From Spirosoma aureum (lineage in GTDB: Bacteria > Bacteroidota > Bacteroidia > Cytophagales > Spirosomataceae): DNA of 64,000 nucleotides. The position numbers were made by a program, and so were the translations under genes. Location: the NCBI RefSeq assembly GCF_011604685.1, contig NZ_CP050063.1, positions 3,246,501 to 3,310,500 of the forward strand, in the 5' to 3' direction. This document shows, in pieces, positions 1 to 64,000 of this stretch; within the stretch, counting starts at the first letter, position 1; each line of letters opens with the position of its first letter. The notes beneath the pieces are model-generated. The model was not told where the DNA came from. It did not search any database and saw nothing but the letters and a program-made list of their open reading frames with translations.

Positions 1-162
1 AGGAGCAAGGATTTCGCCCAGGTTGCTCTGTTAGTGAAAAGTCTGGACACGCCCAAAGATCAGTTTACAATTGAGATCCAGGAAACCAAAACAGGTGGAA
101 CGCTTAAGTTTCAATGGGATGACAAAGAGGCTTATACTGACTTTAAAATAATCAGGAATTAG
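1..162 (+). CDS. C-terminal fragment of a DUF2911-like protein (partial at left edge)
   Basis: The first frame is open from base 1 to a TAG at 160-162 and gives the last 53 residues of a protein whose start lies outside the window. The pattern (a hydrophobic strand, LDTPKDQFTIEI, a short turn, then LKFQWDDKEAYTDFKI) resembles the C-terminal end of the complete DUF2911 protein at 685-1218, which has SPIEKLTITP followed by SSIAIAWDNMTISVPV. I infer that it is a related DUF2911-type protein in tandem with its neighbour. The similarity is short, so the family call is tentative. A very strong hairpin follows 26 bases after the stop. Confidence 0.5.
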   Translation, partial: RSKDFAQVALLVKSLDTPKDQFTIEIQETKTGGTLKFQWDDKEAYTDFKIIRN

Positions 163-187
163 CGTTTACCTGTCACTGGAAGATCAA

Positions 188-241
188 GCCCCATAAACAG
201 CAAGCCCGTTCAGCAATGGACGGGCTTGCTGTTTATGGGGC
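188..241. terminator. Perfect 22-bp inverted repeat, terminator-like
   Basis: Arms 188-209 and 220-241 are exactly complementary over 22 bp around a 10-base loop. It lies 26 bases after the stop of the preceding gene. No T tract follows on either strand, so it is not a textbook intrinsic terminator. It could act as an mRNA 3'-end stabiliser or a bidirectional terminator. The arm core CAGCAAGC recurs in the hairpin at 57368-57414. Confidence 0.7.
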
Positions 242-242
242 A

Positions 243-684
243 GTAAACCCCTACCCAGGACCAATAAACGGGCGTTTATCATTGTACGGTTTGAAGCTAT
301 TGCTTTAAAATACCGTTGAAAAGAACAATTTGCCGTTCCAGTTTGTCAGACGAGGAGCTCTCCGTAATAAGATTGAGCGATAGCCTTTTGAGAAAATCGA
401 CTATTTTCATGAATGCTTTATTAGAGCCAATTAATAAGATTACGTATAAGTTTTTTTTAGCGTAAATTTTTTTGAAAAACAGCAAGCAAATAAAAGGTAC
501 TAATAGTCAGTAGTTTAGATGCTATTAGCCGTATGTAGAAGCAGGGAAGGGAGTCGTATAGCTTTCAGAAATGGATGTAGGAAAAATACAGTTCTCTCCT
601 TATTCTTTACATTATTCGCCAAAAACTATCGTTTACTTTGTAGCGTATATGACACAAACAAACAACCAAATCAATTTCACCATC
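243..684. other. Intergenic stretch upstream of the DUF2911 gene
   Basis: This AT-rich stretch of about 440 bases holds no convincing gene. A minus-strand frame (297-485) could encode a short peptide beginning MKIVDFLKRLSL, but it has no family resemblance, no terminator and no clear ribosome-binding site. A small inverted repeat (ATAAACG, 264-270 and 273-279) is present. The segment TTACTTTG at 633-640 matches the Bacteroidota -7 consensus TAnnTTTG except at the second base and lies 45 bases before the start at 685, so it is the likely promoter. Confidence 0.4.
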
Positions 685-1218
685 ATGAAAAATCTGATTG
701 CAGTCTTTAGTCTCCTGTTTGCCATGGTATCACTGGCGCAGGCACAGGACAAAAAGCCGCCAGTAAGTCCGAAGGTAACTGTAGAAAGCCCTGATAAGAA
801 TATCAAAATTGTTTATGGCCAGCCTTCTAAAAAAGGCCGGGTTATTTTCGGGCCAGAAGGATCGGCTAGTCTGGAGAAATTTGGTAAAGTTTGGCGCACT
901 GGTGCCAACGAAGCTACGGAAATTACATTTAAAAGCGATGTAATGTTCGGTGACAAAATGGTGAAGGCAGGTACCTACACGCTATTTACCATTCCCGGTG
1001 AAAAAGAGTGGAGCGTTCTGTTGAATAGCACGCTGGGACAGTGGGGTGCTTACGACTACGAAAAAATCAAAGGTAATGATGTGGCAATGATAAAGGTACC
1101 CGTATCGATGGCTAAATCACCCATCGAAAAACTGACCATTACGCCCTCTAACAGCAGCATTGCCATTGCCTGGGATAACATGACAATTTCGGTGCCAGTA
1201 ATGAAACACGGCTCGTAA
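685..1218 (+). CDS. DUF2911 domain protein, exported
   Basis: This is a 177-residue protein with an N-terminal signal peptide (MKNLIAVFSLLFAMVSLAQA, cut near residue 20) followed by one DUF2911 domain. Family features visible are SPKVTVESPDKNIKIVYGQP, GRVIFG, VWRTGANEATEI, the AGTYTLFTIP strand and W-V-L-N. The start at 685 was chosen over the upstream in-frame ATG at 571 because it directly begins a standard signal peptide. DUF2911 proteins are common secreted Bacteroidota proteins of unknown function, so no reaction can be assigned. The gene appears to be a single unit: a promoter-like -7 element at 633-640 and an intrinsic terminator at 1301-1340. Confidence 0.9.
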   Translation: MKNLIAVFSLLFAMVSLAQAQDKKPPVSPKVTVESPDKNIKIVYGQPSKKGRVIFGPEGSASLEKFGKVWRTGANEATEITFKSDVMFGDKMVKAGTYTLFTIPGEKEWSVLLNSTLGQWGAYDYEKIKGNDVAMIKVPVSMAKSPIEKLTITPSNSSIAIAWDNMTISVPVMKHGS

Positions 1219-1300
1219 GTTTGACAGTAGTAAATCAGCAAGCTGGTAATTTTCCAGATAAGGAATTCCCGGCTTGCTTAGTTTACCTTGAATCCCTGAT

Positions 1301-1340
1301 TAGCCCGACCTCCGATTTAAGGGGGCGGGCTAACTTTTTT
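1301..1340 (+). terminator. Intrinsic terminator after the DUF2911 gene
   Basis: TAGCCCG (1301-1307) pairs with CGGGCTA (1326-1332), the stem is extended by a CCTC/GGGG segment after a one-base mismatch, and a run of Ts follows at 1335-1341. It lies 83 bases downstream of the DUF2911 stop. Confidence 0.8.
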
Positions 1341-1479
1341 TGAGTAATTAATGGGTAAATTCCACCTTTTTTAGCGTGTATCGGGTCTATCTTGCAACAA
1401 ACGCATTAAAATTTGCGTAAAAAGTTAACAGACAATAGATTAAGTGCGTTATTTGGGGTAATAAAACCAGCTATATTGA

Positions 1480-2388
1480 ATGATGAAACGCTACTTTGTT
1501 TTTTTGCTTGTAGTATTGGCCAACATGCCTGCTTTGGGGCAGGAATTGGCCGACTACTACCAAATTCCAGACCAGCGTCATCAATATGACCGGTTGCTGG
1601 CGCGCTATGGTGGTGCATATACCCGCGATCGCTGGTATGTTTCCCTGAACGGTTTTGTCCGCACAGACCGTGCTAAACTCGACAACTCATTTAATGACCT
1701 GATCGGAAGCAATCGGGTAACAAAATTGGGATGGAGTGCGCTCATTGGCTGGGCGTATCGGGAGCGGTGGGCTGTAGAAGCGGGTTATGTTAGTTCGCCT
1801 ACTCATACCGAAGTGCTTGTTAATAGTGGTGTATATCCGTATACCTTCCGATTTTCCAATGACAAACAGGGGCTTGTACTACGGGGTAAACGGATGATCC
1901 TGTCAACCAGTGGGCCCTGGAACAGATCAGGATTCTGGCTGACGGGCGGGTTATGGGTAACTCCGAACAGCAATCAGGATAAGGGTAAGTTTGCGCTTTC
2001 GGGGTATGGCTATCGAGATTGGCGAAGAGAGAAGTTAGATACGCTCCGATTAAGTGGTCAGACAGTGACGAGCGCGGTTCCAACAGCCATGGCCGAACTC
2101 GGCGTAGAATACAACATTCGACTGAACAATCAATTCGATATGGGCTTTTCGGTGCGTAAGCTCTGGGGTTTAGGAAGCTCAATTAAAACGGACGTTACGT
2201 ACAACATTAACGGACGGGAAGCGCACCATGCGCAATTCGATGGAACGGGCAGCGGTATGACCTATGGGTTAACCCTGCGTTATACCTTTGCGCTCCGGCA
2301 GACATTGTCGAATGTTCTTGATATTCAGGGCAAGAGGCCGTCAGGAAGGAGTAAAATAACACCGTTTAAAGAACAGATTAAGTATTAG
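1480..2388 (+). CDS. Outer-membrane beta-barrel-like protein of unknown function
   Basis: This 302-residue protein starts with a signal peptide ending near ALGQ (residue 21); either of two adjacent ATGs could be the start. The remainder alternates short amphipathic strands rich in aromatic residues and glycine (WYVSLNGFVRT, LGWSALIGWAY, WAVEAGYVSS, MTYGLTLRYTFAL), typical of an outer-membrane barrel of roughly 8-12 strands. A basic tail of about 30 residues follows the last apparent strand, which is unusual for a barrel. I do not recognise a specific family. It appears monocistronic, with no partner gene nearby to suggest a substrate. Confidence 0.7.
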   Translation: MMKRYFVFLLVVLANMPALGQELADYYQIPDQRHQYDRLLARYGGAYTRDRWYVSLNGFVRTDRAKLDNSFNDLIGSNRVTKLGWSALIGWAYRERWAVEAGYVSSPTHTEVLVNSGVYPYTFRFSNDKQGLVLRGKRMILSTSGPWNRSGFWLTGGLWVTPNSNQDKGKFALSGYGYRDWRREKLDTLRLSGQTVTSAVPTAMAELGVEYNIRLNNQFDMGFSVRKLWGLGSSIKTDVTYNINGREAHHAQFDGTGSGMTYGLTLRYTFALRQTLSNVLDIQGKRPSGRSKITPFKEQIKY

Positions 2389-2441
2389 TCTATCGGGATT
2401 AGGGGTTGATCTTCAGGTGGTTACTGTTGGAAATAATGAAA

Positions 2442-2457
2442 TTTTTTGCGCAAAAAA
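2442..2457. promoter_or_regulatory. Perfect 16-bp palindrome, candidate operator
   Basis: TTTTTTGCGCAAAAAA is its own reverse complement and ends one base before the TTTG (2459-2462) that acts as the -33 element of the promoter described next. The position suits an activator or repressor site. The binding protein is unknown. Confidence 0.45.
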
Positions 2458-2458
2458 A

Positions 2459-2490
2459 TTTGCGAAATAAAAAAATACTTTCCACCTTTG
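2459..2490 (+). promoter_or_regulatory. Promoter of the cysteine-tailed leader ORF and redox genes
   Basis: A TTTG at 2459-2462 is followed after 20 bases by CACCTTTG (2483-2490), which matches the Bacteroidota -7 consensus TAnnTTTG except for the first T. Transcription would begin near 2497, giving a leader of about 370 bases ahead of the start at 2869. Confidence 0.5.
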
Positions 2491-2535
2491 CCTATGAACT
2501 TAGTCGACTGATCCGTCAGGCAGTTATTTACACTC

Positions 2536-2637
2536 ATGAATAAGCAAGCATCCCAACCGGCTCTCTCCCTTGAAACACCTGTTTCCCGGTTCCGAATGCG
2601 CACCATGTCGATGCCGACGATGGGTTGCTGTTGTTGA
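2536..2637 (+). CDS. 33-residue leader ORF ending in Met-Gly-Cys-Cys-Cys
   Basis: An ATG at 2536 opens a 33-codon frame ending at a TGA (2635-2637). The second half is rich in Met and Thr, and the last three sense codons are TGC TGT TGT. The frame lies between a promoter-like element (2459-2490) and a hairpin (2663-2680), on the mRNA leading to a peroxiredoxin-like gene and a TlpA-type oxidoreductase. Consecutive codons for one amino acid directly before a stop, followed by a hairpin, is the layout of ribosome-mediated attenuation leader peptides, here for cysteine. No signal peptide or domain is visible. I infer a regulatory role; a secreted or modified peptide is the alternative. The ribosome-binding site is weak. 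Confidence 0.55.
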   Translation: MNKQASQPALSLETPVSRFRMRTMSMPTMGCCC

Positions 2638-2662
2638 GGTTAAGTTCTTCTTCTTTTGCAAA

Positions 2663-2680
2663 TGCCGTTAGCGAACGGCA
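2663..2680 (+). promoter_or_regulatory. Hairpin downstream of the leader ORF
   Basis: TGCCGTT (2663-2669), the loop AGCG and AACGGCA (2674-2680) form a perfect 7-bp stem starting 25 bases after the leader stop, behind a pyrimidine-rich stretch. No U tract follows, so it resembles a pause or anti-terminator hairpin rather than a terminator. Confidence 0.4.
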
Positions 2681-2791
2681 AACAACTAACCCATTAAATG
2701 CTTACCCGCTGTCTATTCTGACTAAGGGATGTAATCGACTCACTGATTTGTCGTGACTCGTTACAAAAAAACAAGTAATTCATTTACATTA

Positions 2792-2816
2792 TTATCCTAT
2801 TTAATATATAGGATAA
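2792..2816. promoter_or_regulatory. Inverted repeat in the AT-rich region before the redox genes
   Basis: TTATCCTAT (2792-2800) and ATAGGATAA (2808-2816) are perfect 9-bp arms with a 7-base spacer in a very AT-rich segment 52 bases before the start codon at 2869. It could be an operator for a second, internal promoter. No known regulator can be named from the sequence. Confidence 0.4.
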
Positions 2817-2868
2817 ATATTATAAAGAACAATCACTTCGATTAAATACGACATAAACGCAACTACTC

Positions 2869-3597
2869 ATGACACTTGAATTTCAAAATGAACTCGGCGA
2901 TTTCCGCACATTCACCACAAAGCCTCGCCAAAAGAATGTTGATATTCAACCGTTAAAGACAGGTGATACAGCTCCATTTTTCAGTCTGGCGGGCGGTTCG
3001 GGCGATTGGCGGGCCTCCATCTTCAATTATCCGAAATCAGGATCCGGTCAATCAGTATCGCTTTTGGATTTAGTGGCTGAAAAGCCGGTAGTCATAAGCT
3101 TTTATTGCCCATGCTGGGGGCGTTATGCTGGCCCCTATCTGGATTCGCTGATTCGCCTGAACGATGCCCTTCAGCAAGTTGGCGCTGAATTAGTGGTTCT
3201 CTCCATCGAATCGCCAAAAGTGCTCGCCAAGCAGGGTAAAAATCTGGATTTCCTGTTTGCTCATGATGCTGATCAACAAGTGTCGCGTCAATTCGGGGTG
3301 TACAACGAAGACAGCCCGGTTTGGGATCGGGTATCGGGCATTTCCGATGAAGCCTTTATTCCGGCCGTGTATGTGGTCGGTCCAGATCGGCAGATCGAAT
3401 ACCATTTCCTGGATGAAAACTTCGATACACCAATCGACATCGATACGATTGTTTCGCATGTATGGGCACTGAGCCCGGTTGATGCTGACTTTATCGATAA
3501 GCCGGTTGGCCGGCAGAATGTGTATGCGCAGGGATTTTTCGCGCTTTGGCTGCTGGGCTTTCTGGCTGCTGCCGGTTCACAATTCATCAATCCCTAA
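2869..3597 (+). CDS. Peroxiredoxin/redoxin-like (AhpC/TSA-type) protein
   Basis: The 242-residue product has a thioredoxin fold from about residue 30 to 195: TGDTAPFFSL, then VVISFYCPCWGRYAGPYL with cysteines at 80 and 82, a LVVLSIES strand, an FLFAHDAD segment and a cis-proline-type FIPAVYVV strand. The active site is C-P-C rather than the C-x-x-C of thioredoxins, which fits the broad AhpC/TSA group. There is no N-terminal signal peptide. The C-terminal 20 residues are hydrophobic (FFALWLLGFLAAAG) and may be a membrane anchor or an amphipathic helix. It is followed after 11 bases by a TlpA-type gene, so the two form an operon behind the cysteine-tailed leader. Confidence 0.75.
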   Translation: MTLEFQNELGDFRTFTTKPRQKNVDIQPLKTGDTAPFFSLAGGSGDWRASIFNYPKSGSGQSVSLLDLVAEKPVVISFYCPCWGRYAGPYLDSLIRLNDALQQVGAELVVLSIESPKVLAKQGKNLDFLFAHDADQQVSRQFGVYNEDSPVWDRVSGISDEAFIPAVYVVGPDRQIEYHFLDENFDTPIDIDTIVSHVWALSPVDADFIDKPVGRQNVYAQGFFALWLLGFLAAAGSQFINP

Positions 3598-3608
3598 AAA
3601 CACGTTTT

Positions 3609-4874
3609 ATGAAACGCAATCAGGTCGCCAAAACGGTATTCCTCACAGCACTCACCAGCACCAGCCTTTTCGCTCAAACACCAGCTCCATTACGTGAAGG
3701 CGTATGGCGGGGTGTTTTTCAGGCTGGTCAGGAAACCATTCCGTTCAATTTTGAGGTGAAAGCCGGGAATTCGGTGGCGACAACCAAGCTTTATCTGCTT
3801 AATGCCCGTGAGCGTGAAGAATTGACCGACCTGACGCAACAGGGAGACTCGGTTTTCGTTCCGATCCCGCTGTATGACGCTACACTCCGTTTTAAACGAG
3901 AAGGAGCGGATAAACTGACGGGGGTATACCGTAGTAACTCAAGTGGCCGTGACCTTCCGCTAGCGGCTGAATATGGCAAAACCTACCGGTTTGAACCGGG
4001 TGTGACTCCTACCGTTAAATTGTCGGGGAAATGGGATGTCAATATTGAGCGGGCACCCGGTGATGTCAATAAAACGGTTGGTATATTCGAACAGAATGGT
4101 AGCCGCGTTACGGGTACTATTCTAACCGTAACGGGCGATTATAGATATCTGGACGGTCAGGTCTCGGGAAACGAGTTTGTACTGTCTTCGTTTAGTGGCT
4201 CGTCGCCGTCCGTTTTTCGGGGGAAATTTACTGACGAGGGTAAATTCACCGGCGAATTCCGTTACGTGCGGGGAGGTTTTACGGCAACAGGAGTAAAAAA
4301 CGAAAAAGCCGCTTTGCCGGATCTATATTCTTTGACGAATCTTAAGCCGGGTTACTCCAAACTTGATTTTACCTTTCCTGACCTGAATGGTAAATCTGTT
4401 TCGCTCAATGATCCGAAGTACAAAGATAAAGTCGTGATCGTAACAATTTTAGGTAGCTGGTGTCCAAACTGTATTGATGAAACCGCTTTTCTGGCGCCCT
4501 GGTACAAAGCCAACCGAAAGCGGGGAGTTGAAATAATCGGTCTGGCCTTCGAGCGAAAAAATGATCTGACGTTTGCCAAAACAGCCTTAAGCCGACTGCT
4601 TAAGCGGTACGATGTTCAGTACGATATTTTGTTTGCTGGAATAGCGGATAAGAAAGTGGCCTCCGAATCGCTCCCGGCGCTGAATAAAGTACTCGCTTTC
4701 CCAACCACCATTATCATTGATAAAAAAGGTAATGTTAGCCAGATTCATACGGGTTATACGGGTCCGGCTACAGGTGCCTATTACGATGAATATGTGCAGG
4801 AGTTCAATAGTCACATCAACCAGTTGCTTGGCGACACCCCTGCTCCTCAAGCATCCCGGCAAACGGTCAAGTAA
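3609..4874 (+). CDS. TlpA-family thiol-disulfide oxidoreductase, exported
   Basis: This 421-residue protein begins with a signal peptide (MKRNQVAKTVFLTALTSTSL, cut after FAQ near residue 23). Residues 25-240 form a beta-rich domain of the kind found before TlpA/ResA domains in Bacteroidota. The C-terminal thioredoxin fold carries the active site GSWCPNC with cysteines near 284 and 287, and a cis-proline strand in FPTTIIIDKKG. The role inferred is thiol-disulfide exchange in the periplasm or cell envelope. The start at 3609 was preferred to an upstream in-frame ATG inside the preceding gene because it begins the signal peptide and lies 11 bases after the stop of the redoxin gene. Confidence 0.88.
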   Translation: MKRNQVAKTVFLTALTSTSLFAQTPAPLREGVWRGVFQAGQETIPFNFEVKAGNSVATTKLYLLNAREREELTDLTQQGDSVFVPIPLYDATLRFKREGADKLTGVYRSNSSGRDLPLAAEYGKTYRFEPGVTPTVKLSGKWDVNIERAPGDVNKTVGIFEQNGSRVTGTILTVTGDYRYLDGQVSGNEFVLSSFSGSSPSVFRGKFTDEGKFTGEFRYVRGGFTATGVKNEKAALPDLYSLTNLKPGYSKLDFTFPDLNGKSVSLNDPKYKDKVVIVTILGSWCPNCIDETAFLAPWYKANRKRGVEIIGLAFERKNDLTFAKTALSRLLKRYDVQYDILFAGIADKKVASESLPALNKVLAFPTTIIIDKKGNVSQIHTGYTGPATGAYYDEYVQEFNSHINQLLGDTPAPQASRQTVK

Positions 4875-4937
4875 TCCAGTTTCGTGAATTGACCTTTTTT
4901 CAGATTGTGTCGCCTGCCCATTTTTTGACGAAAGGAA

Positions 4938-5225
4938 ATGCTAGTAAAAATCATGATTAACAGTAAAGTAAGAAAGACGGTATCCGAATTCGATGGACTA
5001 CCGTTTGCCGAGCAGGCAGCAATTATCTGGCAGAAAGGCCAACCGGTTGCTACCCGGCATTTACCCGATTTTCGGCTACACTTATACGCCGTCGACCATT
5101 TTTTTGTTGAAATGTGGGTTTGTCGACGTCGATTCATAGTTACACTGTTCCGCCCAATAACGGATACCGACGATTTACTGCCTTACGTAAATCTTGGATT
5201 GCCAGTTCAGAACAGTATGTGTTGA
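4938..5225 (+). CDS. Small conserved-looking protein of unknown function
   Basis: This 95-residue cytoplasmic-looking product has no signal peptide or membrane segment. Phrases such as VRKTVSEFDGLPFAEQAAIIWQ, FRLHLYAVDHFFVEMWV and ITDTDDLLPYVNLGL have the composition of a real folded protein, but I do not recognise a family. AAAGGA just upstream of the ATG at 4938 is a plausible ribosome-binding site; a second in-frame ATG at 4953 is possible. It lies 63 bases after the TlpA-type gene and could belong to the same transcript. Confidence 0.55.
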   Translation: MLVKIMINSKVRKTVSEFDGLPFAEQAAIIWQKGQPVATRHLPDFRLHLYAVDHFFVEMWVCRRRFIVTLFRPITDTDDLLPYVNLGLPVQNSMC

Positions 5226-5435
5226 ATACCTGGCAGTTGGCCTATCGTGACTGAAGGATTAGCTAAAAAACGCTATGGCGTATAAATCTAGATACTGAGA
5301 TGCTGTGGGTATAGAATCAGGGTTATTCGCCTTATCTTTAAATCCCGTTAGGCTGTGTGTTTGAGGGCATTTATTAGTCCTGAATTGTCGAAAACACAAC
5401 GTTCTGACGAACTGATTTAACAACCTAAAAAACGC

Positions 5436-6323
5436 ATGAAAAAGCAATTCAGCATTCTCCTCTTTTTTACCCTAAGTTCCCTGTTGAGCAACGCACAGAC
5501 TCAACCCAAAACCGTTGGCCCCGAAAAAGGTGCACTCGTCATTGTAGGGGGCGGCAGCATGGCTCCCGAACTCTGGAGCCGTTTCGTTGAATTAGCGGGT
5601 GGACCCGCCAATGCCAACATCGTTATCGTGCCTACGGCAGGCGAAGATTCTTCAGCTACCAAAGCGCCCCGAGAAACTGAAAGACTCCAGAGCCTGGGCG
5701 TGAAAAACATAACCATTCTGCATACCCGTGATCCGAAGGTTGCCAATCAGGAATCGTTCGTTGCTCCTTTGAAAAAAGCAACGGGGGTCTGGTTCGTAGG
5801 TGGTCGTCACTGGCGGTTAACCGATTCCTATCTGAACACGTTGGCGCATAAGGAATTCAATGCTGTACTGAGCCGGGGTGGTGTCATTGGTGGTACATCG
5901 GCCGGGGCGACCATTCAGGGATCATTCATGGTGCGGGGTGACACAAAAGGGAACTCAATCATGATCGGTGATCACACAGAGGGTCTCGATTTCATTCATA
6001 ATGTGACTATCGATCAGCATGTTCTGCGCCGGAATCGCCAGTTTGACCTCATTGATGTCATTAAAGCGCGGCCCGAACTGTTAGGTGTCGGCATTGACGA
6101 AGGGACCGCTATTGTCGTTCAGAAAAATACGTTTGAGGTGATGGGCGCATCGTATGTTGCTGTCTACACCGCCGACCAGATTGCCAATAATGCCAAATAC
6201 CCATCGGGTCAGAACAGCACAGGTGGTCCGTTTTTTTTCCTGGGTAAAGGACAGAAGTTCGATTTGCAGACGCGTAAGGTACTGAACCAGCAGCCCCCGC
6301 GACCGAACGAACCCGCTAAATAA
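5436..6323 (+). CDS. cphB: Exported cyanophycinase (peptidase family S51)
   Basis: The 295-residue product belongs to peptidase family S51. It has a signal peptide (cut near residue 20 after SNAQ), a GALVIVGGGSM strand, IVIVPTAGED, the nucleophile elbow GGTSAGAT with Ser near 154, and the distal VTIDQHVLRRNRQFDL and GVGIDEGTAIVV segments of cyanophycinases. Cyanophycinase hydrolyses the Arg-Asp storage polymer cyanophycin to beta-Asp-Arg dipeptides. The signal peptide indicates that it acts outside the cytoplasm, so it probably uses external polymer or cleaves other beta-aspartyl peptides. No cyanophycin synthetase is present in the window. Confidence 0.87.
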   Translation: MKKQFSILLFFTLSSLLSNAQTQPKTVGPEKGALVIVGGGSMAPELWSRFVELAGGPANANIVIVPTAGEDSSATKAPRETERLQSLGVKNITILHTRDPKVANQESFVAPLKKATGVWFVGGRHWRLTDSYLNTLAHKEFNAVLSRGGVIGGTSAGATIQGSFMVRGDTKGNSIMIGDHTEGLDFIHNVTIDQHVLRRNRQFDLIDVIKARPELLGVGIDEGTAIVVQKNTFEVMGASYVAVYTADQIANNAKYPSGQNSTGGPFFFLGKGQKFDLQTRKVLNQQPPRPNEPAK

Positions 6324-6399
6324 GTCGATTTATTGAATGCATCGCTTCTGATTTACTCAACACTTACATTTACCTATCAACCCCTTAACAAACCAATAA

Positions 6400-7692
<1,293 letters not shown>

Positions 7693-7701
7693 CCAGAATA
7701 C

Positions 7702-7744
7702 GGTTTACGGGAGCCAGAATACTAGAGTCAGGCTCCCGTAAACC
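7702..7744. terminator. Perfect 14-bp hairpin after metY
   Basis: GGTTTACGGGAGCC (7702-7715) pairs exactly with GGCTCCCGTAAACC (7731-7744) around a 15-base loop, 9 bases after the metY stop. It is followed by A-rich sequence rather than Ts. Confidence 0.7.
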
Positions 7745-7761
7745 AAAAACAAAGTTCAATT

Positions 7762-9231
7762 TTGAGTAAGCCAGATTATGATGCCGTTGTGGTTGGCTCT
7801 GGACCGAATGGCCTGAGTGCTGCGATTACGTTGCAACAAGCCGGTCTATCGGTACTGGTGCTGGAAGCCAAAGCCGAAATTGGGGGCGGATTGCGTTCGG
7901 CAGAACTGACATTGCCTGGCTTTATGCATGATATTTGCTCGGCAGTTCATCCATTGGCGGCAGGTTCCCCGTTTTTTCAGAGCCTTCCGTTGGCTGAACA
8001 TGGGCTGGAGTTTATTTACCCGCCTTTGTCAGCTGCGCACCCCTTCGACGACGGAACCGCTGCCTCACTACGACCGTCGGTTAGCGAAACAGCTCGTACA
8101 CTGGGTATCGATGAGCGGGCCTATCTGGATTTGCTGGAACCACTGGTGCGCCATTGGCCAACAATGGCTGCGGATGTGCTGGGGCCGTTACGCTTTCCAA
8201 AGCATCCATTCGACATGGCTCAATTTGGTTTGGATGCGTTGCCATCGGCAGTGCAATTGGTTAAACGGTTCAAGACAAAAGAAGCCCGTGGTTTGTTTGC
8301 CGGAATGGCGGCCCATGCCATTCAGCCGTTATCGAATCTGACAACGTCGGCCATTGCACTGGTCCTGATGACGGCGGGGCACCTGCGGGGCTGGCCAGTT
8401 CCTAAGGGTGGTTCACGGGCTATTGCCAATGCGTTGGCGTCGTATTTTCGGTCGATTGGCGGCAAAATTGAGACGAATACGCCGGTTCAGTCAATGAGTC
8501 AGTTACCGTCGGCGAAGGTCGCCGTGTTTGATGTAACACCAAAACAATTGCTTGGTATAGCGGGTGATCGATTCGCTTCCGGAACCGCAAACCGGCTGTA
8601 TCGCTGGCAATTAGAGAACTATCGATACGGCATGGGCGTGTTTAAAGTCGATTGGGCGCTGGATGGGCCAATTCCGTTTACGGCTCCGGAATGCCGACAG
8701 GCTGGAACAGTTCACCTGGGCAGTACATTCGAAGAAATCGCTGAAGCAGAACGGCTTACGTCGCAGGGGCAGCACCCGGATCGACCCTATGTGTTGCTAG
8801 CGCAGCAAAGTCTATTTGACTCGACACGTGCACCGGAAGGGAAACATACAGCCTGGGCATACTGCCACGTCCCAAATGGCTCGACGGTCGACCGAACAGA
8901 CGCTATTGAACGTCAGATCGAGCGGTACGCGCCCGGTTTTCGGGACCAAATTCTGGCGCGACATACCATGAACACGGCCCAGTTGGAGATGTATAACCCA
9001 AATTACGTAGGGGGCGACATCAACGGCGGCATCATTGACATCCGTCAGTTGTATACCCGGCCCGTTGTTACCCTGTCGCCTTACCGGACATCGGCTCCCG
9101 GCATATACATCTGCTCATCGTCTACGCCACCCGGTGGCGGGGTACATGGCATGTGCGGGTATCATGCGGCCCGGGTTGCCCTACGCGAAGGATTTGCTCT
9201 GCCCGTAACGGTGTCACTTGCCACAGGTTAA
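7762..9231 (+). CDS. FAD-dependent oxidoreductase of the phytoene-desaturase/PYROXD2 type
   Basis: This 489-residue flavoprotein opens with the dinucleotide-binding motif VVVGSGPNGLSAA (residues 10-22) and continues with LEAKAEIGGGLRSAEL, as in CrtI-like and PYROXD2-like oxidoreductases. A C-terminal FAD segment IYICSSSTPPGGGVHGMCG is also visible. No signal peptide is present. The frame lacks a suitable ATG at its 5' end; TTG at 7762 is used because the FAD motif begins only nine residues later. No other carotenoid genes flank it, so carotenoid desaturation cannot be claimed and the substrate is unknown. The next gene, a PhyH-type dioxygenase, is 165 bases away and probably separately transcribed. 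Confidence 0.8.
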   Translation: MSKPDYDAVVVGSGPNGLSAAITLQQAGLSVLVLEAKAEIGGGLRSAELTLPGFMHDICSAVHPLAAGSPFFQSLPLAEHGLEFIYPPLSAAHPFDDGTAASLRPSVSETARTLGIDERAYLDLLEPLVRHWPTMAADVLGPLRFPKHPFDMAQFGLDALPSAVQLVKRFKTKEARGLFAGMAAHAIQPLSNLTTSAIALVLMTAGHLRGWPVPKGGSRAIANALASYFRSIGGKIETNTPVQSMSQLPSAKVAVFDVTPKQLLGIAGDRFASGTANRLYRWQLENYRYGMGVFKVDWALDGPIPFTAPECRQAGTVHLGSTFEEIAEAERLTSQGQHPDRPYVLLAQQSLFDSTRAPEGKHTAWAYCHVPNGSTVDRTDAIERQIERYAPGFRDQILARHTMNTAQLEMYNPNYVGGDINGGIIDIRQLYTRPVVTLSPYRTSAPGIYICSSSTPPGGGVHGMCGYHAARVALREGFALPVTVSLATG

Positions 9232-9396
9232 AGTGAAATTCTAACCATGCAGAAGACTGTAGTCTATTTTTCTTAGCCTGGTGATTTATAAACTATTAAA
9301 TCTATAGAACTTATTAGTTTTTGGGTTTTCTGAAAAATTCACAGACCATACCCGTTAAACGCACTTTTCATTTGTTCAAGCCTACTCGTTTGTATT

Positions 9397-10215
9397 ATGT
9401 TGACAGCAAATAAAGTTTCGGAAATAACCACAAGCGATTTTCTCACGGAGCAGCAGATTTCGTTTTTCAACAAAAGCGGCTATCTACACATCAAGGGTTT
9501 CGTTAGTCGCCAGGATGTGCAGCTTTTTCTGGCCGAAATGAAGCGTATCGAAGCCCATTTCATTGCCGAAAACGTGGATAAAATAAATGGAACCCCCATC
9601 AAATATGGGAACGACGAAACTGGTCGGCGTATCGTACAGCGTTTCGCCTTTTCGTCGTTGTTTAGCCCGGTTCTGCATGAATTTCTACAGGATAGCCGCT
9701 TTCTGAATCTGACGCATCTGTTACAACCCTACGAAGGACGTATCGGTGAAGAAGAAAAGGACGGTCTGGTGATCAATCATTATGTACGAACGCCGGAGAG
9801 TAATTTCTCCCGCATGGGCTGGCATACCGATAGCCCGCGCGATCTGTTTCTGGGACAACGTATTCGGCCAATGCTCAACGTAGGCCTGCACCTAGACGAC
9901 TGCCCGATGACAAACGGTGGTCTGCGCGTTTTGCCCGGTACCCACAAACAGAGCACTTTATTGACCCTGTTCCGCAAGCGGCAGTTTGTCGACCACCGAC
10001 CTGATCCGCGTGAAGTTGGATTTGATATTGAAGCAGGCGATCTCACGATTCATAATGGTAGTTTATGGCATCGGGTGCAGCAGTCGCCCCACGTCGGCGC
10101 GTTGAGCCGTCGCCGGGTAATGTATATTCCGCTTGTTACAGGCGAATATCAGCGGAAAACGGCAGCTAGTAAGACTCCATTTTACCACCGGTTGGCCAGT
10201 AAAGTTATTGGGTAA
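9397..10215 (+). CDS. Phytanoyl-CoA dioxygenase (PhyH) family protein
   Basis: This 272-residue Fe(II)/2-oxoglutarate-dependent dioxygenase shows the PhyH pattern: FNKSGYLHIKGFVS near the N-terminus, the metal-binding H-x-D in GWHTDSPRD (His and Asp near 143 and 145), NGGLRVLPGTHKQ, and the distal His in HNGSLWHRVQ (near 225), with an arginine cluster SRRRVMYIP suited to 2-oxoglutarate. The metal triad is complete, so it should be active. Bacterial PhyH proteins hydroxylate varied small molecules, and the substrate here cannot be inferred. Confidence 0.87.
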   Translation: MLTANKVSEITTSDFLTEQQISFFNKSGYLHIKGFVSRQDVQLFLAEMKRIEAHFIAENVDKINGTPIKYGNDETGRRIVQRFAFSSLFSPVLHEFLQDSRFLNLTHLLQPYEGRIGEEEKDGLVINHYVRTPESNFSRMGWHTDSPRDLFLGQRIRPMLNVGLHLDDCPMTNGGLRVLPGTHKQSTLLTLFRKRQFVDHRPDPREVGFDIEAGDLTIHNGSLWHRVQQSPHVGALSRRRVMYIPLVTGEYQRKTAASKTPFYHRLASKVIG

Positions 10216-10346
10216 AAGCGGATAATTCGCAGGCTGAATGAACAGTTGGCTAATTGAGCTCGCTTTAAATATAGACGCCTTTCGTCCTGTCAACGCAAGA
10301 AGTTACGGGGCGAAAGGCGTCTATTTTGCCTGTCTACTGCGGTTCG

Positions 10347-11504
10347 TTATCTGAATAACATGGGTGTGTATTCATTAAGGTATTGCCGCCAGTTAATCCA
10401 GGTGTGGCCACCGGAACTCTCTTTATATTGGTATTTAATGTTGTGTTTGTCGAGTAGGGCCAGCGTTTTTTTGTTGGCTTCCATCACAAAATCATCTTTA
10501 CCAATGCTCACCCAGAAAAGTTTTTTCCCCTTGTTGAAGGATGGATCGTTCAAAACCTTCGCATATTTTGTGTCGGCCTCATCGGCGGTAGCGCCAAAGA
10601 AACCTGAACTAAATACACCAACGTAATTAAATAATTCAGGATGGGTGAGGGTCACGTCCAATGTTTGAAAGCCACCCATCGACAGACCCGCAATGGCCCG
10701 GTTGTCAGGGGTAGCCAAGGTGCGGTAATTTTTCTCGACGGTAGGCATGATCTCTTTCAAGAGTTCGCCGGCAAACAAATCCCGCAACCGGTTCATTGTT
10801 TGCGCATCGGGCGTACCTGTTTGAGGGGGCAGCGGCATACTGCCATTGGGCATCACGACAATCATGGGTTTTGCCTTTCCTGCCGCTATCAGATTATCGA
10901 GAATGAAGCCCGACCGACCGATGGTATTCCAGCCGGAATCATCATCACCTCCGCCATGCAGCAAATAAAAGACAGGATATTTACCCGCGCCTTTTTCGTA
11001 ACCGGGTGGCGTATAAACGTGCATCCGGCGCATCATGCCCAATGTGTTCGACGAATACCAGACGGCCCGCACCTCGCCATGGGGCACCGCCCGATTATCT
11101 TCGAAAGCCGTTTCGGGACCCGGCACTGCCATCATGTTTTCTAAGCTACTGATCCCCTGCTTGACAACCGGGTTCTTGGGGTCCATTGTTCGTACGCCAT
11201 CCACGGTTAAGGTATACGAGTAATAATCGGGTTTCAATGGACCAATCGCTACCGACCAGACGCCCTGTTCGTTTTTGGTCAGGCTAAGGGGTTTCTGTCC
11301 GGACAGGAAGTCCCCGCCCACTGTTACCTCACTCGCTTTGGGCGCATAGATCTGAATGATCACCCGCTTATCGCCCAATACCTTAGGCGAATTGAGAGTG
11401 TCGTTGGGTGTTGTTGTTCGCTGGGGCATTTGAGCCATGGCTCTCATCGAAATTAGGGTAGCACATAGTAGCAGAAAACTGCGGGCATTGATCAACGTTT
11501 TCAT
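10347..11504 (-). CDS. Exported CE1-type esterase with N-terminal CBM48-like domain
   Basis: This 385-residue protein has a signal peptide ([20 protein letters not shown], cut after AMAQ), a CBM48/E-set-like domain (about 40-125; [19 protein letters not shown] and [21 protein letters not shown]) and an esterase domain with [11 protein letters not shown], the nucleophile motif GLSMGG and a C-terminal catalytic His in [11 protein letters not shown]. This matches acetylxylan/feruloyl esterases of family CE1 and related enterochelin-esterase-like proteins. The start at 11504 was chosen because it begins the signal peptide. It follows an amidohydrolase gene on the same strand, separated by 189 bases that contain a large inverted repeat. 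Confidence 0.87.
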
Positions 11505-11590
11505 CTGTTTAGGAACGGGTTTAAAAGGAATGACTGACGAATGAGAAAGGGTAGAGAAAAGTACTCGACCCTTCGGAATTACCATGTTAG

Positions 11591-11680
11591 GGCTTTAGCT
11601 TCGAGCCGTGCCACCGCAGCCGCGGACGGTGGTTTGTTTGTTAATCACTAGTAACCGTGGAACGGCTCGAAGCCAAAGTC
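11591..11680. repeat. Large imperfect inverted repeat with nested GC-rich hairpin
   Basis: A 24-base arm (11591-11614) is complementary to 11657-11680 except at three positions; the shared core is GCTTCGAGCCGT. Inside lies CCACCG (11611-11616) pairing with CGGTGG (11627-11632). The element fills most of the gap between two minus-strand genes and is far more GC-rich than its surroundings. It looks like a REP/MITE-type palindromic unit or a processing hairpin; its copy number elsewhere is unknown. Confidence 0.55.
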
Positions 11681-11693
11681 TTACATGTAAAGG

Positions 11694-12680
11694 TTACTTA
11701 AATTTGCTGGCATCCAACCGAAAAAAGCGAACGGCATTATTGAATAAAATGTCGCGTTTCTGATCGAATGACAAATAATCCGCATTCTCAATGACGCTGA
11801 GTGACGTTTCAAATAATTTTGGCCAGATCATAAAATCCGTACCATACATAATCCGCTTGCCAAATCCAGCCTGTACCAGCCGTTTGAGGTAAGCATGAAT
11901 TTCGGCCTGTGGATAGCTCCAGATAAAACCGGCCAGATCTACATACACATAGGCATTCGCGCCCATTAGCGCAATCATTTCATCGATCATGGGATAACCG
12001 GCATGCATAACCCATATTTTCAGTTTGGGATGGCGAGCCAATAAATCTTCAAGTAGAAACGGTCGGCCGAGCGAGGCCCGGTACGAAGCCTGCGTAAGAT
12101 TGGCCATGCCATTGCCGCCCGTACCCATGTGAATACCCACCGGAACATTTTGTTTTTCGGCTACCGCAAAATAAGCATCGAGCGACATATCGCTGGGCGA
12201 AAGGCCCTGATACTGGGGAGCCACTTCGCCCATTACCTGATAAAAACCCGAAGACATCGAATCCGTAAACGCCTGTACGGTCATCTGATTGGGCGAGCTA
12301 ACGCCAATTCCTGCAATTACCCGGTCTGGGGCCGCTTTTTTCCATTGTCGTAAAATCTGGGGATCACCATACGCAACAATGGTCATGTTGAGTCGCTTCA
12401 TGGTTTCCAGCACGGAGGCCTGCATTTCCGCATCGGATTTGGCCGGTTGCAGGGGATCAACACATTGGGCATTGAGGAAAGCCCTCATCTGTTGATTGGG
12501 GTCGCCCCCCGGCATATCTCTCAGAAACCAGGGACACATCTCAACGGCAAAGCTGGTATTAACTTTCATGGCGTGAACATGCACGTCGATGATGGGTAGT
12601 GGTCGGCCGGGGGGTGTCGTTTGCGCGTTTGAGCGAGCGGCTACCAGTAAAAAGATCAGGAGTACTAATCGTGTTTTCAT
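11694..12680 (-). CDS. Exported amidohydrolase-family metal-dependent hydrolase
   Basis: This 328-residue product has a signal peptide (cut after SNAQ) and a TIM-barrel amidohydrolase-2 pattern: PIIDVHVHAM with the N-terminal H-x-H metal ligands, VGIHMGTGG, a second His in KIWVMHAGYPMIDE, and the C-terminal MYGTDFMIWP containing the catalytic Asp. These enzymes hydrolyse or decarboxylate cyclic and aromatic compounds; the substrate cannot be told from sequence. The ATG at 12680 is preferred to an in-frame TTG one codon upstream. It precedes the CE1-type esterase and may be co-transcribed with it. Confidence 0.83.
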   Translation of the reverse strand: MKTRLVLLIFLLVAARSNAQTTPPGRPLPIIDVHVHAMKVNTSFAVEMCPWFLRDMPGGDPNQQMRAFLNAQCVDPLQPAKSDAEMQASVLETMKRLNMTIVAYGDPQILRQWKKAAPDRVIAGIGVSSPNQMTVQAFTDSMSSGFYQVMGEVAPQYQGLSPSDMSLDAYFAVAEKQNVPVGIHMGTGGNGMANLTQASYRASLGRPFLLEDLLARHPKLKIWVMHAGYPMIDEMIALMGANAYVYVDLAGFIWSYPQAEIHAYLKRLVQAGFGKRIMYGTDFMIWPKLFETSLSVIENADYLSFDQKRDILFNNAVRFFRLDASKFK

Positions 12681-12745
12681 CAATAAAGGAGTAAGGAAAT
12701 GTAGGATTCAAAAAACATGAAGTGGAGTCAGCGCGTATGAATGAC

Positions 12746-13516
12746 TTATTTTCCCATCCATTCTTTGAAACTGGTCACCCGATCAACGCTGACAAATACC
12801 TCCTGACGGGGTTGAGGAACAAGTTCTACTTTGAGTTTGCTACCGGTGTAAGCATAAACAGATTTGATCGCCGACGCGCTGACCAGAAACGATCGATTGA
12901 CGCGATAGAAGTGATCCGGATCGACGAGTTGCCCCAATCGATCCAGACTATAATCGATCGATACGGGAATGCCCGAATGGGGTGTTACAAACGTTGCTTT
13001 ATCCTCGAAAAAGAAATAAGCGATTTCGTCGGTTCGAATCGTTCGAAGCCGAGGTCCGATACTCACCAGGAACCGATCGCGGTAAGCAGGCGGGTCCAGT
13101 TTTTTCATCAACTGATTCAAAGCCGTTGTATCCAGCAAGGTCGTTGACGGGTTTTGCCGAACCAGTTTAAACTTGTCAATGGCAGCAGCCAGCTCTTCAG
13201 CCTCAATCGGTTTAAGTAAATAATCGATACTGTTGGCCTTGAAAGCCTGCAGGGCATACTGATCAAATGCCGTCGTAAATATGATTGGAATCGTTAGATT
13301 CAGTTCTTTGATTAAACTGAAGCCCAGGTCATCTTCCAGGTGAATATCCAGAAAAATCAAGTCCGGCTGAAGAGGCTGCGGAGCTCTAAACCATTGAACC
13401 GATTTGCTGACCGATGGGAGCTGAGCGAGTACACGAATCTGAGGATCATACTCATACAGGAGTAGTTCCAGATTCTGGGCTGTCAGGGGCTCATCTTCAA
13501 TAATTAATACATTCAT
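12746..13516 (-). CDS. LytTR-family response regulator
   Basis: The 256-residue product has a receiver domain (1-120) with the acidic pocket IIEDEP, phosphoacceptor Asp in FLDIHLEDDLG, Thr/Ala in FTTAFDQYA and Lys in YLLKPIEA, followed by a LytTR DNA-binding domain (about 155-256; FLVSIGPRLRTIRTDEIAYF, HFYRVNRSFLVS). It is the partner of the histidine kinase immediately upstream: their reading frames overlap by four bases (13513-13516), so they are translationally coupled. LytTR regulators bind short direct repeats near promoters. The target genes are unknown. Confidence 0.93.
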   Translation of the reverse strand: MNVLIIEDEPLTAQNLELLLYEYDPQIRVLAQLPSVSKSVQWFRAPQPLQPDLIFLDIHLEDDLGFSLIKELNLTIPIIFTTAFDQYALQAFKANSIDYLLKPIEAEELAAAIDKFKLVRQNPSTTLLDTTALNQLMKKLDPPAYRDRFLVSIGPRLRTIRTDEIAYFFFEDKATFVTPHSGIPVSIDYSLDRLGQLVDPDHFYRVNRSFLVSASAIKSVYAYTGSKLKVELVPQPRQEVFVSVDRVTSFKEWMGK

Positions 13517-14634
13517 TCGAGCAAGGGGATTTTTATCAGAAACACATTCGCCTGATCCTCAATTAATACGGGCCGATCCGTCAGCAGTTGATAGCGTTTG
13601 ATGATGTTTTTTAAACCCAGCCCCGTCGATACTTCGGTTTTGGGCCGAAGTCGAATCAAATTGGTGACCAGTAAATATTCCTGCTCCATATCGATCGTGA
13701 CCAGTAAGGGCACTTCACTCGACATTTGATTGTGTTTGACTGCATTCTCAATCAATAACTGTAGGGTCAGTGGAGCGATGCTATATTGATCCGCTTTCTC
13801 CTGCGGAATATTCGTAATGACCCGAAACTTGTCGCTGAAGCGAATGTGTAGCAAAAACGTATACGCTTTCACGAAGTCTAGTTCATCCCGGAGTTTAACA
13901 CATTGGGCATCATGTTGCTCTAAAACATAGCGGTACGATTTGGCCAATTGCCCCACAAACTGAATAGAGAGCTTCGGGTTTACCGCAATGAGCGAAGAAA
14001 GAATACTGAAGCTATTGAACAGGAAATGCGGATTGACCTGATTCTTCAGGGCTACAAACTGAGCTTGTGCGGCCTCCTGTTTCATTTGCTCCGCTTTCAC
14101 GCGGATGTCTTCTAACTGCTTGTAACCTCTGCGGTTAGCTGCTAAGTAAAAGGCTGCTAACATGGCCATGATAGTCAATCCATTATCAACTTTTTGATGC
14201 TGACCACCGTCCGCAAATCGATTCGCCCGGCGTAGGTTCGCTGGCGACTGAATCGATGTTGACTGCTGGATGGGCTCCAGCCGGGCCATAACTAACCACA
14301 AGCGATAGAACCCCATGTTAAACAAAACCGCTAGTCCAACCGCAATCAGTAACGTAGCCAGTTGGGCCGGTAAATTGAATTCAATGAGAAAACCTTTATT
14401 GAATAGCCTGAAAATCCGTTGATGAAACCAATCGGTTACAGTGATCCAGAGGTAAAAGAAAAGAATCGTAACGATAATTTCCATGATCCAGAAAGGCCAT
14501 ACCTTTCTGAAAAGCGTCAGCGAGAACTGATTGATGGCTACGTACAGTCGAATGGGCCAGTAAATAGCAAAAACGGTCGTTGCCAGTTGCCACCGTTGCC
14601 GATTCGTTAGGTAGCTCCCCGCGATTTCTGCCAT
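13513..14634 (-). CDS. LytS-like sensor histidine kinase (His_kinase family)
   Basis: This 373-residue membrane kinase has about four hydrophobic N-terminal segments (within 15-165), a short coiled-coil (residues 170-195) and the PF06580 signature VNPHFLFNSFSILSSL, which carries the phosphorylated His, followed by a degenerate HATPase with APLTLQLLIENAVKHNQ and STGLGLKNIIKRYQLL. No extracytoplasmic ligand domain is present, so the signal may be sensed in the membrane. An imperfect inverted repeat around TACCAA-CCGG lies in the 95 bases upstream and could be a self-regulatory site. Confidence 0.92.
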   Translation of the reverse strand: MAEIAGSYLTNRQRWQLATTVFAIYWPIRLYVAINQFSLTLFRKVWPFWIMEIIVTILFFYLWITVTDWFHQRIFRLFNKGFLIEFNLPAQLATLLIAVGLAVLFNMGFYRLWLVMARLEPIQQSTSIQSPANLRRANRFADGGQHQKVDNGLTIMAMLAAFYLAANRRGYKQLEDIRVKAEQMKQEAAQAQFVALKNQVNPHFLFNSFSILSSLIAVNPKLSIQFVGQLAKSYRYVLEQHDAQCVKLRDELDFVKAYTFLLHIRFSDKFRVITNIPQEKADQYSIAPLTLQLLIENAVKHNQMSSEVPLLVTIDMEQEYLLVTNLIRLRPKTEVSTGLGLKNIIKRYQLLTDRPVLIEDQANVFLIKIPLLE

Positions 14635-14729
14635 TGTTGATGAACTGTTTATGGCTGATAACTACCAACCGGCCGAAAATAATCATTTTGACCGATTGGT
14701 ATAAAGAACGCTATGTGACACTTGTTTAC

Positions 14730-16382
14730 TTAAGGCAGGCGGGAAGAGGAACTGGTTGCCAGGGCCTGAATCTCTTTGTCGGGATGGTTTTTGATCACGC
14801 ACTGATTGTCGAATAACATCGTCGTGCCGGTTGCTTCTGTATAGGGTTGCCAGTTGGGTAATTCTTTGTAGTTTGGATTACCGGTACGGGCGAAACTAAC
14901 CCACGATTGACTCATTTTACGGGCCAGGTCGTAAGCCTCCTTACCACCCCCCGTCATTTCTTCGCAGCGGGCAATGTTGTTGAACACAAACGGAATCTCC
15001 ATGCAGTGAACGGCTTTATAAGCTCCGTCCATCACCGGAGATTGCCAGGTGAACAGATACACGTAAACCGGCGCAGTGGTATGAGCCGATTTTAAATTAG
15101 CCAGCTTGAGCGTATTACTTCGGAATCGATCATCGATATCCATCAGATCACTGGCTTTGGAGTCTTTGGGATAAGCCTGTTTAACCGCGGTAATGTAAGC
15201 GTCTGTTTTATCGCCAAAGCGTTTTTGCAGTTGCGCTTTCGCCTGCTCAGGTGTGGCGTCCCGCAGGTTGCCACTGAGCGAAGGCATGAATTCGTTCTTG
15301 GTCGAGCCAACCAGAAGTGGTACGTCACTGGAAAGTGCCAGCGCTTCGGGCTGAGTGGGTTGATAGGGTAAAAACGTACCATCTCGGGAAGGTCCCCAGC
15401 CCAGTCCCATGACCGATTTACCTTCAGCAGCCAGTTGTTGTCGAACCTTCTGTACGGCACGATTGCCGGCTGCGGCCAGTTTTTCGTACGGGACGGTCTG
15501 AATCGAATCAATCTGGCTGGCAGTCAGGCCAAGTTCCGCCAGAACGGCCGCACCCACCCGGTGCGTTATATCGCGTTCCTGAAATTGTGGAGCAGTACCA
15601 CTTTCGGCAATGGCTTTATGAATCAATCCTTTAGCCGAAGGCGTGTACATGAGCGTCGATACTTTGCCACCTCCACCCGATTGACCGAATATGGTAACGT
15701 TGGATGGATCACCCCCGAACTGATCGATATTGGCATGAACCCATTGCAGAGCCGCTACCAGATCCATCATGCCCACGTTGGCTGATGCTTTATAGGTAGC
15801 GCCATAATCGGACAGGTCCAGAAATCCCAGCACATTGAGCCGATGGTTGACCGACACCAATACTACATCGCCCGTACGGCTCAAATTCTCTCCGTCATAG
15901 GACGGTAATTCCTGAGACGAACCCGCAGAATAGCCACCTCCGTGCAACCAGACCATAACCGGACGTTTGCGCGCAACGGCACTCCCTGAAGTGGCCACTT
16001 GGGGCGACCAGACATTTAATCGCAGGCAATCTTCATTGGCATAGCCCCAGTCGTGGTGATAGACAAATTCGCTCTCGTCGTTGACCTGACTGGTCGGTGT
16101 CATTATTGGACACACGGGGCCGTATGCCATCGACGAGCGTACACCTGTCCAGGAGTCAGGTTTCGTCGGTGCCATAAACCGTTTGGCTTTGGCGTACGGA
16201 ATGCCTTTATAGGTGTAAATGCCATTGTGAATGAAGCCTCTGACAGAGCCGGACTCGGTTGTGACAACGGCCGTCTTGCTGCCCGTAACCAAAGGCAGCC
16301 CGGCCGGAGCCGTTTTTTGAGCGGTGACTGGTAATGAACCGACCAGTAAAAGGGCCAGAAAACGGGTAGGGTTTAGGTTCAT
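14730..16382 (-). CDS. Exported type-B carboxylesterase/lipase
   Basis: This 550-residue protein of the carboxylesterase/cholinesterase family has a signal peptide (cut after VTAQ, residue 22), the YKGIPYAKAKRF entry segment, EDCLRLNVWSP, the oxyanion loop MVWLHGGGYSAGS, and the nucleophile elbow FGQSGGGGK. A GSTKNEFM segment carries the likely acidic residue and KAVHCMEIPFVFNN the catalytic His. The predicted activity is hydrolysis of carboxylic esters in the periplasm or outside the cell. It is transcribed toward the kinase gene's promoter region and is probably a separate unit. Confidence 0.9.
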   Translation of the reverse strand: MNLNPTRFLALLLVGSLPVTAQKTAPAGLPLVTGSKTAVVTTESGSVRGFIHNGIYTYKGIPYAKAKRFMAPTKPDSWTGVRSSMAYGPVCPIMTPTSQVNDESEFVYHHDWGYANEDCLRLNVWSPQVATSGSAVARKRPVMVWLHGGGYSAGSSQELPSYDGENLSRTGDVVLVSVNHRLNVLGFLDLSDYGATYKASANVGMMDLVAALQWVHANIDQFGGDPSNVTIFGQSGGGGKVSTLMYTPSAKGLIHKAIAESGTAPQFQERDITHRVGAAVLAELGLTASQIDSIQTVPYEKLAAAGNRAVQKVRQQLAAEGKSVMGLGWGPSRDGTFLPYQPTQPEALALSSDVPLLVGSTKNEFMPSLSGNLRDATPEQAKAQLQKRFGDKTDAYITAVKQAYPKDSKASDLMDIDDRFRSNTLKLANLKSAHTTAPVYVYLFTWQSPVMDGAYKAVHCMEIPFVFNNIARCEEMTGGGKEAYDLARKMSQSWVSFARTGNPNYKELPNWQPYTEATGTTMLFDNQCVIKNHPDKEIQALATSSSSRLP

Positions 16383-16628
16383 GGGTTTAGGTATCTGTTT
16401 AGAAGTCAGGTGTTTGCTTTGTTCAAAGTGCTATACATGTTATTCTAGCTGGCAGAAACGTTAAAGCGAAGTTGATGAACAGTCATTGGCAACGAAAAAA
16501 AAAGATGATCAATGACGTGTTTGCGAGGTTGGAGTTAGGATTTTTCGGGTTAAATCCAATTTATAATCCTTTTAATGAAAATGATCGGGAAAACGGATGC
16601 TGGCCGATTGGCCAAACTGGGGAGCGAG

Positions 16629-17522
16629 CTATTGATCACGCATCCAAACTGAACGATTATCGGTGGCAAACTGCCTGAATGTGATCGGAGGACGGCCCAG
16701 CAATTGCTCGGTTTCGGTCATGATTCCGGCTGCTTTTTCTGTTCGGGCAATAGTATACATGGATGTCATGATCAAGACGTAATTCAGAGGCAGCTTTTCC
16801 TTACGCCATTTTCGCCAGATGAATTGCAGCACTGACGGTTTTCGATAAACGATTGGGTGGCCTAATGAATCGGTCAGTATTTGAGCGATCTCGTGGTAGG
16901 TCAGCGCTTCGGAGCCTGTCAATTCATACCCTCGGTTGAAGTGTTCACTGCTTTGGCTGGTAAGGGCCAGTGCGGCTATGGCTGCTACGTCGCGTGCATC
17001 GATAAAACTAGTACGACTATTTCCCGCTGGGATAAATAATTCGTTTCGCAGCCGGATTTCATCCCGATGCGTGGTGCACAGGTTCTGCATGAAAAAACTG
17101 GGCCGAAGAAATGTAAACTCAAGGTCAGCCTCAACAATGAGCTTCTCGATCTTATGATGCGGAGTTACAGGATTATTTTCTACGCCCTGCATCGACAGAA
17201 AGGTTACCTTCCGAACACCAGCCTGCTTCGTGGCCTCGATGAACGGTTTAAAATAGTTGTCCACATTGGCCAGTTCGGGTGGCCGCACCAACAGCATCCG
17301 GCTAACACCAGTCAGGGCAGTGGCAAATGTCCGGGTGTCGGCAAAATCCAGCTTCACAAACCTATCCGGCTGAACCTTTAGAAGCGGCCTTGATTTAGCT
17401 GGGTCACGCACACCGGCAATAACCTCGAAATGAGATTTTTCGGAATGATGGATGAGCTCACGAAGTGTTTCTGCTCCCACATTTCCCGTCGCGCCGGTAA
17501 TCAGAATTCGTTCGCCTGTCAC
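16629..17522 (-). CDS. NmrA-like NAD(P)-binding reductase
   Basis: The 297-residue product is an atypical short-chain dehydrogenase. It has the Rossmann motif ILITGATGNVGAETL at the N-terminus, AGVRDPAKSRPLL, the NmrA-typical VRKVTFLSMQGVENN, LEFTFLRPSFFMQNL and a C-terminal HEIAQILTDSLGHPI helix. No Tyr-x-x-x-Lys catalytic pair is evident, as in NmrA/NAD(P)H-sensing proteins and some quinone reductases. The start is GTG at 17522, immediately before the Rossmann strand; no in-frame ATG lies close by. The substrate is unknown. Confidence 0.85.
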   Translation of the reverse strand: MTGERILITGATGNVGAETLRELIHHSEKSHFEVIAGVRDPAKSRPLLKVQPDRFVKLDFADTRTFATALTGVSRMLLVRPPELANVDNYFKPFIEATKQAGVRKVTFLSMQGVENNPVTPHHKIEKLIVEADLEFTFLRPSFFMQNLCTTHRDEIRLRNELFIPAGNSRTSFIDARDVAAIAALALTSQSSEHFNRGYELTGSEALTYHEIAQILTDSLGHPIVYRKPSVLQFIWRKWRKEKLPLNYVLIMTSMYTIARTEKAAGIMTETEQLLGRPPITFRQFATDNRSVWMRDQ

Positions 17523-17766
17523 ATTCAGTGAGAAAAAAAACTGGATAAATAAGGAAAAATGATACGTTGAGTCTTTTATATGTACTAAGAATTCGATTGG
17601 CGATGGTTAATTCATGGTTTTGCGAAAGACCTTCATTAATTAGCAGATAAACTTTGGTAACACACGTCTGTTATCTACAGCCTGAATCCAAAGCCTGACT
17701 TAAGTATCCATTGCTTAAAATCGAATGCTCAACAGCCACGTTTAATCAACTAAATCCTGAATACGA

Positions 17767-19746
17767 ATGAAAGGTTTTAAATGGAGCGCTTTATTACTAA
17801 GTCTGATGGCGATTCAGACGGCTTTGGCCGATGTCCGGGTGTCGAACGTATTCGGTTCGCACATGGTACTGCAACGCCGGAAGCCTGTTCCGGTCTGGGG
17901 GTGGGCTGATCCAGGCGAGAAAGTGACCGTCTCGTTCAATAGTCAGACGAAAGCAATAAAGGCGGGTAAAGACGGGAAATGGACTATTTCACTCGATCCC
18001 ATGGAAGCTGGCGGCCCGTATCAGATGACTGTGGCCGGTAAAAAGAATTCAGTCTCGTTCGACGATGTGTTACTTGGCGAAGTCTGGGTTTGTTCTGGTC
18101 AGTCGAATATGGAGTGGCAGCTTCAATCGGCTGTCAATGGAAAAGAGGAAGTGAAGGCTGCCAATTATCCAAACATCCGTCATTTGATGGTAAAAAAAGC
18201 AATCAGCCTTACCCCGAAGGATGACATCGAAGGTACCTGGACTGTCTGTAGCCCACAAACGGCTTCGATTTACACGGCAGTTGGCTACTACTTCGCCCGC
18301 CAACTGCAAAAACAACTGAACGTACCCATTGGCCTGATCAACACCACCTGGGGAGGAACTCACTCCGAAACGTGGACCAGTCGCGATGCGCTCAGTCAAA
18401 CGGATGAATTTCGAACGGTGGCCAGTAAGCTACCTGCCAGCTATGAAGAAGTAATCCAGGCAGGGAAAGAGCGCACCCGGCTGTTAATGGAGAAACAGCA
18501 GGGAGGTTTACCAACGGCGGCTGAAGAACGTACCTGGTCAGATCCGGCGCTGAACACCGATCATTGGAAATCAATGGGAATGCCCGGTGACTGGGAGTGG
18601 GGCGGATTGCCTACGCTGGATGGGGTCGTCTGGTTCCGGCGTGAGGTGGTGATCCCGGATGATGCTACGCTCAAAAAAATGACGCTTCGCTTCGGGTCGG
18701 TCGACGATAAAGATTCAACTTTTGTCAACGGTCAATTAGTAGGAAGTTCGAAAGGATTACTTCCCCGTGCGTATGCCATTCCCGATGGTTTGCTAAAGCC
18801 GGGCCGTAATATTATTGCCGTTCGGGTTGTGGACGAAGCGGGAGCAGGGGGCTTAGCGGGGAAACCGGAAGACGTGAAACTTTCGGGCGAGAATCTGGAT
18901 ATTCCGCTCGCTGGCCAATGGAAGTATCGGGTAGCCACGGTGTTTCCATCGTCGTTCAATCCGGGCCCGAATACGTATGCGACGCAGTTGTTCAATGCCA
19001 TGCTGAATCCACTAATTCCGTATGCTATTGAAGGGGCAATCTGGTATCAGGGTGAATCGAACGCGGGCCGGGCTTACCAATACCGCAAAGCATTTCCGCT
19101 CATGATTCAGGACTGGCGGAAACGCTGGGGTAGAGATTTTCCATTCCTGTTTGTTCAATTAGCCAGCTTTAATTCGGCTAATGGTGATAGTAAGCATGGC
19201 AGTAGCTGGGCTGAACTTCGTGAAGCACAGACCCTGACCCTTCAGCTCCCCAATACGGGTATGGCTGTAACGTCGGACATTGGTGAGTCAAAGGATATTC
19301 ACCCTAAAAACAAACTGGACGTTGGGAATCGTCTTGCCGCCGAAGCCATGCGGGTGGCCTATGCCGGAACGGCTAAAGGAGAGACCGCTTTGGGTGATGC
19401 TTCGCGCGGACCTATGTTTGGTAGTATGCGCGTTGATGGAAATCGTGCCATTGTGACCTTCCAGAATGTCGGTACTGGACTGATGGTGAAGGACCGATAT
19501 GGCTATCTGAAAGGATTTGAAGTTGCCGGAGCCGATCAGAAGTTTTATTACGCGAAAGCCGAAATACAAGCCAATACGGTGGTCGTTCACGCTGATTCAG
19601 TTAGCAATCCCGTTGCTGTCCGGTATGGTTGGGCCGACGATAACGGCGACGTGAATCTCTATAACAAAGAGTCTTTTCCGGCCGTACCGTTCCGTACCGA
19701 TTCCTGGAAAGGCATTACCGAAGCGACTAAATTTGGTGATCAATGA
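17767..19746 (+). CDS. Exported sialate O-acetylesterase-like SGNH hydrolase
   Basis: The 659-residue product has a signal peptide (cut after TALA), a beta-sandwich (VSNVFGSHMVLQRRKPVPVW), the SGNH block I motif VCSGQSNMEW with Ser near 113, an inserted jelly-roll segment (about 255-380; WFRREVVIPDD and RFGSVDDKDSTFVNG) and C-terminal catalytic Asp-His in SKDIHPKNKLD. This is the layout of bacterial sialate O-acetylesterases, which remove O-acetyl groups from sialic acids or acetylated plant polysaccharides. No sialidase or glycan lyase is adjacent. It ends before a bidirectional terminator shared with acs. Confidence 0.9.
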   Translation: MKGFKWSALLLSLMAIQTALADVRVSNVFGSHMVLQRRKPVPVWGWADPGEKVTVSFNSQTKAIKAGKDGKWTISLDPMEAGGPYQMTVAGKKNSVSFDDVLLGEVWVCSGQSNMEWQLQSAVNGKEEVKAANYPNIRHLMVKKAISLTPKDDIEGTWTVCSPQTASIYTAVGYYFARQLQKQLNVPIGLINTTWGGTHSETWTSRDALSQTDEFRTVASKLPASYEEVIQAGKERTRLLMEKQQGGLPTAAEERTWSDPALNTDHWKSMGMPGDWEWGGLPTLDGVVWFRREVVIPDDATLKKMTLRFGSVDDKDSTFVNGQLVGSSKGLLPRAYAIPDGLLKPGRNIIAVRVVDEAGAGGLAGKPEDVKLSGENLDIPLAGQWKYRVATVFPSSFNPGPNTYATQLFNAMLNPLIPYAIEGAIWYQGESNAGRAYQYRKAFPLMIQDWRKRWGRDFPFLFVQLASFNSANGDSKHGSSWAELREAQTLTLQLPNTGMAVTSDIGESKDIHPKNKLDVGNRLAAEAMRVAYAGTAKGETALGDASRGPMFGSMRVDGNRAIVTFQNVGTGLMVKDRYGYLKGFEVAGADQKFYYAKAEIQANTVVVHADSVSNPVAVRYGWADDNGDVNLYNKESFPAVPFRTDSWKGITEATKFGDQ

Positions 19747-19803
19747 CCTGAATTGTAAAGCTCTTTCCTGCTTATGGTTGGATTTTCTTAGGCTCATGAT
19801 ACC

Positions 19804-19835
19804 AAAACAGCCGGACCAATTGGCCCGGCTGTTTT
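19804..19835. terminator. Bidirectional terminator between convergent genes
   Basis: AAAACAGCCGG (19804-19814) pairs exactly with CCGGCTGTTTT (19825-19835). The stem ends in A/T runs on both sides, so it can terminate the esterase gene from the left and acs from the right. Confidence 0.85.
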
Positions 19836-19865
19836 ACTATGTTTCCTGCGTTGGCAGGATATGTT

Positions 19866-21776
19866 TTAGACTGCTCCCGCCCTGATCTCATCAACCACAG
19901 CCGGGTCGAGGAGCGTCGATGTATCGCCCAGGTTGCCAGTATCGCCTTCGGCGATTTTGCGCAGAATCCGGCGCATGATCTTGCCGGAACGTGTTTTGGG
20001 TAGGCCCGCAACGAACTGAATTTTATCGGGTTTAGCAATGGGACCAATAACCCGGCTTACGGTTGCCAGAATGTCTCGTTTGGTCAGGTCGGCGTCATGG
20101 TCGGCTGGCATTTGATCGGTGATCACATAGGCGTAAATTCCCTGACCTTTGATATCGTGCGGGTAACCGACCACTGCGCTCTCTACCACGCCTGTGTGCA
20201 TGTTGATTGCGTTCTCGACCTCTGCCGTACCGATGCGATGCCCCGATACATTCAGTACATCATCAACCCGACCCGTAATGCGATAATAGCCGTCTTCGTC
20301 GCGAAGGCAACCATCGCCAGTAAAATACAGACCCGGATAGGTCGCAAAGTACGTTTGACGGCATCGTTCGTGATCACCATACGTGGTTCGCAGAATACCC
20401 GGCCAGGGAAACTTCATGCACAGATTTCCGCTTACGCCATTGCCCTCGATTTCCTTACCGTTCTCGTCCACCAGAATCGGCTGAATACCTGGCAATGGTA
20501 GTGTCGCAAAGGTTGGTTTGGTTTTGGTTATACCAGCCAGTGGCGAAATCAGAATGCCACCGGTTTCGGTTTGCCACCACGTATCGACAATCGGGCAGCG
20601 ATTCTTGCCAATATTGTCATCGTACCAGTGCCAGGCTTCTTCGTTAATGGGCTCACCTACGGAACCCAATACCTGCAAACTGCTCAGGTCATGATTTTCG
20701 ACTTTTTCCAGACCAAATCCCATCAGTGAGCGAATCGCCGTAGGAGCCGTATAGAGAATATTGACTTTGTGCTTGTCCGTAATGTCCCAGAATCGACCGC
20801 AATCAGGGTAGGTGGGTACACCTTCAAAAATGAGCGAGGTTGCTCCGGAAGCTAGCGGACCATAGACGATATAACTATGCCCGGTAATCCAGCCGATGTC
20901 AGCCGTACAGAAAAATACCTGGGCAGCCGTGTCCCCGGCTCCTTCATACTGAAATACATTCTGGAACGTATAGGCTGCATAGACCATGTATCCTCCACAG
21001 GTGTGAACAACGCCTTTCGGTTTACCCGTAGAGCCGGACGTGTAGAGAATGAACAGCATGTCTTCGGCATCCATTTCTTCGGCCGGGCAGTCGGCAGTGA
21101 CCTGTTTGAGCTCCTGTTCCCACCATACATCGCGGCCTTTCAGCATCGAAACCGGTGTGCGGGTACGAGTCAGCACAATTACTTTCTCAACGCTTGGGCA
21201 ACCGATCAGCGCATCGTCGACGGTACTTTTCAGTGGAATTTCCTTGTTGCCACGATACGCACCGTCGGCTGTGATAACCACTTTGCATTGGGCGTCATTG
21301 ATCCGATCGGCAATACTCTGGGCTGAGAACCCTCCGAAAACGACCGAATGAATGGCACCAATACGAGCACAGGCCAATACAGAAATGGCCAGTTCGGGCA
21401 CCATGGGCATGTAAATACAGACACGATCGCCTTTAACGACGCCATTCCGTTTCAACACATTGGCAAACCGACAAACCTGATCATGAAGCATCCGGTACGT
21501 TAGCGTTACCCCAGCCTCATTTGGATCATTAGGTTCCCAGATGATAGCTGGCTGGTCGCCCCGTTCAGCAAGGTGTCGGTCAAGACAGTTTTCCGTAATG
21601 TTGAGTTTTCCGCCAATAAACCACTTGACGTTTGGTTCGGTGAAGTTCCATTGCAGCGTTTTGGTCCAGGGTTTGCGCCATTGAAAATTCTGAGCAACCT
21701 CAGCCCAGAAGGCCTCGGGATCTTCGACACTTTTTTGGTATGCAGTTTTGTATTCGTCAAAGGTTCGGATACGCAT
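19866..21776 (-). CDS. acs: Acetyl-CoA synthetase (AMP-forming)
   Basis: The 636-residue enzyme converts acetate, ATP and CoA to acetyl-CoA, AMP and PPi. It has the N-terminal [15 protein letters not shown], the P-loop-like [19 protein letters not shown], the WWQTETGG adenylation motif, [14 protein letters not shown], and the C-terminal acetylatable Lys in [14 protein letters not shown]. The length is standard for bacterial Acs. The ATG at 21776 is preferred to an in-frame TTG two codons upstream. About 375 bases separate it from a DUF6814/MHS-transporter pair on the same strand, a neighbourhood that suggests uptake and activation of acetate or a similar acid. Confidence 0.95.
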
Positions 21777-22151
21777 AATCAAATAGTAAAATAGTGAAAG
21801 AACGAATAGCGCCGTAAAAGTAAAGTTTATATAGGCAATGGCAATTCAACAAAACTATCAAGCTTAACGAATCGCGATGTTTGGAAGTGCTTTCTGGCCA
21901 GTTGAACCCACACAATGCCGGTAAAATTAGATTTTTATATATTAAAATATTTTAAAAATGTAATTAAGTATTTTTTTGTACTCAATTCCTGCCGTTTTTC
22001 CTGTTAGGTGCTTCGTTTGGTTTTCGGGTGATCAGAACAAACGAAACAATCATACTAAAACACCTACGACTGTCCTTAAGGCTTCTGGTAAAGCTTTGCA
22101 GACAGTCGTAGGTGAATGAATAAAGAGAGCGACGGAAGTCTGACAACCGAC
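21777..22151. other. Intergenic stretch upstream of acs
   Basis: This stretch holds the acs promoter region and the terminator of the transporter pair (22061-22114). It is very AT-rich around 21930-21980. No clear consensus -7 element for acs is visible, and no other gene is supported. Confidence 0.5.
22061..22114 (-). terminator. Perfect 14-bp hairpin after the transporter pair
   Basis: CACCTACGACTGTC (22061-22074) pairs exactly with GACAGTCGTAGGTG (22101-22114), 38 bases beyond the DUF6814 stop in the direction of transcription. The loop contains a weaker AAGG/CTTT pairing. Confidence 0.7.
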
Positions 22152-22367
22152 TTATTCGTCGTATTCCTCTTGCCAGGCATACGTGCCAAATAGAATTAGC
22201 CCGCCAACGACAATGGGTACGAGCACACAGAGTACCACCCAGCCGAAAACCCGGTCTTCAAGTTTGTCGCTGGCGATTTTTGTCAGACTGTCGGTGATTC
22301 GGTCGTAGCCTGCATACACGCCAAGAAGAATCCAGACTATACCCAGGTATTTTTTGATTGCATCCAT
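22152..22367 (-). CDS. Small two-helix membrane protein (DUF6814-like)
   Basis: This 71-residue protein has two predicted membrane helices (IVWILLGVYAGYD and VFGWVVLCVLVPIVVGGLIL) and an acidic C-terminus QEEYDE. The pattern MDAIKKYLGIVWILLG resembles DUF6814 proteins, which are found beside transporters of the MHS type in Bacteroidota. It lies 95 bases downstream of the transporter gene on the same strand and is probably co-transcribed. An accessory or stabilising subunit is an inference from context. Confidence 0.7.
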   Translation of the reverse strand: MDAIKKYLGIVWILLGVYAGYDRITDSLTKIASDKLEDRVFGWVVLCVLVPIVVGGLILFGTYAWQEEYDE

Positions 22368-22462
22368 AGGAATGTGAAAATGGAAAATACAGGATGAATA
22401 GGAATAAGGCTAGTGCCTGATAAAATGATTCGTTATTGAGGAGCCTGTGTTCAATCCGAACA

Positions 22463-24034
22463 TCAATCGTCCGCAGTCGTGTACCGTTTATTATTCAGGT
22501 ATAATAGCCCAATCACAAAACAAACGCCTGCCACCAGAATTGGATACCAGAGCCCTTCCAGATAGGGCTTATCGACCGATCCTGGTGCCACTTCGTTCGC
22601 TTTCGTTGCCGTTGCCACAAGGGCCGTTGCAATAAAAGGGGTAAGTCCGCCAAAAATGCCATTGCCGATGTGGTAAGGCAACGACATCGATGTATAGCGA
22701 ATCCGGGTTGGAAACAATTCGACCAGAAAAGCCGCAATCGGTCCGTAGACCATGGTTACGTAGAGCACCTGGATGAATACCAGGAATATCATCAGCCAAA
22801 AGCTGCGAGAGGGCAGAACTACGGCTTTCGTCAGCTCTGGTTTGGACGGCGAATTGGGCGCCTTGCTGGTCGCAATTGTTTTCTCAATATCTTTCGCAAT
22901 CAGTCCATCCGAATAGAAATGGGACTTTGTTGAGGTCGTAAGCAGATCACCATTTGGTTGTTTCGCCAGTTTACGGCTGATGGTCTGTGCGTCTGACAAT
23001 TCCTGTCTGGTGGTTAGATCCGTCAGACTGTACATTTTATCGTAGATCGGGCGATAGGTGAGGACCCCTAGTAACATACCCGCCAGCATGATGTTCTTGC
23101 GTCCGATCCGATCCGACAATCCTCCGAAAATAACGAAAAATGGCGTTGCGCCCAGCAAGGCTACAGCGACAATAACATTGGACTGAACAAACTCAACGTT
23201 ACAGGCTTTCTGGATAAATGACAGGGCGTAGAACTGCCCCGTATACCAGATTACACCCTGACCTGCCGTTGCCCCAAATAGCGCAAGCAGTACCATTTTG
23301 AGGTTTTGTTTCTTACCGAAGCTTTCGGCCAGCGGATTTTTCGAGATTTTGCCTTCTGTCTTTAATTTCGAAAACAAGGGCGATTCGGCCATGCGCATTC
23401 GAATGATAATCGAAACGCCGACTAACAGAATAGACAAGATAAAAGGCACCCGCCAGCCCCAGTCGGCAAACGCTTCGACACCCAGTGATTCGCGGGTGAT
23501 CAGAATAACCCCCAGCGACACGAAAAGGCCCAGCGTAGCAGTTGTCTGGATAAAACTCGTATAATAACCCCGTTGATTTTCGGGTGCATATTCGGCCACA
23601 TATGTAGCGGCACCACCATATTCACCCCCCAGCGCCAGTCCCTGAATCAGCCGGAGCAATAGCACCAGAAGGGGAGCCCAGAAGCCAATCGTTGCGTAGC
23701 CAGGAATGAGCCCGATGGCGAACGTGGAGCCACCCATCAGGACGAGTGTTACCAGGAACGTATATTTCCGACCGACCAGATCACCTAATCGCCCGAAAAC
23801 AAGTGCACCGAATGGCCGCACAACGAATCCGGCCGCAAAGGTTGCCAGTGTCGATAGCAGAGCCGCTGTCGGATTATCTTTCGGAAAAAACTGTGACGAC
23901 AGAATAGCGGCCAGGCTGCCGAAAATGTAAAAATCGTACCATTCGATGAGCGTACCGACCGATGAGGCCGAAATGACACTAAATAGAGTTCGCTTCGAAA
24001 CTGCCTGCTGGACTTTGGCTTTTTTGCCGGTCAT
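22463..24034 (-). CDS. MFS transporter of the metabolite:H+ symporter (MHS) type
   Basis: The 523-residue product has about 12 membrane helices and clear MHS motifs: SSVGTLIEWYDFYIFGSLA, GRLGDLVGRKYTF between helices 2 and 3, RLIQGLALGGEYGGAATYVAE and GGLSDRIGRKNIML. A soluble insert of about 90 residues (DKMYSLTDLTTRQEL onward) sits between helices in the second half and is larger than in classical MHS carriers. The start at 24034 was chosen because the 17 residues upstream lack family similarity. Substrates of the family include proline/betaine, shikimate and short carboxylic acids. The nearby acs favours an organic acid, but this is only contextual. Confidence 0.88.
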   Translation of the reverse strand: MTGKKAKVQQAVSKRTLFSVISASSVGTLIEWYDFYIFGSLAAILSSQFFPKDNPTAALLSTLATFAAGFVVRPFGALVFGRLGDLVGRKYTFLVTLVLMGGSTFAIGLIPGYATIGFWAPLLVLLLRLIQGLALGGEYGGAATYVAEYAPENQRGYYTSFIQTTATLGLFVSLGVILITRESLGVEAFADWGWRVPFILSILLVGVSIIIRMRMAESPLFSKLKTEGKISKNPLAESFGKKQNLKMVLLALFGATAGQGVIWYTGQFYALSFIQKACNVEFVQSNVIVAVALLGATPFFVIFGGLSDRIGRKNIMLAGMLLGVLTYRPIYDKMYSLTDLTTRQELSDAQTISRKLAKQPNGDLLTTSTKSHFYSDGLIAKDIEKTIATSKAPNSPSKPELTKAVVLPSRSFWLMIFLVFIQVLYVTMVYGPIAAFLVELFPTRIRYTSMSLPYHIGNGIFGGLTPFIATALVATATKANEVAPGSVDKPYLEGLWYPILVAGVCFVIGLLYLNNKRYTTADD

Positions 24035-24187
24035 AGAGAAGAGTAGAAAGGGGGAATCTTGCCCAAGAAAGCAACCAACTGTCAAATTTTACCGTATCTG
24101 GCCTGTAAATGCGGGATGGTTGATGATCGGCTTAAAAATAATCGGGTCGTCAAAGTCCGGTAGCCAATAGCCCACGTGTACCATTCT

Positions 24188-24829
24188 TCAGGGGGCAAGC
24201 CGCTCGATGAGCCAGTTTTCGGCTTGCTTCCGATAGCGAATTCGGTCGTGAAGTCGGCTTGGCCGCCCCTGCCAGAATTCAATCGCATCGGGAATGACCC
24301 GATAGCCACCCCAATAGGATGGACGCGGCACGGGTCCATCGGCAAACTGTGTTTCGAGCTCATGCTGGCGATTTTCGAGCACCTCGCGGCTCTCGATCAC
24401 CAAACTCTGGTTCGATACCCAGGCGCCGATCTGACTCCCGCGCGGGCGACTGCTGAAATAGGCGTCTGATTCATCTGAACTCACTTTTTCAACCTGACCT
24501 TCAATGCGAATCTGGCGTTCGAGTTCCTGATAAAAGAACGTAAGCGTGGCAAACGGGTGGCTGGCAAGTTCCTGACCTTTACGGCTTTCATAGTTCGTAA
24601 AGAAGACAAAGCCAGCCTCCGATATACCTTTGAGCAAAACTATCCGTCCGTCGGGTCGGCCATCTGCTGTAACAGTACTGACGTACATCGCGTTTGGCTC
24701 AGGAACCTTGGCGTTCAGGGCGTCATTAAACCAGACTTGAAACTGAGCGATCGGGTCAGATAAAACATCAGTTGTATCCAAACCGTTTAGCGAATATTCT
24801 TTACGTAAGTCACTGATTGCTGATGGCAT
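24188..24829 (-). CDS. pdxH: Pyridoxamine 5'-phosphate oxidase
   Basis: The 213-residue FMN enzyme oxidises pyridoxamine or pyridoxine 5'-phosphate to pyridoxal 5'-phosphate. Diagnostic segments are [35 protein letters not shown], the FMN-binding [30 protein letters not shown], and the C-terminal [16 protein letters not shown] and WLIERLAP. The length matches the family (about 218). The start at 24829 was chosen over a longer frame because the extra 34 residues are unlike the family. It is divergent from the DUF349 gene, with 95 bases between the two starts. Confidence 0.95.
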
Positions 24830-24891
24830 ACACTTAGGGTGGTTTAACGGCTTTTCAATGGCTGGAATACAGGAAAATCCGCATATTGTCG

Positions 24892-24899
24892 TACTTTTG
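24892..24899 (+). promoter_or_regulatory. Consensus -7 element upstream of the DUF349 gene
   Basis: TACTTTTG matches TAnnTTTG exactly and lies 26 bases before the start at 24925. No clear -33 TTG stands at the right distance. Confidence 0.6.
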
Positions 24900-24924
24900 C
24901 AAAAGTAATCGGTACGTTCCCAAC

Positions 24925-27300
24925 ATGGCAAACCAAGAACAGGAAATTAACCAGCAGCCAGACACCAAGAATCAGGCTACCGGCGAGCTGGCAGTTAATA
25001 CTCCCGAAGATACCACGACACAATCCACACCGGAAGTCGAGGGTACGGAAACTACGTCCGAATCGGCGGAAGTTTCAATGGCTGAAACACAGCCCGAACC
25101 CGCTGGTGCCGACGACACCAATGTAACATCTACCGACATCCCCGCTGTCAATACAGTTCCCGAGGTTGCTCCAGTTGAGGCTATCGACACGTCAGAAGTG
25201 CCAACCCCAGCTGATCCTGCCGACGTTACCGATACGTCGGCTGCCGAATCGCAGGATGAGCCGGAAGCCTCCGTCGAGAAGACGGAAGAGCCAATCGCTG
25301 AAGCTGAGATAGAGCCGGCTGTTGCTGAGGTTCCTGCTGAAGCGCCTGTAGCTGAACTAGCTCAGGAGTCGACGACAGATGATGCGGCTCCAGCATCCGA
25401 AGAAACAGCTGTAGAGTCGGATGTAGTGGCTTCGGAGGCTCCTGTCACAGATGAAGTGACGGCTCAATATGCCGACATCACCGATGCGGACGATGATGCC
25501 TCGATTCATTCATCGGTTGATTATAGCCAATTCTCGAAACAGGATTTCGTCAATCTGCTGGAAACTCAACTGGCAACGATCAGTGTGGCGGCTGTTACCC
25601 CCGGCGACTTTAAGAAGGCCGATCAGGTACTTAAAGAAGTTAAGCCGTTGTTCGACCAGATGAAACGGGCTGAACGCGAGGCTGCTTTGCAGGCATATGT
25701 TGCTGAAACGGGTGCTGATGAGGGTTTCGAATATAAATATGACGAGACCATTCTGCGATTTGATGAGCTGTATAAGTTGATCAAGAGCCAGAAAAACACT
25801 TATTTCCAGAATTTAGATAAGGCAAAAGATACCAATTTTGCTGCGAAAACGGACCTGCTGACCCGCTTGCGTGAACTGGTTGAAACCGACGAGAACAATG
25901 CCGGTGATCCAAAAGTAAGCTGGAACGAGTTCAAAAAAATTCAGGACGAGTGGAAAGCCGCCGGGAATATGAATTCCCCGCATAATGCCACCCTCTGGGC
26001 TACGTATCACGCGCTTGTCGATCGGTACTACAGCAACCGGAATATCTACTTTGAGCTAAAAGAACTGGACCGTAAGCGCAACGCTACGCTAAAAGCGGAG
26101 GTGATCGAGAAAGTTGAGGCAATGGCAAAAGCTGCTGAGGAAACGCCGGTAACGCGGCAGACCATCGACGAAGCCAACGCCCTATTCGAAGAATACAAGC
26201 ACATCGGTCCGGCTCCAAAAGCTGAACAGGAAGTGCTGTGGGGCCGGATGAAAGTTGCCCTTGATGTGCTGTACGACAAGCGTCGGGATCAGACAAATGA
26301 GCAACGGAAAGAATCCGCTCAACTCTACGAAGAAAAATCGGCGATTTACGAAGAACTAATCCCTCTTACGTCGTTCACCTCGAACAGCATTAACGACTGG
26401 AACGATAAGACGAAGGCCGTCATGGCACTTCAGGATCGCTGGAATGCCATAAAAGGACCAATGCCCCGTGATGAGGGCAAGGAACTGAGCAAAAAATTCT
26501 GGGCTGCGCTGAAAACGTTCTTCCATAACAAAGGGGAGTTTTTTAAGCAACTGGAGAGCAAGCGGGAAGAAAACCTCCGGGCGAAAACGGAACTTTGCGA
26601 ACAGGTTGAAGCAATTCTGGCTTCGGGTGAAGAGTCGCCCGAAATCACGCAGACAGTAATCGAACTGCAACGCCAGTGGAAAAACATCGGTCAGGTGCCT
26701 GAAAAGCAAAAGAACTCGATCTTTGATCGGTTCAAGGCTGCCTGTGATGCTTTCTTCAATAAAAAACGCTCGAAAAATCAGGAAACGGAACGCGAGTTTG
26801 AAGCAAACCTGGCGAAGAAAATAACGCTGATCGAACGTATTGAAGCCGCTGCCAATGAAAATGCTGACCTCTCTGAACTAAACGAGTTCAAAAAAGAGTG
26901 GAATGCTATCGGATTCGTGCCGAAGAAAGACATGCAGTCTACCCAGAAACGCTACATCAATGCCGTCAATGCACTGGTTGGGTCGACAGGTAAGATTCCG
27001 GCTAAAGACAAAGAGCGGGTTATGCTCCAGAACGAAGCTGAAGTGACGCGTTCGGGTGGTCGCGACCGGGATTTCAACCGGGGTGGTGATCGCGATAGCG
27101 GAGGTAACAAGCGTGAGAACGATATTCGTCGGCGCATTACATCCATTGAAAACGACATTGCTACCTATCGGAACAATATTGAGTTTTTTGCCCGTTCGAA
27201 GAATGCCGACAAACTTCGGGCTGAAATCGACCGTAAAATTGCTGATGCGGAGAAGCAATTAGACGATTTACGCCATCAGTTACGCGTAGCGCAGGCTTAA
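24925..27300 (+). CDS. Large DUF349 repeat protein with acidic N-terminus
   Basis: This 791-residue cytoplasmic protein has two parts. Residues 1-205 are low-complexity and very acidic (Glu, Asp, Ala, Thr, Pro). Residues 210-720 hold a series of DUF349 units of about 75 residues, recognisable from repeats such as W-x-x-I-G-P-x-P/V-x-x-x-x-x-L-W-x-R-F (for example [31 protein letters not shown] and [14 protein letters not shown]). A charged Arg/Gly/Asp linker and a C-terminal coiled coil follow. DUF349 proteins are widespread in Bacteroidota with no established reaction. The start at 24925 was chosen from the promoter position and the frequent MANQ-type start. Confidence 0.88.
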
Positions 27301-27306
27301 GTGTCA

Positions 27307-27343
27307 TTTAGTGTTCCAATGTTTTTTTCATTGGAACACTAAA
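27307..27343. terminator. Perfect 15-bp terminator hairpin after the DUF349 gene
   Basis: TTTAGTGTTCCAATG (27307-27321) pairs exactly with CATTGGAACACTAAA (27329-27343) around a loop of seven Ts, directly after the stop at 27300. Confidence 0.75.
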
Positions 27344-27357
27344 TTTAAGGCAGAAGC

Positions 27358-27388
27358 TTGTAGTTTACATTCGAAAGCACTACTTTTG
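27358..27388 (+). promoter_or_regulatory. Promoter of the class II tRNA gene
   Basis: TTG at 27358-27360 is followed after exactly 20 bases by TACTTTTG (27381-27388), a perfect match to the -7 consensus TAnnTTTG. Transcription would begin near 27396, about 40 bases before the tRNA. Confidence 0.75.
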
Positions 27389-27436
27389 CATCACAATTCG
27401 GGGATAGGCCATCTGGCCGCCGAATTTAAGAGGATT

Positions 27437-27520
27437 GCCAGTGTCGGATAGCGGTCGATTCCGCCTGATTTGTAATCAGGATGCGCAAGCGCGTCGGGGG
27501 TTCGAATCCCTCCACTGGCT
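27437..27520 (+). tRNA. Class II tRNA with anticodon UGU (Thr anticodon on a Ser-like body)
   Basis: An 84-base cloverleaf can be folded. The 7-bp acceptor stem is GCCAGTG/CACTGGC and the D arm has a 3-bp stem GGA/TCC. The anticodon stem CCTGA/TCAGG encloses the loop TTTGTAA with anticodon TGT at 27471-27473. A long 15-base variable region can form its own short hairpin (TGCG/CGCG), and the T arm has the loop TTCGAAT. The anticodon reads ACA (Thr), and pairs G1-C72 and C2-G71 fit threonyl-tRNA identity. The long variable arm, the 3-bp D stem and the D and T arms are those of serine tRNAs. The base after the acceptor is T and CCA is not encoded, unlike the two tRNAs at 28.6-28.8 kb. It has its own promoter and terminator. 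Confidence 0.85.
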
Positions 27521-27539
27521 CATAAAAGATCAATTGATT

Positions 27540-27570
27540 AAGCCGCCTTCAGTCATGTTGGCGGCTTTTC
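27540..27570 (+). terminator. Intrinsic terminator of the class II tRNA unit
   Basis: AAGCCGCC (27540-27547) pairs with GGCGGCTT (27560-27567) and is followed by TTCGTTT. It lies 20 bases after the tRNA. Confidence 0.8.
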
Positions 27571-27739
27571 GTTTGTATGTGTATTTGCCTAAAAACGAGC
27601 AGGGATCCCATCCGATCAGTCGGAGTGAAGGGTAACTAATTTAATCTGCATGCTATCCGGATCGATACCGCAGCACCTTAGCCCTGGCCTAATGAACACA
27701 AACAGAGCCATTGAAAGCTAGCCCGGTACATTCCTTAAA

Positions 27740-28204
27740 TTAACTAAAGGCATTTTGATCCCGCATTCGTAGTGTATCCCGATAACACAGCTTAACGGCT
27801 TCTACAACCCGGTAAAAGCCGCTGGCCCCTGCGGGTTTTACCATGTATAAATGAATGCCATGTTCATAGGCTTGCTGCTTGAGCGGTTCGCTTATTGACG
27901 AAGTTAACAGGACCACAGGCATGTAAGCCAGATCCCTCGTGTCGCCCAAGGATTGCAACGTCTCCAGACCTGTTAGCTTAGGCATATGCATATCCAGAAG
28001 AATGATAGTTACTAAAGCACTCTCCTTGCGCATCTCCGTTGAAGGCAGACTTCTCCGATGTGCCAGCCATTTTATTAGCTCCTCTCCAGTGGCCATTTCC
28101 TCAATCAGGATATGATCAATAGCCGTAGTTAAAGCTTCGCGAATCAGTTGGCGATCCTCGTCATCATCATCGACTAATAAAACCCGTAATGGCAGCATTT
28201 TCAT
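27740..28204 (-). CDS. Stand-alone receiver-domain response regulator
   Basis: The 154-residue product is a single receiver domain: VLLVDDDDEDRQLIREAL with the acidic pocket, phosphoacceptor Asp in IILLDMHMPKLTGLETL, the Ser/Thr switch in VVLLTSSIS and Lys in LYMVKPAGAS. There is no output domain, as in Rcp1-type and CheY-like proteins that hand phosphate on or act by protein contact. Several in-frame Mets are available; the ATG at 28204 gives a compact N-terminus. No histidine kinase is adjacent, so the partner is unknown. A second receiver-only protein of similar type lies at 44984-45403. Confidence 0.88.
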   Translation of the reverse strand: MKMLPLRVLLVDDDDEDRQLIREALTTAIDHILIEEMATGEELIKWLAHRRSLPSTEMRKESALVTIILLDMHMPKLTGLETLQSLGDTRDLAYMPVVLLTSSISEPLKQQAYEHGIHLYMVKPAGASGFYRVVEAVKLCYRDTLRMRDQNAFS

Positions 28205-28231
28205 GACTAGATTGTTGATCATTCGAATCAA

Positions 28232-28612
28232 CTACCAGTACAATGAAATAGTAAAATTGTTCTATAATTCTCTCTTTTTACTTTAAAGTGAGGCTACGGA
28301 TAGGGGATAGTTTATTTATATTTTTCTTAATAAACAATCTATTCTACATTCTCCATATTAAGTAACTACGGGAAGGCATAATCCCAGTCTAACATACATG
28401 CCAGCTTTACGAATAGTATACTGATATAAAAAAGCCTGGCCTATAAGTCTTCATGCCTGGTAATTTTGGTCGTGTAACACGATTTACATATTGGATTCAC
28501 TACTCTTTATACTTTGATGAATGAATCACATCAGGGCCGGATTGCAACGAGGGCAGTCTAATCCACAAAAGAAGCTTTAAATAATAATTTTATTGGGGGG
28601 CTTGCGTCCTGG
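28232..28612. other. Intergenic stretch between the receiver gene and tRNA-Gln
   Basis: This is about 380 AT-rich bases. It contains the upstream region of the receiver gene and the sequence downstream of the minus-strand tRNAs. A short palindrome TCGTG-TAA-CACGA is present near 28470. I see no gene and no clear terminator. Confidence 0.5.
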
Positions 28613-28684
28613 TTGCCGGACCTGGAATCGAACCAAGGTCTGCTGAGTCAGAGTCAGCTGTACTAACCGCTGTACGATCCGGCA
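28613..28684 (-). tRNA. tRNA-Gln(CUG)
   Basis: The minus strand folds to a full cloverleaf of 72 bases: acceptor TGCCGGA/TCCGGCA, anticodon stem GCTGA/TCAGC with loop CTCTGAC (anticodon CTG at 28649-28651), short variable loop, T arm CTTGG/CCAGG, discriminator A, and an encoded CCA at 28610-28612. U1-A72 is typical of glutamine tRNAs. Confidence 0.93.
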
Positions 28685-28777
28685 AAATAAATGCCCTGTC
28701 GGGGTTGACTGTCAATGGCTGGCCGTCTGAGATCTTTCCGGCGTCTAGCCAATGGAATAACAATATATTACTTGTGG

Positions 28778-28848
28778 AGGTTCGTCCCGGATTCGAACCG
28801 GGGATGGAGCTTTTGCAGAGCTCTGCCTTACCACTTGGCCAACGAACC
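28778..28848 (-). tRNA. tRNA-Cys(GCA)
   Basis: The minus strand forms a 71-base cloverleaf: acceptor GGTTCGT/ACGAACC, anticodon stem GAGCT/AGCTC with loop CTGCAAA (anticodon GCA at 28814-28816), T arm CCCGG/CCGGG with loop TTCGAAT, discriminator T as expected for Cys, and an encoded CCA at 28775-28777. It lies 93 bases upstream of tRNA-Gln and the two may share a transcript. Confidence 0.95.
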
Positions 28849-28995
28849 ATTGAATGAGCTAAGTATAGTTAGAACGGCAACCGCCAACCTCCACTCAGCC
28901 TAATATAACGGATTTTCAGTCTGCTCTAAATGTGGGGATAGCGAGCACCGAACTCATCGCATCTTACTCCCCAAGCGAGACTATATTTCTGTATG

Positions 28996-29116
28996 CAAAA
29001 GCCCCCACCACGGATGGCAGGGGCTTTTATGTTATTGATCTATCCGTTAGTCAATACATAGCCTGTCCTGCCATTGGCAGAATAAACAACAGGATAGGTG
29101 TTGATTAGTTAAAGTC
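28996..29116 (-). ncRNA. Candidate small RNA of about 120 bases
   Basis: On the minus strand, TTG (29152-29154), a 21-base spacer and TACCTTTG (29123-29130) form a consensus Bacteroidota promoter. A hairpin AAAAGCCCC/GGGGCTTTT (28997-29005 and 29020-29028) ends the unit. Between them, CCTATCCTG can pair with CAGGACAGG (one mismatch) or CTGCC with GGCAG, giving alternative structures. A 23-codon frame with adjacent cysteines (29047-29118) exists, but its ATG falls at the predicted transcription start, so it could only be read leaderless. I favour a small RNA. No known RNA family was recognised. Confidence 0.5.
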
Positions 29117-29122
29117 ATAGTG

Positions 29123-29154
29123 CAAAGGTAACGCAATGGCTTTAATACTTACAA
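29123..29154 (-). promoter_or_regulatory. Promoter of the candidate small RNA
   Basis: On the minus strand, TTG at 29154-29152 and TACCTTTG at 29130-29123 are separated by 21 bases. The -7 element matches TAnnTTTG exactly. Confidence 0.6.
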
Positions 29155-29161
29155 GAGGTTC

Positions 29162-29197
29162 TGTAAAAAAAGCGAACCGACAAAGTAAGTTCGCTTT
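29162..29197 (-). terminator. Intrinsic terminator on the minus strand
   Basis: On the minus strand AAAGCGAAC (29197-29189) pairs with GTTCGCTTT (29177-29169) and continues into a run of Ts. No gene on the minus strand ends here. It therefore implies an unannotated transcript arriving from the right, which may start in 29200-29360, where a perfect 8-bp hairpin (29290-29312) lies. Confidence 0.65.
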
Positions 29198-29638
29198 CTG
29201 GTTTCGATCTAATCTCATTCATTAGAGACCCGAATTTGCACTTATTTTCTATTCAGATAACTACAAATAGACAGACTGACCTAAGACGCCGATTAGTTGG
29301 CCTTACTAATCGATACGTTCGAAATTAAGCCTGATCTCACCCAACAAAAGGATTGATAGTTTCCCTCCCTGCACTTTACGGGTATACCGATAATTTGATA
29401 GCCTAAGCAACCCAGTTTTCCATTTAAGCCTGTGTTTTATATTTCGAAGTCTATATATTTTGCGAATAATATTTTTATATTTGATAGTAATGTAAAATTA
29501 AATTTTAAGTAAATGTGGTTTTTTAGGATAATCGCAAGAGATTGCTCAGGTTGATTGTCCTACCATGTATCGTTCGCCTATCTATTCAACTTAAATCGTA
29601 AGAACCGTTACCTCTAACAACTTAACTCATTTCATGGG

Positions 29639-30247
29639 ATGACTTTTTCAAACGAAAGTATTTTGCTAAATCAGATTTCTGTTGGCGACGAAAAAGCATT
29701 TAATAAACTGTACGACTTTTATCGACCGGGTATTTATCGGTTCATCTACAAGTTCATAAAATCGAGTGAGCTTACGAATGACATCTGCCAGGAGGTATTC
29801 ATGAAAATCTGGGAAGAGCGATGGGCAATACAGGAAATCAATTCGTTTAAGTCGTACCTGTTTACGATTACCAAAAATCACACCTTTAATGTGCTTAAAC
29901 GTGCGGCCGTGGAAGACCGCATCAAAGGAGAGGTGCTTCGGAATTATTGCGTGTCGAAAAATGATACGGAGGAAATATTACAGGTAAAAGAGTACCAGCA
30001 ATTTCTACAGACCATTCTGGATTCATTGCCTCCACAAAGCCGGGCCGTATTTAAACTGTGCCGACAGCAGGACAAGAGTTATGATGAAGCAGCTCAGATT
30101 TTGGGCGTATCCAGTAACGCGATCAAGAAACACATGGTCCGATCGATGAAGGTGATCAAATTCGCCGTAGAGAAGGACATGGGCATTGCTTTCAGTGTGT
30201 TTATGGAACTAGTAGTACAATCCGGCGATCTGTTACTGGTCGTGTGA
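29639..30247 (+). CDS. ECF-type RNA polymerase sigma factor
   Basis: The 202-residue product has sigma region 2 (FNKLYDFYRPGIYRFIYKFI, ELTNDICQEVFMKIWEERW, FKSYLFTITKNHTFNVLKR) and region 4 (LDSLPPQSRAVFKLCRQQDK, SYDEAAQILGVSSNAIKKHM), the pattern of Bacteroidota ECF sigma factors. Such genes are usually followed by a FecR-type anti-sigma factor and a TonB-dependent receptor. Here none is adjacent: the next genes are convergent, and the only FecR-like sequence in the window is a truncated one at 42.0-42.3 kb on the other strand. It is therefore an orphan, at least locally. Confidence 0.92.
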   Translation: MTFSNESILLNQISVGDEKAFNKLYDFYRPGIYRFIYKFIKSSELTNDICQEVFMKIWEERWAIQEINSFKSYLFTITKNHTFNVLKRAAVEDRIKGEVLRNYCVSKNDTEEILQVKEYQQFLQTILDSLPPQSRAVFKLCRQQDKSYDEAAQILGVSSNAIKKHMVRSMKVIKFAVEKDMGIAFSVFMELVVQSGDLLLVV

Positions 30248-30264
30248 TAGACTAGGAAATAGAG

Positions 30265-30336
30265 TAAAACACGGTATCGTACGATTGGGATGGCTACAAA
30301 CCAGTAAACTACCATATCATACGAAACCGTGTTTTA
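30265..30336. terminator. Bidirectional terminator between convergent genes
   Basis: TAAAACACGGT (30265-30275) pairs exactly with ACCGTGTTTTA (30326-30336). It ends in A/T runs on both sides and sits between the sigma-factor and hydrolase stops. Confidence 0.75.
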
Positions 30337-30345
30337 TTTAGCTGA

Positions 30346-31437
30346 TTACTTCCCCTGCTTCGGGAAGTAGCTGGCTTCGATCAGTTCTTTAACGTCTTTG
30401 AATTTCTTGTTGGGCTTGAGGTATTGTGCCAGGAAATCATAGATTTTCATCCGGCTTTCCTTGGCTCCGTACGAATCGATCCGGTTAAAAGTGTGGCCGC
30501 CCGGCGCTTCTTTGTAGATCTCATAGTCAAACTTTTTTCCTTCGGCTTTGAGCGATTTGATCAAATGTTCGACTTCCAGCACGTTTACATCCTCATCATT
30601 CGTGTTGGTATGAATGAGCAGTGGTGTCTGGAGTTTCTGGGCATTCCAGGCCGGAGAGCGTTTTCGGTATTCTTCGACGTTCTGATCGGCCGACTTGCCG
30701 AGGTGGTAATCCGCCGAATACGCATCGCGATAGCTCTGGCTTTTATAGCCCATTCTGGCAATGAGATCACTTACGGGCACACCCGCATAGCCAACTGCGT
30801 AATCGGAAGGGTAATTGAACAGATTGAGAAGCGTGATCATACCGCCGTGGCTCCAGCCTAGTATACCAACCCGTTTCTTGTCGATGAAATCGTAGTTTTG
30901 CAGCATGTAATCTCTACAGCTTTTAGTGTCTTCGACTTCCAGTCCGCCGTAATCGATGAGCTGGTAGAATCCCTGGCCGTAACCTGTACTACCCCGGTAA
31001 TCGGGCGCAATGACTACATATTCCTGAGCGGTGAGTTCTTTGATGATGTGTGCATAGGCCGTATTGAAATTACTATGTACTCCGCCATGCGGTAGCACCA
31101 GTAACGGATATTTTTTCGACGGGTCAATCCTGGAAGGAATGAACACATAGGCCGAAAAACGAACTGGATTCTTGGCTCCCTGGCCAGTCGGATTTTTGAT
31201 GACAGCTGGTGGTGGACCAGTAATAATGACTTTGTCGACCAGAACGGCGTCGCCCAGACGTTGGCTCCAGGTAAGATCGTCGATCGTTTTATCGAGCGCA
31301 TCGAATTGATGCTGCATGCCAGCGATTTGCCGTTGCAACGCAGTAATCTGAGACGCTTCCGGGTTTTGGGCCCTCGTCTGGCCATAAAGCATTGTTCCTG
31401 CAAACAACGACAGGACTAGTCCGGTAATTTTTTTCAT
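30346..31437 (-). CDS. Exported prolyl-oligopeptidase-type alpha/beta hydrolase
   Basis: The 363-residue product has a signal peptide (MKKITGLVLSLFAGTMLYGQ), a short coiled-coil (residues 28-60, ITALQRQIAGMQHQFDALDK) and a peptidase-S9-like hydrolase domain. The domain shows PLLVLPHGGVHSN, VIAPDYRGSTGYGQ, the nucleophile elbow GILGWSHGGM, and Asp and His in NTNDEDVNVLE and APGGHTFNRI. The propeller domain of true prolyl oligopeptidases is missing, so the active site should be open. It is last in a minus-strand series with TldE, TldD and penicillin acylase (35 bases after TldE), probably one operon. Confidence 0.85.
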   Translation of the reverse strand: MKKITGLVLSLFAGTMLYGQTRAQNPEASQITALQRQIAGMQHQFDALDKTIDDLTWSQRLGDAVLVDKVIITGPPPAVIKNPTGQGAKNPVRFSAYVFIPSRIDPSKKYPLLVLPHGGVHSNFNTAYAHIIKELTAQEYVVIAPDYRGSTGYGQGFYQLIDYGGLEVEDTKSCRDYMLQNYDFIDKKRVGILGWSHGGMITLLNLFNYPSDYAVGYAGVPVSDLIARMGYKSQSYRDAYSADYHLGKSADQNVEEYRKRSPAWNAQKLQTPLLIHTNTNDEDVNVLEVEHLIKSLKAEGKKFDYEIYKEAPGGHTFNRIDSYGAKESRMKIYDFLAQYLKPNKKFKDVKELIEASYFPKQGK

Positions 31438-31472
31438 TGGTAATAAAAAGAGAAGGATTGATAAAGATTGAG

Positions 31473-32789
31473 TTAAACCGCGTCGGAAAGGCTGCTGAAC
31501 GTAAAGTCACGGATTCGCATGGGAGGAACCATATTACCCCGCGTACGTTCCGGAATGCCAAGTGCTTCCAGGTTGTTGAGCATGATAACCGGACTTTCGT
31601 TGAATCGGAAGTTTTTAACGGGATGTTTGATCTGGCCTTTGTCGATGTAAAAGGTTCCATCGCGGGTCAGGCCGGTATACAGCAACGTTTGCGGGTCCAG
31701 CCAGCGGGTGTACCAGAAGCGGGTGACCAGAATGCCTTTTTCCGTTCCTTTAATCAATTCGGCTAAGGATTGTGTACCGCCTGACATGACAAATCCCGAC
31801 GGCTCCGGTAGCGGTTTAGCCCCTTTTTGCTTCGCCCAGAAGGCTGAATACGACATATTTTTTACGACTCCTTTATCAAACCACGTCACTCGTTCGTGGG
31901 GATAGCCTTCGGCCGAAAATGGAGAGCTGGGTATCTGCACATCTGTAGGGTCGGAATAAATGGTTACCCGCTCATCGAGCAGCTTTTCGCCGAGCCGGGT
32001 TCCACCCCCCTTTTTACTCAGAAAGCTGCGGCCTTCATCAGCTGTGCGGGCATCCATCGCACGGATCATAAATTGGATCAACTCGCCAGCAGCCAACGGT
32101 TCCAGAATGACCGTATATTTTCCTGGCTCCAGAGCGGCAGCCTTTTGCGATGCTTTTGCTTTTTGAATGGCAATGTCTGTCAACGAGCCTGTATTCAGTT
32201 TCGTTACATCGTTGTAATCACCAGCCGCATAGCCAGATCCGGTTCCATCGGGCGTTCGGATGGTCAGGGAAAAATTGACACTGGTATTTTTATGATAGCC
32301 GAATAGCCCTTTGCTATTCCCGATGGCATTAAAACTGGACGAATCTTCCAGAAATCCGGCACCGCTCAACTGGCTGGCCATGATGGATTTGATACTGGCA
32401 CCGGCCAGCTTAGCGCGATCCGGTGCTTTCATGTTGGCTGTCGTCTCCACAAAAGCCTGGGGTTTTGCGTAGGTTTGCGGCCCCGGCATGGGCATGTATT
32501 CCGGGTTTTCGGGTGCCAGCCGGGCCATTTCCTCAGCTCGACGGACCGCTTTTTCCAGCGAGGCATCGTCAAATTCATTGATGTCAGACGTACCGATTCG
32601 TTTGCCTAACACCACCGTTACGGACAATGAGAGGTTATTGGTTGCGCCAGCGGTGGACACCGAGTTACGGGCAAAGCGAATATTGCCCGACCGTCCTCCG
32701 GTTAATTCAACTTTCATTTCGTCGGCTTTGGAATAACTCAAAACCTTGTCAATGATTTTCCTGGCTTCTTCCTGCGATAAAATAGCCAT
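31473..32789 (-). CDS. TldE/PmbA-like peptidase subunit
   Basis: The 438-residue product is a modulator-of-gyrase/TldD-family protein without the metal-binding H-E-x-x-x-H, as expected of the TldE (PmbA) subunit. Family segments visible include NIRFARNSVSTAG, an LAPENPEYMP loop, and VMSGGTQSLAEL followed by GILVTRFWYTRWLDPQTLLY. TldD and TldE form a heterodimeric metalloprotease that degrades unfolded or modified peptides; in other bacteria it processes microcin B17 and CcdA. No signal peptide is evident at its N-terminus, in contrast to its partner. The TldD gene lies 111 bases upstream. Confidence 0.88.
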   Translation of the reverse strand: MAILSQEEARKIIDKVLSYSKADEMKVELTGGRSGNIRFARNSVSTAGATNNLSLSVTVVLGKRIGTSDINEFDDASLEKAVRRAEEMARLAPENPEYMPMPGPQTYAKPQAFVETTANMKAPDRAKLAGASIKSIMASQLSGAGFLEDSSSFNAIGNSKGLFGYHKNTSVNFSLTIRTPDGTGSGYAAGDYNDVTKLNTGSLTDIAIQKAKASQKAAALEPGKYTVILEPLAAGELIQFMIRAMDARTADEGRSFLSKKGGGTRLGEKLLDERVTIYSDPTDVQIPSSPFSAEGYPHERVTWFDKGVVKNMSYSAFWAKQKGAKPLPEPSGFVMSGGTQSLAELIKGTEKGILVTRFWYTRWLDPQTLLYTGLTRDGTFYIDKGQIKHPVKNFRFNESPVIMLNNLEALGIPERTRGNMVPPMRIRDFTFSSLSDAV

Positions 32790-32900
32790 GTGCTAGTTTT
32801 CAGTTTGTGGGTTTATACGTTTTCTGCGAGGGCGTTTTCAATACTTGTCGGAAACCATTTTGTATGCTGAAAATAGGCTCGTTGAAAACCGTGAACTGGT

Positions 32901-34544
32901 TTAAATCTTCCGTCCGGTATTGATTACGTTCACGCCATTAAATCGTGTAGTGGGGCATCCGTGCGAAACAGCGCTGACCTGACCCGGTTGTCCCTTTCCG
33001 TCGAAGAAGGTGCCGAATAACCGATAATCGTCTTTGTCGCAGATGCGGGCGCAGGAGTTCCAGAATTCCTGGGTGTTCGACTGGTAGGCTACATCATCGA
33101 GCATACCCACAATAGCACCATCCTTGATTTCATAGAAAAGCTGACCGCTGAACTGGAAATTGTAACGTTGCTGATCGATGGACGAAGACCCACGCCCCAG
33201 AATGTAAATACCTTTCTCGGTATCCTTGATCATGTCGTGGATGCTATATTTTTCCGGGTGTGGCTGGAGTGAAACATTTGGCATCCGCTGAAACTGCACA
33301 CTATCCCAGCTTTCGGCAAAACTGCATCCCTGCGATTCTTTTTCGCCCAACAGATGAACCTGATCGCGTGTAGCCTGAAAATTGACCAGAACGCCATTTT
33401 TGACCAGATCCCACTGTTTGCAGGGAACACCTTCGTCGTCGTAGCCAACCAGCCCCATCGTATTCGGCTGAATTTTATCCGCTTTCAGATTCACGATTTT
33501 GCTGCCATACTGGAAGCTTTTTGATTGAAGCTTTTCCATCGTGGCAAAGCTTGTCCCGGCCAGATTGGCTTCGTAGCCGAGTACGCGGTCAAGCTCCAGC
33601 GGATGCCCGACGGATTCGTGAATGGTCAAACCCAGGTTAGAGGGGTCCAGAATCATGTCGTATTTCCCGGCGGGCACCGATTTGGCCGTAAGCTTTTCCT
33701 TTGCCTGCAAGGCCGCTGCAGTGGCGTCTTCGATCATGTTATACGCATACCGGTAGACCGTTGGGCCGTTGGGGACGATAATTTTCTCGGCCGGATTGTC
33801 CGAGAGGTATTCGTAACCCATGCCGATGGGTGCACTCAGCGCGTCGCGGGATTTGAAGCGGCCAGTTTGTTTGTTGATGGCCGAAACCGTAAACGTAGGC
33901 CACATCCGGTGTACGTCCTGATCAATATACGAGCCATCGGTAGAGGCAAAATATTTCTGCTCATTGACAAAGAAGAGGTTGGAGTTAACGAATGAAGCAC
34001 CATTTTTCAGAGCGGCTCCGTTCACTTCCATCAGCAGATCGATCTTCTCTTTGACCGGGATTTCAAAGGCATTTTTCTTGATGGGTGTTTTCCAGACTTG
34101 CTCGCCTACACCTTTCTGCGGAGCCAGTACAACCGGTTCCAGTTGAATCTCAGCATTGGCTTTTGCCATCTCGACCGCTTCTTCGGCGCACCGGGCAATG
34201 CTTTCGGGTTTCATCTCGTTTGTTGACGCAAATCCCCAGGTGCCGTTGGCAATCACCCTGATTCCGATGCCATACGACTCGGAATTGACAATGTTTTGTA
34301 CCTTGTTTTCACGGGTAAACAGATACTGGCGGAGATACCGGCCAATGCGTACATCGGCATACGTAGCGCCTTTGCTTTTGGCCGCATTGAGCGCCACGTC
34401 GGCCATGCGCTTCTTGACTGCCGTGTCTGGCCCCGAATTCAGCAGATCTTCGGCCGATATCCGGTGACCAGCGACCAGTCCGGCAGGCAGTAGCGAAGCG
34501 CCCATGCCTAAACCGGATAATTTCACAAAATCACGTCTTTTCAT
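32901..34544 (-). CDS. tldD: TldD-like metallopeptidase subunit with a twin-arginine signal
   Basis: The 547-residue product carries the catalytic zinc motif HESVGHPLELDR (H-E-x-x-x-H) of TldD and family blocks such as TRENKVQNIVNSESYGIGIR and GLVGYDDEGVPCKQWDLV. The ATG at 34544 starts MKRRDFVKLSGLGMGASLLP, a twin-arginine-type export signal, so this protein is probably folded in the cytoplasm and exported. That is unusual compared with the cytoplasmic enterobacterial TldD. Penicillin acylase lies just upstream (33 bases) and TldE downstream. Confidence 0.9.
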   Translation of the reverse strand: MKRRDFVKLSGLGMGASLLPAGLVAGHRISAEDLLNSGPDTAVKKRMADVALNAAKSKGATYADVRIGRYLRQYLFTRENKVQNIVNSESYGIGIRVIANGTWGFASTNEMKPESIARCAEEAVEMAKANAEIQLEPVVLAPQKGVGEQVWKTPIKKNAFEIPVKEKIDLLMEVNGAALKNGASFVNSNLFFVNEQKYFASTDGSYIDQDVHRMWPTFTVSAINKQTGRFKSRDALSAPIGMGYEYLSDNPAEKIIVPNGPTVYRYAYNMIEDATAAALQAKEKLTAKSVPAGKYDMILDPSNLGLTIHESVGHPLELDRVLGYEANLAGTSFATMEKLQSKSFQYGSKIVNLKADKIQPNTMGLVGYDDEGVPCKQWDLVKNGVLVNFQATRDQVHLLGEKESQGCSFAESWDSVQFQRMPNVSLQPHPEKYSIHDMIKDTEKGIYILGRGSSSIDQQRYNFQFSGQLFYEIKDGAIVGMLDDVAYQSNTQEFWNSCARICDKDDYRLFGTFFDGKGQPGQVSAVSHGCPTTRFNGVNVINTGRKI

Positions 34545-34577
34545 AGAGAACAAGGGACTGGTAAGGTTGAGGTTTGG

Positions 34578-36782
34578 TTACTGTATATCGCCGGGATGGT
34601 AGATTTTTTCGGCGTGTTTGTACACGTCGTCTTTATAGAAATAGATCTCCTTGTAAGTGCCATCGATGTATCCTTTCACCTGATCGATGTAGTGTGGCGA
34701 CGCCGGATCAGAACTGGCCCCACCGGTCAGAATGGTTTTGGCCCGGAGCTTATCGCCAAACTCTACCGCAGCCACGAAGGTGTTGCCCGTAATGCCGTAG
34801 CGTTTATGCGTTTTGGGTGATTTTTTACTGACATAGGCGTTTAGTGAACCCATAAAGCCGGGAGTAGCGGGAACGCCCCAGCTAAGTTTGTCATCACTCG
34901 GCTCTTTGTCCGTCGTTCGTTGAAAACGATTGTCCATTCCCCAGCCAACCTGCCAGGTGCCAAACTCCTTTTCAAGTTCAGCGACGACCTGGGCCAGCGC
35001 CGTGAGCTGCTCCAGGGGTGAAATGAATTCGGTCGTGACCGCAGCTCCGTTGGTAAGCGAGTATTGTTCCTCCGTGGTGGCAGGTTTCGCCAATCGGGCC
35101 ATATCCAGTTGAATGATTTTTTCCAGCCAGTGTACAGTCAGTGTGGTCGCTACCGAATTCGTATCGGTTTTAAAATCCCATTTTTTCAGCGTTTCAATGG
35201 GTTGAGCCAGTTTCGCTTTCAGCGAGTCGTTCGCGGTTGAATTGTACGATGCGATCAGACCCGGAATAAACCGTTCGCCACTCGGCAGATAGCCATCGTA
35301 CGAGGCTTTAATGACATCGTCCATTGTCGCGTTTTTCAACGGTGTCAGTACCCGAACCGCGTGAACCGCGCGTGGGGTATGCCCATCGGGCAGCATGTAG
35401 GTGGGCAATTTCAGCATCACTGTATCCAATACGCCCGTGGCATATAAAGGTGTTGAGTTACAGTTCTGTATCCAGCCGTTTGCGGGATTGATGTACTGGG
35501 GAATTTCTTTTAAATCATGCGTTCCCTGCCATTCGGTAGCCGACGTCGTGCCATCGACAGGGCGTCGCCAGTCGAGCAGTGGGTTTTTCTTCGGAACGAA
35601 GTTGCCATGCCAGTAAGCAATGTTACCATCTTTATCGGCGTACACGATATTACTGCCCACCATGGCCCGTGCGTTGATGGCACTGCTAAACTCCTTCATG
35701 TTCCTGGCCTTCATTTTCAGCCAGTTCATGCCCAGTAGCTCGATATTGGGTTCGTAGGTTTTCAGCGCAATCCAGCGGGTAGCCGTTGCATAGACAACCG
35801 GGCCGTGGTGTGTGCGATACGTTACGAATCTCTTGGTTGCCCATGTATCGCCTTTTTTATAGCGAAGCTCATGCGTCGTGCTATCGACCGGTTTCCAGAT
35901 GCCATTGTAGCGATACACTAGCTTCCCTTTTTTCCATTCGACGTTTTCAGCGTATAAGTCTTTTGCATCGGAAAGGGAAACGGGGTGCATCCAGCCGCAG
36001 AACTCGTTGAAGCCCTGAAAAATATTGAATTGCCCCAGAAAAGGAGCACCGTATGAATTCAATCCCTCGTCGCTGACCAGATGAATTTCGATCCGCCCGT
36101 AGTATTCGGCATGGGGGTTAATGAAAAGCATCGCTTTTTTACTCTGGGTGCGGGAAGGTGCTAATGCAAAACCATTGGACCCATCATTTTTGGGTGGCTC
36201 GGCCGTGAAACTCCGGCTACCCGTACTGAGCTGGGCGGCTTCTTTCAGATAAAATGCTTTAAAATCGGCTTCGCTGACGTTGCTTCCTCCCATAGCGGGA
36301 ACGTTGTTCATCAGAATCATCCAGGGTTCTACGCGGGTAAGCAGCTTGGGCTTGACGGCCGGATGCGTAATCAAATAGTAGTTGATACCGCCAGCGTAGG
36401 CATCGCAGAGTTTTTTGAGCCAGTCGGGGGTTTTATGGTACAACTGAACGGCCTGGGTCGAATCAATGAACATGCGCGTCCAGAGGTCTTTGTAAATAGA
36501 CCCTTCTCCTTCGGTTTCCGACAGCCGACCCAGGCGGGTAATCAATGAGTTCTCTACCTTATCGAAAAACTCGTCGCATTGGATGTACATCTCCCCGAAT
36601 ACAGCATCAGCATCCGTTTTGGCATATACGTGGGGAACGCCATAGGTATCTTTAACGATTTCAATACCCTTTGCCTGCTTTTGCAGCGACTTGACTTCCT
36701 GGGTAGAAAAGGTTGACTGAGCAACGGCTGAGCTGACCCATAGGCCAAAGAAGATAAACAGAGAATAGACTTTATAATGCAT
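34578..36782 (-). CDS. Exported penicillin acylase family protein (peptidase S45)
   Basis: This 734-residue Ntn hydrolase has a signal peptide (cut after VAQ), the N-terminal segment IEIVKDTYGVPHVYAKTDAD, an EMYIQCDEFF stretch and the processing site GSNGFALAPSRT, at which autocleavage exposes the nucleophilic Ser. AMLFINPHAEYYG and FQGFNEFCGWMHPVSLSD follow. The family cleaves amides such as penicillins and acyl-homoserine lactones, with substrate choice not readable from sequence. It heads the cluster with TldD, TldE and an S9-type hydrolase, which points to processing of acylated or modified peptides. Confidence 0.9.
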   Translation of the reverse strand: MHYKVYSLFIFFGLWVSSAVAQSTFSTQEVKSLQKQAKGIEIVKDTYGVPHVYAKTDADAVFGEMYIQCDEFFDKVENSLITRLGRLSETEGEGSIYKDLWTRMFIDSTQAVQLYHKTPDWLKKLCDAYAGGINYYLITHPAVKPKLLTRVEPWMILMNNVPAMGGSNVSEADFKAFYLKEAAQLSTGSRSFTAEPPKNDGSNGFALAPSRTQSKKAMLFINPHAEYYGRIEIHLVSDEGLNSYGAPFLGQFNIFQGFNEFCGWMHPVSLSDAKDLYAENVEWKKGKLVYRYNGIWKPVDSTTHELRYKKGDTWATKRFVTYRTHHGPVVYATATRWIALKTYEPNIELLGMNWLKMKARNMKEFSSAINARAMVGSNIVYADKDGNIAYWHGNFVPKKNPLLDWRRPVDGTTSATEWQGTHDLKEIPQYINPANGWIQNCNSTPLYATGVLDTVMLKLPTYMLPDGHTPRAVHAVRVLTPLKNATMDDVIKASYDGYLPSGERFIPGLIASYNSTANDSLKAKLAQPIETLKKWDFKTDTNSVATTLTVHWLEKIIQLDMARLAKPATTEEQYSLTNGAAVTTEFISPLEQLTALAQVVAELEKEFGTWQVGWGMDNRFQRTTDKEPSDDKLSWGVPATPGFMGSLNAYVSKKSPKTHKRYGITGNTFVAAVEFGDKLRAKTILTGGASSDPASPHYIDQVKGYIDGTYKEIYFYKDDVYKHAEKIYHPGDIQ

Positions 36783-36933
36783 TTCTTTCCGGTATTAATT
36801 TCAGCAGATCCATGCAGGAATATAGCTAAAACGGTGGCTTGATAACAATTTGCCGATATCTCCCAGACGTTCTCATAAACTGGGAGATCACATCGTTGGC
36901 GTCGGTTAAACGAAGCTCTCTTTCTGACCGGCT

Positions 36934-36975
36934 TTACCGGATGAGCAGGATTCAAAAGTCCTGCTCATCCGGTAA
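36934..36975. terminator. Perfect 17-bp hairpin after the SusD gene
   Basis: Arms 36934-36950 and 36959-36975 are exactly complementary around an 8-base loop, 30 bases beyond the SusD stop in the direction of transcription. No T tract follows. Confidence 0.7.
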
Positions 36976-37004
36976 TGCCGGTTAGCATATTCAGTACATC
37001 ACAT

Positions 37005-38453
37005 CTACTTATAGATGGATACCGCATCAAACAAACTTGGTGCTGAACGGGGGCTATTGGGGTTTGAATTCAGTTCATTCTGGGAGTAAATGAAACGGCC
37101 CGGAAGCTGACTGCCGTTATTGGGTTTAAGCTTAACGCCTAATCCCTCGGCGCGGGCGCGACGCTCATCGTCCCAGCCAATGTGCTGACCGTAGAAGGTG
37201 ACATACCGCTCTTCCAGAATTTCCCGCAGCAGAGCCTTATCAGCCGGGAGGCCATCTTTGTTTTCGATACCGCCAGCAGCAAAATCAGCGGCAACGTAGG
37301 GGTCATATTTGTAGGTGCCCGCCACTTTATAGGTCGCGTGCAGGTATCCGCCCCCATTGAGGAAGCTCCGATACGCATTCAGGTGAGCGAGAGCCACGTC
37401 AACTCCCTTTCCCGAACGCAGGGCCATTTCAGCCAGGGTCAGAATGTTCTCCTGATAAGTTACGAGCGGAAAACTGGCATCCCGTGCAAAAAAACCACGG
37501 TTAGCGGTCGTTGTCAGCGTATTTGGTTCAATTACACCCGGTGCATTGACCCCATTTTCAAGGTAGTAAAATTTGAAGCGGGCCGTTTCGTTCGTTTTGG
37601 CATTTCCGCGATAGGTAGCCGCTTTGGCTGGGTTCAGCAGTTCCGCATTATAAGCACCTTCGGCGGTTATACTGCCCGCCCGAATGTTGGTCAGGAAACT
37701 GTAATTCTGATTTTCATTCACGCTGGCCGTTGTGCCATGTGTGGCATACATGGAGTTTGCGTACGTACTGACGCCCGCCGTAGCCGCCGTGTAAGCCTCA
37801 TTGTACTGTTTTAAATCGAGGTAAAGACGGGCTTTCAGCGTATTGGCAACCTGCTTCCACTTCGTGATATCACCACTAAAGAAGATGTCTTTGGTGCCGA
37901 CGGTTCCAATTCCCGATTCCAGATCCGCAATGCCATCATTGAGCTGCGCAATGAGCTTCGGAATCATCTCCGCCTGTGTCTCGAAATGGGGATTTTTGTA
38001 GGTGATCGTATTCGCCGTTTCGGTAAAGGGTGCATCACCCCAAAGCTCAGTGACTGTACCGGCGCTGTGCGCCTGAATGATTTTGGTGATCCCCGCCATA
38101 ACGCGGTTGCCCAGCTGATTCGCTTTGTCGAGGGTTCGTACCGCATTTTTGTTGACGCCGGTATAGAAGAGGTTCCAGTCGTCGTCAAAATTAGCAGCTG
38201 TGATCTGGTACTGTCCCCAGGTGCCGAACTGCTGGAAACTACCGAATCCGTAGCCCGTCCAGACAATGGTGAGTCGGCTGGCCATGCCTTCCTGAGCCGC
38301 AATGTGCGCTATCTCAGTGCCCGTAAATAGATAGTCGGCTGACGCGTCGGTTGGATTGTTTGGGTCCTGGTTCATGTCGGACACCAGCGACTCGCAGGAT
38401 GACGAAGCCAGACCGATTAGTACAGCAAAAATGGCTTTATAGCGTAGTTTCAT
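37005..38453 (-). CDS. SusD/RagB-family outer-membrane lipoprotein
   Basis: The 482-residue product has a lipoprotein signal (MKLRYKAIFAVLIGLASSSC, lipobox with Cys at 20) and a SusD-like fold of helical repeats: DMNQDPNNPTDASADYLFTG, GITKIIQAHSAGTVTELWGD and the C-terminal LREILEERYVTFYGQHIGWDDERR. The pattern fits the SusD-like_2 subgroup. SusD proteins cap the paired SusC channel and bind substrate at the cell surface. Its gene follows the SusC gene after 19 bases. The start at 38453 was chosen because it begins the lipoprotein signal. Confidence 0.92.
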   Translation of the reverse strand: MKLRYKAIFAVLIGLASSSCESLVSDMNQDPNNPTDASADYLFTGTEIAHIAAQEGMASRLTIVWTGYGFGSFQQFGTWGQYQITAANFDDDWNLFYTGVNKNAVRTLDKANQLGNRVMAGITKIIQAHSAGTVTELWGDAPFTETANTITYKNPHFETQAEMIPKLIAQLNDGIADLESGIGTVGTKDIFFSGDITKWKQVANTLKARLYLDLKQYNEAYTAATAGVSTYANSMYATHGTTASVNENQNYSFLTNIRAGSITAEGAYNAELLNPAKAATYRGNAKTNETARFKFYYLENGVNAPGVIEPNTLTTTANRGFFARDASFPLVTYQENILTLAEMALRSGKGVDVALAHLNAYRSFLNGGGYLHATYKVAGTYKYDPYVAADFAAGGIENKDGLPADKALLREILEERYVTFYGQHIGWDDERRARAEGLGVKLKPNNGSQLPGRFIYSQNELNSNPNSPRSAPSLFDAVSIYK

Positions 38454-38472
38454 TGGATTGCTGTTGATTAAA

Positions 38473-41400
38473 TTAGTAGTTGATTCGCAGGCTGAAGACC
38501 AGGGATTTTGTACTGGGATTATTGAAGTAATCCACCCCACGAGCATTCCCAACTCCCGATACGTTGGTTTCGGGGTCAATACCCACCACTTTAGTCCAGA
38601 GAACAGGGTTCCGGGCAGTAAGGGAAAAATTGACGGATTCCAGCTTCGTTTTCTTGCGGAAACCCGGTGTGCTTAACTGATAGCCAAGAGTGATTTCACG
38701 AATCCGTGTCCAGCTGCCATCTCGAACGAACTGTTCGGTTAGCTGACCCGAGTGGCCTCCCAGTGATGTATAAAACGACTGATCGAGCAGAACCGGTCCT
38801 CCGCCGTAATTGGCAACGTTGCCGCGCAGCGTCGTTCCTGCCTTGAACAGGGTTCCGGCGTAGTTGTACATATCCTGCGCCAGTGTCACTTCATTGCCAA
38901 CATCAGCGTAAGTGCCAAAATTGACCAATACCCCGCGCGTTCCCTCGTAAAAATCGCCACCCTGAAAAGTTTCAAACAGGACATTCAGCGACAGTTTTTT
39001 GTAGGAGAGGTTCGTACCGAAGCCACCGCGCCAATCGGGGTTCGGATCGCCCACAATGCCCAGCGTTGTGCCTAACTTTGGAAAACCGGTTTCTGTCAGA
39101 TCCATCGTGCCATTGGCTTTGCGCTGGTATACCCCACCATAAAAAGCCGAAAGCGCGTCGCCTACGTGCGCAACCGTACTCAGGGCTCCACCCGTAAAGG
39201 TGATAATGTCGGTACCTCCTAAATCAGTCACCCGGTTGCGGTTACGACTCCAGTTCGCAAAAACATTCCACTGGAAATCCTCTTTCTGCAATAGGTTCAG
39301 GTTGAAGTCGACCTCCATTCCCTTGTTTTCCATACTACCAGCGTTGGTGTATTTCTGGCTGTATCCAGTCGAGCCAGCCGACGATACCTGAAGCAGCAAA
39401 TCCCGAATGTGGTTTTGGTAATAGGTGTAGCCAATGGAGAGCTTATTTTTGAATAGCCGGAAATCAGCGCCGATTTCCCACTCAGTTTTGCGCTCAGGCA
39501 ACAGGTTCGGATCGCCCTGGGTAGCGCTTTCTACGTAAGCGCCACCATAGCCTGAACCGGTCAGCGTAGTTGCCCAACTGGTGAAGGACGCAGTTATGTA
39601 GGGTGTCGTATTTCGGTACGGCTCAGGCTGGATACCTACAATGCCGTATGAAGCCCGCAGTTTACCAAACGACAGCGGACTGCCCCGGAAAATAGGTAAT
39701 TGACTGAACTGCCAGGCCACGTCGGTGGATGGATAATAGAACGTCGATTTAGAAGCACTTCCGAATGTTGATCCTGACTCGCTGGCAAGAGACCCGTTGA
39801 CGTACAGCTGGTTAAATAATCCCAGATTCAGGGTAGAATACAGTCGAGCCGTCCGGCGGTGCGATTCTGTATTGTACGGATAATTGTTGGCTGCGGTGGA
39901 GTTGGCAAAGTTGGCGGGAGCTTCTTCCAGAATAAAGTTGTTCATCAAGCCCCCTAAGCTGTTGTACTTGCGATCATTGACATTGAACCCAACGATCAGC
40001 GTGCTTGTCAGATTTTCGCCAAAATCTTTGCTGGCGCGACCAATCACATCCAGATTCAGCTCGGTTTCCTTGATGATTTGCTGCTCATACTGACCCGCTC
40101 CCGAGTTGACGACCGAAGACACGGGGTTGGTGGTTACCCGGCGGTCGTTATACGTATCCAGACCACCCCGAGCCGTAATACTGAACCAATCTTTCGGCGT
40201 GATTACTAATTCCGAATTCATGATCAACCGATCGACTTCAGACAAGTTAGTCAACTCATTGATGGTCCAGAGCGGATCGTTATAGCTTGGATTCGCTGAA
40301 GCGCCCAGATAATTCCGATACGACCGCTGGCGATTCCGAATGGCGGCTGCGGTAGGCGATGCGAAGTAGCTTCCTTTCCAGTAGCGGCTGTCGAAATCGG
40401 GGGACGACCGCAGCATACCAATATAAAGACCACTTGTGTTATCGCCTTTCTGAATCCGGTTAGACGTTGTGCGGATAAAGTTGGCGTTCGTTGACGCCCG
40501 AACGATGTTATTGAACTGGCGGGTGGAATTGAATCGAACCGAATTTCGCTTGTAATCGCTTTGCCCCGCAAAAATTCCTTTCTGATTCAGATTGCCCAGA
40601 CTTAGGTAAAAGTTGCCCTTATCATTCCCGCCACTCAGGCTGATGTTGTTGTCGTAATAAGTACCAGTTCGGAAAATGGCATCCCGGCGCGCATCGTTGT
40701 ATATCTCTTTGGAGTTTTTTGTGATGATCGGGTAAAACGTTTTTCCCTGATACGACTCAAAACGGGCACCGTTCATGTTCACAACGTCTTCACCACCCGT
40801 ACGATTGGCGATTTTGTCGCCCCAGGAATATTGGGTGGTCGCATTGTAAACTCCACCGGAGCCCTGACCATAAGCTTCCTGCAGCGGATGCAACACGTTG
40901 ACTTTGTCGAAGGAAACCGTGGAGCTAAAATTGACATTCAGTTTATTGTCCGTTGCCCCCCGTTTTGTCGTAATGACAATAACGCCATTGGCAGCACGGG
41001 AGCCCCACAAGCCCGCTGCCGAAGCACCTTTTAGCACCTGCATGGTGGCAATATCTTCCGGATTGATGTCATTCAGGCGCGACTGTTGCGCTACACCCGA
41101 GCGCGAATCACCACTGGTACTGTTGCTGATCGGTATGCCATCAATAATAATCAGCGGTTGGTTCGAGCCCGTAATCGTATTTTGGCCCCGGATCTGGATA
41201 TACGAACCGGCACCTGGATCGCCCGTCGAACGGGAAATCAATACACCCGCAGCTTTACCCGCCAACCCGTTGATAACCCCCGTTTCGCCGGAGCGTTTGA
41301 TGTCTTCGGCTTTGACGGTCGATAGGGTAGAGCCCAGCCGATCTTTTTCTTCTTTAAACCCTAAAGCGGTAACGACCACTTCGTTCAGCACTTTAGAATC

Positions 41401-41817
41401 TACGGCCAGCGTCACGTTGATGGTCGTTTGATTACCGACCGGAATTTCCTGAGGGATGTAGCCCAGAAACGAAAAAATCAGCGTGCTTTCCTGAGAAGGA
41501 ACGTTGATCGTATAATTTCCATCGGCATCGGTGGTGGTTCCGGTTGTAGTACCTTTCACCGAAATATTGACGCCTGGCAACGAAATCCGATCCTCCTGAG
41601 CAATTACTTTCCCTTTGATCGTAATGGCTGCCCGTACCCTGGTGGTTTCAGAGGGTTGTGTTCGTCGGGGTGTTTTATCGGAATCAGTTTGCGGGCCGAT
41701 ATACCTGTGGCCGTCTTTGTCAACGAATCGGTTCCGTGCCTCGGCTGTCGTTACCATCGACGCCAGGACCGCCAGACAAACCAAGATCCGCAGTCTCCTG
41801 TGTAGCGATAATCTCAT
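38473..41817 (-). CDS. SusC/RagA-family TonB-linked outer-membrane protein
   Basis: The 1114-residue receptor has a signal peptide (cut near residue 27), a carboxypeptidase-D-like beta-sandwich (residues 70-150; GVNISVKGTTTGTTTDADGN), a TonB box region at LNEVVVTALG, a plug domain with IQIRGQNTITGSNQPLIIID and EDIATMQVLKGASAAGLWG, and a 22-strand barrel ending in LVFSLRINY with the terminal aromatic. SusC proteins import oligosaccharides or peptides with SusD and TonB. No glycan-degrading enzyme adjoins the pair, so the substrate is unknown. A truncated FecR frame lies just upstream (42035-42328). Confidence 0.95.
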   Translation of the reverse strand: MRLSLHRRLRILVCLAVLASMVTTAEARNRFVDKDGHRYIGPQTDSDKTPRRTQPSETTRVRAAITIKGKVIAQEDRISLPGVNISVKGTTTGTTTDADGNYTINVPSQESTLIFSFLGYIPQEIPVGNQTTINVTLAVDSKVLNEVVVTALGFKEEKDRLGSTLSTVKAEDIKRSGETGVINGLAGKAAGVLISRSTGDPGAGSYIQIRGQNTITGSNQPLIIIDGIPISNSTSGDSRSGVAQQSRLNDINPEDIATMQVLKGASAAGLWGSRAANGVIVITTKRGATDNKLNVNFSSTVSFDKVNVLHPLQEAYGQGSGGVYNATTQYSWGDKIANRTGGEDVVNMNGARFESYQGKTFYPIITKNSKEIYNDARRDAIFRTGTYYDNNISLSGGNDKGNFYLSLGNLNQKGIFAGQSDYKRNSVRFNSTRQFNNIVRASTNANFIRTTSNRIQKGDNTSGLYIGMLRSSPDFDSRYWKGSYFASPTAAAIRNRQRSYRNYLGASANPSYNDPLWTINELTNLSEVDRLIMNSELVITPKDWFSITARGGLDTYNDRRVTTNPVSSVVNSGAGQYEQQIIKETELNLDVIGRASKDFGENLTSTLIVGFNVNDRKYNSLGGLMNNFILEEAPANFANSTAANNYPYNTESHRRTARLYSTLNLGLFNQLYVNGSLASESGSTFGSASKSTFYYPSTDVAWQFSQLPIFRGSPLSFGKLRASYGIVGIQPEPYRNTTPYITASFTSWATTLTGSGYGGAYVESATQGDPNLLPERKTEWEIGADFRLFKNKLSIGYTYYQNHIRDLLLQVSSAGSTGYSQKYTNAGSMENKGMEVDFNLNLLQKEDFQWNVFANWSRNRNRVTDLGGTDIITFTGGALSTVAHVGDALSAFYGGVYQRKANGTMDLTETGFPKLGTTLGIVGDPNPDWRGGFGTNLSYKKLSLNVLFETFQGGDFYEGTRGVLVNFGTYADVGNEVTLAQDMYNYAGTLFKAGTTLRGNVANYGGGPVLLDQSFYTSLGGHSGQLTEQFVRDGSWTRIREITLGYQLSTPGFRKKTKLESVNFSLTARNPVLWTKVVGIDPETNVSGVGNARGVDYFNNPSTKSLVFSLRINY

Positions 41818-42034
41818 TGCTCTTAATCAGTTAGTTAGTGGTTGTATTGAGGAAAAATCTTTCCAATGCTCTTGGGGAAAGAGCACGGATCATCGTAATG
41901 AAATAAAAGTATTGGTCGAACAGTCAGCTCTTTATCGGTCTATTAACTGGCCAGCTTTTATATCCCGGCAGCGAGCAATCACGTCGGTTACCTCGCGTTT
42001 TTCGACGGCAAAAATGCCCAGTAGGCTGTACCGA

Positions 42035-42328
42035 CTAAGTCAGTTCCACAGGGCATTCGATGACGCTGAACCCGGAAAAGCTACAAAAGACCAGGGATAC
42101 AGTAGCTGCTAGTTGCAGCCATTGCTGCCAGATTTTTGAGACGCTCGAGAACGATGATTCTGAGATAGGTTTCTCAAAAGACTCATCTTCCCGGTCCATG
42201 TAGGATTTGATGATCTCATCCAGTTTCCCTTGCTTAAGTAAATCCATAAATACCTCCAGTTCACTCTCTGTTGCCCGATTGGTGAGGTAACGTTCAACCA
42301 GGTTTTCCATGAATTGGCTTTCTTCCAT
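42035..42328 (-). pseudogene. Truncated FecR-type anti-sigma factor
   Basis: The frame encodes 97 residues that match only the N-terminus of Bacteroidota FecR proteins: LVERYLTNRATESELEVFMD, LLKQGKLDEIIKSYMD, then WQQWLQLAATVSLVFC, which is the start of the membrane helix. Full-length FecR proteins have about 330 residues, so the periplasmic FecR and C-terminal domains are missing. The last 15 residues look frame-shifted. The 217 bases between its stop and the SusC start carry no clear FecR remnant. What remains would still contain the sigma-binding part, so a shortened functional product is possible, but decay is the simpler reading. Confidence 0.65.
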
Positions 42329-42524
42329 AGGACTTTCGATTAGTATCCATAGGACAATCGTGCCGATAGCAAGGGTACCCCCAGAGGCTTTTTTTTTACG
42401 CTTGAGTGCCGGAAACAGGTAGGGATCGATCAGGCTGCTTTCTAATCCTGGTGGGGGCGGAGGTTTGCAGCGAGTGAGATTTCCACTTTTGGGCTGCTGG
42501 TTTTAAGGTATGGGAATTGCCCTA

Positions 42525-43655
42525 CTAACTATCCAGCGACTTTGAACGATGAAAATAGAGCAGACAGAACGAACTAATCAGATTCGTAACGATCAACACC
42601 CATAGGCCGCCAAACAGTATGGCTAGTGATAAGACTAGGAATAAACAAAAGATGAACCGTAGATAGTTACTCATTCCTGTGGCTAACCCGTAGAGGAGGG
42701 TTCGAAATAATAAGGCAGTGCTTAACCCCAACAGTAAAATCGTTGTGCTGGTAATAGGATCGTAGACAAGAAAAACCCAAACGAATTCAGGTACTAGTAA
42801 CAGAAGAAAAAATAGGATGAACTGACAATATAAACGACTGGGGCTATAGGGAAAGTTACGGGCAAAACGTAGATACGTGAGATCAAACTCATTCGCCTGA
42901 TAAATCAGTACCATATGCGTCAGGATCACACTTAAAATAAGTAGTTCCGGAATGCGGATGTCTGGCTGCAAATCCAGAAATAAAACATAAATAAGGCTGA
43001 TAATCAGGCCTGAAATGAGCTTGGTGACCCCGTACGTAAGTTTCCGGCTATCTATAATTTCATACAGAAACAGGCTAAAAAAGGGCTTCGGCCAATGTCT
43101 TATAAATTGGGGTACATTCGCTTTTTGATCCTCGTTGGCCAGGTTATTGACTAAATGGGTGAAGTAGAGCGCATTACCGAAAATGAGCGCCAACAAATAA
43201 AACGGAATAAGAAACGGAATGAGGTAATGATCGAAAATCACCCCAATCGTAACGGCAAACAAGCCCAACGTAATAATTGGGATTGATATAATAAGCTGGA
43301 CGATGAACCAGGTTTGTACTAGCTTACTACGAGATAAGGCATTGCTACTATAAAATAAAAACTGGTAGGAGGCAAGTTTCAATTGACTGGCAACATACTT
43401 ACTGCTTTTAAGCGTGTAAAAAAGCCAGATCACAAAAAGAAGCAGCATTCCAACTGGGTCGCTAACCGAAGTAAGTACTAGCTTTAGTGCATTAAGTGTA
43501 ATCTGGTCTTTGGTGAGATGCGTTTGATTGAGAACACTTGTGTAAAAGAAATTAATAAAAAAAAACAAGAACAGGGTAAGGATAAGGCCGGTATGGACTC
43601 TGTAGAAGCCTACCACCACCATTTTCAGTAAAACTCTGGTTAACGGGTAACGCAT
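42525..43655 (-). CDS. ABC transporter membrane subunit (unclassified)
   Basis: This 376-residue integral membrane protein has roughly 10 hydrophobic segments (for example LILTLFLFFFINFFY, GMLLLFVIWLFY, LIPFLIPFYLLALIFG and the C-terminal LAILFGGLWVLIVTNLIS). It has no peptidase or binding-protein domain. Its start overlaps the stop of the ATPase gene by one base (TGATG at 43655), so the two are coupled and should form one transporter. The family is not recognised; the topology is compatible with an ABC-2-like exporter or immunity permease. Frequent Leu/Ile/Phe and AT-richness contrast with neighbouring genes and could reflect acquisition. Confidence 0.75.
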   Translation of the reverse strand: MRYPLTRVLLKMVVVGFYRVHTGLILTLFLFFFINFFYTSVLNQTHLTKDQITLNALKLVLTSVSDPVGMLLLFVIWLFYTLKSSKYVASQLKLASYQFLFYSSNALSRSKLVQTWFIVQLIISIPIITLGLFAVTIGVIFDHYLIPFLIPFYLLALIFGNALYFTHLVNNLANEDQKANVPQFIRHWPKPFFSLFLYEIIDSRKLTYGVTKLISGLIISLIYVLFLDLQPDIRIPELLILSVILTHMVLIYQANEFDLTYLRFARNFPYSPSRLYCQFILFFLLLLVPEFVWVFLVYDPITSTTILLLGLSTALLFRTLLYGLATGMSNYLRFIFCLFLVLSLAILFGGLWVLIVTNLISSFCLLYFHRSKSLDS

Positions 43656-44287
43656 CAGGCGTATTTGATTGTTTGCTGCTCCACGAGCATTTCTTTGAGA
43701 ACAGGCAACTGCTCGCTTTCCAGTGTTTGGTGAGACGATAGAAGGAAATTGACCCCCTGTTGACGATTTATTTCGCCGATCCAGGAATAAAGGGTCGATA
43801 AAGCATCTGTATCCAGGGTAATTAGCGGTTCATCCAATAAAATGAGGGTAGGATTGCCTATAAAAGACATGACCAGGGAAAGCTTCTTGAGCATACCACT
43901 CGAATAGGTTCGTAGCGGATCATTGACAAACAACTCAATATTCATACGTTCTATGTACTCATTCTGCTGTTTTTTTGAACCTCCTTTTGCTGAGCTAAAC
44001 AACTGGATGAGTTCCAGGCCCGTTAAGAAGTCAGGGAAAATAGGTTCGGCCTCCGCGAAATTCACTCGTTTTCGGTACGCTACAGCCTGCTTTTTAAGGC
44101 TGATCTGAGGATGAAGTAGCACATCGCCCTCGAAGGCGATAGCTCCGGCAAGTGCTTTTAAGAATGTACTTTTTCCCGACCCGTTTTCACCTCTAATCCA
44201 ATAAATCCCGGCATCAATCTCCAACTGATCGATGTGAAGGACAGTAGTTGCATTATAGGATTTTTTAAAACCGTTGATTGTCAGCAT
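43655..44287 (-). CDS. ABC transporter ATP-binding protein
   Basis: The 210-residue ATPase has Walker A in GENGSGKSTFLKAL, a signature helix read as YSSGMLKKLSLVMSF (a degenerate form of LSGGQ), Walker B in PTLILLDEPLITL and a switch His in LLSSHQTLES. It is shorter than most transporter ATPases (about 230-250) and lacks a clear LSGGQ, as seen in small exporters of the CcmA/GldA type. Translation is coupled to the membrane subunit. A glycine-zipper peptide gene (44681-44863) lies upstream on the same strand and could be its substrate. Confidence 0.9.
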   Translation of the reverse strand: MLTINGFKKSYNATTVLHIDQLEIDAGIYWIRGENGSGKSTFLKALAGAIAFEGDVLLHPQISLKKQAVAYRKRVNFAEAEPIFPDFLTGLELIQLFSSAKGGSKKQQNEYIERMNIELFVNDPLRTYSSGMLKKLSLVMSFIGNPTLILLDEPLITLDTDALSTLYSWIGEINRQQGVNFLLSSHQTLESEQLPVLKEMLVEQQTIKYA

Positions 44288-44680
44288 TGATTTAGTAGAA
44301 TAGGCTCATCTTGAAATCATAGTAACAAAGCTTCACTTAGTTAAGGAAATACGAGCTTAGGGATACCCAGTCATTGACCGTGGTAACCACAAATTGCTAC
44401 AAATTTTAAGTGATGATAGCTTAAATAGACCTATCACTCAGGGGTGCCACGGTTGCTGAGCGTTATTCCTTTTGAGCAAATGTCAAGCGTGGCTGGCCAC
44501 ATCGTTTATATAATTACATAAACGGCTCCAAGGTTGGTTAAGAGGACAGGCCAGCAGAGAGGTGTTCTATGGGAGAAAAAGACGCTTTTAACTACTGCCT
44601 GATTTAACCTGGCTTTCTTTAATCAATAAACCCAGACCATTTCTGACCTGGGTTTATTGATGGTTATTTTTAGTAGCTGA
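44288..44680. other. Intergenic stretch between the peptide gene and the ABC genes
   Basis: About 390 bases. A perfect 14-bp hairpin (44622-44661) follows the peptide gene. A small palindrome GTGGTAACCAC lies near 44380. A 22-codon minus-strand frame (MWPATL start, near 44500) is not supported by anything else. I see no consensus promoter for the ATPase gene. Confidence 0.45.
44622..44661 (-). terminator. Perfect 14-bp hairpin after the glycine-zipper peptide gene
   Basis: ATCAATAAACCCAG (44622-44635) pairs exactly with CTGGGTTTATTGAT (44648-44661), 20 bases beyond the stop of the peptide gene. No long T tract follows. Confidence 0.65.
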
Positions 44681-44863
44681 TCAGCACTGAGGTTTTCTTA
44701 CACAAGTCTGTGCCCAATAGCCAATAATTGCTCCAAGTATCATACCAATGGTGCCGCCCAGAATGCCAGCGCAGCTACCAAGCATTCCAGCCCCAACGCC
44801 AGTTGCCAGTACGATAGTCAAATCAATCTCACCTTTTTGAACTTCTTTCTTGTCAGCGCTCAT
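44681..44863 (-). CDS. Glycine-zipper small peptide, bacteriocin-like
   Basis: From the ATG at 44863 the product has 60 residues (a GTG seven codons upstream is also possible). A charged N-terminal segment of about 14 residues is followed by a long hydrophobic core with repeated small-residue spacing (TGVGAGMLGSCAGILGG, TIGMILGAIIG), then YWAQTCVRKPQC. The GxxxG-type repeats and the hydrophobic hairpin resemble class II bacteriocins and glycine-zipper membrane peptides, with a Gly-Gly in the core but no clear double-glycine leader. It lies upstream of an ABC ATPase/permease pair on the same strand and has its own terminator. Function is inferred only from composition and context. Confidence 0.6.
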   Translation of the reverse strand: MSADKKEVQKGEIDLTIVLATGVGAGMLGSCAGILGGTIGMILGAIIGYWAQTCVRKPQC

Positions 44864-44983
44864 ACCTGCTATTTTGGGATACACTACAGATAACGTAAAT
44901 CTCGGTTAATAATGGCCTGGCTTTGTGTTTTATTGTGTATATGGTCCGTAGATAACGCGATTCATTGCGTTTAGGTATCAACT

Positions 44984-45403
44984 CTATACGTTCCAATAAC
45001 TACGCAGGCCGCGTAGGCAGGCTATCCACTCATCCATACTCGTGGGCTTAACCAGATACGTATCGGCCCCTAAATGGTACACATCGACAATATCATCCGG
45101 ATCGCTAAATGCACTCATAATTGCAACCGGAATCTGCCAGTAGGGTGAATCGAGTTGCTTGAGCTGATTTAGTAAGCCTATGCCATCACTCCTCTTCGGC
45201 AGGTATAAGTCTTGTAAAATCAGCTGGGGTAAATATTCTTCATCACCAATACAGTATAAATACCGCAAGGTGACCTGGGCTGTAGAGGCATGAACAACCT
45301 CTATCTCCGGTAAGGACAGGGATAAAGCGTCTTTCAGTAGCAACCACAGCTCCAGATTGTCTTCGACAACCAGTAAGCCTCCCTTAGTTGGATTAAAGCT
45401 CAT
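44984..45403 (-). CDS. Stand-alone receiver-domain response regulator
   Basis: The 139-residue product is one receiver domain: GLLVVEDNLELWLLLKDAL, phosphoacceptor Asp in LILQDLYLPKRSDGIGLLNQ, the switch Ser in VAIMSAFSDPDD and Lys in DTYLVKPTSMDEW. No output domain is present. It is about 120 bases upstream of the glycine-zipper peptide gene on the same strand, but a joint role is not established. It is related in type to the receiver protein at 27740-28204. Confidence 0.88.
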   Translation of the reverse strand: MSFNPTKGGLLVVEDNLELWLLLKDALSLSLPEIEVVHASTAQVTLRYLYCIGDEEYLPQLILQDLYLPKRSDGIGLLNQLKQLDSPYWQIPVAIMSAFSDPDDIVDVYHLGADTYLVKPTSMDEWIACLRGLRSYWNV

Positions 45404-45767
45404 GGCTTAATGAATTTAGCGAATCTGTAAGTCTCTAGTCGATACAACTGCAGTGATAGTCCAACTGTTGAAAAGTGTGTCAGCTAAAGTTACAAATTGA
45501 TTTTGGTTGGATCTGAATTAATTACGATCCAGAAAAACGGTCATATGGACTGCGCTCTACCAACGGGCGATTTATAGCCGTAATGCCATCCAGCCATACG
45601 GTTCCATTAAAATCATTCTGCTAATTGTAGGTGGTGAAGCGACCACTTTATCCGTTACCTGTGGTTGAGCCTTATGAGTAACTGAAAGGCTAATTCTGGC
45701 AAAAGCCTATCTTTGCCTCGGTGGCGAAACCTGGCTTTGATGATCAACTATTATTGAACAAGAACTG
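45404..45767. other. Intergenic stretch with a promoter for the DUF1905 gene
   Basis: About 360 bases between divergent genes. TATCTTTG at 45708-45715 matches the -7 consensus TAnnTTTG and lies 52 bases before the start at 45768. No other gene is visible. Confidence 0.55.
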
Positions 45768-46213
45768 ATGCGATTCCGTGCTACAGTTCAGTCTCATGGT
45801 AAAACGGCTACGGGCATTCAGGTGCCAGATGAAGTCGTGATCAGTCTGGGCGCTGGTAAACGCCCGCCAGTGCTGGTTACCATCAATGGCTATACCTACC
45901 GAAGTAGTATCGCTGTAATGGCAGGAAAATTCATGATAGGCGTTAGTGCCGAAATCGGAAGGGGGCTGGCGTTATGGCTGGGGATGAAGTCGACATCAGC
46001 ATCGAAGTGGATACTGAGTCGCGGGAGGTTATTCTTACCTCCGATTTTGCTGTAGCTTTAACTGAAAATGCGCAGGCCAAGGTATTTTTTGAGCAACTCT
46101 CCTTTAGTAATCAATGTCGTCACGTGCTCCTGATTGAGCAAGCAAAGAGCATTGAAACCCGACAACGCCGGATCGTAGCATCGGTAGCCATGCTGCAAGA
46201 GGGAAAAGCCTAG
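45768..46213 (+). pseudogene. DUF1905/YdeI-type protein gene with a one-base frameshift
   Basis: Two overlapping frames together make one familiar protein. The first (from 45768) reads MRFRATVQSHGKTATGIQVP, VTINGYTYRSSIAVMAGKF and VSAEIGRG. The second (to 46213) continues AGVMAGDEVDISIEVDTESR and ends with IEQAKSIETRQRRIVASVAM. The switch lies at the run of five Gs at 45961-45965: adding one G restores a continuous frame of about 148 codons. DUF1905 followed by a YdeI/OmpD-associated helix is the normal layout of the family, whose function is unknown. It is either a real recent frameshift or a homopolymer sequencing error. Confidence 0.82.
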
Positions 46214-46334
46214 CATACAGTCACGTATAATACGGCAAAATGACGCGCTTACCGATCGTTCAGCAGGATTTACAATTGGTTAAACAGGCTTGCGATTTAA
46301 TTGCTACCTCTTAAGTATAAAAGAGACTAAGCCC

Positions 46335-46757
46335 ATGGCAAAAAACAAAACGACCGAAAATGAGAATAGCGTAGAGGATTATCTGAACGCTATTCCTGAG
46401 GAGAAAAAACGCAAAGACTGTTCTGAGCTTATTAAGCAAATTACGACACGAACAGGACTTACTCCTAAAATGTGGGGTACCGGAATAGTCGGCTTCGGCA
46501 GCTATCATTATAGCTACGAAAGCGGGCACGAAGGCGATGCCCCGCTAACCGGGCTGGCTTCCAGATCAACTGGAATAACCTTATACCTGGCTACCAGTTT
46601 CGACCGAAAACAGGAATTACTACAACAATTAGGCAAACACAAAGCAGGGAAAGGGTGTATTTACATTCAGAAACTGGACGATATTGACATGGATATAGTG
46701 AGCCAGTTGATCCTCGACTCTATTGATCACATCAGAAATCAGTTTAACAACAGTTGA
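46335..46757 (+). CDS. DUF1801 domain protein
   Basis: The 140-residue cytoplasmic protein fits the DUF1801 family: SVEDYLNAIPEEKKRKDCSE, LIKQITTRTGLTPKMWGTGI, VGFGSYHYSY, ITLYLATSFDRKQELLQQLG and GKGCIYIQKLDDIDMDIVSQ. The ATG at 46335 was chosen over an upstream in-frame ATG because the family typically begins shortly before the SVEDYL helix. No reaction is established for these proteins. It lies 121 bases after the frameshifted DUF1905 gene; both are small accessory-type genes. Confidence 0.85.
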   Translation: MAKNKTTENENSVEDYLNAIPEEKKRKDCSELIKQITTRTGLTPKMWGTGIVGFGSYHYSYESGHEGDAPLTGLASRSTGITLYLATSFDRKQELLQQLGKHKAGKGCIYIQKLDDIDMDIVSQLILDSIDHIRNQFNNS

Positions 46758-46970
46758 TTCGTTGTCTGAACGTAGTTCAGGCCATCCCGTCAGATAGAGT
46801 TGAAAAGACGCTCTGTTCTCAGCTCTACCTCCACCCGAGCCTAACCAATTGCATAGCTATTTCTAAAGGTTAAGAATGTCCAGCCAACAACGGAAACGTG
46901 AAAGATATTGACGTGGTAGGTGTAATTTATTGATTTGTAGTATTTTAGGGTTGCCTGCTCAGTAAAACAC

Positions 46971-46998
46971 AAAAAAGCCTGGTCAACTAACCAGGCTT
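46971..46998 (-). terminator. Intrinsic terminator of the small gene at 47.0-47.2 kb
   Basis: On the minus strand AAGCCTGG (46998-46991), an 8-base loop and CCAGGCTT (46982-46975) are followed by further Ts to 46971. It lies 20 bases after the stop at 47019. Confidence 0.8.
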
Positions 46999-47018
46999 AT
47001 GATACAGAAGAACGTTTT

Positions 47019-47210
47019 TCATTCCTGTACGATGGTTGTCTCACGTCGTTCCGTAAGGGACTGGAAAATAGTTAGACCCACTGCTTGAGCGGCTATGGTA
47101 ATAGGTCCGTACGGATCAATACCAGGTACAGGGCCATCCTTGGCTATGATCCAGCCGAACACCTGAAGAAAGACGTAATTCGATGCAAATCTGATTAATT
47201 GAGGTTTCAT
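47019..47210 (-). CDS. Small hydrophobic peptide gene of unknown function
   Basis: The 63-residue product starts MKPQLIRFASNYVFLQVFGW and contains two moderately hydrophobic segments with a Pro/Gly-rich centre (KDGPVPGIDPYGPITIAAQA) and a polar tail. I do not recognise it. A strong intrinsic terminator lies 20 bases downstream and nothing else ends there, which supports a real transcript. There is no signal-peptide cleavage site or cysteine. It may be a membrane-associated or secreted peptide. Confidence 0.5.
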   Translation of the reverse strand: MKPQLIRFASNYVFLQVFGWIIAKDGPVPGIDPYGPITIAAQAVGLTIFQSLTERRETTIVQE

Positions 47211-47717
47211 GGCGTGTTCTTTTAACGTTATAAACTATTAGTCGTCCGAACAGGAGGCTGGGGAAACAAACGAATTCATATACTTTTCGTGGTCAGGCGC
47301 AGCCGGTTGTTGACTACGTCGATTTTTATCCAGAAGAAACAGATTCTTCATAAAGTCGACAGGCGTAAAGTCGGGTCGATAGATTGTGATGGCCTAAAAG
47401 ATAAGTGTCGGACTTGTTTCAGTGCAGAGGTCGGAGTTACTCAACCCGCCAGTCGAGCTTGGTTTATGCACAGCCTTGATTAAGAGGAACTAAATCGTAT
47501 CAGGAAATACCTAGGTACTGAAATAAAGTAAAATTTCAAGTCTGTTTACATCACTTCCTGAATTAGTAGGTATAAAGTATAAACCTGATTTTTGTTTTTG
47601 CAAAAATTATCATTTGCAATACAAAAATTGGCATTATGATATATTGTTGGTATAAAATTCTAATTATAAAAAAGGTATGGCTTATTTTTAGTAGAAGAAT
47701 TTAGCCAGACCTGTGAA
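47211..47717. other. Intergenic stretch upstream of the second SusC gene
   Basis: About 510 bases, AT-rich toward the right. A perfect palindrome TTTTTGCAAAAA at 47595-47606 resembles the one at 2442-2457, and CAAAAATT is repeated near 47601 and 47621. No gene is supported; a 64-codon frame at 47289-47483 has no family features. Confidence 0.45.
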
Positions 47718-50700
47718 ATGATTAAAAAACTACTCATCAACCTCTTACTGATACTGCTGAATATAATGAGCATAGCGTATGCTCAGGAGCGCGTCATTAC
47801 AGGACGCGTAACATCCAGCGATGACGGCGGCCCATTACCAGGGGCCAGTATAACGGTTAAAGGAACAACACGGGGTACCACAGCTGATGCCAGTGGTAAT
47901 TTTAGTTTAGCGGTATCGGGCAAACCCACGCTGGTGGTTTCATCGATTGGCTTTGCCCGGATGGAAGTTGAAGTGGGAAGCCGCAGCAGCATTGCGGTGC
48001 AATTGCAGAGTTCCGATAGTGAACTCGAAGAAGTAATCGTTACGGGGTATGGGGGTGTGCTAAGCAAACGGGAAGTAACCGGGGCTGTCTCTAAAATCAA
48101 AGGGGGCGAAATTCAGAACGTACCCTCGCAAAGTGTTGACCGGGCCATGCAAGGGCGTATAGCCGGTGTACAGATTTCATCGGCCAATGGCGCTCCTGGT
48201 GGTGCCATGCAGGTGCGTATTCGGGGAGTAGGGTCGATTACGGCGGGTAATGAACCGCTCTATATCGTCGATGGTGTACAGCTTAACACCCAAAACACAA
48301 ACAGCTTCGCCAGTTCCAATCCACTTAATTTTCTTAATCCGAATGATGTTGAATCCATCGAGGTATTAAAGGATGCTGCGGCTGCGTCTATCTATGGTTC
48401 ACAGGCTGCCAATGGGGTCGTTATCATCTCGACCAAGAAAGGGAAAGCCGGTCGGACGCAGATCAAGTTTAACCATTATCAGGGTGTTGTTGAGCCGATC
48501 AAGTACTTCGACGTACTTAACTCTCAGGATTGGGTAAACATGCGGACAGAGGCATTTATGAATGCAAACCCAACGCAAAATCGGACTTGGGCCCTGCAAC
48601 AGGTGCTGGGTATTCTGCGCTATAACACAGCCAATCTGGGTGAAGGTCAGTTACAGGGTATTGTCGATACGCTGAAGACCTATGACTGGCAGCGAGCCGC
48701 TATGCGGAGCGGTCGGGTTGAGAATTATGAAGTTTCGCTGTCGGGTGGTAGCGATCGCAATACATTCCATTGGTCGTCATCTTATAATACGCAGGATGCC
48801 AACGTCATCGCGGTCAATTTCAAGCGTTTTACCTCTAGCCTGCGGCTGGGTCAGAAACTATCGGAAAAATTACACTTTGAGGAGTCACTTAACCTAAGCA
48901 CAACAACACAGGGCGGACAGTATGCATCACCCAATGGAGGGGGCTTTCTGGGCTCGGCCGCTTTTGGGGGACCGCTGATGGTGCCTTCCAATGCCATTTA
49001 CAATGCCGATGGAACGTATGCCAATACACCCGCTACTGGCAATGCCGTTGGGGTACTTAGTCATAATTTTATTCTGTCAGCTAATCTGGCCAAAATTGCC
49101 GCTGTCACCAATCAGCTGATTGGCACAATGGCCCTCACGTATAAAATAACTCCTCAATTAATATTCCGGCCGACGGTCAATCTGGATTATCGTCTCATAA
49201 AAGGTAGTTATTACGCAGATCCTCGTATTCAGGATGCGTATAGTGTGCAGGGACGCTCCCAGTTTCAAAATGACGAGAACGTAAACTTTCTCACCAATGC
49301 TACCCTGACTTACGGGCATCAGTTTGGTAGCCACTCCTTTAATGCACTGGCGGGGGTCGAGTACCGGAGCGATACCCGAAATACAACGAGTGGATCGGCT
49401 ACTGGATTCCCAACATCCGACTTCCAGTATATTTCGGCAGCTGCCAACTATACCGCCATGTCGAGCTCCTGGACGGGTTATCGTCGGGCATCCGTGTTTG
49501 GGAAGGTTGATTACAACTACAGTAGCCGGTATTTCTTGTCGCTTATTGGCCGCTACGATGGGTCTTCCCGCTTTGGCGCTAACAATCTTTTTGGTTTCTT
49601 CCCCTCTGTTTCGGCGAGCTGGCTGGTTTCTGATGAGAGTTTCCTGAAAGGGAATAATGTGTTGACCGAATTGAAAGTGAGAGCCAGTTTTGGATCGACA
49701 GGGAACGACCAGATTGGCAACTTCGACTCAAGAGGTTTGTATACGGGTGGAGCGAACTATAACGGTGGTAGTGGTATTTATGCCAATAGTCTTGCCAATC
49801 CCAATCTGAAATGGGAACGCAACACCGAACTGGCTGCCGGACTGGAATACGGATTATGGAATAACCGGATTCGTGGTCAGTTTGACGTATACGATCGTAC
49901 CAGCAACGATTTATTGTTACAGCGTCAGGTTCCCAATACCAGTGGCTTCACCACAATTACCTTCAATGCAGGTCAGTTGAAAAACCGGGGTTTTGAAACA
50001 GAGATTACCGTTGATGTGCTTAGAAACTCAGCCCTTCGCTGGGAGACTAGTTTCAACTTCTCGGTTATCGACAATAAGGTTACCAAACTGTATGATGGTA
50101 TATCGCCCCAGGCCAATAAAGACAGCCTTATTTTGTTAGCTGCTGCCGTTCAGGCAGGTAACACGACGACTACCCGGAATTTCATCGTCGGCAAGCCTGT
50201 TTACGCGAACTATGTGCCGTTGTATGCGGGTGTAAACCCTGCAACAGGTCGCGCTATGTGGTATGACCAGAATGGCAACATCGTTTATACCTACCAGACT
50301 CCACGCGATTCGAAATACGCCGGATCCGATTTTGCGAACATCTACGGTGGATTTCGAAACCAGATCTCGTATAAAGGACTTGAACTGACCGCGTTCTTTC
50401 AGTATGAGTTTGGTCGCCGGGCAAACAACTCTCAAGGACTTTCTCTGATCGATGATGGAACCCGAAATGTAAACACGCTGGTATCGACGTACGAGAATCG
50501 CTGGCTCGCACCCGGCCAGATCACTGATGTTCCCCGGCCGTATAATGGAGGAGCCGAAGTATTGGGTTCATCGTATGTTTCCAGTACGAGCCGTACCATT
50601 GAAGATGCTTCCTACATCCGCTTAAAGCAGGTGCAGCTAGCCTATACTGTACCGAAAGCGATCCTTACCCGTACAAAGGTGATTCAGAATATCCGCCTTT

Positions 50701-50837
50701 ACGCTGTGGCCACCAACCTGGTTACCTGGACGAAATGGACCGGCTACGACCCCGAATTCCTGAACTTCGGATCAGGTAATACGGGTGCTATTCCCCAGTC
50801 AAAGACGTACACATTTGGGATTGAGGTAGGTTTCTAA
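47718..50837 (+). CDS. SusC/RagA-family TonB-linked outer-membrane protein
   Basis: The 1039-residue receptor has a signal peptide (cut after AYAQ, residue 22), a carboxypeptidase-D-like domain (VITGRVTSSDDGGPLPGASI), a TonB-box segment ELEEVIVTGYG, a plug with MQVRIRGVGSITAGNEPLYI and NDVESIEVLKDAAAASIYGS, and a large barrel whose last strand is KTYTFGIEVGF with the terminal Phe. It heads an operon with SusD, a DUF4843 lipoprotein and an S9 peptidase, suggesting uptake of peptides rather than glycans. Confidence 0.95.
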   Translation: MIKKLLINLLLILLNIMSIAYAQERVITGRVTSSDDGGPLPGASITVKGTTRGTTADASGNFSLAVSGKPTLVVSSIGFARMEVEVGSRSSIAVQLQSSDSELEEVIVTGYGGVLSKREVTGAVSKIKGGEIQNVPSQSVDRAMQGRIAGVQISSANGAPGGAMQVRIRGVGSITAGNEPLYIVDGVQLNTQNTNSFASSNPLNFLNPNDVESIEVLKDAAAASIYGSQAANGVVIISTKKGKAGRTQIKFNHYQGVVEPIKYFDVLNSQDWVNMRTEAFMNANPTQNRTWALQQVLGILRYNTANLGEGQLQGIVDTLKTYDWQRAAMRSGRVENYEVSLSGGSDRNTFHWSSSYNTQDANVIAVNFKRFTSSLRLGQKLSEKLHFEESLNLSTTTQGGQYASPNGGGFLGSAAFGGPLMVPSNAIYNADGTYANTPATGNAVGVLSHNFILSANLAKIAAVTNQLIGTMALTYKITPQLIFRPTVNLDYRLIKGSYYADPRIQDAYSVQGRSQFQNDENVNFLTNATLTYGHQFGSHSFNALAGVEYRSDTRNTTSGSATGFPTSDFQYISAAANYTAMSSSWTGYRRASVFGKVDYNYSSRYFLSLIGRYDGSSRFGANNLFGFFPSVSASWLVSDESFLKGNNVLTELKVRASFGSTGNDQIGNFDSRGLYTGGANYNGGSGIYANSLANPNLKWERNTELAAGLEYGLWNNRIRGQFDVYDRTSNDLLLQRQVPNTSGFTTITFNAGQLKNRGFETEITVDVLRNSALRWETSFNFSVIDNKVTKLYDGISPQANKDSLILLAAAVQAGNTTTTRNFIVGKPVYANYVPLYAGVNPATGRAMWYDQNGNIVYTYQTPRDSKYAGSDFANIYGGFRNQISYKGLELTAFFQYEFGRRANNSQGLSLIDDGTRNVNTLVSTYENRWLAPGQITDVPRPYNGGAEVLGSSYVSSTSRTIEDASYIRLKQVQLAYTVPKAILTRTKVIQNIRLYAVATNLVTWTKWTGYDPEFLNFGSGNTGAIPQSKTYTFGIEVGF

Positions 50838-50862
50838 TTCTTTATCTTTTGACATTCCGATT

Positions 50863-52314
50863 ATGAAACTATACACGTTTAAACAGGTGCTGGCCACGGC
50901 TATTATGACGTGCGGACTTGCTGCCTGCAGTAGTTTAATTGAGGTGAAACCAAGGACATCGATCGATTCCGGAACGGCTCTTACTTCACAGGAAGCCATC
51001 AATGCGGCTGTCAACGCGGTTTATGATGCGTTGCAAAGTACGGATCTGTATGGCCGTGATCTGATTGCGCTTCCTGAGGCTCTTTCCGACAACGGGCGGG
51101 CTACCAACAACTCAAGCCGGCTTGTGCCAGAGTACCAGAATCAGTCGGGTGCGCACATGATTAACTGGACTCAGGACTATTACGGAATTAACCAGGCTAA
51201 TCTGGTTCTCGACGCACTGACTAAAGTTAAGCTGACCGATGCCTTACGCAATTCGTATGAGGGACAGTGCCTGTTCCTCAGGGCTTTGATGTATTTCGAC
51301 CTGGTTAAAGCCTATGCGTACATGCCAACAGCCACCATCAGTGATTATAATCGGGGTGGTGTTCCATTGATTTTGTCAGGGGTATTAACCTTGCCTCAGG
51401 TAACCTATCCGGAGCGGGCAACTACGGATGCTGTATATACCCAGATCCTGGCCGACCTGACGGCTGCTATCGAAAAACTAAGCGCTACGGCTAAAACAAG
51501 AGGGCCGATCTACGCTACACAGGGGGCTGCTCAGGCACTTTATTCACGGGTAGCACTCTATGCCGGGAAATACCAGGAGGCCGCTGATTTTGCAACCAAA
51601 GCCTTAGCTTCCGGGATCGGTACATTTCAGCCGAAGGCCAATTACATTGCTGGCTGGCGAACGGCTATTAACCCCGAATCGATGTTTGAAATTAACTTTC
51701 AAACGAGTGAAAATATCGGCGTTAACACGTCGCTACAAACAACCTTTACGACATTAACGGCCGTTGGAAACCGCACAACGACGGGTGGTTTTGGCGATCT
51801 GGTACCGACCGTGGCACTCCTGGCCGACTTAGAGTCAGAAAAAGATGCGTCGGGCGCTGTACTGGACATTCGTCGGCAGCTCTATGAGTTGGGAACAAGC
51901 GGACGGGGTGCTGTAAACACCGAAACGACGAAGTTTCTGGGTAAGAATGGTACCATCAACCTCGACAATGTTCCGGTGATCCGTATTTCGGAAATGTACC
52001 TCAACCGGGCCGAAGCGTATTATCGCTTAGGAAAAGAAGCTGACGCCATTAAAGATTTGAATACGATCCGGACGCGGTCGGGTTTAGCCGAAAAAACCAC
52101 CCTGACAGGTGCAGCTTTACTGGACGAAATCATTAAACAGCGTCGACTCGAATTTGCTTTTGAAGGACATCGCTTCTGGGATTTGAAACGACTGGGCCGC
52201 GACATTGTCAAACTGCCCACAACGGTTCCGTTCACGGATTATCGCATTCTGGCCCGGATTCCGATTGCCGAAATCAACAACAATCCCAAGCTAAAACAAA
52301 ATTATAACTACTGA
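50863..52314 (+). CDS. SusD/RagB-family outer-membrane lipoprotein
   Basis: The 483-residue product has a lipoprotein signal ending AAC (Cys near 22), the N-terminal SSLIEVKPRTSIDSGTALTS, TPR-like helices (QGAAQALYSRVALYAGKYQE, SEMYLNRAEAYYRLGKEADA) and the C-terminal RRLEFAFEGHRFWDLKRLGR typical of SusD. It lies 25 bases after SusC and is its surface substrate-binding partner. Confidence 0.94.
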   Translation: MKLYTFKQVLATAIMTCGLAACSSLIEVKPRTSIDSGTALTSQEAINAAVNAVYDALQSTDLYGRDLIALPEALSDNGRATNNSSRLVPEYQNQSGAHMINWTQDYYGINQANLVLDALTKVKLTDALRNSYEGQCLFLRALMYFDLVKAYAYMPTATISDYNRGGVPLILSGVLTLPQVTYPERATTDAVYTQILADLTAAIEKLSATAKTRGPIYATQGAAQALYSRVALYAGKYQEAADFATKALASGIGTFQPKANYIAGWRTAINPESMFEINFQTSENIGVNTSLQTTFTTLTAVGNRTTTGGFGDLVPTVALLADLESEKDASGAVLDIRRQLYELGTSGRGAVNTETTKFLGKNGTINLDNVPVIRISEMYLNRAEAYYRLGKEADAIKDLNTIRTRSGLAEKTTLTGAALLDEIIKQRRLEFAFEGHRFWDLKRLGRDIVKLPTTVPFTDYRILARIPIAEINNNPKLKQNYNY

Positions 52315-52354
52315 GCCACTGACTCAGTGTTCTTAACACTATTACTACTTTGCT

Positions 52355-52837
52355 ATGAAAACACTCCTGCGTTTCATGCTGATAGGGTTTATCCTATTTA
52401 CACAGACCTCCTGCTTTGAGGAAAGTGATTTCCTGTGGAATAAAAAAACGGTTGTTGAATTTCAGGCTACGGTTGTTACCTCACTGGCCGTTGGGAAAAC
52501 GTACCCGCTGTTACCCATTAAGAATGGGGCTGGCAATCAGACCACACAGGTGAATCTGGTGGGGCCACAACGTAGTAAAGAGGAAGTTATTAAATTTTCG
52601 GTCGATAAAGACAATACGACTGCTGTTGAAGGGGTACATTATAACCTGAAAGGAGGGACCTTTACCATTCCTGCAAATTCTAGTTTGGGGAATTGTGTTG
52701 TCGAGGTTTTGAACGGCACACCACCAACGTCAACGACTACCAAAACCGTTGATCTGGTTCTGACTCTGGAAGGAAATGGGTCGGACATTAGCCCGAACGA
52801 AAATTATAAGAAAGTAGGCTACCGAATTTCATTTTAA
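52355..52837 (+). CDS. DUF4843-like surface lipoprotein
   Basis: The 160-residue product has a lipoprotein signal (LFTQTSC) and a Calx-beta-like beta-sandwich: KFSVDKDNTTAVEGVHYNLK, GTFTIPANSSLGNCVVEVL and a closing KTVDLVLTLEGNGSDISPNE strand. Such DUF4843 and related lipoproteins often follow SusC/SusD genes, and this one sits 40 bases after SusD. It is probably a surface accessory binding protein. Confidence 0.75.
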   Translation: MKTLLRFMLIGFILFTQTSCFEESDFLWNKKTVVEFQATVVTSLAVGKTYPLLPIKNGAGNQTTQVNLVGPQRSKEEVIKFSVDKDNTTAVEGVHYNLKGGTFTIPANSSLGNCVVEVLNGTPPTSTTTKTVDLVLTLEGNGSDISPNENYKKVGYRISF

Positions 52838-52912
52838 GGAAGTAGCCCGCAGTTTTTAACCGCTAATCGTAATTCATTTTAACTCAATTAACCTAACACA
52901 ATCGATTTCTAT

Positions 52913-55396
52913 ATGCGTTATAACCTAAGTATGGCACGCCAAAGTCTGTGGCTTTGGCTGATTTTAGGGTCTACCTTTTCGCTCGTTAGCCGTGCGCAGG
53001 ATGCTCCCACTTACCAGACTCCGCCCAAAGTGCTGGCCGATCTGGTAACCGTACCGCCTACGCCAACAGTGAGAATGTCGGCGAAGGGCGACATGATGCT
53101 TATCTTCGAACAGGCGTCAGTTCCTACGATTGCCGAATTGTCGCAACCCGAACTCAAACTGGCAGGTTTACGCCTGAATCCTGCAAACAGTGGACCTAGC
53201 CGAATGCCCTATATAACGGGTCTGAAGCTGAAAAAACTGACGGATAAAGACGAAAAAGTCATTACCGGCCTACCGTCTACACCTCAGATTAGCTATGTAC
53301 AGTGGTCGCCCGACGAAACCAAGATTGCATTCGCCAATTCGACCGATACTCAGATCGACTTTTATATTGCGGATGTATCCACGGCTACCGCAAAAAAAGT
53401 TGGCTCACTGGCTCTCAACGCCACGTTGGGTATTCCATATCGTTGGGTGTCGGACAGTAAAAGCCTGATCGTCAAGACGATTTCGCCGACAAGAGGCACT
53501 GCTCCCGAAGTTAGCCGTGTGCCAAGCAGCCCAACTACTCAGGAAAACGTTGGCGGCAAACGTGGACAGGCCCCTACCTATCAGGACTTGCTCAAAAATC
53601 CGTCTGACGAGCGGCAGTTTGCATATTACACGAATGCTCAGGTCGTTCGAATGAGCCTGGATGGGGTCGCCACAAACATTGGTCAGCCAGGAATTATTCT
53701 CTCTGCAGAACCGTCGCCAGACGGCCAGTATGTGATGATCGAGATGGTACATACACCGTTTTCGTACTTGGTGCCTGTTCGCCGTTTTCCGCTGAAAACG
53801 GAAGTATATGCGATTGCAGGCTCGTTGGTGAAAACCCTGAACGATGGTCCTTTGCAGGAAAGTGTAGCCTACAGCCGGGACGGTGTTCCTACCGGTCCAC
53901 GAGATTACAACTGGCGTTCCGATACACCCGCTTCGGTTTACTACACGGTGGCTCAGGACAATGGCGATCCTAAAGTAAAGGCAGACATTCGGGATAAAGT
54001 TTTTCTGCTGGATGCTCCTTTCTCGGCACAACCCAAAGAGATTTATGCGGCTCAGTTCCGGTTCGAAAGTTTCGATTGGGGTAATGAGACGATGGCTCTG
54101 GCGACCGAACGCTGGTGGCAGAATCGCAAAACAATCACGAAAACGGTCAATCCGGGCAACTGGCAAACCGCTGTTCTGTTTGATCGTTCGTACGAAGATC
54201 GTTACACCAATCCTGGCCAGCCCGATACCAAACAGAACAAATATGGTCGTGAGGTGCTGAACCTGCTGCCCAACGACGAAATTTTGATGCTCAACATTCA
54301 GGGTGCATCACCCCAGGGCGACCGGCCATTTGTGAGCCTGCTCAACCTGAAAACCAAGCAGACTAAGGAACTCTGGCGCTCAGCAGCTCCCTATTTCGAA
54401 CGGCCAATTGCTGTACTGGATGCGGCTAAACAGATCATCCTGACCACTCAGGAAACGCCTGATGAGAGCCCCAATTATTTTGTCCGCAATCTCAAAGCCC
54501 GTGTTGCTCCCGTTCAGGCGACGTTCTTCCCTCATCCCTATCCGCAACTGAAAGGGATTCAGAAACAGCAACTGCGCTACAAACGGACGGATGGGGTCGA
54601 ACTGACTGCCACACTGTATTTACCAGTCGGTTATAAGAAAGAACAGGGTCCGCTGCCAACGTTCCTGTGGGCCTATCCTGCTGAATTCAAGAGCAAAGAA
54701 GCGGCCAGTCAGGTATCGGGTTCACCTTATCAGTTCAACCGGATCAGTTTCTGGGGTGCGGCTGCGTTTGTAACAATGGGCTATGCTATTCTGGATAATG
54801 CCAGCATTCCTATTATAGGTGAGGGCGATAAAGAACCGAATGATACGTATATCGAACAGTTAGTATCGAGCGCCAAAGCGGCTATTGACGAAGGTGTTCG
54901 GCTGGGTGTTGTCGATTCGAGCCGGGTAGGCGTGGGCGGTCACTCGTATGGTGCGTTCATGACGGCTAACCTGTTGACTCACAGTAAACTGTTTAAAGGT
55001 GGTATTGCCCGCAGTGGTGCCTATAACCGCACATTGACACCATTCGGTTTCCAGAACGAGCAACGCAGCTACTGGCAGGCTCCGGAGGTATACAACAAGA
55101 TGTCGCCGTTCATGAATGCCGATAAGATGAAGACGCCCCTTCTGTTGGTTCATGGTGAAGCAGACAACAATACGGGTACATTCCCGATCCAGTCGGAGCG
55201 GTACTATAACGCCCTAAAAGGCTTCGGTGCAACAACTCGCCTGGTTTTCCTGCCTTACGAGAGCCATCACTACGATGCTAAAGAATCGCTGCTCCACATG
55301 CTATGGGAGATGAACGGCTGGTTGGATAAATACGTCAAGAATCCAGCCGCTGCCGGGCAGGCCAACAAAGCTGGTAAGGTGGGCGGAGGAAAGTAA
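52913..55396 (+). CDS. Exported prolyl-oligopeptidase-family (S9) peptidase
   Basis: The 827-residue product has a signal peptide (cut after SRAQ), a beta-propeller domain (about 40-560, with WSPDETKIAFANSTDTQI and SPDGQYVMIEMVH blades) and a C-terminal S9 catalytic domain. The latter shows VELTATLYLPVGYKKEQGPL, the nucleophile elbow VGVGGHSYGAFMTANLL, Asp in LLVHGEADNNTG and His in PYESHHYDAKES. It should cleave short peptides in the periplasm. It lies 75 bases after the DUF4843 gene in a SusC/SusD operon, so it likely degrades the peptides imported by that pair. A second in-frame Met at residue 7 is possible as the start. Confidence 0.9.
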   Translation: MRYNLSMARQSLWLWLILGSTFSLVSRAQDAPTYQTPPKVLADLVTVPPTPTVRMSAKGDMMLIFEQASVPTIAELSQPELKLAGLRLNPANSGPSRMPYITGLKLKKLTDKDEKVITGLPSTPQISYVQWSPDETKIAFANSTDTQIDFYIADVSTATAKKVGSLALNATLGIPYRWVSDSKSLIVKTISPTRGTAPEVSRVPSSPTTQENVGGKRGQAPTYQDLLKNPSDERQFAYYTNAQVVRMSLDGVATNIGQPGIILSAEPSPDGQYVMIEMVHTPFSYLVPVRRFPLKTEVYAIAGSLVKTLNDGPLQESVAYSRDGVPTGPRDYNWRSDTPASVYYTVAQDNGDPKVKADIRDKVFLLDAPFSAQPKEIYAAQFRFESFDWGNETMALATERWWQNRKTITKTVNPGNWQTAVLFDRSYEDRYTNPGQPDTKQNKYGREVLNLLPNDEILMLNIQGASPQGDRPFVSLLNLKTKQTKELWRSAAPYFERPIAVLDAAKQIILTTQETPDESPNYFVRNLKARVAPVQATFFPHPYPQLKGIQKQQLRYKRTDGVELTATLYLPVGYKKEQGPLPTFLWAYPAEFKSKEAASQVSGSPYQFNRISFWGAAAFVTMGYAILDNASIPIIGEGDKEPNDTYIEQLVSSAKAAIDEGVRLGVVDSSRVGVGGHSYGAFMTANLLTHSKLFKGGIARSGAYNRTLTPFGFQNEQRSYWQAPEVYNKMSPFMNADKMKTPLLLVHGEADNNTGTFPIQSERYYNALKGFGATTRLVFLPYESHHYDAKESLLHMLWEMNGWLDKYVKNPAAAGQANKAGKVGGGK

Positions 55397-55410
55397 CTAG
55401 TTAGTTGAAG

Positions 55411-55475
55411 TAGCCAAAGAGTCGAGGAAGTCAGTAACTAAAAAGTTATTGACTACTCGGCTCTTTGGCTATTTT
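55411..55475 (+). terminator. Terminator of the SusC-SusD-DUF4843-S9 operon
   Basis: TAGCCAAAGAG (55411-55421) pairs exactly with CTCTTTGGCTA (55461-55471). The interior pairs further (CGAG/CTCG, AGTAACT/AGTTATT) and a run of Ts follows. Confidence 0.85.
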
Positions 55476-56029
55476 ATGGGTTATCAGCTTGCCTGTTTTT
55501 ACAAATAACTTCCTGTTTCGTGATTTCATCGCCAACTGTGGGCATTACTTAAGGCTGTTGACGGTGAATTGTCAAGTACTTATCTGCGATAATAAATACC
55601 TACTGATGTTGCTCTATTACGGGCGTTTTTTTTACCTCTGATCAAAAGATTCAGTTTACCAGACAGGTTAGTGAGCAATATTGTTTGTTGTAAGGACGGC
55701 TGAGCGAACAGGAAGAGATGATGATCATTACTGCTCCCAATTTAACGGCCAACGAGACTGTATTCCTAACGAATCACCCGTCGACCGAAGTAGACCAAAC
55801 AGGACAGATATTGAATTGGCCAGAGTTACAAATCTGCAGACCTTATGCAGACAGACTAGGAAAGTCTAGAATCTTAATCGAAAAATGTAGGTACCAGCCG
55901 TCTACAGATAAGGAAAGCTATCCGTAGGCAACTGGCTTATGCAAAGACTTCGGGAAATACAGGCAACAACTCTACAATTGTACCAAAACGGACACCAGTT
56001 GTCCAGAATCGTACGGTGAGCTTGTGTCC

Positions 56030-56224
56030 TAAATTTGCAACTTTCTAATTATCAGTTGTTTGATGATTTGGTATGAAAGTTGGTCTTTTGCAAATAGCCA
56101 CACTCGCGCTTTTAAGTTGAATCAGATCATTGGCGTGACCTGATTCAATGGAGTGTTTGAGGGTTGACTAAATTCTAGGTTAAGAAAACGGAAAGCATAC
56201 ATAACTCTATGTATGCTTTTTTTT
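56030..56224 (+). ncRNA. Candidate small RNA of about 180 bases
   Basis: TAAATTTG at 56030-56037 matches the -7 consensus TAnnTTTG. A strong intrinsic terminator with eight Ts (56192-56224) lies about 185 bases downstream, with no gene between. The interior contains a perfect 9-bp hairpin TTGAATCAG/CTGATTCAA (56117-56125 and 56140-56148). No -33 element stands at the usual spacing. The length is in the range of 6S-type RNAs, but I could not recognise any family, so this is a candidate only. Confidence 0.4.
56192..56224 (+). terminator. Strong intrinsic terminator
   Basis: AAAGCATACATA (56192-56203) pairs exactly with TATGTATGCTTT (56208-56219) over a 4-base loop and is followed by a continuous T run to 56224. 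No protein gene ends upstream within 700 bases. Confidence 0.85.
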
Positions 56225-56457
56225 GTGTTCGGAATTAGATACACAATGTATCAGTCTTACTTTTGTTCAGGCTTTAATGGTCCTGATTCAATACTAAAAA
56301 TCGACATTCAGTTTGTAGCATTACTGGTCCGACTAATAGGATTTATTGGTAATATACGTGCTATCTGGCCAATCTTGGCTAAGATTGTAGTCAATTACTA
56401 AATTGTTTTATCGGCTACAGCTAAGAAAGTAGATGATGAAATCAGTTAACTAAGTCT

Positions 56458-57330
56458 ATGCGTCTCGTTATTATACTAAGTATTTTACTTGTAACAGCTT
56501 CCTGCAAACTTGAAATTCCTGATACGGATAAAACGCAATTCACTCCAGAACCAACGGCGGCTTCGGTACCGAGTGGATTAATTGATAAAGTGACTGGGTT
56601 GGCCGATAGTCGTAGTCAGCCCGGTAACCTTTGGGCTATTCAGGAAGGAGGTACTCCGCTGGTACTGACAATGTTGGGACAGGATGGCACTATAAAAGGG
56701 AGTATCAGTGTGCCAAGATTTACGAATCGGGATTGGGAGGATTTAGCCATTGGGCCTGGGCCGACTGAAGGAACGAATTATCTGTATATTGGCGATATCG
56801 GCGATATAAACGTACAGAACAGTATCTCTCAGATTTACCGATTACCTGAGCCGCCAACGTTAAGAACAGCCATCACGCAGATTGAGCGTATTAATTTCCA
56901 GTACCCCGATCGGCTACAGGATGCCAGAGCAATGTTTGTTGATCCCCTGACCAAAGATATTTACATCGTTGCCAATCGCAATCCCAACGTCCATTTATAT
57001 CGATTACCATACCCGCAAAATATCAATGCAATAACTGTGGCCGAAGCGTTTGGCGAGTTACCGATCGTTTCCCCCGTGACAGGAGCTACCATATCGCCTG
57101 ATGGGAGCGAGATCCTGGTACGAACCTATACTCAGGTTTACTACTGGAAGCGCAAACCCAATCAGAGTGTTGCCGACGTTTTACAAAACACCATTAGTCG
57201 GCCAGCGCCTTTGTCATCGGAGCCTAAAGGTGAAGCGATCTGCTTTGATAAAGATGGGAAAGGCTATTTTTCCCTTAGCCAGAAAACCTCAGCCGCATCC
57301 GTAAATTTATATTATTACAAAAAGCTGTAA
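56458..57330 (+). CDS. Beta-propeller-like lipoprotein of unknown function
   Basis: The 290-residue product has a lipoprotein signal (MRLVIILSILLVTASC, Cys at 16) and a repeated-strand architecture consistent with a beta-propeller: GLADSRSQPGNLWAIQEGG, the characteristic NRDWEDLAIGPGPTEGTNYLYIGDIGD (here split by position), DARAMFVDPLTKDIYIV and GEAICFDKDGKGYFSLS. Similar Bacteroidota proteins are often annotated PE-PGRS-like or esterase-like without experimental support. No enzyme motif is evident, and it looks monocistronic with a hairpin directly downstream. Confidence 0.7.
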   Translation: MRLVIILSILLVTASCKLEIPDTDKTQFTPEPTAASVPSGLIDKVTGLADSRSQPGNLWAIQEGGTPLVLTMLGQDGTIKGSISVPRFTNRDWEDLAIGPGPTEGTNYLYIGDIGDINVQNSISQIYRLPEPPTLRTAITQIERINFQYPDRLQDARAMFVDPLTKDIYIVANRNPNVHLYRLPYPQNINAITVAEAFGELPIVSPVTGATISPDGSEILVRTYTQVYYWKRKPNQSVADVLQNTISRPAPLSSEPKGEAICFDKDGKGYFSLSQKTSAASVNLYYYKKL

Positions 57331-57367
57331 ATCAGAAAGTTAATTGCTGCGGGAAGTTTCGAAGGCA

Positions 57368-57414
57368 TATACAGCAAGCGGTCGACTCTACCTGAGTCGA
57401 CCGCTTGCTGTATA
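57368..57414. terminator. Perfect 21-bp bidirectional hairpin between convergent genes
   Basis: Arms 57368-57388 and 57394-57414 are exactly complementary around a 5-base loop; a short A run follows on the right. It separates the converging lipoprotein genes. Its arm contains ACAGCAAGC, also found in the 22-bp hairpin at 188-241. Confidence 0.8.
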
Positions 57415-57431
57415 AAAAATGAAATGGCTTG

Positions 57432-57635
57432 TTATTTCCTGGTTGAATCGGGTTCAACAAGCTTGGTTGTGTCGCTTACCACCAATGTGGTATCATCGCT
57501 AATCAATGTATCGTTTTCGATCACGGTGGTCGTATCCGACTGAGCCTGATCTGTTTCGGTTTTCTTCGACTGGCAGGCTGTGGTCATGGTAATAACTGCT
57601 GCAAAAAAGAGGGCTGACTTAAGTTGTTTTTTCAT
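57432..57635 (-). CDS. Small low-complexity lipoprotein
   Basis: The 67-residue product has a lipoprotein signal (LFFAAVITMTTAC, Cys at 21) followed by a 46-residue tail made mainly of Asp, Thr, Val and Ser with repeated DTT/DTL units (SDTTTVIENDTLISDDTTLV). Such acidic Thr-rich lipoproteins are common in Bacteroidota. No function can be assigned. Confidence 0.7.
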   Translation of the reverse strand: MKKQLKSALFFAAVITMTTACQSKKTETDQAQSDTTTVIENDTLISDDTTLVVSDTTKLVEPDSTRK

Positions 57636-57820
57636 GGTAATCCGTATTTGAATGGCGAATCAGATTGTCGACATTAATTCAGACATACATGGAAAGTAAC
57701 CCGCTAAGTCAATTAATTATACATTAATAAAGCCATCATTATTCTTCGAGGACAGATTTGGTTTTGCTGGTTTGTTGTTCATATCATCAGCATTTTCTAA
57801 AGAATTAAGAATTTCTTTCG

Positions 57821-57865
57821 TACACAAATACGCCCAAGCCAGTCAGGTTCGGGCGTGTTTGTGTA
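57821..57865. terminator. Terminator after the 996-residue repeat protein
   Basis: Arms 57821-57835 and 57851-57865 pair over 15 bp with a single G-T wobble. It lies 24 bases beyond the stop at 57890 in the direction of transcription. Confidence 0.75.
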
Positions 57866-57889
57866 CTCTATAGGTGTGGATATAATCAA

Positions 57890-60880
57890 CTAGGGTTTTA
57901 GCAACTTCACTTGCTGACGCTGTGACGATGTACTTACATTCAGCAACAGCAATCCTTTGCCATTGCCTATCGGTACGCTGACCCGTTCAAGTAGACCTGC
58001 CTGATCGATGTGGTGTTGATGGAGCATATGGCCCTGAATGTCAATCAAATCTAACTGAACTGCCTGGCCAGATGCACCACTAATTTCAATTTCTGCCGAT
58101 TTGCCTTCTATTGGATTACCAAGTGCCCGTACCTGCAATGCTGCCGTCGGCTCTTCTGCACTTAAGCGTGCCCGACCACAGGCTGCTTTCAGGTTCCACA
58201 CATAAGTTACCACCTGGCCATTCTGACGAGCCATCAGCGTAAACGGCTGAACATCATTGGCGGTACGACTATCCTTGTCCACAAATTGATCCGGATTGGT
58301 TGTCCAGCCCGTTATACCAATTGCCTGAAACTCAATCGGAGAGCTATCACCACCACTTGTGTTGAAATGGAAAGCTCCCGTTCCGCAATCATAGGTAGGG
58401 GCCAGTAAGGTGAGCGGGCCTGTAGGTGGGTTAGGCGGATTATTATCACCTGTAACAGTGAATTTAAAGGTAGTCGACGCTGATCCACCATTAGCACTGG
58501 CTGAAGCCGTTACAATGTAAACACCCGCCGTAGTGGCTGTACCGACCAGAACCCAGGTAGGAATCGTGCTTCCGCTACCCTCCTGTCTGAAAAAAGTAGA
58601 CACTCCTGGCGGCAAACCTGATGCATTAACACCCCAGCTTGTGGTCAGGGATGAGGAGAAATAAGTGCCGATCGGGAAATAAACGCCCTGCCCAACAGCC
58701 ACCGTTTGGTCGGGTATGGTGCGCACCGAGACGGGATTAGACGGGTTAGCGCAGTGGTCTTGTCTTGACCATGAGTAGGTAACGACCTGACCATTTTGAC
58801 GGGCTGAGATCATAAATGGTGGCGTATCGGCACAGGAGCGAGCACACTGATCCAGAATATGGTCGGGATTGGTCGTCCAGGAAGTAATTCCTGGTGCCTG
58901 AAACTCAATCGGAGAGCTGTCACCACCGCTCGTATTGAAGTGAATGGCTCCTGTCTGGCAGTTGTAGGTCGGTTTAAGCAGCGTTAAGGTACCGCCACCG
59001 GGCTGCGATGTATTCGAAACAGTTATCTTAAATGTAGTGGTTACTGGGTTGCTCCGAAAGGCACCGGTACTGGCCGTAACCGTCACCGTAAAAACACCAA
59101 TAGTAGTTGGGGCTCCTAAAATAACGATGGCCGGTGTGAATTGCAGATCATTCGGGCGGTAGAAGGCATAAAGCCCGTCTGGTAAACCCGTGATGTTGAA
59201 GGCCCAGTTAGACATGTAGTTTGGTACATTGACCGTTGGGTCGGTGAAGTACGAACCGACTGGAAAGCCCGATCCCGGAACAGATTGCCCTATCGTCAGA
59301 AACTGGTCGGGAATAGGCTGGTTCAGTATGGGCGGCTGTGGGGTTGAGGGATTGGGATTGCTACAGGCCGCTTTCAGATCAAAATTATAAACTACACTCA
59401 CTCCACTCTGAGTAGCTGTTATCTGAATTACTTTGGGGTCGTTTCGCAAGCCCTGCTCAACGACGCCAAAATTATCGGTAGCCGATGCGCGGGTGATACC
59501 CGGCGCCGAATAGATAATGGGTGTGCCGTTTCCTCCACTCGTGTTAAAAGTTATAGCCCCTGTTTGGCAGTTGTAGGTAGGGGCAAGCAAGGTAAAGTTA
59601 CTAATCGGTTGGGGAGGGGCGGTTTCTGCATTAAGTTTAACTAATTGAATGGCGGTAGTAACGAAAACAATACTGCCATCGCCTGCCGTTCCGATATCTG
59701 TCAAAAAGCCATCAGATGGCCCATCGAACGTTCGTTGGGCAACAACTTTCAATAAGTTAGGATCGTTCAGGGGAAGGGCAGCTGTACTAACTTTTAGAAT
59801 TCGGGGGTCGGCTCCGTTTTCCTTCGATGTGTTGCCCACTGCGTAGTATTTCGTACCATCTGGGTCGGTATAGGGAGTAATAAACGTTTTTGACGGGGGT
59901 AGACCGAGCGATCTGGCTCGTTTAAAATTGCCGTTCCAGTCCAGTTCAAGGATGGCTGATTGGGAGGGGCCTGCTACCGGTGAGCTAGGGGGGATGCCGA
60001 TGCCGGCCAGTGCATACCCGTTACCATCGGCGGCAAACGTTACGTCAGTGACCACAAGAAGCTCGAGCAGTGATCCCGGAGCGATGCCGTTGTAGCCACC
60101 TGCCATGGGCAAATGATCCAGTAACTTTTGCCAGGCTACATTCCCGTTCCCATCAAGTTTGGCAACCCAGCCATATGTACCTATCGAGGAAAGGTTATTA
60201 AAATCCCTATCGGTGCCCACACTGCTATAATAGCCAACGACCAGAAAACCTCCATCGGGTGTATTGATGACGGCTTCTCCTTTAGTCAGGCTATTATTGG
60301 GGGTAGGAAGATTAGGGTCTGGGTAAGCAAGCTGTTTTGTCCAGGCTCCCACTTTTTGAACAGTCAACACCTTCGTACCGTCCAGATTTTGACTGTTATT
60401 GAGTAGTAATGCTCCGCCGTCTGGCGTACCAATCAGATCGTCGTTTGCCGGATTGTTGTTTCTTCCGCCCTGCTGGCCACTAGCATCGACACTGGTAAAT
60501 ATAGGGAAGGACGAACCATACTCTGACCCCTCCAGTACTATACCCCCGTCTGTAGTGGGAGCTGTCAGTCCAATACCAGCAATGTAAGCATAGCCACCAA
60601 CGCAAGGGCAGTTAATCGGTAATTTGCCTGCCAAAAAGGAGGTGCCAGCCAGCCAGCCCGTTTCAAAGATTTTGTTGCCCTGCAAATCGTATTTTACGAC
60701 ATGGGGAGTAGCATCCGACGTTACAATATTGCCGTCTGTTGTTACTGACAGCGTTAATCCGAGACGTGCCCATTGGGCATCAGGAATCGATTGCGCCCAG
60801 GCCACGGGACTGCTAACCAGCCCCAAACTGAGCAGGGTCAGCAAAACGCCTGTGACCAAAAGAGTATAAATTTTTTTCAT
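57890..60880 (-). CDS. Large secreted repeat protein with a T9SS-like C-terminal domain
   Basis: The 996-residue product has a signal peptide (cut after AWAQ), an N-terminal propeller-like region (about 30-420, repeated TPDGG/DGSIVFV blades), and three copies of an unusual module of about 80 residues starting near 425, 630 and 825 (LTLLxPTYxCxTGAxxFNTSGG, then GQVVTYxWxxxxxC). Between them are two Ig-like putative-cadherin domains with IPDQFLTIGQSV and IPDQTVAVGQGV. The last 85 residues resemble a type IX secretion sorting domain (IEGKSAEIEISGASG to QQVKLLKP). It is probably exported to the cell surface. The gene lies beside a hybrid two-component regulator transcribed in the same direction. 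Confidence 0.8.
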   Translation of the reverse strand: MKKIYTLLVTGVLLTLLSLGLVSSPVAWAQSIPDAQWARLGLTLSVTTDGNIVTSDATPHVVKYDLQGNKIFETGWLAGTSFLAGKLPINCPCVGGYAYIAGIGLTAPTTDGGIVLEGSEYGSSFPIFTSVDASGQQGGRNNNPANDDLIGTPDGGALLLNNSQNLDGTKVLTVQKVGAWTKQLAYPDPNLPTPNNSLTKGEAVINTPDGGFLVVGYYSSVGTDRDFNNLSSIGTYGWVAKLDGNGNVAWQKLLDHLPMAGGYNGIAPGSLLELLVVTDVTFAADGNGYALAGIGIPPSSPVAGPSQSAILELDWNGNFKRARSLGLPPSKTFITPYTDPDGTKYYAVGNTSKENGADPRILKVSTAALPLNDPNLLKVVAQRTFDGPSDGFLTDIGTAGDGSIVFVTTAIQLVKLNAETAPPQPISNFTLLAPTYNCQTGAITFNTSGGNGTPIIYSAPGITRASATDNFGVVEQGLRNDPKVIQITATQSGVSVVYNFDLKAACSNPNPSTPQPPILNQPIPDQFLTIGQSVPGSGFPVGSYFTDPTVNVPNYMSNWAFNITGLPDGLYAFYRPNDLQFTPAIVILGAPTTIGVFTVTVTASTGAFRSNPVTTTFKITVSNTSQPGGGTLTLLKPTYNCQTGAIHFNTSGGDSSPIEFQAPGITSWTTNPDHILDQCARSCADTPPFMISARQNGQVVTYSWSRQDHCANPSNPVSVRTIPDQTVAVGQGVYFPIGTYFSSSLTTSWGVNASGLPPGVSTFFRQEGSGSTIPTWVLVGTATTAGVYIVTASASANGGSASTTFKFTVTGDNNPPNPPTGPLTLLAPTYDCGTGAFHFNTSGGDSSPIEFQAIGITGWTTNPDQFVDKDSRTANDVQPFTLMARQNGQVVTYVWNLKAACGRARLSAEEPTAALQVRALGNPIEGKSAEIEISGASGQAVQLDLIDIQGHMLHQHHIDQAGLLERVSVPIGNGKGLLLLNVSTSSQRQQVKLLKP

Positions 60881-60913
60881 GTCTGTAAAAAATTAAGGGT
60901 GTTTGTTGTACGT

Positions 60914-60943
60914 AAAAAAAGCCCGGCTAATCTGGCCAGGCTT
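60914..60943 (-). terminator. Intrinsic terminator after the hybrid regulator
   Basis: On the minus strand AAGCCTGG (60943-60936) pairs with CCGGGCTT (60926-60919, one mismatch) and is followed by a run of Ts. It separates the regulator from the repeat-protein gene. Confidence 0.75.
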
Positions 60944-61038
60944 CGAATGTATAACGTTCGTATAACAGATAATTGACCGAAGAATATATTGTCCCCCAAT
61001 TGATAGTAAAAGTCTCAGAGTTTATAGAAAATCATCGA

Positions 61039-64000
61039 CTAGGCTTTGCTAAGGCCGTTTGCTACAAATTCTGTGGGGGTTTTCTGATAAAATTCTTTAA
61101 ACACCATCGTGAAATAGGATGGTGTTTTGAAACCCGCCAGATAAGCCGTCTGCGAAGCATTGTGACCAGCGCGTAACAGATCGGCCGCTTTGCGCAATCG
61201 ATACTGACGAATCAATTCGTGAGGATTCAATTGGACGAGACTATGGATTTTTCGATAGAGCGTTTTGCGGCTCATGGCTAACTGATCGGCCAGCCAATCG
61301 ACATTCAGCAAAGGATCGCTGAGGTGGTTTTCGAGGAGTTCATAGACCCGGCGCAGAAAGGCATCTTCCACTATGTTGATGGGACTGGGCGTGTCGGGCT
61401 GAGAAAACTGTTGCCGATACTGATCACGTAGTTTCTGCTGACGGGAAATCAGATTACGCAGGCGTAGGTGCAATTCGTCAAAATGAAATGGCTTCGACAG
61501 GTAGTCGTCGGCCCCTTCCTGTAAACCCTCGATGCGGCTGCTGTGAGCTGCTTTGGCCGACAGGATAACGACGGCAATATGGTCAGTATCGGGGTGGTTT
61601 TTGATGAGATGGGTTAGCTCATAGCCATCTTTTCGGGGCATCATCACGTCTGAAATAACGATGTCCGGCAGTTCAGCCTGCGTCAGTTGCCAACCCTCTT
61701 CACCATCGAAGGCCCGCAGAATTCGGTAAGTAGCCGCCAGTTCACTAGCCAGAAACTCACTTAACTCGGCATTGTCTTCCACAATCAGTAGCAGCGGTGT
61801 TTGATCATCAACCGGCAGATTACCGGGCAAGTCGACGGCCACCGGAAGCTGATCCATTGCAATAGGTTCTTTGACGGGTAAAACAACCATTGGCACTTCG
61901 GCAGTGGCCGCGGCAGGCTGAACCGGCAAGGTCAGCATAAACGTAGTACCAGCGCCTGGCTGACTGTCTGCGCTGATTGTTCCCCCTATCAGATCGACAA
62001 GTTCCTTGACAAGAGCCAGCCCGATACCCGTACCTTCATACGCGCGTGTTTGTGAGTTATCGACCTGGTAGAACCGATCAAAAATATGGGGAAGATTTTC
62101 GGGGGAAACCCCAATGCCCGAATCCGCGATGCGAATACTTATACTCGAAATGTCGTCTTCTACAGCAGCAAGGTTTGGTTTGAGCGTAACCGTTACATGC
62201 CCACCCTTACCCGTAAATTTCATCGCATTCGATAAGAGATTTGTCAGAATTTTTTCCCACTTGTCGGCGTCGAACAAGTGTTCCTGCGTGAAACCATCGG
62301 CAGTATACGTCAGCGTTATTCCTTTCTGCTCTGCCAATTGTTGGAACGACTCAACCAGGTTATGGACAAATTCGGTTATCTCGCCCCGCATCAGTGAAAT
62401 CGCCATATGGTGTGCTTCCAGTTTAGAGAGATCCAGTAACTGGTTGATCAGGCGAAGGAGCTGATCGGCATTGCGTTTAACTAACCCTAACGTCTGACGG
62501 GTTGGGCCGTCGAACCGGCTTTCCTGCAGGAGTTTTTCAACCGGCGACATAATCAATGATAATGGCGTCCGGAATTCATGGGTTATGTTGGAAAAGAAGC
62601 GGGTTTTTAGCTCATCGACGGCCTTAAGCTGTTCGGCTTCCCGGCGATTGAGTTCCATGAGCTGTTGTTGCCTGATCCGATTGGTATAAAACCGGATATA
62701 TCCCCAAATGGCTCCAATGGTCAGCAACGCATAAAAGCTGTATGCCCACCAGGTTGCCCACCAGGGTGGATGAATAATGAGACGGATAGAGGCTCCTTTC
62801 TCGTTCCAGATTCCATCGCTATTAGCCGCCTTGACTCGGAAGGTATAGGTGCCCGGCGATAGATTTGTGTAGTTTGCAAAATGACGATTACCATTCTGGA
62901 CCCAGTTTTTGTCTACGCCTATGAGCTCATAAGCATACTGATTATGTTCAGGCTGCGTGTAGGTCAATGCCGCAAAGCCGAAGGACAGGAAGTTTTCATC
63001 GTGGTTTAGGGTGATCAGATTGCTGGTGAGAGGCCGGGGCTGATCCATTACGTTAAGGGCCGTAATGTAGACCGGAAAGGGTCTGGTATCATCGCGGATG
63101 CTATCGGGATTGAAATGAACAACGCCGTTCAGACTTCCGAAATAAAGTTGGTTCCTATCACGAAAGATCGCATTGCGCAAAAAATCATTGCTGGGCAGGC
63201 CGTTATCCGTACCGTAGTTACGAACCGCTCTGGTGCGGGGCGAGTATCGACAAAGCCCCTTATCGGTGCTTAGCCATATGTTACCGGCATTATCGTTGGT
63301 AATACCCACCACATTGTTACTGGGCAGACCATCATTAGTTGTGATGGCGGAGAATAATTTAGTTCGTGGATCAAATCGATTCAAGCCACCCAACTGCGTT
63401 CCGACCCAGATAATTCCTTGTTTATCTTCGTAAATGGTCTGCACATCATTGCTGTTCAGGTGACCTTTAGGGCCTGCTGTATAGCGTGTGAATCGACCCG
63501 TTCGTGGGTCCATCCGACAGATACCCTGCCGCCTTGCCAGAACCCATATATCACCTGTCCGGCTGGCCAGCAGGCCATATATATACTTGTCGGGCAATCC
63601 ATTCGGATCATTGGGTTTGTATTTATAATAACGATACCGATGGGTACGGGGATTAAAGGAAGCGATTCCGGACGTTGGCTCGACGTCGCCCCCGATCCAG
63701 AGATCTCCCGTTGGTGCACGACTGATAAAAACAGCTGGTATTTCAGACGGATAGCCGGTATAGGTGCCCGAAGCCTGATCAAAATAAAACAACCCCTCCC
63801 AGGTTCCGAGCCAGACGCCCTCCGTACCGTCGGGTTGAAGGGCCTGTATATAATTCTTCTTCTGGCTAGTAATACTGGACGCCAGTTGCTGAGGGGGGAT
63901 TATCTGTGGACGATTTGTGGGTGGTTCAGTCCGATAAACACTATACCCATTGCTGATCCAGAGATGTCCGTTATGATCGGGCAACAACGCAACGACTTTG
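61039..64000 (-). CDS. Hybrid two-component system regulator (HTCS), partial at right edge
   Basis: The frame is open to the window edge, so the N-terminus is missing; 986 residues are visible. Order of domains: Reg_prop beta-propeller repeats (1-290; GIWVGTQLGGLNRFDPRTK and NIWLSTDKGLCRYSPRT), a Y_Y_Y domain (about 340-400), a membrane helix (WWAYSFYALLTIGAIWGYI), HisKA with the phospho-His in FFSNITHEFRTPLSLIM, a HATPase (ADSGIGVSPENLPHIFDRFY, GTGIGLALVKELVDL), a receiver with Asp in PDIVISDVMMPRKDGYELT, and an AraC-type HTH at the C-terminus (SRKTLYRKIHSLVQLNPHEL, PSYFTMVFKEFYQKTPTEF). HTCS proteins sense glycan fragments in the periplasm and activate adjacent utilisation genes. Confidence 0.95.
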   Translation of the reverse strand, partial: KVVALLPDHNGHLWISNGYSVYRTEPPTNRPQIIPPQQLASSITSQKKNYIQALQPDGTEGVWLGTWEGLFYFDQASGTYTGYPSEIPAVFISRAPTGDLWIGGDVEPTSGIASFNPRTHRYRYYKYKPNDPNGLPDKYIYGLLASRTGDIWVLARRQGICRMDPRTGRFTRYTAGPKGHLNSNDVQTIYEDKQGIIWVGTQLGGLNRFDPRTKLFSAITTNDGLPSNNVVGITNDNAGNIWLSTDKGLCRYSPRTRAVRNYGTDNGLPSNDFLRNAIFRDRNQLYFGSLNGVVHFNPDSIRDDTRPFPVYITALNVMDQPRPLTSNLITLNHDENFLSFGFAALTYTQPEHNQYAYELIGVDKNWVQNGNRHFANYTNLSPGTYTFRVKAANSDGIWNEKGASIRLIIHPPWWATWWAYSFYALLTIGAIWGYIRFYTNRIRQQQLMELNRREAEQLKAVDELKTRFFSNITHEFRTPLSLIMSPVEKLLQESRFDGPTRQTLGLVKRNADQLLRLINQLLDLSKLEAHHMAISLMRGEITEFVHNLVESFQQLAEQKGITLTYTADGFTQEHLFDADKWEKILTNLLSNAMKFTGKGGHVTVTLKPNLAAVEDDISSISIRIADSGIGVSPENLPHIFDRFYQVDNSQTRAYEGTGIGLALVKELVDLIGGTISADSQPGAGTTFMLTLPVQPAAATAEVPMVVLPVKEPIAMDQLPVAVDLPGNLPVDDQTPLLLIVEDNAELSEFLASELAATYRILRAFDGEEGWQLTQAELPDIVISDVMMPRKDGYELTHLIKNHPDTDHIAVVILSAKAAHSSRIEGLQEGADDYLSKPFHFDELHLRLRNLISRQQKLRDQYRQQFSQPDTPSPINIVEDAFLRRVYELLENHLSDPLLNVDWLADQLAMSRKTLYRKIHSLVQLNPHELIRQYRLRKAADLLRAGHNASQTAYLAGFKTPSYFTMVFKEFYQKTPTEFVANGLSKA

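Follow-up and report, generated by a model that had tools for sequence, protein, structure and literature searches.

A conserved Met/Cys-tailed short ORF ahead of an AhpC/TSA-TlpA-like operon in Spirosoma, a candidate sulfur-sensing leader peptide of Bacteroidota

Introduction

Cys leader peptides are known in Actinobacteria and Rhodobacterales. Cys-run leader peptides of Actinobacteria are described as having no terminators, with Rho proposed (Seliverstov et al., 2005, PMC1262725), polycysteine short ORFs of the same phylum are attributed to Canestrari et al. (2020, as cited in PMC9094748), uORFC-8-2 is given as a Cys-codon attenuator candidate in the cysS leaders of Rhodobacterales (PMC8632094), and leader-peptide attenuation is suggested for amino-acid operons of Flavobacterium psychrophilum (PMC9723704). 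Among the matches listed by our literature search, at the level of titles and abstract openings and with few subscription journals, no description of Cys leaders in Bacteroidota was found; at the same level, the matches listed held no description of a transcript combining a SAM riboswitch with a Cys leader. The leaders described here are a variant from Bacteroidota, in which SAM and Cys may be sensed together at some loci.

The window analyzed here is a stretch of 64,000 nucleotides from Spirosoma aureum (contig NZ_CP050063.1, positions 3,246,501 to 3,310,500). Judged from its sequence, the leader described below appears to have what defines a ribosome-mediated attenuator, a short 5'-leader ORF in which regulatory codons are clustered in a run close to the stop, and it has the Cys run adjoining the stop, with no terminator, that marks a polycysteine short ORF. 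It shares with the actinobacterial leaders the short 5' ORF, the Cys run at the stop, the lack of a conserved terminator hairpin and a proposed role of Rho; it differs in what looks like a 5' UTR of some 40 nt, where those have a leaderless start, and its set differs in belonging to Bacteroidota, with a Met-enriched tail, thiol-redox and lipid-type operons, and relatives behind SAM riboswitches. uORFC-8-2 is alike in being a uORF with tandem Cys codons and proposed ribosome stalling, whereas it has an intrinsic terminator and precedes cysS, while the window leader has no terminator and precedes AhpC/TSA genes. Sibling leaders of the SAM-I (S-box, RF00162) class have a Cys-containing ORF just behind the aptamer, some with the same type of palindrome, whereas the window leader has no riboswitch. 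For the tna operon of Escherichia coli, tryptophan induces arrest of the ribosome at the stop of the TnaC leader. A ribosome at the leader stop could likewise mask adjacent RNA from Rho in the window; the cue, however, is tryptophan-induced arrest in tna, and tRNA charging is proposed here, with Rho as a presumed partner.

Layout of the leader and its operon

The ORF of 33 codons is located at 2536-2637 on the forward strand (ATG...TGC TGT TGT TGA; ORF listing and translation) and encodes MNKQASQPALSLETPVSRFRMRTMSMPTMGCCC, as the original prediction had described; orthologues are present in five other Spirosoma genomes, and diverged relatives in nine more. Its most conserved segment is the sulfur-amino-acid tail M-R-T-M-S-M-P-T-M-G-C-C-C-stop (2596-2637, forward), in which the Cys codons occupy 2626-2634.

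Bacteroidota promoters of the -33/-7 type read TTG...TAnnTTTG. The promoter-like element that had been noticed at 2459-2490 (forward) is present, consisting of TTTG (2459-2462) and CACCTTTG (2483-2490), and is conserved in the six aligned leaders; C replaces T at the first base of its -7 element, and it is otherwise near this type. The pattern TTTG-N(17-24)-WYCACCTTTGYCYAT has a single match in the whole 8.9-Mb genome and none in the reversed control, and no sigma-70 promoter was called in 2380-2900. Since the ATG (2536) lies well beyond the last base of the promoter block (2490), a 5' UTR of apparently about 40 nt is likely, and a candidate stem, GACTG (2506-2510) with CAGTT (2521-2525), was found by eye in the six-leader alignment at 2506-2525 (forward), ahead of the ORF.

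Downstream on the same strand are genes for an AhpC/TSA-family protein of 242 aa (2869-3597; Pfam PF00578) and a TlpA/ResA-like AhpC/TSA-Redoxin protein of 421 aa (3609-4874; Pfam, with a homologue of 50% identity in genome G237), and the predicted order of a peroxiredoxin-like gene and a TlpA-type oxidoreductase was thus borne out by Pfam. The AhpC/TSA homologue was found in 28 of 36 Spirosoma genomes, and in many genomes it is the second or third gene, after a PhyH gene, a fatty-acid-hydroxylase gene or both (families run on locus L120 and assigned by eye elsewhere).

Conservation of the leader

A search of 59 related genomes with the peptide gave clear matches in G000 (the genome itself), G018, G017, G022, G005 and G029, and a profile of these six peptides, called type A, gave only the same six above noise in the 36 genomes of the genus. 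All six type-A ORFs stop 180-236 nt upstream of the orthologue of the gene at 2869-3597. When the six leaders are aligned, the promoter block and the palindrome described below are kept, the ORF stays in frame (with a 9-nt gap in G005) and the stretch after the stop is variable; frame, start and tail are conserved in all six genomes.

Regions of about 4.5 kb upstream of the AhpC/TSA homologue (94,247 bases in total) were examined in 20 genomes, and in nine of them a diverged ORF of about 30 aa with an M.MCC(C)-stop tail, such as MKFAQQPAYLRENAYLSSIRATMTMGMCCC and MKAPVALYTGLPHAQKPLPALLCMRMCCC, heads a longer operon holding the AhpC/TSA gene. The promoter block is present in these nine operon-head leaders as ...TTGGAA...TATTCACCTTTGYCTAYCA. 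ORFs of 18-50 aa ending in CC numbered 9 of 227 on the sense strand of the 20 regions, all nine being the leaders, and 0 of 249 on the antisense strand. In total, 15 of the 28 Spirosoma genomes having the downstream gene retain the Cys tail, and the ORF is absent in 11 of 26 assessable homologue regions (G027, G020, G003, G032, G034, G015, G019, G013, G004, G030 and G002); G021 and G011 are outside this count because their AhpC/TSA homologues are too close to contig ends. For G017, G023 and G035 an inner ATG was used so as to match the others, and for locus L397 the second of two candidate ORFs was used.

Beyond the genus, an ORF of Telluribacter (L129), MSMIIAQYIRTSSVSTGQHTVRSASMPRMLSASCCCCR, has the tail CCCCR and stops 180 nt before the AhpC/TSA homologue, and G198 has an ORF with the end GCCCLQSRMCC, its stop roughly 216 nt upstream of the gene match. 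The original prediction had proposed conservation of the ORF and its Cys codons in close relatives as its own check; both are conserved. With the tail present in 15 of 28 Spirosoma genomes and again outside the genus, there is good support for a Cys-codon leader. When ORFs with at least two Cys in the last six residues were collected from 110 upstream regions of about 1-1.5 kb each, 22 were obtained, comprising the six type-A leaders, leader-like ORFs of G023, G241 and G198, and 13 others. A pattern for M-C-C-C-stop matched in 87 of 390 genomes of the order; none of the 30 loci inspected was a leader-like ORF with clear context, but two entries of the list, in G006 and G025, coincide with leaders identified by other means.

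Two further arrangements were also observed. G220 (L206) and G219 (L208) have near-identical ORFs, MYWVKW.LRSFYSFGFCC, about 350 nt upstream of distant AhpC/TSA homologues. Loci L119 and L121 (3457-3860) have the promoter block and a GCAAAC...GTTTGC hairpin with a T run and no Cys-tailed ORF, i.e., a peptide-less leader.

Composition of the tail and the role of chance

The last 12 residues of the 16 leaders contain 50 Cys and 43 Met among 192, the bodies contain 2 Cys and 5 Met among 291, and the last 12 residues of short window ORFs give a background of 3.3% Cys and 2.1% Met; the Cys enrichment is biased because the tails were chosen for Cys, and Met enrichment played no part in the selection, the 16 peptides being, however, related. 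At least two Met are present within the last 12 residues in 14 of the 16. The Met-rich stretch before the cysteines, which had been called unusual for a pure attenuator, is thus itself conserved, and this suits a sensor of sulfur amino acids. Across the leaders the Cys codons alternate between TGC and TGT and the stops between TGA and TAA. Synonymous and non-synonymous codon differences are 3 and 2 for the type-A pair G000/G018 and 4 and 16 for G000/G022, so the leader body is without strong constraint, and residues other than Met and Cys vary freely between types in Spirosoma and Telluribacter.

A chance ORF is an explanation that we find hardly credible. It would account for the 11 genomes that have the downstream gene and no ORF, and, taken as sequence alone, three Cys codons followed by a stop are no rarity: TGYTGYTGYTRA has 60 matches in the same genome versus 37 for the reversed control, and the window ORF is the sole evident leader in the 30 loci inspected. 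The window holds 379 ATG ORFs of 18-50 aa, and three of them have a CC end, namely the leader ORF, one on the strand opposite a 524-aa ORF (38399-38467), and one at 8663-8800 in another frame inside the 489-aa ORF at 7762-9231. Chance does not, however, explain frame, start and tail conserved in six genomes with related tails in nine more. In dinucleotide shuffles (1000 for each of 16 leaders), an ATG ORF of 18-50 aa ending in CC appeared in 0-0.3% of trials, while it was observed in 15 of the 16 leaders, whose loci had been picked for CC-type tails; Telluribacter fails the CC end because Arg comes after its Cys run. The main evidence against chance is the sequence conservation.

Cys-bearing ORFs behind SAM riboswitches

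The same genome has a second Cys-tailed leader, in which a SAM-I riboswitch (RF00162, 73.3 bits) is followed by MITQISSSGSCKFRHSRSSVLQFCCCPC (tail FCCCPC) and the same palindrome as in the window, in the leader of a SusC-like operon. The genes around it are those for a sulfite dehydrogenase, a YeiH-like exporter, an SLC13-like permease and SusC/D, names that, like the YceI-like and cysteine-desulfurase-like labels at other loci, come from sequence reading. The riboswitch of this leader is at L300 (11736-11835; G000:C1:8070242-8070341, minus strand), with the Cys-tailed ORF (28 aa), the palindrome and the SusC-like gene after it, and the same order is seen in G018 (L323).

SAM riboswitches are found in all 36 genomes of the genus (72 matches), and 70 of the 72 loci were inspected, leaving out the G012 match and a sub-threshold G033 match. 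Ten loci were grouped by eye on an aptamer end identical or close to GGAACTATAAATTTAC; each has a short ATG ORF at roughly +113 to +128, and six of these ten ORFs have at least two Cys in the last six residues. Eleven of the 70 loci were flagged for Cys tails, the other five flagged frames starting with GTG or TTG, and no comparable short ORF was found at the remaining loci of the 70. At L356 (G018), about 113-200 nt after the riboswitch start, an ORF without Cys is followed beyond its stop by an in-frame CCCYW run.

The aptamer pattern GAGACAGGCTCN(4-9)AACYCTTAGCAAC, searched in 222 family genomes, matched at 25 sites, which lie in 22 genomes of five genera, and at none in the control; its selection did not use Cys, and eight of the 25 (the Spirosoma sites) and two g30 sites were already known beforehand. 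All 25 sites have a short ORF whose ATG is 86-107 nt downstream of where the motif begins; an ATG ORF alone is often expected there, and the points are the fixed place and the Cys content. Cys is contained in 24 of these 25 ORFs, at least two in 22, amounting to 73 of 607 residues (12.0%). As background, 492 window ORFs contain 3.05% Cys, with at least one Cys in 247 of them and at least two in 96. The Spirosoma riboswitch ORF at L403 (G018) has no Cys. The tails are CCP.DKWRS in g30 (6/6) and RCDPDQDWHL[CA]PIR in g43 (8/8), g54 has Cys-rich 14-15-mers (2/2), g57 has one ORF with two separate Cys, and Spirosoma has mixed types. The conserved endings of the g30 and g43 ORFs (L386-L399) are unlike a plain codon-run attenuator and could be cases of nascent-peptide arrest.

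Arrest of this kind, in which the C-terminal sequence together with a metabolite, metal or redox cue, and not an uncharged tRNA, stalls the ribosome, is for the leaders as a whole an unlikely alternative to tRNA sensing. It would be favored by the non-Cys residues conserved in the riboswitch-linked leaders of two genera, g30 and g43, and by the R.RM that type-A peptides keep upstream of the tail; Spirosoma and Telluribacter, however, share only the type of amino acid while other residues vary, which is expected for codon-based sensing.

In g54 (G237 and G233), the gene after the riboswitch and Cys-rich ORF encodes a homologue of the window TlpA-like protein (202/408 residues identical in G237; 35% over the 62 residues compared in G233), which connects the window operon with this kind of control from a second direction. 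The AhpC/TSA and TlpA-like genes are thiol-redox genes, not Cys biosynthesis genes, and the link to sulfur, made via the siblings with SAM riboswitches, is indirect. We tentatively propose, with some doubt, a sulfur regulon of Spirosomaceae built on Cys (and Met) leader ORFs, one branch of which joins a SAM-I riboswitch with a Cys leader, the window operon being of the riboswitch-free branch.

The peptide may instead be functional in itself, i.e., a small peptide rich in Met and Cys that binds metal, takes part in redox chemistry or is modified, and that is produced together with thiol-redox enzymes, which we judge quite improbable. The downstream genes do encode thioredoxin-fold proteins, and M..M.MCC-like tails resemble soft-metal ligands. 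The bodies diverge and the C-terminal formats differ widely, however, and similar ORFs behind SAM riboswitches precede unrelated gene types. The secreted or modified Cys-tailed peptide that had been raised earlier finds no backing either: no signal-peptide-like stretch is seen by eye, and Pfam gave no RiPP maturation enzyme among nine window proteins from 685 to 9231, the leader included.

The palindrome as a second control site

The palindrome TATCCTAT-TTAATAT-ATAGGATA at 2793-2815, conserved in the six leaders, is a candidate regulator site. It occurs once in the window, 0.17 occurrences being expected at up to three mismatches. A genome search with two mismatches gave 13 sites versus 11 for the control, so the count alone proves nothing, and the evidence is limited to two of the 12 other sites, 8070007 and 6754759. 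The genome has four SAM-I riboswitches, and these sites follow two of them at distances of 213 and 162 nt, respectively; that at 8070007 has the same core as the window palindrome and is the one in the SusC-like operon leader. Its regular expression was found in 8 of 25 riboswitch-linked leaders, so the link is not general, and in 9 of 16 stand-alone leaders, the seven missed carrying other arms by eye. The arms differ between clades (TATCCTAT/ATAGGATA, TACTATAC/GTATAGTA and ATCTAT/ATAGAT), and the symmetry is mostly kept, being broken in G005; since the arms change and the symmetry mostly stays, the site of a dimeric protein fits better than an RNA stem. An OxyR-like reading of CTAT-N7-ATAG was considered and dropped, the outer half-sites being absent by eye.

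An Rrf2-family gene is divergent to the AhpC/TSA homologue in L124, with two relatives of 76-77% identity in the genome of the window, and Rrf2-family proteins as binders of the palindrome are a guess. That a palindrome-binding regulator holds the control, the ORF being minor or a mere spacer, is in our estimate very unlikely. This divergent gene and the palindrome-like sites before homologues without the ORF (L080-L082, L084 and L085) speak for it, but an ORF that could be ignored should not keep its Met/Cys tail through divergence, nor recur in other operon arrangements.

RNA structure and the output step

The window leader is predicted to fold stably (z -3.98), and a predicted long-range helix at 2620-2694 (forward) pairs the Cys-codon stretch (2620-2637) with 2680-2694 around a hairpin at 2663-2680. 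Compared with shuffles, the duplex of tail and downstream RNA gave z of -2.7 in G000 and -2.1 in G017, and -1.0 to +2.1 in the other 14 leaders; an antiterminator shared across leaders was rejected, because the duplex beats the shuffles only in these two. The hairpin itself, TGCCGTT-AGCG-AACGGCA with 7 bp, is present as predicted, but it has no T run and relatives carry other stems by eye, so it does not qualify as a terminator or a conserved switch.

No intrinsic terminator was found in 2380-2900. A looser rule gave a hairpin after the leader in 4 of 16 cases (G008, G010, G023 and G017). The terminator scan gave one in the G008 locus (L120; shuffles 0.0) and none in the G031 locus (L117), in which the stem GCAAACC-TC-GGTTTGC, with four T, can be recognized by eye. 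The untranslated leader after the stop (2638-2792, forward) has more C than G (23% and 19% in its first 100 nt) and is a candidate Rho or structural control site; over the 100 nt after the stop, C exceeds G in 15 of 16 leaders and equals it in G022, as raw counts, which is a weak hint of Rho. Because the window has no terminator and the leaders no shared fold, we commit to the sensor (Cys, perhaps Met, codons) and rank Rho first, as a conjecture, among the possible outputs. Of the original idea of ribosome-mediated attenuation at a Cys run, the conserved Cys-codon leader has stood, while the hairpin as a terminator or conserved switch is not supported.

Proposed mechanism and its significance

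The comparison gives directly a conserved ORF, a conserved Met/Cys tail, and their company with the palindrome and with SAM-riboswitch leaders. From these sequence data we infer, with moderate confidence, that the ORF is a regulatory leader peptide sensing the charging of Cys-tRNA, perhaps also of Met-tRNA. The transcript would begin just after 2490, and the leader would be translated through the Met codons up to the Cys-codon run at its end. A shortage of charged Cys-tRNA, perhaps also of Met-tRNA, would halt the ribosome at these codons next to the stop; with ample supply, it would terminate and leave. A halted ribosome would cover the Cys-codon stretch and the RNA adjacent to the stop, so that the untranslated leader could not switch off the AhpC/TSA-TlpA operon. 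In the window, stalling would mean loss of the predicted helix between 2620-2637 and 2680-2694; in relatives, termination may instead depend on Rho or, in a small number of them, on an intrinsic terminator. A second control would be provided by a putative regulator at the palindrome (2793-2815). Sensing of tRNA charging is weakened by the 11 of 26 homologues without the ORF, by the missing window terminator and shared fold, by the unconserved hairpin, by the riboswitch ORFs of g43 and g57, which carry single, separate Cys and not runs, by the Cys-free ORF at L403, and by downstream genes that belong to thiol redox and not to Cys biosynthesis.

If the sulfur regulon proposed above exists, uptake, YceI-like and thiol-redox genes of its riboswitch branch would be opened only after the levels of SAM and of charged Cys-tRNA have both been read. 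A conserved Met/Cys-tailed set in Bacteroidota, beside SAM riboswitches, would mean that translation serves as a sulfur gauge in a further phylum, perhaps through two serial sensors. Bacteroidota make little use of Shine-Dalgarno sequences, and leader signalling without an intrinsic terminator would become directly testable in such a phylum. A sulfur-starvation hypothesis is also provided for poorly understood AhpC/TSA, PhyH, fatty-acid-hydroxylase and YceI-like genes.

Other elements near the operon

Rfam gave no family in the leader at E up to 1, the SAM-I aptamer included, and its search of window 1-8000 gave only a chance match to a miRNA family at 193-236. The source of this match is a long, terminator-like inverted repeat, GCCCCATAAACAGCAAGCCCGT / ACGGGCTTGCTGTTTATGGGGC, located at 188-240 after an upstream gene. 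A few genes downstream of the operon, on the same strand, an O-acetylhomoserine/O-acetylserine sulfhydrylase gene (TIGR01326) is present at 6406-7692.
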